From Cladocopium goreaui (taxonomy: Eukaryota > Sar > Dinophyceae > Suessiales > Symbiodiniaceae), in the NCBI GenBank assembly GCA_947184155.2, contig CAMXCT020005046.1, positions 395,001-459,000 on the forward strand: a stretch of DNA of 64,000 nucleotides, read 5' to 3'. Position 1 is the stretch's first letter. The number at the start of each line of letters is the position of its first letter. The position numbers and the translations under genes are program-made. This document shows, one piece after another, positions 1-64,000 of this stretch. The notes below the pieces were generated by a model. The model saw only the letters and a program-made list of their open reading frames with translations, ran no database searches and had not been told where the DNA came from.

Positions 1-230
1 TATATATATATATAATTTATATATATATAATTATAAAATTTATATATATATATATATATAATTATAATATATATATATAACTATAATATATATATATATA
101 CATACAGTATTTATATATATATGATTATTGTATATATAATATAATATAATATTATATATATAAGATAATAAATTATATATATATACAGTTCAATATAATT
201 ATATATATAACATATATATATATATGTATA
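1..230. repeat. TA-rich low-complexity DNA
   Basis: Almost pure TATA with odd interruptions. Similar TA tracts recur at 3978-4260, 15900-15950, 26220-26370 and 51168-51260. Confidence 0.9.
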
Positions 231-2550
231 TATGCTTATCTGTGTGCCAAGGAATCAGAATCAATTTCTCCAAAGCTGAGGGAACCTTCAAGTCATTTGA
301 GCACCTGGGATTCACCAGCCTTCTCCTAATGGGTACCGCGGCCGCGCCTGAACCCATGTGTTCCCATGATGTTCTTGACTCACCTGGCAGCCGAGCTTCC
401 CGAAACCGAAATGAGATGTGAGATTCGGACATGTAGATATCACCCACCCAAACCCACTGGAGTCCCACTGCGAGCCCCCTTTTCATCACATATCAAACCC
501 AGATCGCAACACAGTCGTTTCAAACGGCCGGTGCAGAGGAAAGCTTCGCATTATAAAAGAACTTGGACCAGCGGTGTCGAGCTGCGACGGGCAACATTAT
601 GCAGGTGCAGAGCGCTGTCACTGAATTCGTTGTTTCAGTGGTCCAAGTAAATTCGCCGGCTTGAAGCTGCTAACATATTCAGTTGAGAATGGACGTTCGT
701 CGCCCCCAAAAAGGGAGTCATCTGGATGAATTGCAATATTGTATCAATCTGAAATAATACAAGTACCATTTTGGGATAGTTATACCCCAACCCTGGCTAT
801 CATTCCAGTGAGGTCGCAGTGAGGTCGTTAAATGATGTGTCCAAATTCTTGAATATCCCCATCAAATCGACAATTATAATATATATATATAATCTCATAA
901 TTGATAATTGCATTTGAACATGAATTATCGGGATATCAACATGAATCATAATCATTGGTTTCCCCCCCAAGGACTCCGAGCTGGAAAAAACCAGCATCGA
1001 CTCGCTGAAAACGCACTGCGTCCCGGCATGTAACAACATTTCATTATATAGCATTAGCACGCGTTGGCACAGCCGTGTGGGAGTTGGAACGACAGCGAGA
1101 GCTCGATTTAGCGCGGAATCGTCCCCATTGTCACGCTGCGCAAACGTTGTTGACGCTCCTGCTATTCGGATTTGCAACCGGCTGTGACAAAACGCATTGG
1201 CACGGCTGCGCGCAGCAAAGCATGAGTGATGCTGCGACGCTCCTGGCAAGCGAGATTGCAGCTGGAGGTTGCTAAACGCAATGTAACAGCTGCGCGAAGA
1301 GAAGAATTGGGCTGCAGAAGCTACAAACGAGCTAGCTGGGAGGCAGCTCAGAGCAGAAGTAGCCCAGATCAGTGGCTGCTCAGAGAAGAAGTAGCTGAGA
1401 GAAGAGGTGCATCAGCGAAGAGGTCGCTCAGAAAAGAAGTATAGCAGTATAGCTCAACAAAGAAAAATAGCTCGCCCATCCATTCATTCATCCCTCCGTC
1501 CATTCCTTCATTCATTGGTTCATGGATTCATTGATTCATTGATTCACTGAATCATCGATTCATTGATTCACTGATTTATCGATTCATTGATTCATTGATT
1601 GGTTGATTCATTGGTTCACTGGTTCATTGATTCGTTGACTCATTGGTTCATTGGTTCACTCGGTCCGTTGTGCTTGGATTCCATTCATTTCAATATATTT
1701 CAATGGCATCTCAACCACCATTTCCTCATTCGTTCATTCACCTCACAGCTTCAACCACTGATGGCTTCTGCATCTCAAAAACGTTCCTATAGGGCATTGA
1801 TTTCTTATAGTCATCTCCAATGTTCGAAACTTCCGCCCCGGTGCGTGCCGGGCACTTTCTGGTATATCATAATGAATCCAAAAAGGGGATAAAATGAACA
1901 TATGGAGGTTTCCTGAAATGGGTGTATCCCTAAATCATCTATTTTAACAGGATTTTCCACTATAAACCATCTATTTTGCGGTACCCCCATGGCTATGGAA
2001 ACCCCCTGATATTTCCAAGTTTTTCGATCAATCCTGAGATGAATCGGTACCATCGCCTTAGAGAGCAAGCCCGCGCCAATGACGCCTGAACCTGGCGCCA
2101 GTGAATTTCGGCCAGGAAAATGACGGAGAAACCAACTGATGGGAAAACCCCAAACGGATGGGTATCTGTTGGCCCAAATGCAGGGTATCTGTTGGCCCAA
2201 ATGTAGGGTGTTTTTCACTCTTCAACCCTGAGTTTTATACCTAGACTGCGTCTCAGTATTCTCGAAGAAAAATGGACTTGACCATCCGTAGATGGTTTTT
2301 TTGTCAAGGGGTGTTTCGGCACGGAGCCACATCGCTGCTTTGCGGGTCCAAAGATGCTGCAACACAAAGAATCCGGTTGGTGGTTTCAACTCCTCTGGAA
2401 AATATGAAAGTCAGTTGGGATGATTCTTCCCAAAGTTTTAAAAAACAAAAAAAGGATCCACACCACCAACCAGGAATGATCCGAGGATCCCAATTCATTG
2501 ATTTCCATTTTCAGACTATGTCCTCTCCCCAAGCGTTGTGGAAGTTTTTG
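231..2550. other. No supported gene; degenerate repeats
   Basis: The stretch holds gcagaagt/agctgagagaag-type degenerate repeats near 1300-1440 and a TTCATTGA-type array at 1480-1665. A weak coding-like block (ASLARACSLRR, minus) lies near 2080. I see no clear exon. Confidence 0.5.
1480..1665. repeat. Degenerate TTCATTGA/TTCACTGA tandem repeat
   Basis: Short units of ATTCATTG and GATTCACTG follow one another with many substitutions. Confidence 0.8.
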
Positions 2551-4032
2551 GATCGCGTTGCCTCCATTGTTGCAGTTGCCCGCGAAGAGATGCTCACAAA
2601 TCCTGGCGGACATTCGGTCTCAAAGATGTGCTTCTTGGTGATCAATGATGATGAAAAGATTGGCTAATACAGCTCTGGTTCATCCAAAAAAAATCTGGGT
2701 AAATGATATACCCTCCAGTAAATTAACATAGACCCTGAAAATCACCCATTTTTAATGGAAACTAGTCTTCCAACCCCTATCTGCCAGGGTCTATGTTAAT
2801 TTACCAGAGGGTAAATGATTCATTCACCTGAGACGTTGGCTTATTTTCACCTATTTTGGATCATTCCCCCAAAACCATTCACCATCATTCCAGTGGGCTT
2901 TTGCCCCGTCGCAGGAGTCATCTGTGGTGATGCTTCGTGCCATCTTTACGCAGATCCTGCCGATTTATTGTGTTTTTGCATGGAATTAGTAATTAGAAAC
3001 ATCCCTTTGTCATGATCAATGCTGGAATTTACAGAAAATGTCCCTTGAACCACAAAAAAAATTGGCAAAGTGTCTGGTGTTGATTCCTCAAGAAATCAAG
3101 CGCAAAAGAAACGCGTCATGGAAAGTCATGGAAAGCGTACACCCGCTATTTCAACGGATTTCGACTCACTTCGGGCGACTCCAACCACTCCACTCCAAGC
3201 ACACGGCCCGGCCTGGCACGAAGTGCTGGCCTTGCCGGGAAGTTGGTGAATGGCTGGTGAAATTATGTCTGAAAGATGGGGATATAGCTGGGGAAAATCT
3301 GTATATCATTTGAATATAATAGAGATATGTTGCTCTGCCGAACTCAAAACGTGTCATGTCCAAAGGAATCAGATTTTTGCTAGGTTCAAAATTTAAAGAC
3401 ACCGGAGTGATTGAAGCAGGCCATCCACCACCGATGTCATATATGTCATTGTCTCTCGCGGCCTTTCCACAAACAATACTGTTTGATGTTCGTTTTTGGC
3501 AAGAACAAAACCAATCCCAAATCTACCATAAATGCATAAATGGGTGCTATACAAGCCTTCAAAATATGGCTGATTTACGAGCGCTTTACTAATCTGGCAG
3601 CCACCCCCCGGTCACTGGAGGTCCGACCCAGCGACTTCCAAGAGCTCCCCAAGTGCCTGCGGGACTCAGCTGATATGTAGAATATGTATATAACCGGCCT
3701 GGTAAACATACAAAAAACTATGGAAAATCACCATTTTAAATGGAAAAATTCACTATTTCTATGGCCATTTTCAATAGCTATGTTAAATTACCAGAGGGTA
3801 GTGTGATACATCATTAGCTACGCAGCCCCAAAAACGAATCCAATCTTTGGATCATTCGCCATGATCCATCATGATCGATCTGAATTTGTTATGACAATTC
3901 CCAGGCCTGAAAGATGTATGTGATGTTTGGGGGTTCCGGACTTCCCGATTCGTTTCCGGTAATCCAATGCAAGGCAGTACATCGATATATATATATATAT
4001 ACAGTATACATGCATTTATGTGTGTAAAATTG

Positions 4033-4063
<31 letters not shown>

Positions 4064-7000
4064 ATAGATTTATATATATACATTGCGTAATGTACATATC
4101 ATAGATCTATATATCATATGTATATATATATATACATATATACATAATATATATATACATACACATTATATATATATTATATATATATACGTATACATAT
4201 CATATCATATCATATCATATGGTATCGCATTGTATCATATCACATAATATAAATTATATAATATCGGCATGTGTATATCTATATCATCTCTATGTGTATG
4301 CATGTGTGGATTGTATGATGGAATGTAACCTGAACCCGCGAAAAACAACCAAAAAAAAACGTATGTATTAAAACATATGATTATGTATGCAAAATGGGTT
4401 CGCTGAAGGGTTTCTTGCAGTGCACATCACGGATGTCACCATTTCTGTGTGCACCTTCAGAGTTATACAGCAAAATGCCCTAATTTAGGCATTGGGTCAA
4501 AAACGGGGCGCTTTTTAGGCCGAGACCACGGGGCGCTTATGAGATATCGTGACGATGAAACCATGAGGGGTTGATGAAACCATGACCCGATCACTCCTGA
4601 AGCTCCGTGGAGACCACGCCTCTAGCACGGTTCGACAGAGCTGGGCATTGGCCACCTAAGGAGCCACCAGGATGATCCAACCCGCAATCCCTGGTTTCGA
4701 CCAAGTTTTGTCGGGAAATTCTGTCCCATTCTTTGGATCGAAATCCAACAACTTGAGCAGTACATGCCCAGAATCTCTGAGGATCACAATATCAAAACAC
4801 TAACAGCTGATGAAATCCCAGACTGATTCAACCCCCATTGGCCCCATCTTGTGTCACTTCAATCTCCGTTTTTTTATTGATTCAACTCCCAGTTTTGGTA
4901 AACTAGTAAAATCCCATAAAATCCCAATCTTCCTTGCTGAAATCTCCAGTTCTATTGCATTCTTCTTCTTGTGAAATCCTCTAATCTGGTAAATAGAATC
5001 ATCACCAATCCCCCAATTCTATTGGGCCATGGGGAAAAAAGGCGGCTCGCACCTTTGCTGAAAGGAGTTCCATCAAGATGGATGCCGAGGTCAGGGCCGC
5101 CTAGTGACGCCCGGAGATGGGATGAAAAATCCGTGGATGGGAAAATATAAACCATGAACATATGGCTGGTGTCTTATTGCTTTACTCAAAGAAAAACTTC
5201 TAAATGGCAAACAATTTTCAAAAATAGTATACAAATTTATATATATATATGTATATATATGTATAAACGTTCTGGCAAGAAGTGGCTCAACTGTTGATTT
5301 GACCGGAAACATGGTTGGATGAAGCGAGAAACAATGTGAAAGTGAATCTAGCAAGGGCATCTTTTCAGGGGAGAAGATTTGACTGAAAAGACTTCAGACT
5401 TCTCAACAATGTGAATTTGTAGATGATGTTGTGTAAAAAAAATGTTCTCAAAATAATGCTGATGTCAGCAACAAGAGTTTGTTGAAGGCGATTGAGTTGA
5501 CAATTCTCGGAATGCAAACATTTGGCGATAAGTCAAAACCCTACGTAGTTCTCTAGGTACCCCAGCTGGTGAATGGATGTTTATTCCCCCAGTCATATGG
5601 ACATTTCATAGTTAACTTGACCCATCCCCATTTCACTGACAGAACAGAGAATCAAAGTGCGGATTCAGACCCAGTTCGATGTGAACCCCCGCAGGATTAG
5701 TCCTCAGAGGAGAGCACAAGCCATTCTTCTTTATTCTGCTTGGGGGTGCACTGTAAATGTAGACATGTATATATATATATATATATATATGGTATAGGAT
5801 GGTATATCTATTGATATCCCAGCTCATGAAGGTTACCACGGTTATAGCAATGGAACACATCTACGCTGCCGGGGGCATCACCAGCCACCCGCCTCCTTCA
5901 GTTGAGGAATGGCCTGGGAGTGTCAAAAAAATTGCGCACCCCAAAATTCCAAATATGATGGTTCGAAAGAGGTTTCCCTGTTTGTAAAACTTGCAACTCT
6001 GGGGTATACTGGTATACACATATATACATTTCTGGACAAACTTATTCGGTCAAAAAGTACCCAAAAAAAAGGGAATGCTGCAGCTGTGTCTCCTGCAACC
6101 TCAAGTGGAACTCCGAATTTCGGTGAAATTCCCCTCACATGGCTAGATCCAAACTTCTGGTGAAATCCCCCAAAAATGGCGATGCAAAAACCGACCACAA
6201 AAACCCACCGAAGTCTCCATGGCGCCTCATGCTTCTCCCCAGCGATGGTCAAAGCAGCTCGGCTCAGAGTGAACGCGCTGTCGTTCAGCAAATCCACGCT
6301 TTCCTACCGCGAACCCCCATGTGTAATGTGGGAAACCCTGGCCATAAACCTACCATGACTAGGGATGGTTAAAAAAACACACCCATAAAAATGGTGATTT
6401 AGGGGATGGTTCATTACTGGGTTTACCACATTAGATGATTTAGATTAGCTATAACTATATTGAAAATGCTGCGTTTCCATTGCCAGCTTGGGTGCTTACC
6501 ATCGTTCCGGGGTTGAGCGAAGATTGAATCAAACACAAATGCGAAGTTCACTGACCAAACTAACGACTTAAGCACGCAGATGCAGATATGATACTGTATC
6601 ACTTGATGTAATATCTACAAAAATGGAGTTCACACTGCAAAATGGGTTTGACATCACAACAACTACATACTCGCCAATGACGTTATTGTTGGCAATGTCG
6701 ACCCACTTATATACATAGTGGGAGTTGTGGACCAGGAACAAAGAGGTTGCAAACCTCGTTATAAAGGATTTACACCTTGGACATATATATATATATATAC
6801 ATACCGTTAAAGTGAAAGTTAGAATGCGGTTTTGGCTTCGCGTGATGGTGGCCCGTTTGGCCCCCCCCCCACGGCAGTCGCATTCTAACTGAGGAAACAC
6901 CTGTAAATATGCAGAAACATCATATAATTATATAATCATATTCATATATATATATATATGCATGTGTCTCCATAGGATTGGATTTCCATATTTCCTGCCA

Positions 7001-10000
7001 TATTTCGAAGGCCCGGTGAAGGGTCGAAAAAGACCTGGAGACCTGTGATCAATTCCGGGGATTCCAGGGGTTCTCTCAGCCGAAGCCCTGTGGTTTACCC
7101 TCCAGTAAATTAACATAGACCCTGCTAGATAGGAACTGGAAGATTAGTTTCCATTAACAATTGGTGATTTTCAGGGTCTATGTTAATTTACCAGAGGGTA
7201 ATCGGTATGTGATGGGATATTTTATATATTTGATGTGATACTGCATATAGCATCATATAACCAACTGACAAGAAAATTGACTTGAAAATAGAATCCCGAC
7301 CAACTTATATAATCAACTTGATATGATATATGGGTGCGTTTGAGAATGGGGCCCCAAAGTATCACTTGATAATGGCAAAAATTGTGATAAAACATAGGAT
7401 TTAAGGGTTACTCGATGCTCAAACCCGATTCTCTTCTCATATCCAGGATGGAATGCAGTCATGTCGTGGATGGAAGCCCAGAAGCATTTTTTCAGGCGCT
7501 TGGACCATCCCCATCTGGACCATCTCCCCAGTCATCGGCACCCGGCACCAAGCCTGGCATTTTTGCATGCAGAAGATTACGGTCTGTATGACCTGCACCA
7601 CCGTGTCCTTGGCGGCGCATCGGCGCATCTGCATCATAGATTTAACCAAGCAAAAGAGGGACAAATCTCTCATGACGCCCCAAAAATGCTTGGTAAATGT
7701 ATGTGTAATATATATATATATAATTATTATATATAATTATATTATATATATATTTAAATGTTATAGATTTAAATGTCCAGTTTTTCAGCAGTAACAAGTG
7801 TCGTAGTGCTTTCGAGGTCTCGTTGGTGGCGCGTCTTGACGGCCACGCCATTTTTTTCAGGTCGCTTGGGAGAAATTTGAAGACATCATTTGGTGGTAAA
7901 AATCTGATTCAGAAAGTATGATAGATCTTAGATGGCCAAGCTTTTTCGTCATCAATTTGCCATGCTCTAGTCACTCAACCAAACCTTATCCATGGTCCCC
8001 GCCAGAACAGTGACCCCATAGGGACGCCGAAGGCGAAAAATCAGCCACGACACCAGCCCGGCTTGGTCACCTTCCCAAGTGAGGTCACCTGAAAAATGCC
8101 AATTTTTTCGTTGGTGAAATCTCCTTTTTTCCTGGATTTGTAGATATAATCATCCTGAGGTAGATGGAATGTGGGATGTTCATACTGAGGTTTTTCTTGA
8201 TTTTCCTATGTTCTATCTACTTCAGGATGGCTATACTTGCACGAAAAATATCAACGGGAAGCCCCGTTACTGAAGCAATGGTGTTCAACTCTTCGCTGCC
8301 AGGAATTGGAGCTTGATCTGTATCCCAGCGATCAAAAGACTGCTCCATGTTGGTATCATCTACCAACGGGGGTAGATAACAAGCGATAGGTAGCACCACT
8401 ACTTGGGATTAAGGGAAGATGGAGCATTTAGCGAACTCTTTCTGGTTAAACCCCCTATGTTTGATGCAGCGCCCAGACTAACCATCATATCATCACCATC
8501 AACCTCACCTTTGAGGGAGCTGATGATGATAGGCTGGGAAAATCATGGGAAAGTTGGTGGAACTTTCGGAAACTTCTGAGAAAATCATGGATGGTGATGT
8601 GGCATTTGGTGATGGGATGTTTCCCGCGATTTGGGCTGGGTGTTTGAGTCACTTCTCACTTCCATCCCATGGTTGAAAAATGCTGAAAACTTCATTTTCC
8701 CCATGAACCTGCTGGGAAAAAAAAAACGGGTGGCTAAATCCACTATTGTTCATAAATCATCATAGATCATCATAGAATCATCACAGAATCATCATGGAAT
8801 CATAGATCAGATCCTAAATCCAAAATTGCCATAGAATCATAAATTATCATGTAAACACAGATCATCATAGAATCATAGATCATCATAGAATCATAGATCA
8901 TCATAGATCATACGTTGGTTAAAAATGGTTAAAAGTTACAAGTGGTAAATCCGTCAGATATCCATTCAACCACAGCATTCAATGGCTAAATCCTCATGTT
9001 TCATGCTTCTTTCCAACCCTAACATTTACATGTTTACCAATTCTTCTGTCATAATCGAACCCTTCCACCATTTGCTAAGATATCAAGTGTTGGTTGCAAA
9101 TCAAAAATCCCAAATATCTTATCCATTAGATTCATTGATTGCAGTAAAGCCCCCCATGTTTCATGCAATGAATACCACCACTTTTGGCCAAGAAGCTCAG
9201 GGACCTCAACGTGGACTTTACCACTTTCTCGGATTTCTCATTAAAGACATCGCAGTTGGTCCGCAGCGTGGCTAGCAGCGATTGCACGCCATGCAGCTGT
9301 TGCACTGCCCAGAGGCCCCAGTACCTTCCCAGGCACGAACCGTGGACCGTCATGGCCCGGACCATGTCAAGAAAAAACAAGATTTTTTGGGTTGGCTGAT
9401 CAGTTTTAAAGCTAACTAAGAGAGCAAAAAGTCAATGCAAATCAACCAAAAAAGCACCCCTGAATTCGGGCTTGCAGCTGCAGCTCCACATTACAAAATA
9501 GTACGTGGGTCTATTCCTGCCATTCGCAATTCCATTCAGAAGGTTCTCACTTCACACCTAGAAAAACAAAACAATATATGATAAACCACCTCAAAAGAAT
9601 AAACTGTCACTAAATCTTTCGCCAAAAGTGTTTTTTTTTCGCGAACTCAAAAAAAAACTATTGCAGGGTCTCATGTTGTAACACCGGCGGCCTTCGTAAT
9701 GGATAATCCCTACATTCATGGACCTTTAGATCGACTTCTAGATATGTATTCATAGGAATTAGTCTATCATTTCTAATCTTGGTAAAGCAATAGTAAACCA
9801 TCCCAATTTTTCACCTTTTCATTGGCTGCTATAAACCATCACAATCTGGGTGGTTTATGGCATTGCTTTACTAACATTCTCCCATAAAATCCCATAAGAT
9901 CCTATAAAATCCCTCAAACAACTATAAAATATATATATATATAATTATATATATATAATCCTATAAAATCCAGAAACCAAAAACCTCTCAAAAAAAACTG

Positions 10001-12062
10001 TCTTCAAATTCCATAAACATCCCATGAAGATCCAAAAAAAATCCGGATCCCGGGGCCCCCGGGGCCCCCGGGGCACAGGACTTTCCCGTCGTTCTGCGAG
10101 CGCTGCAGGGAGCGCTCCAGCACCACGCCCACGCGGGCGCCGAAGGCGTCACCGCAGGCCCCGCCTTTGCAGAGCTGCGAGACCATGCGGATGCCCTCCT
10201 GGTGTCACCAAAAAACAGGGGAAAAATGGTGAAAACTCAGGGTGAACTGAGAAAAATGATGGTTTTAATGGGATGTAACTGATTTAAGCATCAAGTTGGT
10301 CCGAAAATGCTGGGTTTCACCCAAAAACCATGGGTGTTTTTGTGGAGCGCCATACCACTTGCCAAGGAAAATGATGGTTTGACGGTATGTAACCATCAAA
10401 AATGATGAAAAATGTTGGTTTAAGTATCAAAAAAATGATTTGGTTAATGAATCTGAAGTTGAGTATATAATGGGATAATTTATAGAACATGTATATATAT
10501 AACCAACAAACATGGGATTGGATGGGATTTAATCATCCGGTGTTTCCAAACATGATGGATTTAACCAACAAAACTCTGTTGTTGTGTTACGGAATACTTT
10601 AGATGGGATATATTTCACCAAGTTGATACGATGTCTATGGTTTTGTCGAGAAATCGGGTATACATGGCCATTTGAATGCTGCGAAAATGGATCTAGGCCC
10701 CAACTTTATGGGGGATTGGGACATAAAAAATATGGGAATTATTTACTGGATGGTGGTATACGTACCCCTCTGAAAAAATATGAAAGTCAATTGAGGATCA
10801 TGAAATTCCCAACTGAATGGATAAAAAATGTGCCAAACCACCAACCTAAAAAAACATGCCACCACATTATGATATTACACCGTTTTACAGAAATTGAGCC
10901 GCCATTGTGGTGTTTCAACGGGGATGGTATTCGGATCCCAGGGCAGGAATTAAAACACGTTTTTGAAGAAATAAGCAGCCTATGCCATTGAATCAACCGA
11001 AAGAAGTCACTTAATCAACAAAGATGTGGGAATGACGTGCCAGACCCCAACAGAAATGCCAAAAACGGGGATGGAAAGAACACGGATGCGGAACAATTAG
11101 AATGAACCTGGAAATCAACAATGTACATATTAAACTATGCCACAAAAGTGATTTACCGGAAAAGGATGGAGGAAAAAAAAAACATCATGATTGAGCCTGC
11201 CAAACATGAAAAAATGGTGAGATGCATCAGTACACAGGATATGCAACTCCCGGAATGAACCATGTTGGATCCCCAGTTCTCTGGTGAGATCCCCATGAAA
11301 ATCAGCGACAGTGGATATCCCATGGCCATCTCTGATTCTCTCACGATATTCTCATTAAATTCTAGGAAATCCATATGTGTTGATTGTAAAACCTCCATTT
11401 ACACCGGATTTCCCAATATTTCCCTGCCATGTTTGAAGTTTAAACCATGAAAATTCATGAAAATTCCACGAATCCGTCCTGTTGGATGCTCAATTCCTCC
11501 CAGGATTCGAGCACCTGCAAGAGCCAGTCCCATCCACCTGAAACGGCCACGTTCAGTCTTGGCAAATTGTCTCGTTGTTCAAGCTGCAGAACATGATCTA
11601 CTTAACTAAATGGGTTTAGACATGTGTATATATATATATATATGTATCTACGTATGTATGTATGTATGTATGTATGGATGTATGGATGTATGGATGTATG
11701 GATGTATGGATGTATGGATGTATGGATGTATGGATGTATGGATGTATGGATGTATGGATGTATGGATGTATGGATGTATGGATGTACGGATGTATGGATG
11801 TATGGATGTATGGATGTATGGATGTATGGATGTATGGATGTATGGATGTATGGATGCATGGATGTATGGATGTATGGATGTATGTATGTATGTATGTATG
11901 TAGGTATGTATGTATGTATGTATGTTTGTATTAATGTAACGCAATGTAATGTAATGTAATGTAACGTAATGGAATGTAATGTAATATTATGTTATGTATG
12001 TATGTATGTATGTGTGTGTATGTGTGTATGTATGTATGTATGCATGCATGCATGCATGCATG

Positions 12063-12099
<37 letters not shown>

Positions 12100-15000
12100 A
12101 TGTATGTATGTGTGTATGTGTGTGGGTGTGTGTGTATACGTATGTATGTATGTATGTATGTATGTATGTATGTATGTATGTATGTATGTATCTATGTATC
12201 TATGTATCTATGTATCTATGTATCTATGTATCTATGTATCTATGTATCTATGTATCTATGTATCTATGTATCTATGTATCTATGTATCTATGTATCTATG
12301 TATCTATGTATCTATGTAGTATGTAATGTAATGTATGTATGTAATGTAATGTAATGTAATGTAATGTAATGGTAATGGTATGTATGTATGTATGTATGTA
12401 TGTATGAGTGTGTATGAGTGTGTATGTGTGTATATATGTGTGTGTATGTGTGTGTGTGTATGTGTGTGTATGTGTGTATATGTGTGTGTATATGTGTGTG
12501 TGTATGTGTGTATGTGTGTGTATGTGTATGTGTATGTCTATGTGTATGTCTATGTGTATGTGTATGCATGTATGCATGTATGCATGTATGCATGTATGCA
12601 TGTATGCATGTATGCATGTATGCATGTATGCATGTATGCATGTATGTATGTATGGATGTATGGATGTATCTATGTATCTATGTATCTATGTATCTATGTA
12701 TCTATGTATCTATGTACCTATGTATCTATGTATCTATGTATCTATGTATCTATGTATCTATGTATCTATGTATCTATGTAATGTAATGTAATGCAATGCA
12801 ATGCAATGTAATGTAATGTAATGCATGCATGCATGTATGTATGTATGTGTATATGTAAATGTAAATTTAAACCACCAATTAAGCCCGTCATGATCCGGGC
12901 TTACAGGGAAGCTTCGTGTGGCTCTGGAAGAATAGCGTGCACGAGAGTTTACTTTTCCACCACCTGACAAGTGTCATAAAGCTCAGGTGGTTGGTTTTCA
13001 TGGGGATTTCCATTTCATGGATATCCGATAATGATCGTCCCCAATATAAATATGTATATATATTTGTATATATATATATTTGTATATATATAGATATATA
13101 ACGTAGGAAATCCAAAAAAAAAACTCAACCCAGTGAAACTTGGCTGAAAGCTCACAGCCCAGTGGCCCAGCTTAAAGAAGGCGATCCGCGTCTCCGGCAA
13201 ATCGCCCGCCAAATCGCTCAGGAGCTGGCGCGGTAGCTGTGTCGGCGGTGCGTTACGGGATGTTATTGGATATATGTGGGTATTCAAACAACAAAGTCAG
13301 AATGGGATATACTATGATATACTGGGATATGTGATCATTGGCTTGAAAATTGAAAATCTACAGGAAATCATAGTCTTACGAACCAAATACGCGGGTTTCC
13401 TGCGCTTTTAACTTCAACCAAGCCCAGGAACGAATAAACATTGAGAAGAAACCAGCAAAAATCAAGAAAATCCTCTGGATGGCAGCAAGCATGCAAGCTA
13501 TCAAAATTTGATGATATGAGGAGTGGAACGAAGCAATACGATGGCCCCCGTGAGAGTGCCTTATGCATAAAACATAAACTGTGCACCAAAGCAGGTCCAC
13601 TTTGGTACCCGTGGCTGCTGGAACTTATTTCAATCTTGTCATGTTTGTTGGTGACATCCTAGTTCGTGTTGGTGATACAGTACGCTAATCATTCACCACC
13701 CCTTCGCTGAACAGTAGGGAGCACCCCAAGCAGCAAAATCTATCTATCTATCTATCTATCTGATCTATCTGATCTATCTGATCTATCTGATCTATCTGAT
13801 CTATCTGATCTATCTGATCTATCTGATCTATCTGATCTATCTGATCTATCTGATCTATCTGATCTATCTGATCTATCTGATCTATCTGATCTATCTGATC
13901 TATCTGATCTATCTGATCTATCTGATCTATCTGATCTATCTGATCTATCTATCTATAGTCATACGTTATATATACAGATTGATTTATGCACTGTAAGTAC
14001 ATATATTTACAGAAATGGCCATGTTCCACGTTCCATGTTCCATGTTACTGTTAATGTAGCTTTCTTTTTTCCACATCGCCCGCCTGCAGTCCTGCCAGGA
14101 TCACATGCCCCTCCTGGTGTGCTCGCAGGGACAACAGGATCACCTCGGGGGAAAAGCACAGAACGGGGTCAGAGTTTCAGGCCTTTTGGGCGACTTTTTC
14201 ACCAAGAAAAATGATTCGAAATGATGATTTCACCCAGAGAAATTGTAATTTTACTGGATTTAACCATGTTTAACCCATCAAGAAGCTGGGACTCAATCAA
14301 TGAATATCAGGGTGTGATGCGAAACAATGGTCCATAATGACGATTATGCATCCCCAAAACATGCTAATTTCAATCGGGGAAAATGCTGATAAACCACTAG
14401 ATTTGGGGGTACTCTATTTTCAGACGAACCCAAATAGAGGGATCGGTTTGGCATACAATCTACCATGATATAGCTATTGACTATTCCATGTGAATATCGA
14501 CCTCTCTATTATTTATCGACCGAATAGCAGGTTGCTGTTCCTCCACATAGTATGACCATGTATGACCGACAGGTGTACTGTGGATTATCATCCACGTAGG
14601 GATGCACATCCAGCAAGAACGAGGGGAAATTGCTTCACTTCACCATATTGGCACCAAGTTCCCGTGTTTTTTGCAGTCGAGAGAGCAAGTTTGATTCTGA
14701 GCCATACCCAAATATGTGAGCCGACTTCAGGGCAAAATGATGCAAGTTTCAGACGATTCCAAATCCTCACAGTCCCCAATGACACAGGAATTGTCTGCCG
14801 CGCCATCATCCCCACCGTCTCCATCACCATCTGGGTTTGTCTGAAGTGTTTTTTTCATAATCGTCCATATTCAAATACCCTTGGGGACATCCGCATTTTC
14901 AGAAAATCGTGAGTCATTGGTTGATGCAATCGTACACTCATAATTGTACCCCATGTTTGATAGTTAAATCAATGTTTTTGCCCGCTGGCTTCAGTAATTT

Positions 15001-15144
15001 TCACGCCCCACTATCATTCTGGCCAAACCATATCATTTTTTGGGACGCTATCCAGTTTTCCCACTATCCCACCAGGAATCATACCCTATGTTTGCCGGAT
15101 AAATCACCATCTCTAAACATATCCATCTCACACCATATCGAGTG

Positions 15145-15176
<32 letters not shown>

Positions 15177-17088
15177 CGAGAAATGCCGCAAAAAATGATG
15201 GTTTAAAACCTCATGTGTTCGGTCTTAAGATTGTTTTTGTTAAAAGGTGCATCCCCTATCTTCACAACATCATCTGCTTCCCAAGGCAGGGCTTCTGCGT
15301 ATCAATTCCCCCATTATCCATCCATCGACATTATATGAATTACATCATTAAAAGATTAACCATATGTGTATATAATTATATATCCAACCAATACGTGTTC
15401 CTCTCCCAAAAAAAAAAAATATATATCCAAGATCCCCAAGTTCTCTCATTTTCCCCACCTTCCCAATGGGTTTGTCTGAAAATAGGGTATATTCCCAAAA
15501 AAAATAGCCATTTAATAGGGATAATGATCAGCAAAACCATTGGGTTTAGGGGTACACTATTTTCAGACACACCCAATCTTAAAATGGCCATGTCCATCTC
15601 CATGTCGCGGCACTCGGATCACTTGGAAGGCGTCCTGCGCTTCGACCTCGTTCCACCGCGCCCGGGCGGAGGTGCGCAGCGAGATCAGCGCCGCTTTGGT
15701 GGCGAAGGGACTGGAGCGCAGGTGCTCCAAGGCTTGGAGCAAAGCACTGAGGCCGTGCAACTCCTGAAACGGATGATGTATGGGATGCAGATAGATAAGC
15801 GAACATTATATATACATATATGCATATACATATATATATATTGTAAATATTGGGTTGGAAAATAGATGAAGACGATACATATGATAAACATGTCTATATA
15901 ATTCTATATATTATATGTATATATATATATATGTTATATATGTATATATCACACAGTTAGTACAGCTACGTTATATTGTAATTATACTGTACGTTGTTCA
16001 AAAATCTTAGCGGTGGTTCAAGTATTTCAAACTGAAATAAGCCCCAAAAAACAGCCTTAGTGGTTTGAAGATCTTGAAGGCCTTGGAAAAGATTGGAGAT
16101 TTGGATCATTATTCCAAATAGGATGCAAAATGAAAAATGCTTGAAACCCACCCGAGCCATTTTATGGTGGGGTACAGTAGTTCTTTTGGACCAAATATTT
16201 GGCCGATTTCCAAGGTATGGATTTAACATGATTTAACAGGATAATGGCTAGTTAAGAATTTGAATGGAAGCTGGGGACCAAAAAATCATGCAGAAACGAA
16301 CAGCAGGATGAGCCAGAAATTTTGCTACTCAAATTGCAGTTGAGAGTGGAAATCGGGTGTAGGTCGACCAAAAAAGTGCCCCTTTATAGTCCATGTTTTC
16401 TTGGTAATTTCACCATCCAGTTGCCAAAAAACCTGGCTTCATCCAAGCTTCATCCAGGATACTCAGAGCATCCTGCAGCAAATACTCCGTACTGGCGTGG
16501 TTCGTCCTAGGTCAAATCACCATTTTGCCAAAAGCACCTGTGATTGAGCGATTGGAGCAACCCTACATTTCCAGTAAAAGTTTCTGGTGGTTTATGGTTT
16601 TGGACCACGGAATGAACATCCACATCAGTTATGGCGTTCTGTGATCCACATCTTAGCCGCTCTTAGCCTGTTCCATCTGATAGCTGTATATGGATGTGGA
16701 TCGCTAGATGGACACCTAGATAGACAGACAAAGGGGTAAAGATGTCCACCAATCCACTTGTGGGTAGATATGTGGCGGAAATAAATTGCTTTATGCATTT
16801 CTGGTGTAGACATTGTTCATCAAATGGCAGATTATCCAGACGACGCCTGTTTTTGGGTGCTGAATCCAAATCCCGTCTTGGTGGCTACGACGGGGAACTG
16901 ACAATTTGCCTCTAGTGGCTCATGGAAATAGCCCCCCTATGGGGATTATATTATATTGGGTCTTACTTTTCCTGTTGACCAATGGTACCCCTCCCCAAAT
17001 GATGTGTTTCCAACAACAACAACAACAACAACAACAACAAACAACAAACAACAAACAACAAACAACAAACAACAAACAACCAACAACC

Positions 17089-17120
<32 letters not shown>

Positions 17121-20100
17121 CCCGTTTTTAAGTTCACATCTTTGCTGATCTTTGAAACAGATGACCCTACACAATCCTACACAGCCATTTCTGTGGTTTG
17201 AACCGCCATTCTTGTTCGTAAACGCCCCTTGCTGATGGTAAAGAGCCCATAAGAGCCCATAAGACCATAAGACAGTCTGTACCTTCCACTTTAAATCCCC
17301 TGTAACAGTGCCACTGTTGGTGAAATCCCCCCGTTCCTCCCATGCTTTTCCAGTACCTGCCACTTTCAAAGACAACCCGAGACAACCCGCCAAGGGACAT
17401 GCTGCGAACGAGCACCTCCACGACACCTGCTTTCCTGAACCGAAAGTGGAGCGTCTGATGAGTGGTCAGGTAATGGGGCTAGAAATGGGATGCTCTACGC
17501 CCCATGATATCTGTAGCCCTCGAATACCTGAAAATTCTTCTTTAGTATTGGAACTAATCATGTTCCGTCTCTTCTCGGTGGTATTTATATTATATGATTA
17601 TCTGAATTTCGAATTCATCAGCAGAAAACGGTGGTTCGTGCCTGGAAAGAAACGACCAATATCCAAATGAAGGTTGTAGCCCTCAAACAAATGGGTGCAC
17701 AAGAGAAATGCTGGCATTGGGAAAAATAAATGAATAAATAAATCATACCGCAGCTAGGTGCTACTTGACCCATGACCAAAATAGGAGTCACTTGGTGCTC
17801 ATCTTGCCATTCACACAAGAATGAATGCCAACAAACATTGCTTTTTGCAACAATCTATGTACCCTCTGGTTATTTAACATGGCCATGGGAAATGGCCCAT
17901 TTATAGATGGTTTACCTATTAAAAATGGTGGCTAATACCATCGAATCATCAGACACTTCATTGGATCTTACTCCATTCAAACCTGACGAAGCTGTTTGAT
18001 TTCCGGAGGCTGCAACGCAGCCCATCCCCTGGTTACCCCAACCCCAAGCCACTAAGCCAGGCATCTGCAAGATATCCTTGGTGGTGCCATCAGAACCACT
18101 CAGGGCGGCTTTCAGGAAGCAAACGCCCACGGCTTGCACGCGTGGATCTGCTAGTCCTGGAGCGGATGGGGATGAGGATTTTTTCATCCACCTGCTATGT
18201 TTGAAATTCTGATGACTAGGGGACCTGTGATCTTTGAAACTAAGTCTTGTGAGTCTTATGTACTATTGTAGAGACCCTTCAAATGTCCTTCAAATTCCCA
18301 CACTAGGCTGTTATGATCCTGCGTTAACGTTATGGGATCCCAGACATTGGGGACTTGTTCAGAAACTGAGCGCCCAAAATCGCAGGTGGACGGTGAAGAA
18401 TGGAATAGGAGTTGACCTCATGAAGGGTCCATCGGCAGGTCCCACGGGTGTTGCAGCGGAGTGAAGCGAATATATTCGGAACAGAAACTGCATGGAATTT
18501 GAAGACCATCCAACGCTGGGGTCTCCATCATCTAAAGGTGGAGATCGTTTTTTGTCCGCATGAAAAGGAACGTGTTACCCCCGTGTACCTAGCTTCCCAT
18601 CAGCGTTTTTGAGCGACAACGTTCATCACATGTGGGGTATGGGACAACTGTTGGACTGGGTATGGAGCGACCTCTGGTCATGTTGGAGATTCAAAGGCAG
18701 TTTCGGGTGCCCAATTTCCAGTCGCCATGTTCATTTAGAAAGAGGAAGCATCTGAGAAAAAGAAGTGGAGCCCACCATCAATGATTCAATGTGCATAGCA
18801 AGCGATTTAAAAAAAAAAAAAACGACCCAGTTCACTGGGCTGTTCAAGTCCCAGGATGAAGAACTCTCAAAGCTGAAAGAATGGCTACGGCGTCTACGGG
18901 GTCAGGCGCCATCCTGGCTAGTCCACAATTTTGGATCATGATATACCAATTCTGGATGAAACCTACGGACCTACGATCAACAGGACAGCCATGAACAAGG
19001 CTAGAAGTCGACACGGCCATGTTGTGCTTCGCCAATAAAAAACATGAAAATACCAACACAAATGCCTGCAAATGTTGAGGATATCTGATCTTAAGATTTC
19101 AACCATCCCAGAAAATCACACTAACCCACTGGTTCAATATTGCAGTCGTTCCATTTCGGAAAGGCGACATGGGCGCCCAGTTCGGTGTTTACCGTACCCT
19201 CAATTTAACATGGGATCCAGTATAGTGGGAGAATCTGGGATCCAGTAATCATCGAACTCAATTTGGGTCCACGTTCAACTCTGAAGCTAGGTTTGTTTGA
19301 AAACTGTGTGTCCATTTCAGGTCTTCCCCAAGGATTTCTTAGACTTTCACAGTTAGATACAGGAAAGGATGATTTTCCAGGTGAATTGACTGGTACCAGA
19401 TGATGTCCGTCCCACCTGACTGCATCTCTTCGAGCACATGAAGCACCTTGCCGCGAAACGTGCTGCCCTGGGTGCCCTGGGTTTCGATCATTTCCAGAGG
19501 GTTTACCCCAGAGAAAGCCTTGCCGAGTCTTACTATTACAATGGACATGCTGACATGGTTCCAATGTCTGGATTTCTTCTGATTGCTCCAATTCCTGTCA
19601 ACGTATCCCACCTTTTGGGTTAACTGTTGGGACAAACTCATCTGCTGCAGAAAAACCCAGTTTCGTTCGTACCATCCCTCCCTAATCTGGTTTCTGGAGG
19701 ATCGGGCACAGAAAATTCATCAAAATTCGCTGGTTGAAAGTTGAAACCATGGCACAGCAGAACCCACCAGCTCTACCAGGGGCTGTCGCAGTTTGCTGAC
19801 CGCCCGGTTGGCCACCGGTTCGCTGCAGCTTCGCCTAGTCAAACATTGGAAGAACAGGAAAACCATGATGTTTATAAGGATTTTTGTTAAGGACATCCAT
19901 GAGTTTTCCCAGTATTTTGTGGGAAATCCATGAGTTTTCTCAAGTTTTGAGGGCCTTCAAAGATTCGCCAACTCTGGGAAGACAGACGGAGTTGTGGCGG
20001 TGCAACAAAATATGGGAGATTATGGTGATTTCACCAATATTGGACATCAGGATACTGAGGATATCCACAAATTATGGCAATTACCCTCTGGTAAACTAAC

Positions 20101-21296
20101 ATAACTCTGGAAAATCACAATGTTTAATGGGGAAATCAACTATAAATGGCCATTTTCAATAGCTATGGGTAAATTTTAATAGTCATTTGGGGCGTGTTCC
20201 CGTGGGTTCCCAATCATCATTGATCGTCACATCAGTGATTATGGATCATTCACGATCATTCCCTCATTCCCTGCTAAGCACCAGTAAGTTATGGCAATTT
20301 GTTGATCAAGACCGTGATGGTAAAGCCACTAATCCATCAAGCCAGTGGTTGAAAATCATGGGATGACAGTCCCCATAGATTTACACAGGGAAAATCTCAC
20401 TGCAAACCATGGTTACTGTCTGGTAAACTAACAGTTTGCTATTGAAAATGGCCGTTTATTGTGGATTTACTCATTAAAAATGGTGATTTTCCATAGGTAT
20501 GTTAGTTTACCAGAGGTTACTCTACCATCATCTAAATCGGATGTTCCTGCGATTTTTCTCTTAGCTGTTCTCTCAAAATAATTCTTGGATTCAAACCATC
20601 TTTCTATGAGATCACCCAATTTGGGCTAACCACGATCACCAGGGTTTTTAAGCAGCCACTTTAGCGTCAAAACTGATCCAGAGGAAAGGGTGGGCAACCA
20701 ATCGATCTCTACATCCCTTGGGTTCCACAATTTGCAGCTGGGGCCTCCAAACCTCTCTGCAAGTATCCCAAATTGCCGATTTTCGGGGAAAGCAGTTGTG
20801 TTCTGTTCGGGATCTCTCCAATTTTGAACACGCTCAATGAACTCATATCATATTTTACGCGGCTTCCCACCGAGAACCCTTCCCTACGCACGATTGCACA
20901 ACTAATAGGGTGAAAGGCAACATCCAACGTGTTTTGAGACTCCCAACAGTTTCCAGCTGGCAAGTGAGATTGCATGCTGGAGGCAGATCCAGTGGAGCTA
21001 TCTTCGAAAAAACTGGCAAAGATAGACATACTATATATGAATCAATAGCAAAAAAAACGTTGTTAAAAGGGAATGGACATCCAGAAATCCATCTAAATCC
21101 CAGCTATTGCGATATTCACAAGGGATTCCATGGGTAACCGCCAAGTCTCAACCCATCCCGGAATACCGCCAAGTCTCCAGTAGGCCTTGTGCAGCCCATC
21201 CACCGCCCGGAACAAGTCCAGCACCCCGTCTTCAGGCTGCAAGACAGCCATGGCGGCGTTGGGAAATTCTTGAAACGTGGCTTGGAGACTGGTCGC
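2500..21296 (-). CDS. Armadillo/HEAT-like repeat protein, spliced gene (ends not established)
   Basis: About 20 minus-strand exons lie in this span. The best run (15763 to 13156) joins in phase: [14 protein letters not shown]..., DAFQ + [15 protein letters not shown] + [20 protein letters not shown] + [11 protein letters not shown]. The leucine/alanine spacing, paired helices and small residues at turns are those of armadillo repeats, a scaffold fold for protein binding. Other exons ([26 protein letters not shown] + [30 protein letters not shown]) look alike. No catalytic motif is seen. Whether all exons here form one gene is not shown; no start or stop codon was assigned. Confidence 0.5.
2551..2606 (-). 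CDS. Putative exon
   Basis: CCGCCAG precedes a block readable as [13 protein letters not shown] or [15 protein letters not shown], with a GC donor (GCAACG). It is the last block on this strand with coding-like composition before the window's left end, apart from a weak one near 2080. Confidence 0.3.
2709..2813. mobile_element. Inverted-repeat element, family A (MITE-like)
   Basis: TACCCTCCAGTAAATTAACA at the left is mirrored by TGTTAATTTACCAGAGGGTA at the right, with one mismatch. It belongs to the CAGTAAATTAACATAGACCCTG subtype, shared with 7096-7200. Confidence 0.8.
3170..3232 (-). CDS. Putative exon ending at GTGAGT
   Basis: A GC-rich block runs from GGCAAG to a consensus donor GTGAGT. 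All three frames are open; [15 protein letters not shown] and [16 protein letters not shown] are the best. The frame is not settled. Confidence 0.35.
3629..3657 (-). CDS. Putative short exon
   Basis: CCCGCAG precedes GCACTTGGGGAG, reading [10 protein letters not shown], with a GT donor (GTCGGA). It is short, so chance is possible. Confidence 0.35.
3692..3800. mobile_element. Inverted-repeat element, family A
   Basis: The right end TTAAATTACCAGAGGGTA is intact. The left end (GCCTGGTAAACATAC) is degraded. The interior has AAAATCACCATTTTAAATGG and GGCCATTTTCAATAGC. Confidence 0.7.
4597..4655 (-). CDS. Armadillo-like exon
   Basis: The exon reads [18 protein letters not shown] after CCTTAG, phase 0. 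An in-frame TGA follows, so a GA donor (GAGTGA) or an earlier GC donor must end it. Confidence 0.55.
5053..5100 (-). CDS. Armadillo-like exon (16 codons)
   Basis: The exon reads [16 protein letters not shown] between CACTAG and a GT donor (GTGCGA), phase 0 at both ends. It joins the next exon as ...LLSAK + [14 protein letters not shown]. Confidence 0.6.
6226..6277 (-). CDS. Armadillo-like exon
   Basis: The exon reads [17 protein letters not shown] after AACGACAG, with a GC donor (GCGCCA). It has helix-like composition. Confidence 0.5.
6324..6433. mobile_element. Inverted-repeat element, family B
   Basis: TAATGTGGGAAACCC at the left is mirrored by GGGTTTACCACATTA at the right (one mismatch). 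Interior GGGATGGTTAAA/GGGGATGGTTCA. The ends are TA again. Confidence 0.75.
7096..7200. mobile_element. Inverted-repeat element, family A
   Basis: TACCCTCCAGTAAATTAACA is mirrored at the right end by TGTTAATTTACCAGAGGGTA. Same subtype as 2709-2813 but with a different interior. Confidence 0.8.
7593..7628 (-). CDS. Putative exon (12 codons)
   Basis: The exon reads [12 protein letters not shown] between GATGCAG and a GT donor (GTCATA). The length is a multiple of three. Confidence 0.45.
8255..8300 (-). CDS. Putative short exon
   Basis: CCTGGCAG precedes a frame reading EELNTIAS, ending at a possible GT donor (GTAACG). The open frame continues (VTGLPVDIF). The edges are rough. Confidence 0.3.
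8752..8912. repeat. ATCATAGAATCATAGATC tandem-like repeat
   Basis: Irregular units of ATCATAGA recur throughout the stretch. Confidence 0.75.
9254..9324 (-). CDS. Armadillo-like exon
   Basis: The acceptor is GGGAAG. The frame [17 protein letters not shown] then ATLRTN resembles the [11 protein letters not shown] exon at 15.7 kb. The donor is GC (GCGATG). Another frame ([17 protein letters not shown]) is also open. Confidence 0.5.
9781..9876. mobile_element. Inverted-repeat element, family E
   Basis: GTAAAGCAATAGTAAACCATC is mirrored by GGTTTATGGCATTGCTTTAC, with about 50 bp between. Confidence 0.6.
10082..10198 (-). CDS. Helical-repeat exon (39 codons)
   Basis: The exon reads [17 protein letters not shown], then [17 protein letters not shown], then QNDGK. 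The acceptor is GACACCAG and the donor GT (GTCCTG). It is strongly GC-rich against AT-rich neighbours. A run of GGGGCCCCCGGGGCCCCC follows in the intron. Confidence 0.65.
11479..11537 (-). CDS. Putative helical-repeat exon
   Basis: The acceptor is CCGTTTCAG. The frame [18 protein letters not shown] is helix-like, with a GA donor (GACGGA). A second frame ([14 protein letters not shown]) is also open, so the reading is not settled. Confidence 0.4.
11640..12870. repeat. 1.2-kb composite satellite (TATGGATG, TGCC, TATGTATC, TGTA blocks)
   Basis: Successive homogeneous blocks: TATGGATG (11660-11890), AATGT (11935-11995), TATG/TGCC (11996-12105), TATGTATC (12180-12320), AATGT again, TGTG/TATG (12375-12560), TATGCATG (12560-12640), TATGTATC again (12660-12780). 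All open frames in it are repeat artefacts. Confidence 0.95.
13156..13236 (-). CDS. Armadillo-like exon (27 codons)
   Basis: The exon reads [17 protein letters not shown] then [10 protein letters not shown]. The acceptor is CGACACAG and the donor GTGAGC, close to the consensus. Confidence 0.7.
13738..13955. repeat. 9-bp tandem repeat TCTATCTGA
   Basis: About 21 nearly perfect copies flanked by plain TCTA repeats, from which the unit is one insertion away. Confidence 0.95.
14084..14143 (-). CDS. Armadillo-like exon (20 codons)
   Basis: The exon reads [18 protein letters not shown] then LQ. The acceptor is TTTTCCCCCGAG and the donor GC (GCGGGC). It continues the upstream exons in frame. Confidence 0.75.
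14786..14830 (-). CDS. Armadillo-like exon (15 codons)
   Basis: The exon reads [15 protein letters not shown], from acceptor AACCCAG to a GT donor (GTGTCA), phase 0 at both ends. Confidence 0.7.
15464..15577. mobile_element. Inverted-repeat element, family C
   Basis: TGGGTTTGTCTGAAAATAGG is mirrored by ACTATTTTCAGACACACCCA. Partial copies of this terminus occur at 14405-14445 (TATTTTCAGACGAACCCAAA) and 27836-27862 (GGGTGTGTCTGAAAATAGG). Confidence 0.65.
15623..15763 (-). CDS. Armadillo-like exon (47 codons)
   Basis: The acceptor is CCGTTTCAG and the donor GT (GTGATC). It reads [18 protein letters not shown], then [15 protein letters not shown], then [14 protein letters not shown]: two amphipathic helices and a third begun. 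It joins the next exon in phase 0. The exon is GC-rich compared with flanks. Confidence 0.75.
17011..17121. repeat. CAA / AACAAAC microsatellite
   Basis: (CAA)n changes to (CAAACAA)n and back. Confidence 0.9.
17860..17938. mobile_element. Inverted-repeat element, family A, truncated
   Basis: The left end TACCCTCTGGTTATTTAACA and part of the interior are present. The right terminus is missing. Confidence 0.55.
18097..18147 (-). CDS. Armadillo-like exon
   Basis: The exon reads [16 protein letters not shown] between CTAGCAG and a GT donor (GTTCTG). The pattern is that of a HEAT/armadillo helix. Confidence 0.55.
19416..19476 (-). CDS. Helical-repeat exon
   Basis: The exon reads [18 protein letters not shown] then QS. 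The acceptor is AACCCAG and the donor GT (GTGGGA). Confidence 0.55.
19777..19834 (-). CDS. Helical-repeat exon
   Basis: The exon reads [19 protein letters not shown] between GACTAG and a GT donor (GTAGAG). It lies directly upstream of the 19.45 kb exon. Confidence 0.5.
20082..20176. mobile_element. Inverted-repeat element, family A, right end lost
   Basis: TACCCTCTGGTAAACTAACA starts it. The interior AAAATCAC...AAATGGCCATTTTCAATAGC follows; the CCAGAGGG end is missing. Confidence 0.65.
20412..20520. mobile_element. Inverted-repeat element, family A
   Basis: CTGGTAAACTAACA and TGTTAGTTTACCAG form the arms. The outermost bases are mutated. Confidence 0.7.
21193..21296 (-). CDS. Helical-repeat exon
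   Basis: The exon reads [18 protein letters not shown] then [16 protein letters not shown] after ATTCACCAG, ending at a GC donor (GCACAA). A second acceptor CACAG lies 12 nt upstream in the same frame. Good coding composition. Confidence 0.65.
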
Positions 21297-21649
21297 CTGG
21301 TGAATTAGCTGTGAAAAACCGGTGAACGAAGGAAAAGTATCACTACATGTTGGCTGTGTGCATGTATCTATGTAGATAACATACATAGTATATTGTGTGT
21401 ACATATATATATAATAATAATGTAATATTATATACTATGTATATATATATATATATACATATTATATACATATATACATATCAATAATATTATATGTATA
21501 ATTCGCGCTATTTTTTTCGATGTTCGTCACCATTGTGAGTTTAGTCTATCCCAGGACATGCCAGAAGCTCGGTCCATGGAGGGTCACTGAAGTGATCGGC
21601 GGCCTGTTTGGAAGATCTTTGCCTAGAAACCACTCGGGGTGTTCCATAA

Positions 21650-21770
21650 CTGGGGGATCCCCAAGAAATGGATGGTTTATAGTGGAAAATCCCAAGATAA
21701 AATGGTTTATACTGATTTATGCTGGAAAATCCTATTAAAATGGGTGATTTAGGGGTACCCCCGCTATAGC
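21650..21770. mobile_element. Inverted-repeat element, family D
   Basis: GGATGGTTTATAGTGGAAAA, TGGAAAATCCTATTAAAATGG and GATTTAGGGGTACCCCC recur in reverse orientation at 1919-1990 and in part at 40046-40130, so this is a dispersed family. The ends are less clean than in A and B. Confidence 0.5.
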
Positions 21771-23109
21771 AAACCTCCACTTCAGCCTGAAGGTCCCAGG
21801 GATTGACTGGGGTTCATGATGTTCCATGCCGCGCCGACACTACGATCTGCAGCCCATAAAATCCCGGAAAAAGACGGGAAGGTTTTGGCTGAGCTTGGAT
21901 TCCCGAAGATAAAAATATATCAAAATGCATCAAAATGTCTAGTTCATGAAAAATCGCCATTTGTGATCTCGGAATCTCCAGAAATTTATTATCAAGGATG
22001 GCCCCTCAAGTGGCCCTGGGTCCTCTGGAAGGACAAAAACTTGAATTTAACCACCGAAAATTGGGAGATACTCTCTGCACTGGAGAGACTACAAGTCTTT
22101 ATCAGTATGCCTACCATAGTCATCCATAGTCTGTGAGTTCGTTGGATCTTAAATTTCCACCCACCCAATACGTGTTTAAAGAGTTTGGTATCAAACGCAT
22201 TCATTTCGGATGCTTTCAAAGCATCCCCTAGAGGCATGCCCAATACTGATACTCCCCATAGCAACTATTCAAGTGTATTCAAGTGACCTCATATCAGGTA
22301 TTCTACCAACCACTAGAATGTTTTGGGAGATTGAAAACATCCACATGTCATCTCCTTTCCGTAATCTCACCGGAGCCCCTCATGTTTCCTGCTGAACTAG
22401 GACTCAGGCATTCCCAACTTTGAAACCACTCCCCACAAAACCCTTGGAAAAAGAGAATACAAATACTACCTTCCGGCAATCAAACAAAGCAACGGGAAAT
22501 ACCCTATAAATAAGAGTTAAAAGGGAACATGATCTATAAACGAGAGTTCTCCATTGTCGCCTTTGATTGCTGGAACGTAATTCTATTTAAGGTTGTCTCT
22601 GTATTGACGCCACCATATTGACATTGCACCACCTACCGTAAGGACCTTCCCAACTCTGCATGGTTTCCATCCATGGGTTGCCGGACTTGGAAAGTCCAGG
22701 TTGGATCCCAGATTGGATCTATCAGGGGCATAAACTGTAAATTGTGTCTTCGATGATAATGAGATTAATCTGAATTACAATAGTAATGAAAACAATAATC
22801 ATGCTGCTAAGACTAATCAACATATTTATATATATAATAAGACCAACAACAACCATACAATAACAACATAGACAGACAGACCGATAGACAGATGGTCAGG
22901 TAGACAAACAGACAGATAATAGATAAATTTAAATAGATAGATGGACAGGTGGTCAGGTAAGGTCAGAGAGAGAGAGAGAGAGACGCTGTCAGAGCCTCAA
23001 CCACCTTTTAGTCCATCAGTTCGCTCTGCCATCCATGAATCACAACAACTCCCCTCCCGTCAGGTTTCCTGTCTTTTACCCACCTATCCATCCAACTATC
23101 TATCTTTCT

Positions 23110-23410
23110 GTGTATCTATCTCTGAGCTTCCAAAAATGGTGCCAGCATGTGCCAGCGTAATGTGCTTTTTACATTTTGACTTTACACCGGCGTGCACTTT
23201 TTCGACATCTCAATCTCCAAAAGCGGTCCCAGTGTGGTGTGCTTTTCAAATTTGACTTCGACATGCGCTTCGCCCCACAGCCCCGTGCACTTTTTCAACA
23301 GCTCAACTTCCAAAAGTGCTCCGACACTAAGGTGTTTTTGGCCTTTTGACTTCGAAATCTGCTTCGCGCCACAACGGCGTGCAATTGTTCATCTCTCATT
23401 TCCCCAGATG
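23110..23410. repeat. Degenerate ~90-bp tandem repeat, three units
   Basis: Units beginning near 23128, 23213 and 23309 share TTCCAAAA-GTGCTCC, GTGCTTTT-CATTTTGACTT and GCGTGCACTTTTTC with many changes. A CTTCTTTTTTCTGAC array follows at 23518-23580. Confidence 0.6.
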
Positions 23411-23931
23411 GCTCCAAACCCGCCGCTTTAGAGAGCCTACTTTTCGACCCTCCTGAGCCCAAAAAATCGGAAAAACACAGTGTTTCGCGACGTTTCTGCC
23501 TTTCCGCGCACCTGCACCTTCTTTTTTCTGACCTTCTTTTTTCTGACCTTCTCTTCGCTGATCTTCTTCCTTCTGACTCTCTCAGCTTTGACTCTTCCCA
23601 CCTCTGCTTTTCCATCTGCTGATATTGTGGGAAGTTTGACTTCTAAACGTCCTTCGAATATAGCAACATCTCATAACAATCACAATCGGTGTCCAAATGT
23701 CGCCCATCACCCGGGGTAAGGATGAACCATCGGACATGTTGTTTTTTTTTTACAGTAAGCAGTTGGCCGGAGGCCGGAAGAGTTGAATTCACAGCTCAGT
23801 TATCTCCAGGCGGGATGGTACCTGGCTATGCGTGACGCTGGGACAGTTGGATGGGGATGGGGATGTCATGGGATCAACTGTCATGATAATCCACTGTTGG
23901 ATGGTGTTGGATGTTAATAATCCTTAACCAT

Positions 23932-24019
23932 AATGGGATATAATGATGGGATATTAGTATATTAGTTGGATGTTATTTTCCCGGTTTCTCCCACTAATAT
24001 CCCATCATTATATCCCATT
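23932..24019. repeat. Perfect 27-bp inverted repeat
   Basis: The arms 23932-23958 and 23993-24019 (AATGGGATATAATGATGGGA... and its exact complement) are separated by 34 bp. Single copy in the window. Confidence 0.85.
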
Positions 24020-24054
24020 CTATATGCTTAATGGGATTTGAAGGAGATAGCAAC

Positions 24055-24096
24055 CGTGTCAGGTTCGCCTCCCTTAATCAGACCCTTGTTCTTCTG
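24055..24096 (-). CDS. Putative exon (14 codons)
   Basis: The exon reads QKNKGLIKGGEPDT after ATCCGGCAG, with a GT donor (GTTGCT), phase 0. The open frame continues to TAA, so it could also be a last exon. Confidence 0.4.
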
Positions 24097-24142
24097 CTGC
24101 CGGATGAACATTTCCAGTTGGGGTCACACTCCCTTTGCGCAC

Positions 24143-24207
24143 GGGCTGGGTCCATTGGGCTGCTCGTCTAAAGGCAAACCCGCCAGCTTTCGATACGCAA
24201 ACCACGC
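24143..24207 (-). CDS. Exon, unrecognised
   Basis: A pyrimidine-rich acceptor (CTACGCGCAG) precedes AWFAYRKLAGLPLDEQ then PNGPS, with a GT donor (GTGCGC). The frame VVCVSKAGGFAFRRAA is also open. Confidence 0.45.
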
Positions 24208-25401
24208 CTGCGCGTAGATGTACAAGGTAAGGGATGTGCCCCAGATAACGAAGTTGACGCACATAGATCACATAGCTTGGTTAACGTTTGGGTGGGGAAT
24301 GCAACTATACGTAATGGATTTGTAAACCAACTTCCAGAATTCTTAGGCAAACCCCCTGTGATGGGTAGTTGTTACTTCAACCCCATGGGTAGTTGCTACT
24401 TGCACCCCCATGGAAATATCTGGGCTGCGCGCCCCGTCATTGCCAGTTAGGTCACTGTCCAAGTGAGTCAAGATGGGTGAATCGAGCTAAGGTAAGCTGT
24501 GGGGCGAAAATTCAGGCCCCTTCACACCTGCAGATTGACTCAGTCTGAATTTTGTCTGAAACCGAGTTAGGCGGGGACCCATTGACTTGACTCATACACA
24601 AATGATGGCTTTTCTTGGGGTTCAGTTTTCGGAGAATGTTGCTATTGAGATTAAGTATCTTCATTGGCATCTCCATGAGGTCGTCGCGTCGGCCTTCGTC
24701 TGCTTTTGGCGAGCAGGATCAAACCTAGGGTGAATTTGCGGCTGCGGATGGCTCCCAAAAAAATGGTGGACGGACAATGGCGCAAGGCCCACAATAACAT
24801 CAATACGGGTCCCAACACTCAGATGGTCAAGTTCCAAGAATGAGCAAGTCCTGTCAAATTGCAGGAACACCCTGCATGCCTAACCCAAAATGCTGGAAAT
24901 TGTAGTCCGTGATCGAATCTGCCAGTCACCGAGCCTGTTGTTCTAAATGGTTCCTGTCCTGAAAACGACCAACTTTGGCTACTCCCCAACTACCTCCAAT
25001 TGTGAATATTCAAAATGTGATGACAATTTGGGTCTGCCTCAAATCAGCTGACAATTCTGTATTTGCCCCCTGCATATTCAATGATGTAATGGCGAGAAAG
25101 CAATATTTTTTGGGGTGCTCCATTTATCATTTAGGTTGCTATAGCCCACGCTTCTATCCTATCCACATTTCACGGGTCCACATTTGTCCTCGTTTCTGGA
25201 TTTGATGTGATTTAATCTCATCTTTTGGCTGTACCATTCCCAAAACCACCAGAAATTAGCTGTGCAAACCATCCCCAGTTTACAGGTTCATGGTTGAGTT
25301 TACCACATTAGACGCTGGTAATGTGGTAACCCCCATCCCTGCTGCTGGGATCGCCCGGTGCATGGCGTGATGGAGTCATGGGAATGGATCGCCGGTGTCT
25401 C

Positions 25402-25436
25402 CTGAAGCAACGAGAGATGACGGTTCCGCGCGACGA
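25402..25436 (-). CDS. Putative short exon
   Basis: The exon reads VARNRHLSLLQ after CCAACAG, with a GA donor (GAGACA). Confidence 0.4.
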
Positions 25437-26082
25437 CTGTTGGAGATTTTCTCAAGTGGCAGGTTGCCAGGGGGTCATTAGATGATCCCATCAAATTTTA
25501 ACCATCAAATTAAAGTGTTTAACTGTTTAACCATCAAAAGTCCTGGCTTTCAACATGGAACCATCCTGAAATGGGGATAGCAAAGTCGCTACCTACAAAT
25601 ACAGAGTTGGCTTCTAGGTGGGTGTTTCATGTTTTCGGGGCAAGGGATTTCTCTATTTGAAACAATATGGCCTGGTGAAAGATCTCGTCATTTTCCATCA
25701 GATCATCTTTCAGAGGGCACTTCGACTACGAACGTTGGTGTCGGTGTCTCCAGTAGGGAACTAATTAATGGATATACATCCAAGGTGAAAGCCCTAAATG
25801 CCAGAAAATTAGGTATGGTTCATTCTTGGGCATACCACTTTCTAAACCGTGATCTATACATATCTAGACCTTGAACTTACCCCGCTTTTACCCGTTGCTG
25901 TGAGTACTTTTAGGGTCAAGGTATATAAATGTGTATTTATATATGCATATTCATGTATGTATGTGTATATATATATATGTATATATGTACGCATACAGAT
26001 ATGATATATATATAAGGTTTGATTCATCTATCCGTTTTATATGCATGTGTGTACTATGTACATCTAATACAGCAGCGGTGAT

Positions 26083-26167
26083 ATCCGGCAGCCGCTCCAG
26101 CAATCCAGTGATCTCCAGTGCTTCGTCCAAGTCCACCGAGCCGCCCTCGGCTTCCCCGTTAAAGAGC
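26083..26167 (-). CDS. Exon, unrecognised acidic helix
   Basis: The exon reads LFNGEAEGGSVDLDEAL, then EITGLLERLPD, after AATGCCAG. The 3' edge is a GA or GC donor. It loosely resembles an EF-hand loop but lacks the required spacing. Confidence 0.5.
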
Positions 26168-26899
26168 CTGGCATTTTTTTGGGGCCGGAGACGAGGCCAA
26201 CAGATGGATATGGATATAGACGTAGGTACTATCTATATATATATATATATTCACTTAGATGCATTTATATAACCATATAATGTATATATATATACATATG
26301 ATTATGAATTTAATAAATATATGATTATGTATATATATATATATGTATATTATATACGATTAATATCGATCATAGATGCATAGATTTGTATGTCCACATT
26401 CCATTTAGGTTCTCTGCGCACTGAGCCCATCCCACCTGTAAGCTACATCTCGATCTTTGGAGTATCTGACCTCAGCCATGGCCCATTCGCCCAATGCTGA
26501 GCGACCCACCCGACCCTTCGCCATCGCTGGGCCCCCCTGCACCTTCACCCTTTTGGTTCAGGTTTTCATCAAACGTGGAGACGTCACATTCACCCGACCT
26601 TAACCCAAAAAAAAAGCGCTGAGTCGCACTTTCAAAGCTGCCACGGTTATGTCACCAATTTCTGGGATACCAAAATTCGTCCCATCGCAGGGTTGATTTT
26701 ATGAAATTCTCCAGATCATTGGTTGATGCTCAAAGAACAGATACAGAGAGGTCAATAGGCACTAAAAGTTCAAGCCAAAAAACACATGTCTGGCTGGGTT
26801 TGTAAGCATGTGCCAGCCTGAAACAATGCTATTTGGGGTAACTCGACTCCCCTTACCATAATTATACCAACACGGTGACGTCGCGCAGTGAGGTTTCAC

Positions 26900-26948
26900 C
26901 TGCGCCCCAGCTCCTCCTGGGGCGGCAGCCCGGTATAGTAGAGGATAC
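26900..26948 (-). CDS. Putative exon
   Basis: The exon reads ILYYTGLPPQEELGR between TGGCCAG and a GT donor (GTGAAA). Other frames are also open. Confidence 0.4.
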
Positions 26949-27183
26949 CTGGCCATGGCGACCAATGGCGAAAAATCTGGGACCATAGTACTTTGAAGTG
27001 ACCAAAATATCCAAAATGTGCCAACGGCCGCGTCTCAAAAATTGAGCAAAAGATCTACATCTGAACCACATGAAACGGCGTCGCCCGAGAAAAACGGAAT
27101 CTCCGTGGTTTTTTTTCGGAACTGCTGCGCACCTCGTCCGCGGGGCTTGCCGTACACATCTAGGCTTCCACAAAACATATCAC

Positions 27184-27235
27184 CTGGCATTCGCCTTTGG
27201 CCCTTTCTGGCTGTAAAGTCTGACATCTTCAGGTA
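27184..27235 (-). CDS. Putative exon
   Basis: ATCTTCAG precedes a block with two open frames, PEDVRLYSQKGPKANA and YLKMSDFTARKGQRRMP, ending at a GT donor (GTGATA). Confidence 0.45.
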
Positions 27236-27239
27236 CTGA

Positions 27240-30075
27240 AGATTACAGGCCGGATAAGTAAAAAATTGAGCACCCTGGCATAACATAGATGCGAAAACAC
27301 ATGGTTTCCTAGGAAAAGGATCTACAAATGGTGGCTGTTCCACATCTATGTTGGTTTACAAAAAGGTATCTTCTGCGAAATTCAAGCTGGCACATGCGCT
27401 GGAAAATCGGAGATGATTCTCAGTGCCTGGACCCATCCCATCGTTGGTGACCCACCTGTGGAGAAGACGAAGGTGCCATGGTAGCCACCTGACGAAGATG
27501 CGGCGGTGGCTAACATAACTGGGTCAGCAAGTCTCCCAACTGAGGCTATCCCGTGTATCATTGACCAGTTGCCACTATGATCATCAGATCACGATGTTCA
27601 TACACCATCTTCGGTGTGGGTCAGCTTGCTCACCCTTGGTGAACACATCCAATTACATTGCAATGCTCATCAAGGTAATGTCAAGCCCGAATTTGTTCTC
27701 AACCTCCACTTAGATCAATATGAGGGATACTCTTTATCATCAATTTGAATAATCCCTTCCCCGAATATTAAATATCCCCCTAAGAGCCGTGCAATATGTA
27801 CTGGATCTCTTCATTTCGGGTCTGTGATTGGGGGTTTTTGGGTGTGTCTGAAAATAGGATATATGGCAGTGTGTCAAAACCTTGTACCCTTGTAGTTCAC
27901 ATCAAAATAGCTGGGATTTATGGATGTTCCTCCCCCTAAAAATTGTATTAATAGGTATTGATCCATACCCATATCAATATCTGGTACAGTATATCCCCAA
28001 ATTACCATTTTCATGGGGAAATTGAGGCGAACGCCAGCACCAGCTCGGCTCAACCTTCTGCTGGTCGGGCGTCGGATGTGGCACCCAACATGCGGGCGGC
28101 GCCGAGCCTCTATGTGTGGAAAGGAAACGAGGCTGGGAGCGTGCCAGAAATGGGATTTCTGACTTGGCTATGAATTCGATATGTTTTTGAGAACTTGATG
28201 GGAAATCTGACAAGGATAGGGGAGAATTACGCATCCAGAATGGGGTATGAACTTCCAAAAACTGTCAACTGAATGGTGTTCATTGTAACAGGAAACACAC
28301 AGATGTTGAGATGTTCACCTAAATATTCCCCAAACCCAGCAAAATCCACCAAAAATCCACCAAAACTCCACCAACCAACAAAAACCCACAGTCAGGTTGT
28401 GTTTGAGAGATTTTGAGAGATCATATAATTAGTGGAGCCTCTCAAAACCTCTCAAACACCAACTAACTGTTGCATTTTAGGTGGCATCCACTCAAAATAT
28501 CTCAAACATCTCTCAAAAAGCTTCAAACAACTATTTAAAAAATCAAAAAGCTATCAAAAAGCTACTTTGAGCTGCGAACACCATCAATTTTCATGGAGTA
28601 GAGTGCATGAAGCAGAGCGCTAAGAAAACGTGAAGAAAAGAGCGCGTCAGGACTTCACTTGCTCAGCAGCCGCAAGGATCATCCCATTGGGCAGGACATG
28701 GGAAAAAACGGTAGCCTCTAGCGGCAGCTGAAAAACCCATCTGCTCATCCAAACATCCCAAGTAACTTCCGAACATGCCATGCTTGAGCTTCCTAATCCC
28801 TTAATTAACCGTGGTCTGATCTTTACAAACACATGGTTGTACATCCCCAAGTGACCGGTCAACAATTCAGAAACGTTTTGACGTTCTTTGCAGTTTTCGA
28901 TCCTGCTGGTAGGATTGTCATTTCCGCACATCACTTTGATTCACGGTTTGTGTGTTCCATCAAGTCGAACCAAAATCATACTGAAGGCAATTGAAATATA
29001 TTGAAATTACATGAAAATTTGGAGACCTCAAAATTTGAATCCCGAGCACTGCTGCACGGTGTTTCAGGACTCCAAACACGCGTCTTTTTCACCGCACCAC
29101 CCTGGGACTCCCCGCATCCCGCGGTCTCAACAAGCCGCGGTCGACCGGGGAAACACTGGCGATTTTTTCCCAGCACCGCCGGTCTCGAGCCATGAACAAC
29201 TTCAAAACATGGTGGGATTGGGGATGCAGCGACTGAAATCCTGTTGAATTGGCTTCAATTTTGTTGGGAAAGTTGGAGAACTTGCTGACAAGGTCCCGTT
29301 TCTACAATTCGGAATCTGTTTTAGGACACACTGGGTTTCTGGTGCATGTTGACATTGATTACATACATGGGGGTACCATGGGGTACCTGAATCCATGTCT
29401 GCATGTGTCTGCAAAAGGACCCACACGTTTGAACGAAAGACGATATTTGCAGGGCGCAACGGACCGAACGAACCTTCGAATATGTATATAAATTTAACAA
29501 GCGTCTCAAGTCATCTCTTCAAATAATTTGGTGCTATATTCTTGTTGTCGGGTACTGAAATAGGCCGCCTCGTACGCACATGTACGTGCGGGTGCCCTAG
29601 AAGACTTTAGGCATTTTTCGCATCTCTGCCTGTAGCCGCCAGGGTAGGTATGATTTATATGTGCACATTTATGTGTCTTATGTTTGCATATGTTCGCATA
29701 TGTTTTCTGATTTGTTTATTTATGTTCAGTATAAATCCATATTTTTTTGTGTCTTATGTTCGTTTGTTTTTTGTTTATAATCAGAAAATGGCTAAAGTAT
29801 GCTAAAGTCAAAATTACATTGATACTATAGATGCGAAGACGTATGCAACGTTGTATGCATTCATGCATATGTGTATGGACCCGTGCACACATCTATCTAT
29901 CTGTGCCTGCCTATCTGCCACGTGTCTACATACCTCATCGACCTCATCTATTTCAGGGACCTCACCTATGTGATCTATCTGCTCTATCCAATCCAATCCA
30001 ACCCTATCCATTCCATTCAATCCAGTCCAGCTCTGAGCGGTCCGCATCCGCCACCTTTCAGCAGATCAAGGTGAA
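27240..30075. other. No clear exon
   Basis: Mostly AT-rich DNA with CTCTCAAA-type repeats at 28395-28570. GC-richer blocks at 28040-28120 and 29050-29180 have open frames but no convincing splice edges. Confidence 0.35.
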
Positions 30076-30077
30076 AC

Positions 30078-30131
30078 TCGCCCGGCGGCTTCACGGAAGA
30101 TCTTCATGCCCTGCCCCATATCAGAGAAACC
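30078..30131 (-). CDS. Exon (18 codons), unrecognised
   Basis: The exon reads GFSDMGQGMKIFREAAGR between TCACCAG and a GT donor (GTTTCA), phase 0 at both ends. Confidence 0.55.
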
Positions 30132-30481
30132 CTGGTGACGAACACATGCGACCTGCTCCCGTGGGACTTGGCTGAAACTTGTTCCAGTTGTTGCTCTTCT
30201 GTCCATCTTCCCGACAACTAAGGCCCTGCATCCAGAAAGTGGGTTTCTATTGGGCGACACTTGGATTTCTATTGAACCAATGCCTTCGGGGGACCACTAC
30301 AACATTATGGATCCTCCAGAGCATGCACTCTGGTCCGTTTTTTTCTGGGGGCATGGGGACTGCTCAAAAAATATGCGGCCAAAAAGATGTGGACATGACT
30401 GGTGCAAAGGAGCTAGCCGGGCTAAGAATAATCGCGGGCGTTGCTGCTTGGCTTTCCCCCCTCCACGCCTGTCCCGGCAGC

Positions 30482-30534
30482 CTTCATGCGCCGCCGCAGG
30501 CGGTCCAGAGAGCTCTTGGCTGCGAACTGCACGG
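30482..30534 (-). CDS. Exon, basic helix
   Basis: The exon reads VQFAAKSSLDRLRRRMK after GGGGCAG, with a GC donor (GCTGCC). Confidence 0.5.
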
Positions 30535-31516
30535 CTGCCCCGCGATGCAAAACAAACAAATGCGCAGGGTGAAAGGGGGCTGCAAGGAACGGAGTTTCTT
30601 CCTTTTTTGTTAGTTTGACCATTGCCACTGATGCCTCACAACAAATTGTTTTATCTCTTCCCAAATCTGCGGATATGTACCGGTTTGACTTTACCATGTA
30701 CTACTAATATTACCTGACAGCATCAAACGTGCATGAAAGATCCACCAACCCACCCACCGACACATACCAGCATCCACACATTTAGTCCAATCCATGAAAA
30801 AGGGGAGAAGGCGAAATGAACACCCGGAAGGCAGCAACAAATTGTTGGCAACAAAGATGAACAAAATGATGCAACCGCATGTTGCCCAAGCAATGTTGTT
30901 ACGGCAGGCTGGGTTTGTGGCCTTGCCCAATAGCCACTCCGGGCCGCAAAGAAACAATTTTGTTGGGTGGGTAGCATGGACTTACAACCCCTTACAGAGA
31001 TGGCTGCATAGCAGGCTGGGCTCCAGGATTTGCACTTATGAGTCGTGTTGCCAAATGTGTTTCTCCACACTTCCGTGGAAGCGATGTCCGGCACTTTTCC
31101 GTGGAACTGATGTTCCGGTCCGGTGCGCCACATGCTGCCCAGATGTTGCAACGCGAATTTAAGGGCATGCATTGCCAATCTTTTGGTGAACTGCCCGTAA
31201 AAAGAATCTTCATGTCAGCCTCATGTGATGCTGGGCGAAGAGTTCATGAGATCAACATGTTTGGACCATCCTCAAGTCAAGAGTCTCTACTTGGCATCGT
31301 TAACTCTTTAATCGTTCTTGTCCGGAAAATGTTAGATAGATTAAATAGATTAGATAGATAGCTAGAAAGCTACCTCGATAGCTAGCTAGCTAGCTGGCTA
31401 GCTGGTTTTTATAGCTGGACAAGTACTTAGATATATATATATATATATACATATATATATAGATATATAATTTTTTTCGCAACTTGACCCACACCCAAGC
31501 CATCTACTGAGGACAC

Positions 31517-31594
31517 TTCCCCCCTCTTTGCGCCTTCTCCAAGTTCGCCAAATGCTTTCGCCTCAGTGGCGCCCAGAAGGCCGCCACGCGGAAC
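31517..31594 (-). CDS. Exon (26 codons), unrecognised
   Basis: The exon reads VPRGGLLGATEAKAFGEL then GEGAKRGE, from CTCCAAG to a GT donor (GTGTCC), phase 0 at both ends. Confidence 0.55.
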
Positions 31595-32269
31595 CTTGGA
31601 GTATTGGAGTTTCGACCCACCAAAAATTGCAGATTTGACCTGTAAAAACCGGGAAAAGTGGTAACATATAGCAAAAATAGCGGATTTGATGAGCAGAAAC
31701 AAGAAATTCTAGTGGGAAACCTGGGTTCGATCGGAATGCCGATGGAAAGTTGACTCGGTTAAAATGGGATTTGACCAGCCAAACATGGACAAACATTGGG
31801 ACTTGCAAAAATTGAGATTTAAAAAAAAACTAGATGCTACCCGCAAAGATCTGAGGTTTTTGACCCAAAAAATGAAGATTGATGTGCCAAAATGTTGGTA
31901 AGGTATGAGGTAAGCTCAAAAGAGTTGGAAGCTTTCACCCTCTGAAAACGGGTTCCCCAAATCTGCAAAAACACCCAATTGTCCCATTAAATCACCATAA
32001 ATTGGAGGTTTAAAAACCATTTTCAGAAACACCCAATCTTCAGATCAAGTTGGTGACGGTGACAAGCGTATATAATTGTATGTATACATATATATATATA
32101 TACACTTATGTATATACGCACATCAAATGTTCGCATGATATCCCTACTTCACTGGTTGAACTTCTGCTTGGAGTTCCCCACCAGGCAAAGGCGATGGCCA
32201 CCGGGCCTGACACAAAAAAAATCGGGGCAAGTCCTGGTTCTGGTTGGAAGTGTATTATCATGTAATTGG

Positions 32270-32845
32270 TATTAGATATGATGATATATGATTATGTATG
32301 ATTATATATATATGTAATGATATACGATGATATATGATTATATACGATGATATATGATGATATAGTATGATATGTTATGATATGTGATGATATAAGATAC
32401 TTAAACGTATTAAACTGTCCATGACCTTTTCCGTGACTTCCCAATGTTTCAATACTTGGGTTTTCAGTGGCATTTTGGGCCTCTAACATCGCTTTGTCAG
32501 AGACCTGACTGGGACAACCTCGGATAAACCTGGGCATGGGCCGCAATTCTCATCCAAGAAAGCATGCATTTCATATTATACATATATATATATATAATTA
32601 TTTATATATATATGTGATTATATATATGTGATTATATATATATATATGTGATTATATATATATATGTGATTATATATATATATATGTGATTATATATATA
32701 TGTGATTATATATATATATGTGATTATATATATATATATGTGATTATATATATATGTGATTATATATATATATATGTGATTATATATATATATGTGATTA
32801 TATATATGTGATTATATATATATGTGATTATATATATATATATGC
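32270..32845. repeat. ATATGATTA / (TA)nTGTGATTA repeats
   Basis: A first block alternates GATGATATATGATTATATAC (32280-32400). A second block has about 14 units of (TA)n-TGTGATTA with 3-5 TA steps (32600-32840). Confidence 0.9.
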
Positions 32846-33194
32846 GTGCGTATATGATAATCATGGTTCTTCACCCGCAACCAGCCAATCTGCGGGTCCC
32901 AGCAGGTCTGAAAAAAAATCCTGTGAAATTACCAGCATCCCAAGCCCAACCGCCCAACCCTCACAGGAGATTCCCACTCCACCTTCTCCTCCAAGCATGA
33001 TGCCCAATCTGGATGTCCTGCAGCATTAGATCATCAAATGTTGAAGGAATCTGACGGAATGAGTGCGAAAAAAGTTTCCAGATGCTTTTCCCCCCGAACC
33101 AATTCTCGGAAGAATCCCGAAGAATCCCTGGGTGAAAATACTGGGAGTGCAACCCATCCACATAAGGACACCACCAGCAATCGCAATGTAAAAA

Positions 33195-33263
33195 GTTCCA
33201 AAATCCCCGCTCCTCTCCCTCAGCGCAGCCACCTGCGCTTTCGAAACGTCCTGGCCACCATTC
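33195..33263 (-). CDS. Putative exon
   Basis: The frame DVSKAQVAALRERSGDF follows GGCCAG. Edges unresolved; GT after SKAQ or GA after RSG are both possible. Confidence 0.35.
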
Positions 33264-33636
33264 AGGAGGAAGTGACTCATTGGAATTGTCGGTACACCAT
33301 CCCAAAATCACCATAGATGGGTGTTATAGCCCATCCCCAAATTGCAGGTTTATTATTATTATTGGTCCCACATGGGTAGGTAATTATTAGCTCTGACACT
33401 TCGGAAACTCGTTGGAAGTTGTCCGTAGTGACTCATCTGAATCTTCTGAAACAAACCTCGGGCTCCACCCGTTGATCTGCGCCTCTGACACCGGGTGCCG
33501 AGTCGGAAAAAAACGTGATGTCTTCAATTTAGATGACGGCCACAGGAATCCTCGATGCAAATCACTAGATTTACATGCCGAAACCTGTTGCGACTCTTGC
33601 TGTGGGGATCTTTTGGGATGACATTCGATGATCATC

Positions 33637-33699
33637 GATGATCTTCGCCATTCGACCGTCCTTGATGTTCAACGACTCTTTGGCCTCTTTCTTCAGCTC
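33637..33699 (-). CDS. Exon, charged helix
   Basis: The exon reads ELKKEAKESLNIKDGRM then AKII after GATCTCAG. A GA donor after NIK, or a later one, ends it. Strong coding composition. Confidence 0.5.
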
Positions 33700-33810
33700 C
33701 TGAGATCTGAGGTTTTTATTGAAAAAAATGGAAATTGGGCACCAACCGAATCTGGATTTCAAGTTATAAATTCAAAAAATATCGCTTAGATGAACTAAGA
33801 AATGGTTAGA

Positions 33811-33873
33811 TCAGTTTTCCGCAACATGGATGGTTTCCACGGTTTCAGCGGAAGCCAGCGTGACTTCGCTATG
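33811..33873 (-). CDS. Putative exon
   Basis: The frame EVTLASAETVETIHVAEN follows ATCATAG. The donor is not identified. Confidence 0.35.
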   Translation of the reverse strand, partial: HSEVTLASAETVETIHVAEN

Positions 33874-34308
33874 ATGGGTGAGCCCAGGCTCCGTTGCAAG
33901 TGGATGATGTGATGTGCTGAACCTTTTGGCCATAACTCTCCGGTTCGGAACGCTACCATCCATTTCTGGGTTCCAATCTGGCCGTGTTTCAGCCAATCAT
34001 CAACCTGTTCTGAGTCTGGATTGTCATACTCACATGGCATCATGGGGTGCATCGAGTATGGTTTATGGATGTTTAATCGATATGTTGATTATATTTGATT
34101 ATAGTTGATATGTGTCAACATAGTTGATTATACAACAAAGACCAACATAGTTAATTGTTATATTGTTAGACCTATATGTCACAATCATCAAACATAATTA
34201 ACATAATTATTAATATATATATATATAAATGGTTAATAATGATTCTTGGCCTATCGATTTTGTTGATGGCTTCCAGACTTCCCCCCCCCCAACCCTTCGG
34301 AAAATCGC

Positions 34309-34362
34309 CTCCAGCTCCGCACACTGCGCTTGCCACTTCTCTTGCCACTTCCGGCGTTCCAT
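34309..34362 (-). CDS. Exon (18 codons), charged helix
   Basis: The exon reads MERRKWQEKWQAQCAELE after ATTTTCAG, with a GC donor (GCGATT). The Glu/Lys/Trp/Gln spacing suggests a coiled coil. Confidence 0.55.
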
Positions 34363-34430
34363 CTGAAAATCAGAGCCCATGGGAACCCCCAGCAGGAAAG
34401 ATGGAAACCTGGAATGGGGGACACATCATC

Positions 34431-34535
34431 TACCCTCTGGTAATTTAACATAGCTATTGAAAATGACCATTTATAGTGGATTTTCCCGTTAAAAATTGGT
34501 GATTTTCCATAGCTATGTTAAATTACCAGAGGGTA
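34431..34535. mobile_element. Inverted-repeat element, family A (intact)
   Basis: TACCCTCTGGTAATTTAACA at one end and TGTTAAATTACCAGAGGGTA at the other are exact mirrors. The element is near-palindromic throughout and lies about 70 bp upstream (in transcription) of the exon at 34362. Confidence 0.85.
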
Positions 34536-34902
34536 TAAGCTGGAAGGAACTGTTCCATATTTTTTTGGGGCACCTCCAAAAACTGGGATGAGCCCGATGA
34601 GCCCCTGCCAGGCGCTTCAAGATCTTCAAGCAAAGTAGCTTGCAACCTGCAACCTTCTTGGAAGCATCATTCCACTTAGCAACCGAATGGAGCCCAGTGG
34701 GATATTGACCATTTAGTAGGATGATCACTATAATGAACCATGTATATGTATAATCCCAATTCCTCTAACTAAAGATATGTAGATAAACTATAATTTTGTG
34801 GGGGTATCATATGGTGTAGTTATAATTTATTTTGATAAATCCAAGTCAATCCATCCCCAAATTCATCTGAATTCCATGTACTGATTTGCCATAGATCAAG
34901 AC

Positions 34903-34973
34903 CCGCCCATGCAGCCCCCTTCGCTCCTCCGCCTTGCCGAAGCGGCTCAGGACCGTTTTGCACTGCTTCCAAC
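34903..34973 (-). CDS. Exon, unrecognised
   Basis: The exon reads WKQCKTVLSRFGKAEER then RGLHGR between GCGTCCAG and a GT donor (GTCTTG). LEAVQNGPEPLRQGG is an alternative frame. Confidence 0.45.
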
Positions 34974-36147
34974 CTGGACGCCCGGCACTGTTTCAGGGAA
35001 CTGATCGGATGCCCTGGGCAATCACCGGGATTTCTGTAGCGTGTATAAATGACGAAAATCATGAAGAAAACAAACATGAAAAAAAAACGCGGGGAGATAC
35101 GATGAGATGAGATACCATGAGATACTATGAAATGCTTAGATTCTCAGGTACCACTTCCCCATCAAGGACCACCTAGGCTGTCGCGAAACTATGGTTCCTG
35201 CGATCATTTCCTCACTTCTGGACGCGTTCGATATCAGTAAAACTGTGGTTTTGCATGCCAAAAACTAGAGTTACAGTTTAAGTGTTTAAGCAGCAAATAA
35301 GTGAGAATGTTTGTGAAAACCGCGTTTCGCCACTATCGGAGCCACCATTTCAAGCCGAACAAACAGAGGAAATGTCAGGACCCCTTGTAGACCATTCAAA
35401 GTGACCCATCATTATCCCCTGCTTTGAAGTCAAAGGGTCACTTTTGAATTGCCAGAAAGACATCGAAAGACAATACTTGAGAAGCTTTGCTCACAGAAAA
35501 AAAAAAAAACCATTGTGTCCTACCTTTTCCAGGTGCCAAAGGCGCTCTTTCACGCCTGGTCTCCTGCCCCAAACCCAAAATGTGACCTTTTTTTCCTCGG
35601 CCAAGTGCCGAGTGCAGCTGGTGACTGGAGCTAAGAGACCGGGTCAGCAAGACCCATGCAGGCTCCCTAGCCAAACAGTGTCGACTGCTTAAGGAACCTT
35701 TGGAGTGGCCTTCGATCTTCCGACTTGTCTATGTGCTCGATGTATGTTTAGAACCAATAAGAATTACCACTGATGTTCTAGTAAAGAATGAACAGCTGAA
35801 TACCGCAAAAATAAAAATAAAAAACGAAATATTGTATTTCAACCAAGACTCGTTTGTGCCTAGTCGTGATTGCGAGTCGTGAACCAGCCTTGACAAAAAA
35901 AGGCACCACATTGTCTTGTCATATACCGTGCAAGGGCTACAATGCAAAAAGAGGTGGGATTCCAGGACACCTGACGTAGTGCCATTAGAATGTTCTCATT
36001 CACCACATGGCTGTGTTTCCCATTGTCCATCACCCATGGAGTTTATCATCATGTTTTCCTTTTTGCCCCATTAAAAAGGCCATAAATTGGGTTTCCATGG
36101 CTTGAAACACACCCAAATCATCCCAAATCATCATGGCTGTCGCCCAC

Positions 36148-36206
36148 CTGCATGGTTTGCCGCCCTTCTGGGTGACAGCTTCCGCAGTCGATGCTTTGTA
36201 CATCCA
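36148..36206 (-). CDS. Exon, unrecognised
   Basis: The exon reads WMYKASTAEAVTQKGGKPC between TTGGTGGAG and a GT donor (GTGGGC). Confidence 0.5.
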
Positions 36207-36528
36207 CTCCACCAAAGTTTGCTCACAATTTCGACGAGTTTTTACCTCTCAGCATGCGATTCATGGTTCAAAGATGTTGAGATGTGTTGGACCTTTTTCG
36301 TTCTATACCCTGGTAAGTGGGATCAAAGGGGATAACATCTGTACATTCACCGAAAAAATGAGTCCACGAACCCGAATGCATCTTTATCGAGTTCCTTACT
36401 ACAACAACCTCCACACTCTACAAACCCCAGGTTCCACACTCCACGCTCCAGACTCACAACGCAACATACTTCACCGCAGACAAAAAACATGTCACCACGT
36501 CCAAAAACCTCAAAAAATTCAATGAATT

Positions 36529-36595
36529 GGTGGAACTCTTGCGGGTTTTCTTTAATCAGAAGATTCGATTCAAGAAAACCCGCAAGAGTTCCACC
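36529..36595. repeat. Perfect 24-bp hairpin
   Basis: The arms 36529-36552 and 36572-36595 are exact complements (GGTGGAACTCTTGCGGGTTT...), with a 19-bp loop. Unlike the other inverted repeats, it is not AT-rich. Confidence 0.85.
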
Positions 36596-36772
36596 TCTGA
36601 TTCTCACCCAAAAAAACATAAGTTAACCACTTCCAAACCTCCAAAAATGACAAGTTTTGCTGTTGTTCCCATTTTCAATCATTGCTTCAAAATTTTGAGT
36701 TGAAACTGCAAAATTTTCAAAGAGTTTTGTGGATTGTTGTTCATTGTTATAGCGGAGTGTCTGCTCAAATAC

Positions 36773-36828
36773 CTTGGGATCTCCCGTGACGAGATAAGCT
36801 CTCAACATGATGTGAAGATCTCCATCAG
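36773..36828 (-). CDS. Exon directly after the CAT array
   Basis: The exon reads DGDLHIMLRAYLVTGDPK, with a GT donor (GTATTT). The acceptor GATGAAGAG directly abuts the long trinucleotide array. Confidence 0.45.
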
Positions 36829-36834
36829 CTCTTC

Positions 36835-36977
36835 ATCGCCACAAGCATCACCACCATCATCACCATCATCACCATCATCACCGCGATCATCGTCTTCATC
36901 ATTTTCGTCATCGTCATCATCATCATCATCACCATCATCATCATCCTCCTCATCACCATCATCATCATCACCATCAC

Positions 36978-37019
<42 letters not shown>

Positions 37020-37277
37020 TCATCATCATCATCATCACCATCACCATCATCATCAATCATCATCACCATCCTCTTCATCATTTTCATCATCATCGTCGTC
37101 GTCGTCTCATCATTATCATCATCATCATCATCACCATCATCCATCATCATCAACATCATCACCATCATCCATCATCATCCATCATCATCATCATCATCAT
37201 CGTCATCACCATCATCATCATCAATCATCATCACCATCCTCTTCATCATTTTCATCATCATCATCGTCGTCGTCGTC

Positions 37278-37331
<54 letters not shown>

Positions 37332-37375
37332 CCATCATCCATCATCATCAACATCATCACCATCATCCATCATCA

Positions 37376-37417
<42 letters not shown>

Positions 37418-37543
37418 GTCTTTATCATTTTCGTCGTCGTCGTCGTCGTCGTCGTCGTGGTCGTCGTCGTCGCCGTCATCACCATCACCATCATCCATCA
37501 TCAGCCATCATCATCATCGTCGTCGTCGTCGTCGTCGTGATCA
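36835..37543. repeat. 700-bp CAT/CGT trinucleotide array
   Basis: (CATCAT) and (CACCAT) runs with TCG patches. A roughly 200-bp segment is repeated inside it (CATCATCCTCTTCATCATTT near 37065 and 37225). The long open frame across it is an artefact. Confidence 0.95.
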
Positions 37544-37764
37544 AGGCAGACCATCATGCAGCAAACAAAAAATGCAATCCTGCTATACGGTCGCTACTGA
37601 AAGCTAATCCGATGGACTCATAGACCTGTCTCAAGTACTCCTCCTGCCACAAAAAGAGAAGGCCATCTTAGAATCTAAGAAAAGCCATTCAAAAATATTG
37701 TGACTGTCACACAAAACCAGTTTTGACAATGTGACCACATACATCTGAGTGTCACTAAGTGCCA

Positions 37765-37860
37765 CGCCTGCCAACGCCTGCCACACAAAATGAGATGCCA
37801 GGTCTGCCAAAACTCTCACTATTGGTGCGGCCGCATCGATCTCATTGCGAACCGTTGCGA
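37765..37860 (-). CDS. Putative exon region
   Basis: The frame FATVRNEIDAAAPIV continues as RVLADLASHFVWQALAG. A GTGAGA donor lies after DAAAPI. The acceptor is unclear, so the edges are rough. Confidence 0.4.
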
Positions 37861-38577
37861 AGAGTTGCGAACGGCAAAGCAACGTCGAGAGAACACACCT
37901 TGTCGACCCCAAGGATAAACAGGAGCACTTCGCTACGCATCCAGGGCCGTTTTCGTCTATGGCCCACAATCGCGCTGACGTTGCTCCATAAATTGGATGG
38001 GTGTGTTTAGCGACCCCCAATGATGGGACCGGCATTCGTCTCATGGCGCGAGCACAGGACTCGACCACGTATGTATATATACCATAAATACAAGCTATAG
38101 ATTTATACTATATACATACCCTATATATACCCTATGCCAATCAATCCATTGTAGAGGTTGCTGCATCTTCCAGGTTTATATACACAACGGAATCGGAAGT
38201 GATCTGACAAACTAACCCCAAAATATACATCCTCCTAAGTGTGTACATACCAATAAATGGATGGTAGTGGTAGCAGAAGGGGGGTCATTGCATACGCCAT
38301 ATTTTGCCAGAAATGGGAGGCTCTCTCAACCCATGTTACCCTGTTATGATAGTTGGTATCCTCCAGGTTTGGCGAACCATAAATGTTTGCTTGACAAATA
38401 TAGGGAGTATATAGGGTAGTGAGGTCGCCAATATTAAAGGACCATAAGTTAACCATAAGTAAATATATACCATAAATGAGGAGTAACCCATTCATCCAGA
38501 ATTATTTTTCAGTATCTAAAGTTGCCATTGCCGCTCAGATCTCCCTTGTAGAAACTCCCAGCTCCAGGTTCTGTCAC

Positions 38578-38631
38578 GCGACTGGTCTTCATCATCAGAG
38601 CCATCATGGCCTTCCGAGTTTCAGGACTGGC
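38578..38631 (-). CDS. Exon (18 codons), unrecognised
   Basis: The exon reads ASPETRKAMMALMMKTSR between GCGCCAAG and a GT donor (GTGACA), phase 0 at both ends. The open frame runs on through the donor (VTEPGAGSFYKGDL), so the exon may be longer. Confidence 0.55.
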
Positions 38632-38954
38632 CTTGGCGCTTCCACGGTGGGATTTAAATCGGACATGCGATGGTACAACCAAAAAAAAAAACTCATCTTG
38701 CTACGCAGCTTTATTGCTCAGCTTTAATCAACAGTGCGATATTTGGGTTTCTCCAATGGAGGACAGCCCAAGTTATGGTCGCAAGAGGGAAAATGACCAA
38801 CCATCAAAGGTCTCCATGGGAAGGTGACAGTCTAGTCTCGCAAATGTCATGCAGCTTTTATATTTATGAATGGCTGTGTACGTGTATATTACAAGGTACA
38901 TGTCTATATCTATGTGGATATGTATAATTATATGTTATATATACATAGACATGT

Positions 38955-39146
38955 ACATACATACATACATACATACATACATACATACATACATACATAC
39001 ATACATACATACATACATACATACATACCATTACATTACATTACATTACATTACATTACATTACATTACATTACATTACATTACATTACATTACATTACA
39101 TTACATTACATTACATTACATTACATTACATTACATTACATTACAT
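38955..39146. repeat. TACA then TTACA pentanucleotide array
   Basis: (CATA)n switches to about 23 copies of CATTA and back to (CATA)n. Confidence 0.95.
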
Positions 39147-39290
39147 ACATACATACATATATATATATATATGATATATATACAAAGTATGAACAACAGA
39201 TATCTTGCGAAATCGTTTACGCTTGGTGCAGCCTCATTGCGACCGACTTCGCTTGTCGTGACCCAACCCCAACCAGTTATACATCAATTA

Positions 39291-39838
39291 GCCTCTGGTA
39301 AACATACAAAAACTATGGAAAATCACAATTCTTAATGGGTAAATCCACTATAAATGGCCATTTAATGATGGGTGAAAACTATAGAAAATCACAGTTTTTA
39401 ATGGTAAATCCACTATAAATGGCCATTTAATCGGTGAAAACTATAGAAAATCACAGTTTTTAATGGTAAATCCACTATAAATGGCCATTTAATGGGTGAA
39501 AACTATAGAAAATCACAATTTTTAATGGTAAATCCACTATAAATGGCCATTTAATGGGTGAAAACTATGGAAAATCACAATTTTTAATGGTAAATCCACT
39601 ATAAATGGCCATTTAATGGGTGAAAACTATAGAAAATCACAGTTTTTAATGGTAAATCCACTATAAATGGCCATTTCATGGGTGAAAACTATAGAAAATC
39701 ACCATTTTTTATGGTAAATCCACTATAAATTGCCATTTAATGTGTGAAAACTATGGAAAATCACAATTTTTAATGGTAAATCCAGTATAAATTGCCATTT
39801 AATGGGTAAAAACTATGGAAAATCACAATTTTTACGAG
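39291..39838. repeat. Family A remnant with its interior amplified as a 61-bp tandem array
   Basis: The left end GCCTCTGGTAAACATAC is that of family A. It is followed by about nine units containing AAACTATAGAAAATCAC, TTTTTAATGGTAAATCC and ACTATAAATGGCCATTTA, differing by a few bases. The array stops at 39835 in AATTTTTACGAGG without a right terminus. Confidence 0.85.
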
Positions 39839-40275
39839 GAACCAAAAGGTTTGGGGTACCCTCCGCATACATTGAAAATCATTTAAAACCACCACTTGCT
39901 GGGGATTTCCCGGCTAGCCACCTTGCCGGAAGGTACGGATAGAACTACAAAACATCTTCAGAACCACCAGATATACTCATGATATCCCCATGATGCTTAA
40001 ATCACATAAAACCCACTCAATCCCCACGTGGAGGTTGCCATAAATGGGGGTACCCCTAGTTATCATCCATTTATAGATAGACTTTCCCTTATAAACCATC
40101 CAGCTATTGGGGTATCCTCTATTTATGGAAATCCCCATGTGTGTTAAATCCCAGAAAACCACAACTAATCATGGTTAAATCCCATAAAAGCACCATTTTC
40201 TCTGGTTAAATCACCATGTGTTGCCCAAAAAAATGACTCCCATGGATCTCCCCCTGTTGGATAAGGCGACGATGC

Positions 40276-40333
40276 AGTTCCGCAGCGTCTCCAGCTCCTC
40301 CTGGGTGATGCTGTCGATGGCCGCAACCAGGTC
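40276..40333 (-). CDS. Exon (19 codons), unrecognised
   Basis: The exon reads DLVAAIDSITQEELETLRN after TGCGTTCAG, with a GC donor (GCATCG). It is downstream of the crotonase exons; whether it is its 3' end or a new gene is unknown. Confidence 0.55.
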
Positions 40334-41348
40334 CTGAACGCAGCCCGCGCCGCCGTAGGAAGAAATCCATTGTGGTTAGTGTATGGTGAATAGATAGCAT
40401 TCCATGGTTGGCATTCATATATGAATAGAAATAATATTCGTATAGGTTATGCTTAATACATAATAAATAAATAAATAAATACATAAATAAATATATGTAT
40501 ATGCATGTATATATATATATATGGGTAAATGATCATATTTCACTCATCTGAAGTAAGGCTATTTTGGGATAGTTATCCCAATGCTAACCATCATTCCAGC
40601 GGAGGGAGAACAGTGAGGTCGCTATAATTTATCCTTTTCCCTTGTGCAGAGGAGTTGGTGCCCCGCTATAATTTACCCATATATGGTTTGTGTATGGTTA
40701 ATATACATATATATATATGTATGTAATATTCCATTATGGTTAGCATTCCTATATGTATTGTAGCAATAGTATATGATTAGGGTTAATATATATATAATAT
40801 TGTCCTATAGTTAGACTGTACTATCATGAATTAGTGTCTTAATCCATGGTACATGATACATGGTTTTTTTATCCCACTTCCTTATGGCTTCCTCATCATA
40901 TACAAACTTGGACGCACAAGGAGCAATGGGGTGATGCAGGCACCAAACAGTGAGACATTCCATGAGGTGCCAGCCGGAGACATCCCCTAACAGACATGCT
41001 TCGGCTGGTATAGATAGTTAGATACCATGGAAAATCCATGTTTTGGTAGGAAACAACTTGTTCCATCAAGAGCCGTTGGTCGCCTACCCCCAGCAAGTTT
41101 ACCCTTAATCCAACCATGGGCTTCGTGAAGCCGCAGTCCGGTAAATGGCTCACAGGCCAAGCCGGGCAGCCCGCAGCCCGCTGTTGAAGTAGCCAAAATC
41201 TACAAATATCAGCTAGGGAATGAAATCTAGATTCAATCCCAAGAATGACGTGCACACGTCACAACTGTTAGCAACCCAGCAAGAGGGTTGCTAAGTCAAT
41301 TCCATGGCAGAAAGAATGAAAGCCAGATTCGGTGGAGGAGCTCAGCTA

Positions 41349-41412
41349 CATAGCCATGGAAAATGGCCATCTCTAATGAGTTGTTCATGGCTATGTTCAT
41401 TGCCGGAGGGTA
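41349..41412. mobile_element. Inverted-repeat element, family A, short form
   Basis: CATAGCCATGGAAAATGG is mirrored loosely by TTCATGGCTATGTTCATTG and ends CCGGAGGGTA. Confidence 0.5.
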
Positions 41413-41783
41413 AATGATTTGAACTCTGGGTTTCACATGTTTTCGCTCCTCTTCTGGTTAGAACTCGGTTAGAACTTTGCCAAATCATCTGTGAATGGGG
41501 GATGTCCCAGCGTACCCGAGGGTACCTAGCAAACAAGCTCATGCTAAGAAAATTCTACAATTCCCTAAATCAGAAATTCAACCCTTTTTTGGGGTTCCTT
41601 CTGTCAATGTCTATCAAGACTCAAAAACAGTGAGGTCATTGTGAGGTCCCAAAAAATCTAACATGGAACCATTTCAAAGGAGATCCAAGAATGATTTTAC
41701 TACTTGCTGGATCTGGCCTTCATTGGGTTCCATGTTCAATTTTGGACATGTTGGGCCAAGGGTTGATAACTCTGTCGAAAAAC

Positions 41784-41808
41784 TGTCCTTCTGTAGGAGG
41801 CGTTTGGA
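41784..41808 (-). CDS. Crotonase-family exon j
   Basis: The exon encodes SKRLLQKD after acceptor CGGGAG, in phase 0 with exon i, matching the (AL)xxSKxLIxK helix. Upstream in the same frame FALRE is also open, so the acceptor could be CTGAG at 41825-41829. The donor is GT (GTTTTT) or GA. Confidence 0.55.
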
Positions 41809-43308
41809 CTCCCGCAGGGCGAACCTCAGTACAACTTGCAAATTTCAGGGGTTCCAGCATGTTCTATCCAACAAAGTCAGGGCATCCAAAAAATGAAAAA
41901 AAAAAAAAAGGATGAATTGAAGCCAATTCGGGGGGCATCACTAAAAAGACAAGAGCAACTTTGTCAAGTGAGAAGCCGTCCTGGTTCGGGTTTCATCCCT
42001 TTTTTTTTTGGCAAAATCCCCTAGTTCGGTTGACGAGATCACCCTTTTGTTGGTTCAATCGTTCAATCCCGATTTCAGCTGGAAAAATACCCACTTGTGG
42101 TACCAGTGGACTCAAGACAAATCGAGTGTTTATTGTGAAAAATCATGCCGCATGTTGTTGTATTTGATGCAATGATATCCAGTGTCATAATGTATCAAAA
42201 ATAATAATCCATTATGACACTGGTTTCCATTATAAGTGTATATGATAAGTGTCATAATGTATCAAAAATAATCCATGGTTTCCATTCTCAGCATACTTCG
42301 ACCCACAGTGATACCTCAGCCCCAGACTGTGGCATCTTAGCCATCTTCTTTGCAGCCTCCACTGCTTTGGGAAGCACCTGCTTGTGCTTTAGAGTGGGGA
42401 TGGGTCAAATCATTGGGATCCCCAAAATTTAGGGATTTCAATAGGAAAACTGGACCGAAGATATGTGTATTGTGGTTTCGACCCCCAAAATCAGTGGATC
42501 CCCTGCGACCGAAGTCAGCCGAAGTCAGCATCAGGATCGGGAGCATCCCAGCCTCCTTGCTGGGAACCACCTCGGTGCAAAGTCCCCACCTCGCTGCCGC
42601 CAAGGGGGTCACGATTTTGGGGATATCCTCTGTGGAAAGTTGAAATGGAAATTGAAAGATCCCCCTTTCTGGGCCAAAAAGGCCTTACTGTTTGCTGAGC
42701 CGATTTTGGGAATGAGTCACAGAGTCACATCAAGAGGAGAATCTGCCAGAAATGTGGTCATTGTTGGGTTCATAGCAACCCAAATTTCGCTATGATTTGG
42801 TATTGACCCACACCCATGTCTGCTTCCAAGAGGCTGCAGCGCCTGCTGTGCGGTGAACTCTGAACCGTACCTGTGCCAGTTGGGATTATCTGGCCCGATG
42901 ACCATCTGGCAATACAGCCAAGGGGTATGCCAGAAATGCCAGTTGACTGCCAGGGTTTCAAAAACAGGACCTCTAGACTCTAGACAAAGCCATAAATCAA
43001 GCAGGATAGTTCAATGAGCATTTGGCGGATTTTTTTTCCAGGACCTCTTTTGGGCAAACTGGCATAGATACGGAAAACCCATGATTTCCGTAGGAATGAT
43101 CTGATCAGCATTTCTGGTGGACGTCCGTGCCTATGTTAGTTTGCTGGATGCTCCATGGATTAAATGGTGGAATCCCCACGGCACCGCCCTTCTGCTAAAG
43201 AGACCCCACTTCCCCACTTCGAGCTATTGATGGATATAGAAGGCCTATCTATATACATATGTGATACATGTGTTTGTGTGTGTGCGTCCGTGTACAAAAT
43301 TCTAAAAT

Positions 43309-43341
<33 letters not shown>

Positions 43342-44621
43342 ATATATATATACATGAGTTTATCTATACGTATGTGTATATATATATATATGTACAGTAC
43401 CTATGTATTCTTTGAATTATCTATGTACACTAGACAGTTTGCCTCCTCATTTCCACCTTCTGCGGGCACTGCATGAGTTGCTTTGCGCGCGTCAGGCCGA
43501 CCACACGGGGCCTGTGTGATCCATGATAGGCCGTGGTAATAGGAAAAATGATGATTAACATATAATATCATGCATGTTTACACATATACATACATATATA
43601 TATATATACATACATACATATACGTATATATGTACATGATTGATATATAATTATATGTATATATGTATATATAGCATATATTATATATATACGCGCAACA
43701 CCCAGCGTAGAGGGTTCCAATTCCCAATCAAATGTTGTTGCAACTTTACATTCAATTGGGAAGATCAACAAAGGTATTAGGGAATATTAGAATCCGACCC
43801 CCGTTAAACTCTACATTCCATTGGGAAGATCAACAAAGGTATTAGGGAATATTAAAATCCCACCCGCGTTAATTTTTACATTCAATTGGGAAGAACAAAA
43901 GTATTAGGGCATATTAAAATCCCACCCCCGTCAAATCGGGAAGATCAACAAAGGTATTGGGGAATATAAAAATCCCACCTCCGTTAAACTCTACTCTACA
44001 TTCAAATGGGAAGATTAACAAAGGTATTAGGGAATATTAGAATCCGACCCCCGGTTAACCTTTACATTCGATTGGGAAGATCAACAAAGGTATTAGGAAA
44101 TGTTAAAACCCCACCCCCATTAGACTTTACATTCAACGGGGAAGATCAACAAACGTAATAGGGAATGTTAAAAACTACATTCAATTTATGATGATGATGA
44201 TGATGATGATGATGATGCGTTGCCCGTCGTCCTTGCGGTTCGGGGCAAAGCCCAGGCATTGTGCCGTATATACATATATATATATATATGTGTGTGTGTA
44301 TGTATGTGTGTCTGTCTGTCTGTCTGTCTGTCTGTCGGTCCGTCCGTCCGTCCGTCTGTGTGTGTATGTGTGTATGTCTGTATGTCTGTATGTCTGTATG
44401 TATGGATGTATGGATGGATGGATATTCAGGATATAATATGATACAATGACATAGAATGGGATGTATAACCGCGGGATACTCTCCAGTAGACAAACAAAAC
44501 GAAAACTGGAAAACTCTCAGGGAAGCCCAAGTTGCTGGAGAGCACTTCTTTAAAGCACATATGGCAATTGAAAATCGCTCATTGTCAGTAGCTGGAAATC
44601 CTGTTCCAAATATGTATTATG

Positions 44622-44654
<33 letters not shown>

Positions 44655-47600
44655 GTGTGTGTGTGTTGAAATTCCGTTGCTGGGTTCAATTATATACCAA
44701 GGGGTAAAGTCACCAGTAAGTCAGCAATAAAAATGGAGCTGTCACCAGCATTTATAATTAAAAAAAAGAAACACAAATAGCTTTGCTTCGGTCAAACGTT
44801 GCACCAACCAAGCTGTTGATCCTTGGGGCCCTTCATTTTAGTAGCAGATGATCACAGTGCCTTGATATCATCGAACAGATGGGGGATTCTCCATGTCTGA
44901 TTGGTTGGTGGGGGCCACCTACCCCACTGAAAAATATGAGTCAATTGGGATGATGACATTCCCAATATGTATATGGAAAAATAAAAACTGGTTCAAACCA
45001 CCAACCAGTATACATATGTATGTATAAATATATTTGTATACATCTGTGTAATGATTCTATTTCAACAATAAAAGACTTGCAACACAAGCACCTAGAATGG
45101 ACAGGTCAATCACAGCTTGAGAGATGTGCAAATAAGACCAACAAAATAAATAAATAGCCTGCAAGTATGGATCTGTTTCACCTCATTTTCGCTGTGTTTC
45201 TTGAATTCTTTGAATTCAAAATCTTCGCAAAATGGCAGAATCTTCAAAAAAACAATGCCCAAGTTGTCAGAAACATGGCATACTCATCATGGCTGGGTTG
45301 CGCGGTTGGGATTCCGTACAAGCCATGAATTTCAGCTGAGCCGCAGCAGCACGGAGGATCCCAGCTCGGGCACCAGTCCCAGCTCACCAAAGGGATAGCG
45401 AAAGGTCACGTCCTGGGGGCGAAACGGCGAAACCCAACGGCGATGCTTGGGAAGATCTAGGATCGAAAAGCGATTTTCTAAGAAAATCACCAGGAAACAG
45501 GTGGATTTGAAGACAAAGCTGGTTCGCAATTGGCTTCGGTCGCCAAGCTGCAGGAACTAGGAACCCCAGTTCCACGACTGGAATGCAATTCTTGGGCTGG
45601 TGTGATTACTCCCGGATGAGGTGATGCCCCTTCCACCCGCAGCTCCTCCCCCACAAAGGCCTTGGCAAATGGGCGTTGACTCGCCCCGTGAAAAGATGGT
45701 CCAAAACGATATTGCTATGATTATCATTGTGATGATTTCTGATTGTCATTGTGATTATGGATGATTATGGCACATTATTGTTATGATGTTCATTCTGACT
45801 ATTGTTGTGCTTATTATTTTCCGCGAGGGGTTTGACAGTCAGGGGTGCCTGCTGGCATAGTCTATCCCAAAAGGCAGGATGATTCTGGCCAGAAAAAGGA
45901 CGATATGAACTGAGATGCCCATCAAAATCCATCAAAATCCATCAAAATCTAGGCAATCTAGGCAATCTAGGCAATCTAGGCAATCTAGGCAATCTAGGCA
46001 TGGGTCCGGTCCTAACGACCCAAAACAGCCCCACCAGGCCCCAAGATCGCCAAGCGTCGAGATCCTGCCACAGGAGCCCCAGATTAATTCCACCACCAAT
46101 GGTGGTGCCGTTGATGGCAGAGATGGAAATCTTGGGGAATTTGATCATCTCCTGAGGATCAAAAAATGGGAGATCTTCAGGATCCGAACCGATGGAGGTA
46201 CGTTAGTACCATATTTCAGGGCATATTTTAAAGGAAAATATCCCCTGAAATTTAGGCCATATCTTAAATATCCCATGTATTAAAATCCCATGATGGGATA
46301 TTGGATGGGATATTGGATGGTATCATCGTATGTATGTTGGAGATGATACCCATTGATATTGGAGATGTGATTACATGATGACCATATCAATGGGGAGATC
46401 AAAATCAACCAATGAAATCCATGGATTTTACGAAGCCATGGCCCATTCGTAGATATGCCTGTTGAAAAGGCTGCTTTTCTATGTTAAATTGCCAGAGTGT
46501 AACATGATCTAATCGGTAAATACTGGATTCCATGAGCAACTGACACTTCGATCATCTGCTGAGACTCATATACATGGGGAGATCAGGGATGGAAACCTCT
46601 CAAAATCACCCTTGGGGTGCGGGACCCAGTTGGTAAGTGGTGATCTAACTCGGATACATCGCATCGTCACAACTATAACTCATAACTGGGTTGCGAATGG
46701 TTGCGAGTTGTTCCCCACTTACTAACTGGGATGCACATCCACCAATCCAACTGTAAGAGGTGGATATGAACCTGCCTAGATTACACCAACCCATATGATG
46801 TTGGCCCAAAAGAGACACCAAGAGACGCGAAACAACGACAGCATGGTTTGCGACTTTTTTGGCTTTGTTTGTGTGGAGTGCGGGATCATCCAGAAAGTAA
46901 TAATTGAGGGTCTACCATCAAATTTGGGAAAGTATGGCGCGGAGCCCAAAAGAAACACAGTCCGCCCTCGCGAACAGACTGTTTCAAACGCATGTCTGTG
47001 AGGGATGTATTTCAGTTTTCAGATGAGCCACCTACAATGTTTTATACCTGTATTGGCTAATGGACATAGTGTGCCTGTCTGAATGCCTCATTGTGGTTCT
47101 CACAGCCGGCATGTTTGATGTTTACCATTTTTTTTGCTGCTTCTTCCTCAATTCTTTCTGGCATTTTCTGGCTCTTATTAGTTTTTACTAATGTGGGAAA
47201 CCCGATAACAAAGCTAGCATTTGGTAATGGCTTATACCACCCATGTATGATAGTTTTGGGGATGGTTTAGGGGTTAGGGTTTACCACATTATCCCACTTT
47301 TTGATGTCATGGCCACGTCAATGCCAAAAAAAAAACAGCCAAGTTGCACGGGTGGTGCCTGCAAGGGAAACGTCTGGCGGCTGCACCGCAAGACCCTCCT
47401 GATGGCATCCAGGGTGAATCGGGAACGTAGAATTGCAGTGGATGGGATGATCTTGGGATGTATAGCAATATGGATTGCTATAATACCATCATATTGCTGG
47501 GATGATCATGCTGGGATTGTTATAGAAAGTGCTAAAATCAGTGCCGTCACATGATTTATCATGGCTGAAAGGCACATCGAAGAGACCAAGCATGAGTTTC

Positions 47601-50600
47601 ACATAGTTTCACACTAGTCACAGGCTGGATGTCAAGAAAAGGTGCCGGTAAACCGGAGGTTTCAACCAAATGTAGGTGAGTGCAGCAAATTGCTTCCCAT
47701 TAGCTAATTCATGGCCAACCAGCCAGACATCCAAACGAACAGACAGGATCATCACCAGTCGCTAAGCCAAGGCTTAGCCGCACCCAGATCTCCCAAGGCC
47801 TGGATATAGCCCTCGAAGACCTCGCAGCGGTGTGGATATTTTCTAGCAAGCCATGTTTGAGTACCATACCGTACGTCAATTCATCCAAATCAGGGTGCCA
47901 ATGGAGATACAAAAATTGTCGTTTTTGGTGCTAAACCATATATAATATACATATTCATTCTGAGGTTGACAAGTTTGATGCCACCAGGGATGGAATCAAA
48001 TCATCATGGTCCATGCGGGGAATGTGGGAACGTGGCGCAATTACAACAGCTTTGCCAAACAACCTTAGTAGGTTTGGCAGACCACAGGGATGAACCATGC
48101 AGGACCTTTAAATAGAACAAATTGTGGAAGATCTAACACATTTTCACCTCGCAGGCGCCTCCAGGGACAGTTGTTAAAACGTCAACCAACTACCAGCTGT
48201 ACAAAGCTCTCGTTCCAGACCACAATGCGTACCCCAATTGCCATCTTTGGTCTATTCAACCCTCATGGTTTCATTTCACTGGATTCATGTAGAATATAGA
48301 TGATTTAGATACTTTATGATACTTTGACATATATAGATGTAGATCTCCTCTACCCTCTGGTGAACTAACATTTTGCTATGGAAAATCACCATTTTTCATG
48401 GGAAAATCCACGAACTTTCTATAGCCATTTTCCATAGCTTTTTGTTAGTTCACCAGAGGGTATATATACAAATAAATCCCATGAAATCCCATTAAACCAC
48501 CATTTTCCTATGGTTTTCCTATGGTTTTTCCATTACCAGAGGCTACCATTCATATCCTCTATCAACATCAGCTGTTTGGGTGGTATTCAACATCAACTGC
48601 GGGTTCCAGCTGCGGGTTCGATCATCCCATAACTGGTCCCACTCGTGTTTTAGTCACTGCAGTCACCATGTGTGTTTTTACTACGGAGAAGGGATTATTC
48701 AGTATATTAACCATGATAATCTCATGATAATCCCATGATAATCCCATGAAAAACCACTATAGTATGGTTTAGAATCCCATGAAAATCCCCAGAAAATCCC
48801 TCAAAATATCCCATGAAACGTCGTCCGAATCCCTTCAAAATCCACTATGCACCCCCCTCAGCGGCCTCCTCAGGCACCGTGCTGCTGGTGTCCGTGAAGT
48901 TCCCCCCCGCGCTGAAGGCGCGGCCCGCGCCCGTCCACCTCATCCGATCATCAAAAACTACGTGAAAAATGGGATGTGTTGAGGGAGTTAAATCATGGGA
49001 TTGTAAACCATACTCTAGACTATAGTGAACTATAGTGGTTCAAATTAAATTACATGGGATTTTAATTGGATTAAATGATGGTTAATGGGGTTACAATGGG
49101 ATTATACTGGTTTATACAGTGAATAATCATCAATTTTTGGGATTTTGAGCCTCAAGAATTAGGATTTCACCCATCAATTGTGAGTAGTTCACCATAAGAA
49201 TTCAAATTGCTGGGAGATGTGTATGAAAAAAGGTTCAAAAAGGTGGTTCAGGCATGAAAAAATTGGGATTGAGTCTTGAAGTTTGTTCCAAAAACAACGT
49301 ATGATTAACAATCCCAAGCCGCTTGAGTCATAAACGATTCCCGACATTGCCATAGAAATCCTTCATGAACAGAGCCACTACAATCCACCCAGGTTTCTGG
49401 ATGACATCCCAGGAACCGATCAATGGATGCCATGGTGACGACTGGGGATCCCCCATGACTTAGGGGGTCCACCTTGTAGGGGATTTATCAGCTGAATCTT
49501 CTGAAGAACTAGGGCAACTAGGGCCAGGGGATTTACACCAGCTGGCTCAGTTGAGGGTATTCAGCCAAAAAAAATGTGGGTATCTCAGTATCTCTTGAAC
49601 TTATATCATTTGAAGTTTACAGGTTTGTGATGTTCCCAATTCTGATTGATGTCAGAGGCTCTCTACATATCTTAGGTTTGACCCCGAAGCAACCATGGCT
49701 CATCAGAAATCCTGATCCACACTTGTAGATGATATTCATCTTGGGGAAAAAAAACACTAAGCCTTGCTTTAAAAGATCTGGGAAGCATCCCCACAGCTGA
49801 GTCGTCCAACACGATGATCTTGCATCGTTCATCTCGCTTCGCGTGCTCCTTAGCCCATCCATCCCATCCCTGTCCACTGGACCTGTAAGTTGGATGTGCA
49901 CCTTATTTCACACACACCAAAATAACTATAAATAACTCACATAACCTGCAGCATGAAGCAATAACCTTCTAACAATCTTCAGGAAGTCAGGAACCATCAT
50001 ATTTCTGGATGGATTTTCCAACGCTTCCACTGCGACGAACATATGGTGGAAGCCTATCAACCTGCCAGGGCGCGACCAACAATGTCACCTCAGCTGAGCT
50101 GATCTCCATCTTACCAAGGCATCGGTAAGATGAGGCCAGGCCTTCAATGTTGCAATCATTACCCTCTGGTAAACGTTTACATAACTATGGAAAGATCCAC
50201 CATTTTTCATGGGAAAATCCACGATTTCGACTGGGCCATGTTCAATAGCAAACTGTTAGTACCAGAGGGTATATATATACAAATAAATCCCATTAAATCC
50301 CATTAAACCACCATTTTCATCCATTTTCCTATGGTTTTCCTATGGTTTTCCATTACCAGAGGCTACCATGAATTACCACCTGGGGTCATCAACTATGCCT
50401 AGATAATCCACCGCTTCATCTCCTGCCCAGTGCCCAGTGGACCATATCCCATGACAGTGACCGTTACTCTGACTGCACCATAATACCATAGTTCCCATCT
50501 GGTTATGACTAACATAGCCATGGAACATCCCAACCATAAATGGAGGTTTTTAATAGGAAAATCGTCTATAAATGGGCCATCTATACCATGGCTATGTTGA

Positions 50601-51063
50601 ATAACAAGAGGGTATGCCATTTGGATCTCTCCCCCCTGTGAAAAGCCAAGTGACTTCTTGCACGAGATTCAAGCCTCGAGTCATGGATGACCATAACAGA
50701 AATGACGACTGGGGATGCCCATTTCAAGAAACCTGTGGGAAATCTGTGGTTCTTAGATGGTCTTAGATATTGACCCATAGCAACATGAAGTATGTCATGC
50801 ATCTGACCATCACCTTCGGGGTGTGGCAACCAAAGTATGGTAGTCGTTGGTGATGAAGGCAAAACCAAAACAAGAAAATCAAACCATGTATATAATACCA
50901 AAAAGGCGTTGTTTTGACTCAAGACCCCCAAACAAATTGGGGAAACTTATCAGGACTTGATCATGTTTTGAACGTCCAAAGCTTGCCCATTTCACGCCCA
51001 GGAACTCATGCAGTTGAGCCGTTTTGGATCGTTCAAGGTGATCACGAAAACACCGTCACCAGC
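41784..51063 (-). CDS. Enoyl-CoA isomerase/hydratase (crotonase) family protein, spliced gene (at least 10 exons)
   Basis: Crotonase-fold enzymes act on acyl-CoA; the isomerase branch shifts cis/trans-3-enoyl-CoA to trans-2-enoyl-CoA for beta-oxidation in mitochondria or peroxisomes. Exons in order give the N-terminal strand VFVITLNDPKRLN; TGAGRAFSAGGNF (first oxyanion-hole loop); SAINGTTIGGGINLGL (second oxyanion loop); FRYPFGELGLVPELGSS; VVGLTRAKQLMQ; AARWGLCTEVVPS; VLPKAVEAAKKMAKMP; and SKRLLQKD. The Glu of VPELGSS sits where isomerases carry their catalytic acid. The position of the second hydratase Glu (PE in classic enoyl-CoA hydratases) is Phe, favouring isomerase. A linker exon between 51.0 and 49.9 kb, a short exon between 46.07 and 45.41 kb, and the C-terminus were not found; no peroxisomal targeting tripeptide was seen. 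Confidence 0.8.
42315..42377 (-). CDS. Crotonase-family exon i
   Basis: Twenty-one codons read VLPKAVEAAKKMAKMPQ then SGAE, the helix after EVVP. The acceptor is CAAGCAG and the donor GT (GTATCA). Both ends are in phase 0. Confidence 0.8.
42556..42627 (-). CDS. Crotonase-family exon h
   Basis: Twenty-four codons read DIPKIVTPLAAARWGLC then TEVVPSK, matching the AxxAxxxGLVxEVVP motif. The pyrimidine-rich acceptor is TTTCCACAGAG. The donor is GA (GAGGCT), because joining there to exon i keeps frame. Confidence 0.8.
43457..43511 (-). CDS. Crotonase-family exon g
   Basis: The exon encodes PRVVGLTRAKQLMQCPQK, matching the LVGxxRAxELxLTG helix of the fold. The acceptor is CACAG and the donor GT (GTGGAA). 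It joins exon h in phase 0. Confidence 0.75.
43746..44182. repeat. ~65-bp tandem repeat, seven units
   Basis: The unit contains ATTCAATTGGGAAGATCAAC, AAAGGTATTAGGGAATATTA and AATCCCACCCCCGTTAA. Units differ by small deletions and substitutions. It lies in the intron before crotonase exon g. Confidence 0.9.
44187..44440. repeat. ATG, TGTC and CCGT microsatellites
   Basis: (ATG)10 at 44188, TGTC/CCGT tracts at 44290-44400. A GC-rich block between (44220-44275) reads LGFAPNRKDDGQR on the minus strand but has no acceptor. Confidence 0.8.
45337..45412 (-). CDS. Crotonase-family exon f (catalytic Glu region)
   Basis: The exon encodes DVTFRYPFGELGLVPELG then SSVLLRL. The acceptor is GCCCCCAG and a GC donor (GCTGAA) sits just before an in-frame TGA. 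The Glu of VPELG is the expected isomerase acid. The phase to the next exon is not resolved, so a short exon may lie between. Confidence 0.85.
45922..46005. repeat. ATCAAAATCC (x3) and CTAGGCAAT (x6) tandem repeats
   Basis: Two short perfect arrays back to back, just 3' (in transcription) of crotonase exon e. Confidence 0.9.
46072..46130 (-). CDS. Crotonase-family exon e (second oxyanion loop)
   Basis: The exon encodes ISISAINGTTIGGGINLGL plus two bases. The acceptor is CCCCAAG and the donor GT (GTGGCAGG). AINGxxIGGGxxLxL is the strongest single signature of the family in the window. Confidence 0.85.
47189..47291. mobile_element. Inverted-repeat element, family B
   Basis: TAATGTGGGAAACCC and GGGTTTACCACATTA as at 6.3 kb, with GGGGATGGTTTAGGGGTTA inside. 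A short remnant, GTTTACCACATTAGACGC, lies at 25300. Confidence 0.75.
47779..47820 (-). CDS. Crotonase-family exon d
   Basis: Fourteen codons read VFEGYIQALGDLGA, from acceptor CTGCGAG to a GC donor (GCTAAG). It joins exon e in phase 0, giving ALGDLGAISISAING, the helix that leads into the second loop. Confidence 0.6.
48351..48462. mobile_element. Inverted-repeat element, family A (intact)
   Basis: TACCCTCTGGTGAACTAACA and TGTTAGTTCACCAGAGGGTA are exact mirrors. Compensating changes in both arms against other copies show the arms have stayed matched. Confidence 0.85.
48852..48938 (-). CDS. Crotonase-family exon c (first oxyanion loop)
   Basis: The exon encodes WTGAGRAFSAGGNFTD then TSSTVPEEAAEG. 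FSAGGNF is the diagnostic A-x-G-G loop. The acceptor is GATGAG, and a GT donor lies within the run of six G before TGCATAG. The exon is GC-rich, unlike the intron. Confidence 0.75.
49807..49869 (-). CDS. Crotonase-family exon b
   Basis: The acceptor ACAG precedes GGATGGGATGG. The exon encodes GWDGWAKEHAKRDERC then KIIVL, matching the helix and strand just before the TGAGxAFSAG loop. The join to exon c is not exact: the edge needs a GG or GA donor, or a later one. Confidence 0.6.
50160..50271. mobile_element. Inverted-repeat element, family A
   Basis: It starts TACCCTCTGGTAAACG and ends AGTACCAGAGGGTA. The right side has lost a few bases. An ATATATACAAATAAATCCCAT flank is shared with the 48.4 kb copy, so the two may be a segmental duplication. 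Confidence 0.75.
50497..50614. mobile_element. Inverted-repeat element, family A, degraded
   Basis: TCTGGTTATGACTAACATAGC at the left and GCTATGTTGAATAACAAGAG at the right mirror each other imperfectly. Confidence 0.6.
51012..51063 (-). CDS. Crotonase-family exon a (N-terminal strand)
   Basis: The acceptor is CGCCCAG before GCTGGTGAC. The exon reads AGDGVFVITLNDPKRLN, the usual opening of the fold (VAVITLNRPEKxNAL). A GC donor (GCATGA) leaves one base. The residues before it must lie in an upstream exon. Confidence 0.75.
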
Positions 51064-51289
51064 CTGGGCGGTGTCAAGTGTCGTCAAAAGAATATGCAGG
51101 AATGGGCCTCCCAAATGGGTAAGTTGATCTAGGCTAAGCATGGGATTTATGGTGGATATATTCTATGTGTATGTATGTATATATATAATATTATATATAT
51201 ATATATATATTATATATATATAAATATATTATATATATTTATATATATATATATATTATGAATGTATATATATATGGTGCAGCGTTGGC

Positions 51290-51860
51290 CACCCCCCCTC
51301 CCCCCCCCCACCAATGGGTATGGGTGGACAGTATCGTCTGGTTCTTCTGGCCCCCCCCTGTGGCCTGTGGTGGTGGTATGGTTCTTCTGGTCCCCCCCCC
51401 GCCCTGTGGCCTGTGGTGGTGGTATGGTTCTTCTGGTCCCCCTCCCCCTGTGGCCTGTGGTGGTGGTATGTTGGGTATGTTGGTATGTTGGTATGTTGGT
51501 ATGTATGTATGTATGTATGTATGTATGTATGTATGTATGTATGTATGTATGTATGTATGTATGTATGTATGTATGTATGTATGTATGTATGTATGTAGTA
51601 TGTATGTATGTATGTATGTATGTATGTATGTATGTATGTATGTATGTATGGAATGTAAGGTAAGGTAATGTGTAAGGTAAGGTAATGTAATGTAATGTAT
51701 GTATGTATGTGATGTATGTACGTAGGTATGTATAGTAGGTAGGTAGGTAGGTATGTAGGTATGTATGTATGTATATACACCACCACAGGGGCATCATACC
51801 CCCCCCCCCATCCCATGGGGGGGGGGGTGGGAACACGGGACACGGGACCATATATATATA
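51290..51860. repeat. CCTGTGGTGGTGGTATGG 48-bp-scale repeat, GTAT array and C/G runs
   Basis: Three units containing GTGGCCTGTGGTGGTGG and TATGGTTCTTCTGG with C-runs (51345-51470) pass into (GTAT)n (51480-51650). A C9/G12 palindrome follows near 51800-51835. Confidence 0.9.
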
Positions 51861-52287
51861 TATATACAGTGTATGTGTATGTGTATATGTGTATGTATAT
51901 TTGTAAAGGTAGATAGTTAGATCGGGGACACTAAACCAACAAGCGTTTTTCTGAATGCCCCTTCCTGTGGTATTCAGGGTCAACATGGGGTAATGCTAAC
52001 CCCCAAGAATATACAAATGGGTATGGATCCACTTTCTGAAGGCCTTGCAAAACCAATGGACCCTTTCTGGGGTGATCCTGCCAGGCCCAAGTTGCGTTCT
52101 GATACTGTAGTTTCGTCGGCTTGTAAGGCCTGGCAGTGACCGTGGGGAGACTGCCAGGGGTATTCCAAGTGCGTCTTCACATCCACAAATGACAAGGATC
52201 CTCAAACAAGAATGATGTTAGGTCTAGGTCAGCACCAGTCTATGCATGTCGATTTTTCAGAATGCAGATGAAATCCGTCATCGCCAC

Positions 52288-52334
52288 CTGGGAGGCTCTA
52301 AAGAACCCGCGTTCGAAAAATACATCAAAATCTC
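52288..52334 (-). CDS. Putative exon upstream of the crotonase exons
   Basis: The exon reads EILMYFSNAGSLEPP between CGCTGCAG and a GT donor (GTGGCG). It may be 5' to exon a of the crotonase gene. The frame DFDVFFERGFFRASQ is also open. Confidence 0.4.
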
Positions 52335-53185
52335 CTGCAGCGACGGGCCTTGGTTTCGAACTGGAGAATTTGACCCGGGGAACTAGGCTCCAAATCGTCA
52401 CCTTTACCGGAGCAGAATCGAAAACCGTTGCTTGAGATGTCAAACTAGGGCCAGTCCACTTCATCAAATCTACAGGCCATGGTTTGGCCCTTGGTTAACG
52501 ACCCCATAGCCATTTGGGTTCAGGAAATCCAGCATGGCAAGATCCATGGCTTAGGAGTTGCATGTATTGGACCTCCTCCATGCTTTTGTTTCTTGACTTC
52601 CCATGCTGAAGCCATTCTCTCTTACTTTCAAGGGATTCACCAATTAACCAAAACCATAGACACTCAAAAATGAATGGTCCAGCTGTGGTGCAATGGTGCA
52701 ATGCATGGTCCCATCTCCTCTGGCTCACCCAGGCCCTCCATCTCAAACCTCATGGGTCAGCTGGAATGAGCCAAAATGAGCCAAAAATGTATTGTCGCTT
52801 CATTGTTTGACCTGTGAGTCAAGAGACCAACAAACTTTGGGGATCCCCCAAGACTGCAGGTCAAGTTCAAGTCCTCGGAAAGAACGTCCCAAGACTCACC
52901 TGAACCTCAGGTCTGTTGAGGATCTATGACTATTTCCCATCGCGAAAATTGCCAATTGGAAAGCATCCTGTGGCTCCGAAGTTGATGGGCCAAGTTTATT
53001 CCTCAATTTTTGGTGCATCACATAGGCAACTTGGATGGTTGGATGCCCAGTATCTGCGGCTTCTTAAAGTATTGTTCAACATTGTTCAACCAAAGATTGA
53101 CAGAAGGTTCACCCCCTTGAAATTCCTGAAACCTTGGTATGCCAAGTTATCTCCTACAACCAAGTTGGCGGCTCCCAACCCGTAC

Positions 53186-53264
53186 CCCACGGCGCCAAGA
53201 GACGTGGAGAGCTTTGAACTTCGGAGTGGCTGGGATGGCGTGCTGCAGAGCCGAGGCAGCGGCG
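53186..53264 (-). CDS. Exon (26 codons), unrecognised
   Basis: The exon reads AAASALQHAIPATPKFKA then LHVSWRRG, from CGTTGAG to a GT donor (GTACGG). Its Ala/Arg-rich makeup would suit a targeting region, but this is a guess. Confidence 0.45.
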
Positions 53265-53478
53265 CTCAACGAGGATCCCCAAAAGTGTCCCATGGGCGTT
53301 TTCACTCCCGTTATGATGACTTTCTTGTTTTCAGTATCAACATGATCATAGGTGTCCTTTTTCTATAAATAGACGGTGCCATTTACCATCATTCACCTTT
53401 TGTTGGTTTATTTGGGATACAGCCTCTATTTATCAACCAACCAGGGATAAAAGGACAGCCATGAACATGATCATCAAG

Positions 53479-53503
53479 AAGAAGAAGAAGAAGAAGAAGA
53501 AGA
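53479..53503. repeat. AAG microsatellite
   Basis: (AAG)8. Confidence 0.9.
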
Positions 53504-53601
53504 TCATATTGTGATCATTAACATAATCAACATCATCATGATTATCAATATTATCATATATAGTCATAACCATAATCATATTCATACGATGTCATCCGTA
53601 C

Positions 53602-53638
53602 CTTCGACTGGGCACCCGTGCTTTTCTTCACCGCTTCC
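53602..53638 (-). CDS. Putative short exon
   Basis: The exon reads EAVKKSTGAQSK between GCTGCAG and a GT donor (GTACGG). A second frame GSGEEKHGCPVE is open. Confidence 0.4.
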
Positions 53639-54146
53639 CTGCAGCTGCACCAAGTGAAACGCTAGTGAGTTTGTCCCTCTCAGAACGGGAGATCGAACCC
53701 ACCAAAACGGAATTCAGAGGATTTCACCACAAAAAAAAAGTTTTATTGTGATTTATCAGCAAAATTGGGATGTAACCAGCAAACATACGGAGGTATGATA
53801 AAGGAATATATATATATATTAATATAATATATATATATATTAATATAATATATATATAAACCGAAAACGGAGATGAATTGAACCTGGAATTCCTTGAGCA
53901 ATGGCCAACAACATGCAGAAACCTGCAAACACACTCGGCTCAGAGACTTAGGGAGCTCAATACTGGGAAAAGTGCCACTGAAACCACCAAGAATGATCAA
54001 GAATGTATCAGAAATGCTTGTGAAACCGACCAACAATAGGTTTGAAGAGCGTCATGATTTTTTACGAAACCCTGCATTTCGTTTTTGCGTATTGAATTGA
54101 TTACCCCAAAAAAATGGGTGTTCAATGTGCAGTGAAGCCACCAAGC

Positions 54147-54174
54147 CTGCACTGCTGAGCACTCTGCAGTGCGG
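54147..54174 (-). CDS. Putative micro-exon
   Basis: CTTGGCAG precedes ALQSAQQC, with a GC donor (GCTTGG). Only 28 nt, so weak. Confidence 0.35.
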
Positions 54175-54670
54175 CTGCCAAGGTATTTTCCAACTCCTAC
54201 AGCCGAGCTGATGGGAAAAGCTAGTGGAATGCATGGGTTGCCCTTGGAAATGATTAAAAAATCATGGCGGATTTTCCATGTCTAATCGTAGTTTACTGGA
54301 AAGTAATGAGATTTGTGCGGGAAGTAAGAATCAAACCCATCAGAATGGAAGATGATGGATGGTTCCCCTTTCAGAATCATGATTTTGTGTGGGCTTTGAA
54401 ACTTAGACAATGATGGAATCAGATAAACTCTGCATCTGCACACCTGAAGTTTCCAACTTACACATACACCGCCAAATATGGGGTTGGAAGACTACTTTCC
54501 TCAAAAAAATATGAGATTCTCAGGGTCTATGTCTATGGTTTCCTAAAGACATGATATGTGTTTTTGGCGAATGAGAAAACAAAATCAGAAATGGTTTCAC
54601 AAGTTTCACACGGAAGATCTTCCATTTCCAGCTTGGAAGACCACGGAAGACCAACATTTCATCTGCGGAC

Positions 54671-54724
54671 ATCGGAAAGCTCCCCTGCATCCTCTGCCTT
54701 TCCGCAGCTTTGCTCCAAAAGCTC
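54671..54724 (-). CDS. Exon (18 codons), unrecognised
   Basis: The exon reads ELLEQSCGKAEDAGELSD, from acceptor TTTGCCAG to a GT donor (GTCCGC), phase 0 at both ends. A second frame (FFARSFWSKAAERQRM) is also open. Confidence 0.5.
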
Positions 54725-54852
54725 CTGGCAAAGAATTCACCCAGTGCGACCCTGATTCAGCCAGTATTGCCCACCCAATCCGGTTGGCCATACAACTTTG
54801 AACCTAAGGAACCTATGAATCATCTCGTCCCCCTAATATTAAACATAGCCAC

Positions 54853-54898
54853 CATCTCCTGCAGCTCCGCAAAAAACTTCTTGCGGCCAGATGGGAAT
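54853..54898 (-). CDS. Putative exon
   Basis: GGAAG precedes a frame FPSGRKKFFAELQEM, with GT (GTGGCT) or GA donors. It belongs to a gene starting after the acidic-tail stop. Confidence 0.45.
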
Positions 54899-55990
54899 CT
54901 TCCATGTTTGGGCAACTCACCCGTTGTTGGTGCTATATATATGTATATATATATGTGTATGTATGTCTGTATGTATGTATGTTTGTATGTTTCATATATA
55001 TATATACATATATACATCTATATATATATATACACACCCATATTTGATGGTCAAATCCCCAAACCGAAGCCAGGCACCTAAAGTGATAGGGCAATACTTG
55101 GGAAGTTTACAATTCAACAGTTTCTATGCCCGTCACAGTTGACGCCAGGTTCACCCCAGAGATAAGTCTGCGTTGACAACGCCGGAGGAAACCATTCTAT
55201 AATGTGAAAACGCCAATGAATTTTTCCATTCGGTGGTATCAAAACTCATTCCGGAAAAGGATGACTTTTCCCTACTTTTACACACTTAAAAAACATACTT
55301 TTGCATAGCCAAAAACTCTATGATCCCCACTCCAAAAACCAAAAACGGATCCCTCTCGCCTCCAAGAAATCCAAGATCTTCCTGCCCTTAGATCTCACCT
55401 TACAACCCAAGGAAGGTGTCTTGAATGATGCCTGGCCTGGCCTAAAACTTGCACAGATTTTTTTGGATGAGGCAAATCCAATAATCCAATACTAATAATA
55501 CTGTCAGATAAAACGCTGGAGGCCTTGGATAGTTACAATAGTTGCAATACAACCAGTTTCCCACTTGGGTCAGGTTCCACTGGTCCACAGAATTATTCGG
55601 AAGGATTAGTATCCCTCTTGTTTCTTCAGCCAGTGAGAAGCGGGCTCATAAATTAGATAATTAGAATTCGAATTGGACCCTCGAGCAATGGAGCCACAAA
55701 TCAGCAAAGAAACATAGAATAGAAATAGAATGGATAACATATTTGGCTTCGAGTTTCCATGACAAACCAGTTCGCAACCTCGCGTTACCCTGTGACAAGC
55801 TCACATTGCAATGGAAAAGATTCCACATGGCCGGGTCTACATTAGTTGGAGGAATGATAACCGGGTAACCCCTTAACCAACCTGTACATCCTTTATATAG
55901 CAAAAAGAGACCACCGTAGTTCTGGCTGGTTAATTTTCCTATGCCCCATTAATCTATATCTATAATTCCCCACCTGCCAGGTGAGGGTTG

Positions 55991-56089
55991 TTAGATTTTA
56001 TCAGAGCTGTTGTCCTCCTCCTCCTCGTCCTCCTCCTCCTCCGCCTCTTCCTCCTCCTCCTCCAGTTTCTCCAGTGTGCGCTGCTGGAC
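55991..56089 (-). CDS. Acidic C-terminal exon, stop TAA
   Basis: Thirty-three codons read VQQRTLEKL, then about 17 residues nearly all Glu/Asp, then NSSDKI and TAA. The acceptor is GGTTGAG. Its first 20 nt resemble the 41-bp unit repeated in the intron just upstream. Confidence 0.65.
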   Translation of the reverse strand, partial: VQQRTLEKLEEEEEEAEEEEDEEEEDNSSDKI

Positions 56090-56877
56090 CTCAACCTGGG
56101 ACCTTCCCAGCTCAGTGTGTACCGCTGGACCTCAACCTGGGACCTTCCCAGCTGGACCTCAACCTGGGACCTGCCCAGCTCAGTGTGCACCGCTGGACCT
56201 CAACCTGGGACCTTCCCAGCTCAGTGTGCACCGCTGGACCTCAACGGCCAGATAGAATGCCAGAAGATATGCCAGATAGAATGTTAGAAGATATGCCAGA
56301 TAGAATGCCAGAAGGTATGCCAGAGAGAATGCCAGATAAGATGTCAGATAGAATGCCAGAAGATATGCCAAATAGAATGTTAGAAGATATGCCAGATAGA
56401 ATGCCGGTATGCCAGAGAGAATGCCAGAAGATATGCCAAATAGAATGTTAGAAGATATGCCAAATAGAATGTTAGAAGATATGCCAGATAGAATGCCGGT
56501 ATGCCAGAGAGAATGCCAGATAAGATGTCAGATAGAATGCCAGAAGATTTGACAGTAACAAAACGTATAGATGTCATGGTGGGGATAACTCGAAGTAAAG
56601 TAATTTACAGTATAGATAATTCCACATGTAACAAAAAGTTGCACATCAACCAACCTGTAAGATTGAAAAATTGTCCCATTCTCCCATGTCCCCTAACGAA
56701 CAAAAATAGCCCTTTCATATGTACCAAATAACCTATACATGGGATAACTATGGACAACTCACATTTACAATATGTTTTGCCTATTCGTGTGCTTCGCAGA
56801 TGTTCCAAAAAATGGGGAAAAGCGCCTCTTGGCGCAGCGGCTTCAGATGTCGTAAAGCTTCCTGAAGCAACTCGGAC
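55991..56877 (-). CDS. Unrecognised gene, 3' part: helical exon plus acidic C-terminal exon
   Basis: Two exons form the 3' part of a gene I cannot name. The first (56798-56877) reads SELLQEALRHLKPLRQEAL then FPIFWNI. The last (55991-56089) ends in a tail almost wholly Glu/Asp and then NSSDKI with stop TAA. Acidic tails are common in chromatin and nucleolar proteins, but this alone does not show the function. The intron between is largely tandem repeats. An exon at 58364-58423 may belong to the same gene. Confidence 0.55.
56082..56250. repeat. 41-bp tandem repeat upstream of the acidic last exon
   Basis: Four to five units GCTGGACCTCAACCTGGGAC + CTTCCCAGCTCAGTGTGCAC + C. Read on the minus strand, every unit carries the GGTTGAG/GTCCAG acceptor-like motif used by the last exon. 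Confidence 0.9.
56251..56550. repeat. ~24-bp tandem repeat (GCCAGATAGAATG)
   Basis: About 12 units of GATATGCCAGATAGAATG with TTAGAA, CCAGAA or CCAGAG variants, directly upstream of the 41-bp array in the same intron. Confidence 0.9.
56798..56877 (-). CDS. Exon of unrecognised acidic-tail gene
   Basis: The acceptor is GCTCCGAG. The frame SELLQEALRHLKPLRQE continues into ALFPIFWNI, with a GC donor (GCGAAG) before an in-frame TAG. A second frame is open, but this one has helix periodicity. Confidence 0.5.
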
Positions 56878-57879
56878 CTCGGAGCGAAGGGTCAATGTGC
56901 CAAGGTGTAGTAATCATCACATGTATGTTTATTCAACATGGGGGAAATACATGTGTTACATACGTTCTAAGATACATATATATATATATACAATAGATAT
57001 AAATTGTAAATGTATATCTCTATAATTCTCTATATACATGAGGTCAAAGTTCCAATACACCCTGGGACGCACAGAATGTTTGGTCATTTGAAGGACTGAA
57101 CATGACCGTTGTGATCTGAACCCTTGGCGTACAGAAAGATCTTGACCGATCCCTTCATGATTCAGAACGATTGAGCCATTGTATATATATATATAGAAGG
57201 TTCTAGGCTTGCCAAAGAGCTCTCGAAAAAAAAAAAGAATGATTTGATGTGCAAAACCCAACAACAAACTATACCTGATTCTACCATTTGGTTTGCTGCA
57301 TAAACTGAAAAAAAAAAACTGTATTCTGGGCTTACCACATCACTCAGAATGATGCCAAGAAACAGCCAACTAGCCAACAACTGCGCCCAACATGACCCAG
57401 AAATTGTCGTGAATTCGCAGAAGCTTGTCACAAAAATGATGCCGCGCTACCTTTAAAAAGCTTACATGGAACCGCCCAAATCCAGGGATGTGGTTGATGA
57501 TTGTATTGAGGAATCTGGCCATGCTTGGTGTTTGCTCCTTGTTGATTTTCAGGGACGTACGGAATCAACCCACTTTTTTGTTCTGATGGTGAGCTGCCCT
57601 TTCCCTTTTAAGGAGAGGGTCTGCAGCACTAGGTAACTGACAAACTTCTGCTGTCTGGTGGCATGATATGCCATGGATGCGACATGGGAGATAGGCGCCC
57701 CGCCATGCAAAGTTTAGCTTCCAAATACAGGTTAATATGTATCGCTATGGGATCCATAGAGTTGACCGACCCACAAGATATTGACACAGAACAGTTAGAA
57801 TATTGCGGCAACTGGACCACTGATGGCCACTGGCTTCTACTTCCAGCATCCCAAGCACTCGTTGCAACAGTTGACATCA

Positions 57880-57985
57880 CGGCTCAGCCCCATCGCGGGG
57901 ATTTATGCACCGCTCGGCCATCGCAGCGCAACCCCGAAAATTGCCGAAAGCGGCTCTTCTCAGTGGCCAAAGACGTTGCGGTCCT
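57880..57985 (-). CDS. Putative exon, frame unclear
   Basis: A GC-rich block begins after CTGCCAG; frames TATSLATEKSRFRQF and CAAMAERCINPRDGAEP are both open. I cannot choose. It is probably part of the acidic-tail gene. Confidence 0.3.
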
Positions 57986-58363
57986 GGCAGAGGATCATCC
58001 CATCGTGGAATCATCCTCCATGGCATATCTCTTTGGGTGGGCACTTCCCATCATAGTTGAAGGATCCTGTTCAATGTTCAAAGGCCTGATCCCTTGCTGC
58101 AAAATCCACCATGAAACTTTTCTGTGCATAGTGCAACAAGTCATGTGACACAAGTGTTATGGGCATGGCTCAAGAAAGAATATCGGAATTCCATCCCTAA
58201 CCCATCCAATAAACTAGAAAAAAAACGTGGTTTCAGCTGCAAAGTCACCTTAAGTCCCAAGTTTTCTGGACAAAAAATCTTGAAACTCTCAGATGTTCAG
58301 GCGCAAAATCATAGGATGAGTGATGACTCTTCCATTTTTGTTTAGCTCCTGCCCAGCCCCGAC

Positions 58364-58423
58364 CTTGCTCTTGCCATACATGGGTTTTCGAAAGTCCATC
58401 CCGTGGCCAGACAGGATCTCAGC
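58364..58423 (-). CDS. Exon, 20 codons, unrecognised
   Basis: The exon reads AEILSGHGMDFRKPMYGK then SK, from acceptor CTCGTCAG to a GT donor (GTCGGG), phase 0 both ends. It lies about 120 nt below the NOP16-like stop, so it opens or continues the next gene. Confidence 0.5.
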
Positions 58424-58542
58424 CTGACGAGTTGCTGGGCAACTTGCTGGAACTTCGCCGAAAGTGTTGGATTTATGGTGAAGAAACCTGTGAAATGCTC
58501 CAAACATCCTCAAAAATCCATGTAAATCCATGAATCCAACAG

Positions 58543-58698
58543 CTATGGCCCATAACAACCGGGGTCACACTCCAATCTCCAATCACTGGGGGAACGGCCC
58601 ATCTCCACAACCGCGTGGGGGACCTTCATGGACCTCAAGTGCCCAGCTTTGAAAGCTTTCACCTTCTTTTCACAGAAGCGCGTGGTCCACTGGAAGAC
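58543..58698 (-). CDS. NOP16: NOP16-like exon 6 (last exon, stop TAG)
   Basis: Fifty-two codons open with VFQWTTRFCEKKVKAFKA and close at TAG. The start follows the acceptor CCTTGAG in phase 0 with exon 5. The tail after residue 20 has no obvious family match and may be lineage specific. Confidence 0.7.
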   Translation of the reverse strand, partial: VFQWTTRFCEKKVKAFKAGHLRSMKVPHAVVEMGRSPSDWRLECDPGCYGP

Positions 58699-60891
58699 CT
58701 CAAGGCATTCTTTGTCGAGATTTGGCTCATGATTTTGGTGCCTAACTTCGACAACACCATGATCCCCAACTCAAACCATACCTGAAAGTGGCATCTCCAA
58801 GCTCATTCGACTGTCTTGTGTTTTCGTGGTGAAGTTGGATATGATTGATACCGTGATACCAACAAACCACCACAGTTTGCGGATCACCTTCGGTAATTCT
58901 GACCCAAGGCCACAACATTCGCCATCTCCATCCCCCGATCTTCCCGAACGACTCCCCAAACGACTCCAGGTAACGTTGATCTTCACATCCCAGTGCATCT
59001 TCCTGAAACGCGAACGGCGGCGAACCACTTGTGCATACTAGTACCATTTATATATACCACTGCTACCTGGGAAAGCTTGGAACCAGCAAAATGTTCATGG
59101 TTTCAATCCCACCAAAATGGTCAAATTGATGGTGGATCCTATTGCTTTACTAAGATGACCAGGTCCCTGGGGGCGCATGCCGGAAGACAAGGAAGGAATG
59201 GAGATATTCGGATAGCCCGGATAGCACATGACCGTTCTCTAAGTGTTGGTCTAGGATGACCCGGACCATTTGGGGATCCTTTTGGAGACTCTTCGCCGTG
59301 GTATCTCCTTTTCACTTATCCCTCTTGGTCCTCTTGGTTTCATGGTTCTATCCTTTGGGAAATTGGTTGGACTGCCTCCATCAAATCAGCCCCAGCGGCT
59401 CGTAGTCTTCGCCATATTTCTCTGCCAGCCTTGGAGTGAATCAGATAACTTTTCAGGCCTATGTTTTTCCAGACAATCCACCCAGTGAAAAAGAAGATGG
59501 TTAAAATGAGGAAAAATGTACTGTAAAAACAAATAATTAAAAAAAATGATAAGCAAATCCGGGCTGCTTCTTGCAGATGGGTGCCTCCTCTTCGTTCACC
59601 TTGACTGGATGCGCCGCCTTCTTGGGAATCTTCTTGGGAAGCCTCTCCTGGGACAGCAACCCAGGAAGACGTGCCAGAAATGGGCTGGAAAATCTCTGGG
59701 AATCAAACATGGCTGGAAAATCCACCATTTATACCCTCTGGTAATTTAACATAGCTATGGAAAATCACTATTTTTAATGGGTAAATCCACTATAAATGGC
59801 CATTTTCAATAGCTATTTTGACATAACCAGAGGGTAGTTGATCCATTAAAAGCTCCGTTTTTTGGGGGGATTCTCCAGCCCATGTTTCATCCACATGTTC
59901 TTCGTGTTCAAAATGGGAAGAAGCCCATTGTACCCTACCATTCTGAAGCTGCGCTTCCCTTGGGAAGGGCCAGCCGTGTTTGGACATATCCATTTCACCT
60001 GTCGAAATCTGCAGCGTCATGAGTCGAGGCAACTTGCATCTCTCTCCATCATTCAGTAACTTGCACTGCAAGGTCGTCGATCTCAAGATCAAAAACGACA
60101 ACACGGAAAATGTGGTCGGTCTAGTTGTCGGAAGACTATTTCTCCCCAAAAAGCAGTTTTAAAAAAATCTCTCCAGAGATTCATCAGACATCATCAGACA
60201 TCATCAGACATCATCAGACATCTGTCCTTGTACATTTCCTTCAAATTGGTGGCCTCCATGTTCTGTTTCAGCGTCTTATTCTTGTCGAAGCGCTTCCGCA
60301 GTTCCTGGTCCTGGATGTGCCGCGGATTGAAGTGCTTTCCTCAGCCGGATCCCTGGAAAATGTTGACCCGTGAAAGGCCCGTGGGTGGTAAATTACATCA
60401 TCCCCAAATGGATCATTTCTTATTCGGTTTACCATGGTTTACCACATTTATTGGGATAGAATGATATGTATATATATATATATACATGGTGGGATGTAAA
60501 TAGTTTCCAAGGTATGCAAGAGTTGATTGATCGTCAATGACATCAGCATTTTGTTCGTGTGTTCAAACGCTGTCCCAGTTGTCACAACAAAGCTTTGGTG
60601 ATTTTCTCTGTTGATTGAACTATCCGTAACTATCCCAAGATGACGTGCAACAACTGTGGTCAGTTTCAACTGATTCAACTGAGAACTTCTCGGCCTGGCC
60701 ATCGCTTGATACGCAGAAGATAGGTGATAGAAATCCATCATCCCAGCTGGTCGGTAATAACACCATGGTGAAATGTCTATGTTTAGCACCCAAACTATGC
60801 TTTTCTCCACCTAGGATCGCATCTTCTTTCCCTCCTTCACCTTTTGCGAGACCTTCTTGGCATTGCGTGACTTGCGCAACGATCTCCCCAT
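58543..60891 (-). CDS. NOP16: NOP16-like nucleolar ribosome biogenesis protein, spliced gene (at least 6 exons)
   Basis: NOP16 is a small basic nucleolar protein needed for 60S subunit assembly. Joined minus-strand exons give, in order: a basic start MGRSLRKSRNAKKVSQK; the family core FDKNKTLKQNMEA, matching the WDKxKTLKQNY motif; a lysine-rich linker; LAEKYGEDYEP; KMHWDVKIN; and VFQWTTRFCEKKVKAF. The last three together match the conserved C-terminal pattern KYGxDYxxMxxDxKxNxxQxT. Exons 1-2, 4-5 and 5-6 join in phase. The ATG at 60891 is the only Met ahead of the basic block. The stop is TAG at 58543-58545. An exon of about 10-20 residues is probably missing between exons 3 and 4. The family assignment is from memory of the motif, not a search. 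Confidence 0.75.
58975..59002 (-). CDS. NOP16: NOP16-like exon 5 (28-nt micro-exon)
   Basis: The exon encodes KMHWDVKIN. The acceptor is TTTCAG before GAAGATG and the donor is GT (GTTACC). The Met-x-x-Asp-x-Lys-x-Asn spacing is that of the NOP16 family. Both joins are in frame. Confidence 0.7.
59397..59429 (-). CDS. NOP16: NOP16-like exon 4 (33-nt micro-exon)
   Basis: The exon encodes LAEKYGEDYE plus two bases. The acceptor is CTCCAAG before GCTGGCAG and the donor is GC (GCTGGG). Joining to exon 5 gives GEDYEPKMHWDVKIN without a frame break, matching the conserved NOP16 C-terminal block. Confidence 0.7.
59568..59647 (-). CDS. NOP16: NOP16-like exon 3 (Lys-rich linker)
   Basis: The acceptor is GTCCCAG before GAGAGGCTT. 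The exon encodes ERLPKKIPKKAAHPVKV then NEEEAPICKK. A low-complexity linker fits the variable middle of NOP16. The donor is not resolved (GC at GCAAGA or GA at GATTTG), and the phase does not match exon 4 directly. Confidence 0.5.
59732..59836. mobile_element. Inverted-repeat element, family A (intact)
   Basis: TACCCTCTGGTAATTTAACA is mirrored by ATAACCAGAGGGTA. It lies in the intron before NOP16-like exon 3. Confidence 0.8.
60181..60224. repeat. TCATCAGACA tandem repeat (x4)
   Basis: Perfect 10-bp units in the intron just after NOP16-like exon 2. Confidence 0.9.
60230..60339 (-). CDS. NOP16: NOP16-like exon 2
   Basis: The acceptor is CTGAG before GAAAGCAC. The exon reads KHFNPRHIQDQELRKRF, then DKNKTLKQNMEATNLK, the family hallmark. 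The 3' edge is uncertain: GA (after AATTTGAAG) and GT (GTACAAGG) donors are both possible. A 10-bp tandem repeat (tcatcagaca) follows at once in the intron. Confidence 0.75.
60819..60891 (-). CDS. NOP16: NOP16-like exon 1 (start exon)
   Basis: The exon encodes MGRSLRKSRNAKKVSQK followed by a further basic stretch ending KKM. Continuing in frame meets TAG, so the exon must end earlier. Ending it after ATGC leaves intron GATCCT, a GA donor. The leftover C then joins GA of exon 2 to make an Arg codon, keeping the frame. Confidence 0.7.
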
Positions 60892-60894
60892 GGC

Positions 60895-63375
60895 GTTCAG
60901 CGTTGAGGCGGTGTTGAAGCCGGGACCGGTTTTTTTTCGGAAGGTGAGTTTGGAACGCTGGTTGGGGGCAGGCTACTTTAAAAAAAAAAAAAAACACTGC
61001 TGGGCTGGGATGAACTTCGAAGTGGTGTTCGATGATTTCGATGATTTGTCATTGCTTTTATCATGTTTTATCCCCAAGATCTGCTGTTTAGAAGTAACCA
61101 AGAGCATGGGAAGCACCTTCGGCTCAATGCTTGGGGTTATTTATGTTCGGGCGTTCCGTCTGTTCTCAAGGACTAATCTTCGGCACTCATAAGCTGCTCA
61201 CATTCGAGACCTTCGACCTGACATGCATGGAATTTGGACATGGTGTAATGGAAACTTGAGCCACCAAGTAAGTTGCAAATGATGTTTAGCAGCTAGCATA
61301 AATTTTGGTGTGGACTATTGCCACCCAAAGCATTGTCCTAAAGCTGTGGACCCCAGGGTCAACAATTTTGTGATCCAGTTTGGTCTGACTGATTTTGGGG
61401 TTTCTTCTGATAGCTGGGATGTCAACCATCGCTGACCCCCCACAGCTCCTGCAATATCTGCTCTCCATGAACCCTCAAAACTCAAGAGGCCCAGAGTCTC
61501 AACGGACCTTCCAAAAATTTGCCATTGTATTGTCTTTTTCCCATCATACAACACGACCCAAATTCAAAGGAAAAACATTGGTTCTTCATGATTTTCCTTC
61601 ACCCAGCATGTTTTTGTCAAACCCTATGTCCAGGGTAGAATTACCCCAGTGATATGAGAGGGTTCCTTGGATCCTAATGGTATCGCATTTTGGAAGGGTG
61701 AACTACGGTTGCGTGTCTATACAAAGCTATCTCGATTTTCACGTGTGAATATCCAACGACCACAGCCGACGGCTGGGGGAGCGCGTAAGAGGAGCCGCAA
61801 GGAAAACCGGAGCAGAGGCAAGAACGGCAAAATTTGAAGCAGGGACCTGGGCAAGAAAGAACGCAAGAGCCCCTGGGCAAGAAAGAAGCGCAAGAACCAC
61901 GAAGAGGGAAACCCAATACGCAAGGTTGCTTGTCGGTTCAAAAAAATGGAAGCGCAAGAGCCAAGAACAGGCCAATTTGAAGCTAGTTTCTTGTCGGTGC
62001 AGAAAGTAACGTTAGGCATCGTTAGGCACTGGCCGCTGCCGGTTGGGGACCGTTTTCGTCACGCAGTAGCATGGTGATTTGCTGTTTCGCAAGCGCCCTG
62101 GAGACCGCCGTGAACAGGCTGGGACCTGGGCAAGAGGGAAGTGCAAGAGCTAAGAGCACCAAATTGGAAGCTAGTTTCTTGTCAGTTCAGGAAGTAACGT
62201 TCGGCGCTGGCCGCTGCCGGTTGGGGACCATTTTCGTCACGCAGTAGCATTCAAAGGACTGAAGGCCTGATCGCTGGGAGTTAGTGAGCTCAGAGGCTTT
62301 CACGGGATTTTGTAGATGTAGTGAAGCAAGGAGGCCAATGGTGTATGAGTGAAGAAGTTCCAATAATTACAGAACTTGTTGTGGCCGACATTTGGTGCAG
62401 TATCACGTTCGCCCTCTTTTGTTTTGGTGATTGCTTCTCTGTTTCTGTTTGCATGGATAAATGAGGAACCACTGCACGGCGAGCGGTAAGAGCCACGTAC
62501 TAATCTGACTAGCTCCCTCTCCCGCAAATGCATGCACTGCATTTGCATGATTGCAAGTGCTTCTCACATGAACCAGATCTGTTTGGTTCTTTATCGTTTC
62601 TGAATACCAGCTGCTAAGCCTCTGGGGTCGGCGGCAAGGGGCGTAGCCCCTTTATGTAGATACGCTCAGATATCAATTGCCGGAGGCCTTCGGTGGTAAC
62701 CAAAGGTTATAGGCGCTCCCGGCCCCGACCCACCCCGTGTGTACCCCCATCCCACTGAAGCCTACGTAATTTACGGTGTTTTTTGCTTGTGGTGTTTAAA
62801 AACATCGGTTTTTACGGTGTTTCGGGCCCTTCTGCGGCAAGGGAATTCATGTTGGCGATGTTACAAAACCTCGGTTTTTACGTGGTTTTGGGCTCCAGGA
62901 GGGGGCCCGGGCGGAAAAATTGGCATCTTAAGATCGTTTCAACACAGATGGCTCAAACATGGCCCCAACATAGCTCCCAAGATGGCTAAACATGGGCCAA
63001 CATAGGCCCAACATAGGGCCAACATGGTGCCAAGATTGCTTGGCCGGCGCCCGGCTGTCAGGCGTAAGCCTTTAAATATGGGTTTGCGCGAAAATAGGCT
63101 ACCACCAAAACCACGAGTTCATCACCATTTTCGCCATAGCAAAATTGCCATTCTCCTTATCTCCCATTTTCAGGTCCACGCCAGTCCACGCCCATGTTTC
63201 TCCTATCAAGTTGGTAAATATCCCATGATATACCCATTCAACCACTATATTCAGTGCTTAAATCCTTGCTTGTTCATGGTTCACATTTTTTGTCAGTTAA
63301 ATCAGTTATGTCCCACAAAACTACTATTCTTGCGGCTTGATTCACCACTTTCCAAATCTCACATCCTCCCTATCT
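60895..63375. other. Intergenic or intron DNA with degenerate direct repeats
   Basis: 61780-62250 carries GGGCAAGAAAGAA-CGCAAGAGC units. A larger segment (GAAGCTAGTTTCTTGTC, AAGTAACGTT, CTGGCCGCTGCCGGTTGGGG, TTTTCGTCACGCAGTAGCAT) occurs twice, at 61979-62071 and 62167-62250. 62770-62900 has a repeated GGTTTTTACG-GTTTCGGGC phrase. No exon is supported; a weak QILQELW block lies near 61460. Confidence 0.5.
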
Positions 63376-63380
63376 GCCAC

Positions 63381-63452
63381 CCAGCCGGGCCACAGAAACC
63401 GCTGCTCCACGCTGGGCATTGGGGGTAGATCCACCTCCGAATCCTCGAACTC
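63381..63452 (-). CDS. Exon of an upstream gene (24 codons)
   Basis: The exon reads EFEDSEVDLPPMPSVEQR then FLWPGW, between CCATCGAG and a GT donor (GTGGCA), phase 0. The acidic/proline start suggests a linker. The rest of the gene lies to the right of the window or in unrecognised short exons. Confidence 0.55.
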
Positions 63453-64000
63453 CTCGATGGGAGATCACCAGCGGGTTGCCAATAGCTTACATAATGATTG
63501 TTCAATTACCCCATGATTGTTTTCAATAACCAATAGCTATGGTAGTAATTCTTTGTAATACTCAGACTTACCATTGTAACAATCATTGGTTATTCAGCAA
63601 CATTACTTTCGTTCAATGGGAACTCGTGTTTATTTTGCCGAAGGGAAAACTTGCTGGAAATGCACGTGTTGCTTCGTGAAATCCATGATTTGCTGCAGAT
63701 GTGTTCATAAGACCTGATCAGACTATCTGAAGGCGGACGATTGAACAGCCTTGCTACATTCTATCCCATTTTCTTTGATCATGTTTGGGAACCATGATGT
63801 CTGTATATCTTCACAACTTGGGGGTGAACCAAAACACCGATGCTATGTCCTTGTTTTGAATGAACCATGATGAAGCAATAGAACCATCTGGGTCTGTCCC
63901 TTTTTCCCCCAAAAGTTTCGGTTGGAATATATTTGTCACAATATGTCACAATATGTCACAATGGTTCATGACCGTTCATGATGGGTGTTCCCAATTTTCG

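Follow-up and report, generated by a model that had tools for sequence, protein, structure and literature searches.

Can a crotonase be encoded in dinoflagellate DNA in which no single open reading frame reveals one? The question arises for a window of 64,000 bases (positions 395001-459000 of contig C5042), from a searched genome that totals 1.17 Gb over 6202 contigs. The original prediction was that ordered fragments on the minus strand of this window rebuild most of an enoyl-CoA isomerase/hydratase. A 21-base pattern, which we take to be the dinoflagellate spliced leader, gave 172 exact matches genome-wide and its reversed control gave none, so the host genome is that of a dinoflagellate, as had been supposed. 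The sequence makes it highly probable that the locus is an ordinary, and probably functional, nuclear dinoflagellate crotonase gene, carried on the minus strand in at least ten short exons with GT or GC donors and AG|G acceptors. It would be transcribed from that strand and spliced by the spliceosome as modelled below. The gene and its ten anchored blocks, a block being called anchored when it was recovered in 7/7 runs at intron penalties of 5-12 bits, are the following.

51063 to 41674, minus strand: crotonase-family gene, at least ten short coding blocks, in order.
50996..51063, minus strand: exon A, AGDGVFVITLNDPKRLNCMSSW(A), strand 1 of the crotonase fold (51057-50996 scoring 20.8 profile bits).
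49811..49882, minus strand: exon B, (SSGQGWDGWAK)EHAKRDERCKIIV, 3' edge CGT|GT (9.9 profile bits).
48863..48938, minus strand: exon C, WTGAGRAFSAGGNFTDTSSTVPEEA, first oxyanion-hole loop (24.3 profile bits).
46069..46151, minus strand: exon D, EMIKFPKISISAINGTTIGGGINLGLL, second oxyanion-hole loop (27.2 profile bits).
45345..45412, minus strand: exon E, DVTFRYPFGELGLVPELGSSVLL, active-site region with the Glu in PELGSS, donor GC (18.2 profile bits).
43470..43511, minus strand: exon F, PRVVGLTRAKQLMQ, donor GT (19.1 profile bits).
42835..42870, minus strand: exon G, YGSEFTAQQALQ, donor GC (8.0 profile bits).
42553..42589, minus strand: exon H, WGLCTEVVPSKE, donor GC (19.6 profile bits).
42328..42377, minus strand: exon I, VLPKAVEAAKKMAKMPQ, donor GT (9.3 profile bits).
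41674..41824, minus strand: exon J, the last, FALRESKRLLQKDSFSTELSTLGPTCPKLNMEPNEGQIQQVVKSFLDLL and a TGA stop (16.3 profile bits over the first 21 residues).

The anchored blocks are 36-151 nt long and score 8.0-27.2 bits against the profile, the lowest being G, I and B (8.0, 9.3 and 9.9 bits). They hold the motifs that had been quoted for this gene: GVFVITLNDPKRLN from strand 1, TGAGRAFSAGGNF from the first oxyanion loop, ISAINGTTIGGG from the second, YPFGELGLVPELGSS, and the C-terminal helices. The two loops, whose AFSAGG-type and GGG-type sequences we take to be those of the oxyanion hole, stand in order, AFSAGGNF in exon C and GTTIGGG in exon D. Joined conservatively, with B and J trimmed (177 aa), the ten blocks match Pfam ECH_1 (PF00378) at 96.7 bits against a cut-off of 27 and cover positions 4-204 of the 251 in the profile, whereas the same blocks joined in reverse order reach 28.1 bits, barely above the cut-off and all from exon D. 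A first rough join of 159 aa had given 38 bits, and the C-terminal half by itself gives 61.1 bits. The full model reaches 124.3-127.9 bits and ends at profile position 210, values inflated by fitting, since this model was fitted to crotonases and includes two candidate microexons. With a score above the curated cut-off over most of the domain and both loops present in order, the protein belongs to the crotonase superfamily; the search for which a missing family match had been named as the refuting outcome returned PF00378. What can be read directly is the order of the exons, their open frames, the coding composition, six stable junctions and the homology over Pfam positions 4-210.

The same ordering was recovered by spliced alignment of the region to a profile of seven crotonases found on contig C1 in this assembly (alignment A1, first row dropped), using an aligner that permits only three donors, GT, GC and GA, with AG as the acceptor, and is blind to frameshifts inside exons. 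With introns penalised by 10 bits the score of the region was 60.8 bits. None of 69 controls exceeded 25.6 bits: first-order Markov resamples (n = 30) averaged 19.8 and peaked at 25.6, column-permuted profiles (n = 30) peaked at 24.3, and nine further stretches, among them the plus strand of this same region, scored 19.5-24.8. A penalty of 4 bits was rejected as overfit, giving 22 'exons', many of them spurious, and a broken E-F joint; the conclusions use penalties of 5-12 bits.

Six introns were constant across 7/7 runs over that range of penalties, three with GT donors (B-C, F-G and I-J) and three with GC donors (E-F, G-H and H-I), and all six end in AG|G, as do the acceptors of exons D and E in 7/7 runs. 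The AG|G acceptor is presumably a dinoflagellate intron trait. The bonus given to it differed by run (0.7 bits, none, or imposed), and only the no-bonus run tests it freely: there 8/12 acceptors were followed by G, compared with 147/569 AG dinucleotides across the region, and the remaining four belong to three uncertain blocks or to exon B, whose 5' edge is itself uncertain. For the donors, 15 dinucleotides were tried one at a time beside GT, and GC gave the largest gain, raising the score from 53.1 to 78.2; every other choice also raised it, to between 55.4 and 66.6, the latter for TC and TG as next best. The expectation of donors other than GT was thus borne out. The gene has the dinoflagellate type of structure (GT/GC/GA donors, AG|G acceptors), the donor set being limited by the model except in the comparison of 15 dinucleotides, and it provides a worked case of GC donors paired with AG|G acceptors. 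Composition follows the model: G+C is 56.6% in the exons, with both candidate microexons counted, and 67.7% at their third codon positions, and it is 41.9% in the introns.

The outer edges and some inner ones are less sharply drawn. The acceptor of exon A, CCCAG|G, is assumed, and its 3' end may fall at GGC|GT (50996), at TGG|GC (50998) or, at low penalty only, at 51006; its frame is open upstream as far as an ATG, over a stretch without recognised homology. A start exon upstream of 51063 was looked for and none was found, and translation might begin inside block A. The 5' edge of exon B varies between 49882, 49848 and 49836, the 3' edge of exon C between 48863, 48866 and 48851 (a GC donor in every option), and the 3' edge of exon D between 46069, 46059 and 46056. 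At the other end, the frame of exon J stays open down to a TGA (41674-41676), some 110 bases past the boundary first drawn at 41784. Since this extension gains just 1.6 Pfam bits (125.9 versus 124.3), the tail is plausible, not proven, as coding sequence.

Three of the nine joints between anchored exons, A-B, C-D and D-E, vary across settings. Relatives carry about 16 more helix residues between C and D, and about 5-7 more residues between D and E, both counted by eye. Three candidates for these gaps are listed here.

47782..47820, minus strand: candidate C-D exon, VFEGYIQALGDLG, AG|G acceptor and GC donor, picked by eye for the missing helix.
45535..45556, minus strand: candidate D-E microexon SCSLATE, 22 nt, acceptor AG|T, unlike the six constant introns.
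45646-45660, minus strand: rival D-E block AFVGE, 15 nt, AG|G acceptor and GA donor.

The first of these lifts the Pfam score from 115.9 to 124.3 bits, but a rival block at 48567-48632 beats it on the crotonase profile (136.5 versus 127.3 bits). These two and the further C-D candidates, 47756-47799 with 47337-47358 and 48755-48799, depend on the setting or were chosen by eye, and the best C-D exon was equalled by 89/100 and 76/100 shuffled introns in two tests; none is established. SCSLATE was equalled by 7/100 shuffled introns and is to be distrusted because it is entered at AG|T, against the preference for AG|G in the no-bonus run. Under imposed AG|G the best D-E block became 45837-45848, equalled by 49/100 shuffles, and neither of these two nor AFVGE is established. 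The candidate C-D and D-E microexons are not clearly better than chance. For A-B, the alternatives were GGC|GT to ACAG|G, TGG|GC to ACAG|GG (by eye) and an extra exon at 50647-50674; in this interval 48/100 shuffled introns equalled the real one. When the whole A-C interval was shuffled, exon B included, the real score was reached in only 1/100, so exon B is supported and an extra A-C exon is not. In the E-F interval real and shuffled scores were equal, giving no extra exon there. The ten blocks originally proposed over 41784..51063 are real, but ten is a minimum, because the start exon and probably one microexon each in C-D and D-E are still missing, and the frame of the last exon runs past the lower of those limits to 41674.

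These gaps are what might be expected if the locus were a pseudogene, a decayed crotonase copy with its exons still recognisable: the start exon has not been found, and the C-D and D-E stretches of the fold lack a well-supported exon. Against this, the reading frame is open in each of the ten anchored blocks and kept across the six constant introns (as seen with an aligner blind to frameshifts within exons), the contrast in G+C between exons and introns is retained, and no second copy was detected in a whole-genome search with the rough join, in which seven of nine matches at E <=10 belong to this gene and the others have E values of 0.144 and 4.17. We regard decay as improbable. Far less credible still is a chance assembly in which short frames without relation to one another mimic crotonase motifs by accident, for although the single exons are short and only two of six 22-28 aa pieces scanned singly match Pfam at E <=10 (the 28-aa piece of exon D reaching 18.2 bits to PF00378), the spliced score of 60.8 stands against a control maximum of 25.6 and the join in reverse order retains the match of one block only.

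For a functional dinoflagellate crotonase, the predicted protein of about 250 residues would act on a CoA-thioester in the breakdown of fatty acids, either as an enoyl-CoA isomerase or as a hydratase, and would hold the thioester carbonyl in an oxyanion hole made of the AFSAGG and GTTIGGG loops, with the Glu of PELGSS perhaps serving as base. PELGSS aligns with PEFGSS of 7bor, and the Glu of such PE-GSS motifs is, we assume, at the catalytic position of Eci1/ECI2-type isomerases. The rat hydratase uses what we take to be a catalytic pair, Glu144 and Glu164, and by motif register, which rests on that numbering, the residues here are N (in GGGIN) and F (in YPF). Because of the Glu in PELGSS and the N and F at the hydratase positions, the protein leans weakly towards a putative enoyl-CoA isomerase rather than a hydratase. 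Among the best 60 of 213 matches to solved structures, the full model scored 106.4 bits with 3hrx, presumably a Thermus protein, and 72.1 bits with 1dub, which we understand to be the rat hydratase. The likeness to ECI2/PECI (4u18, 2f6q) amounts to 76.8 bits with 4u18 over chain residues 34-240, again for the full model, and presumably extends to the position of the Glu in the PE-GSS motif; it differs in that other crotonases, such as 3hrx, score higher. Animal ECI2 carries an ACBP domain. No ACBP domain was found in front of the crotonase on contig C5042, and the three matches genome-wide all lie on contig C3902; the C-terminus of the protein is without an SKL-type signal. On C3902 these three domains score equally, at a spacing of 318 bases within one open frame of 423 aa (162221-163075; L034, L035), and this frame is possibly a tandem polyprotein. 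Of the 25 NCBIfam models listed among 72 matches, NF006699 (PRK09245) was the closest, at 135.8 bits where its cut-off is 354, and as the protein falls below the cut-off of each, none of those 25 names applies to it.

In the libraries searched, bacterial crotonases come out as the best relatives, ahead of ECI2 and the mitochondrial hydratase. This opens the doubtful but conceivable reading of a crotonase of bacterial origin that gained at least nine introns in the dinoflagellate nucleus, GC-AG|G ones among them, and perhaps also microexons of 15-22 nt; if it were true, comparison across dinoflagellates could date each intron gain. A genome scan for bacterial relatives gave 36 pattern-matching stretches, none related by tblastn, and a plasmid search was without match. 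The assembly also holds crotonases of another kind. Contig C1 (7.377 Mb) accounts for 10/18 ECH_1 matches, in stop-free open frames, with 58-62% G+C in the seven loci fetched (L001-L004, L006-L008), and seems to represent the chromosome of a bacterial associate. A full-length, single-frame crotonase at 244541-248287 of the 641-kb contig C2380 (L005; locus 68.6% G+C) belongs either to another bacterial contig or to an intronless acquired gene.

How unusual is such a gene for a dinoflagellate? In the tabulated data of a comparison of three Symbiodinium genomes, genes have 21.8, 19.9 and 4.1 exons with mean exon lengths of 109.5, 101.7 and 255.7 bp, and the predominant donors are GC/GT/GA, GT/GC/GA and GT/GC (PMC5177918). 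A review gives 25-74% of Symbiodiniaceae introns as of the GC/GA-AG type (PMC11453091). The gene described here resembles the Symbiodinium genes, as far as those tables describe them, in its many short exons, its introns of hundreds of bases and its GC and GT donors, and differs in that its anchored exons (36-151 nt) lie mostly below the tabulated means (PMC5177918). On the same tables, its structure agrees with the published norm for two of the three genomes, and in every one of them the commonest donors include both GC and GT. The original claim that the gene would be hidden from gene finding stands in so far as simple family searches miss it: a six-frame ECH_1 search of the genome at E <=0.001 gave 18 matches, of which ten lie on C1 and C5042 holds none. 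"Hidden" is nevertheless an overstatement, because three of the six constant introns have GT donors and published gene callers have been adapted, PASA and AUGUSTUS having been adjusted to non-canonical splice sites in the Symbiodinium annotation (PMC5177918). We prefer to regard the gene as a correct but ordinary find within the known dinoflagellate pattern, one that leaves the picture of crotonases and of dinoflagellate splicing unchanged and that shows how a gene may be retrieved from raw dinoflagellate DNA even when no single frame reveals it. A literature search for dinoflagellate enoyl-CoA isomerase and introns gave no match, and no claim of absence from print rests on it.

The window also carries repeated sequence. 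An element of 105-112 bp with inverted ends TACCCTCTGGTGAACTAACA and TGTTAGTTCACCAGAGGGTA occurs at 48351-48462, 50160-50271, 34431-34535 and 59732-59836, and exact TACCCTCTGGT was observed 13 times in the window against 0.04 expected. Two copies sit inside the C-D and A-B intervals at a distance from the anchored splice sites, so the element does not span an intron as modelled. Genome-wide, where 40 of 2731 first-look candidates were scored, full-length or near-full-length copies at 89-94% identity were found, and the 12 loci analysed (one being the window copy, and two pairs sharing flanks) all had paired ends within two mismatches. The element resembles a non-autonomous DNA transposon of the short kind; as its ends hold GT and AG, it might act as an introner elsewhere. 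Of the simple repeats, six perfect copies of AATCTAGGC occupy 45946-46000 in the D-E interval just past exon D, a 65-bp tandem array of 6.8 copies lies at 43742-44173 within the E-F intron, and a 62-bp tandem repeat of 8.4 copies with 94% matches lies downstream of the gene at 39309-39834.
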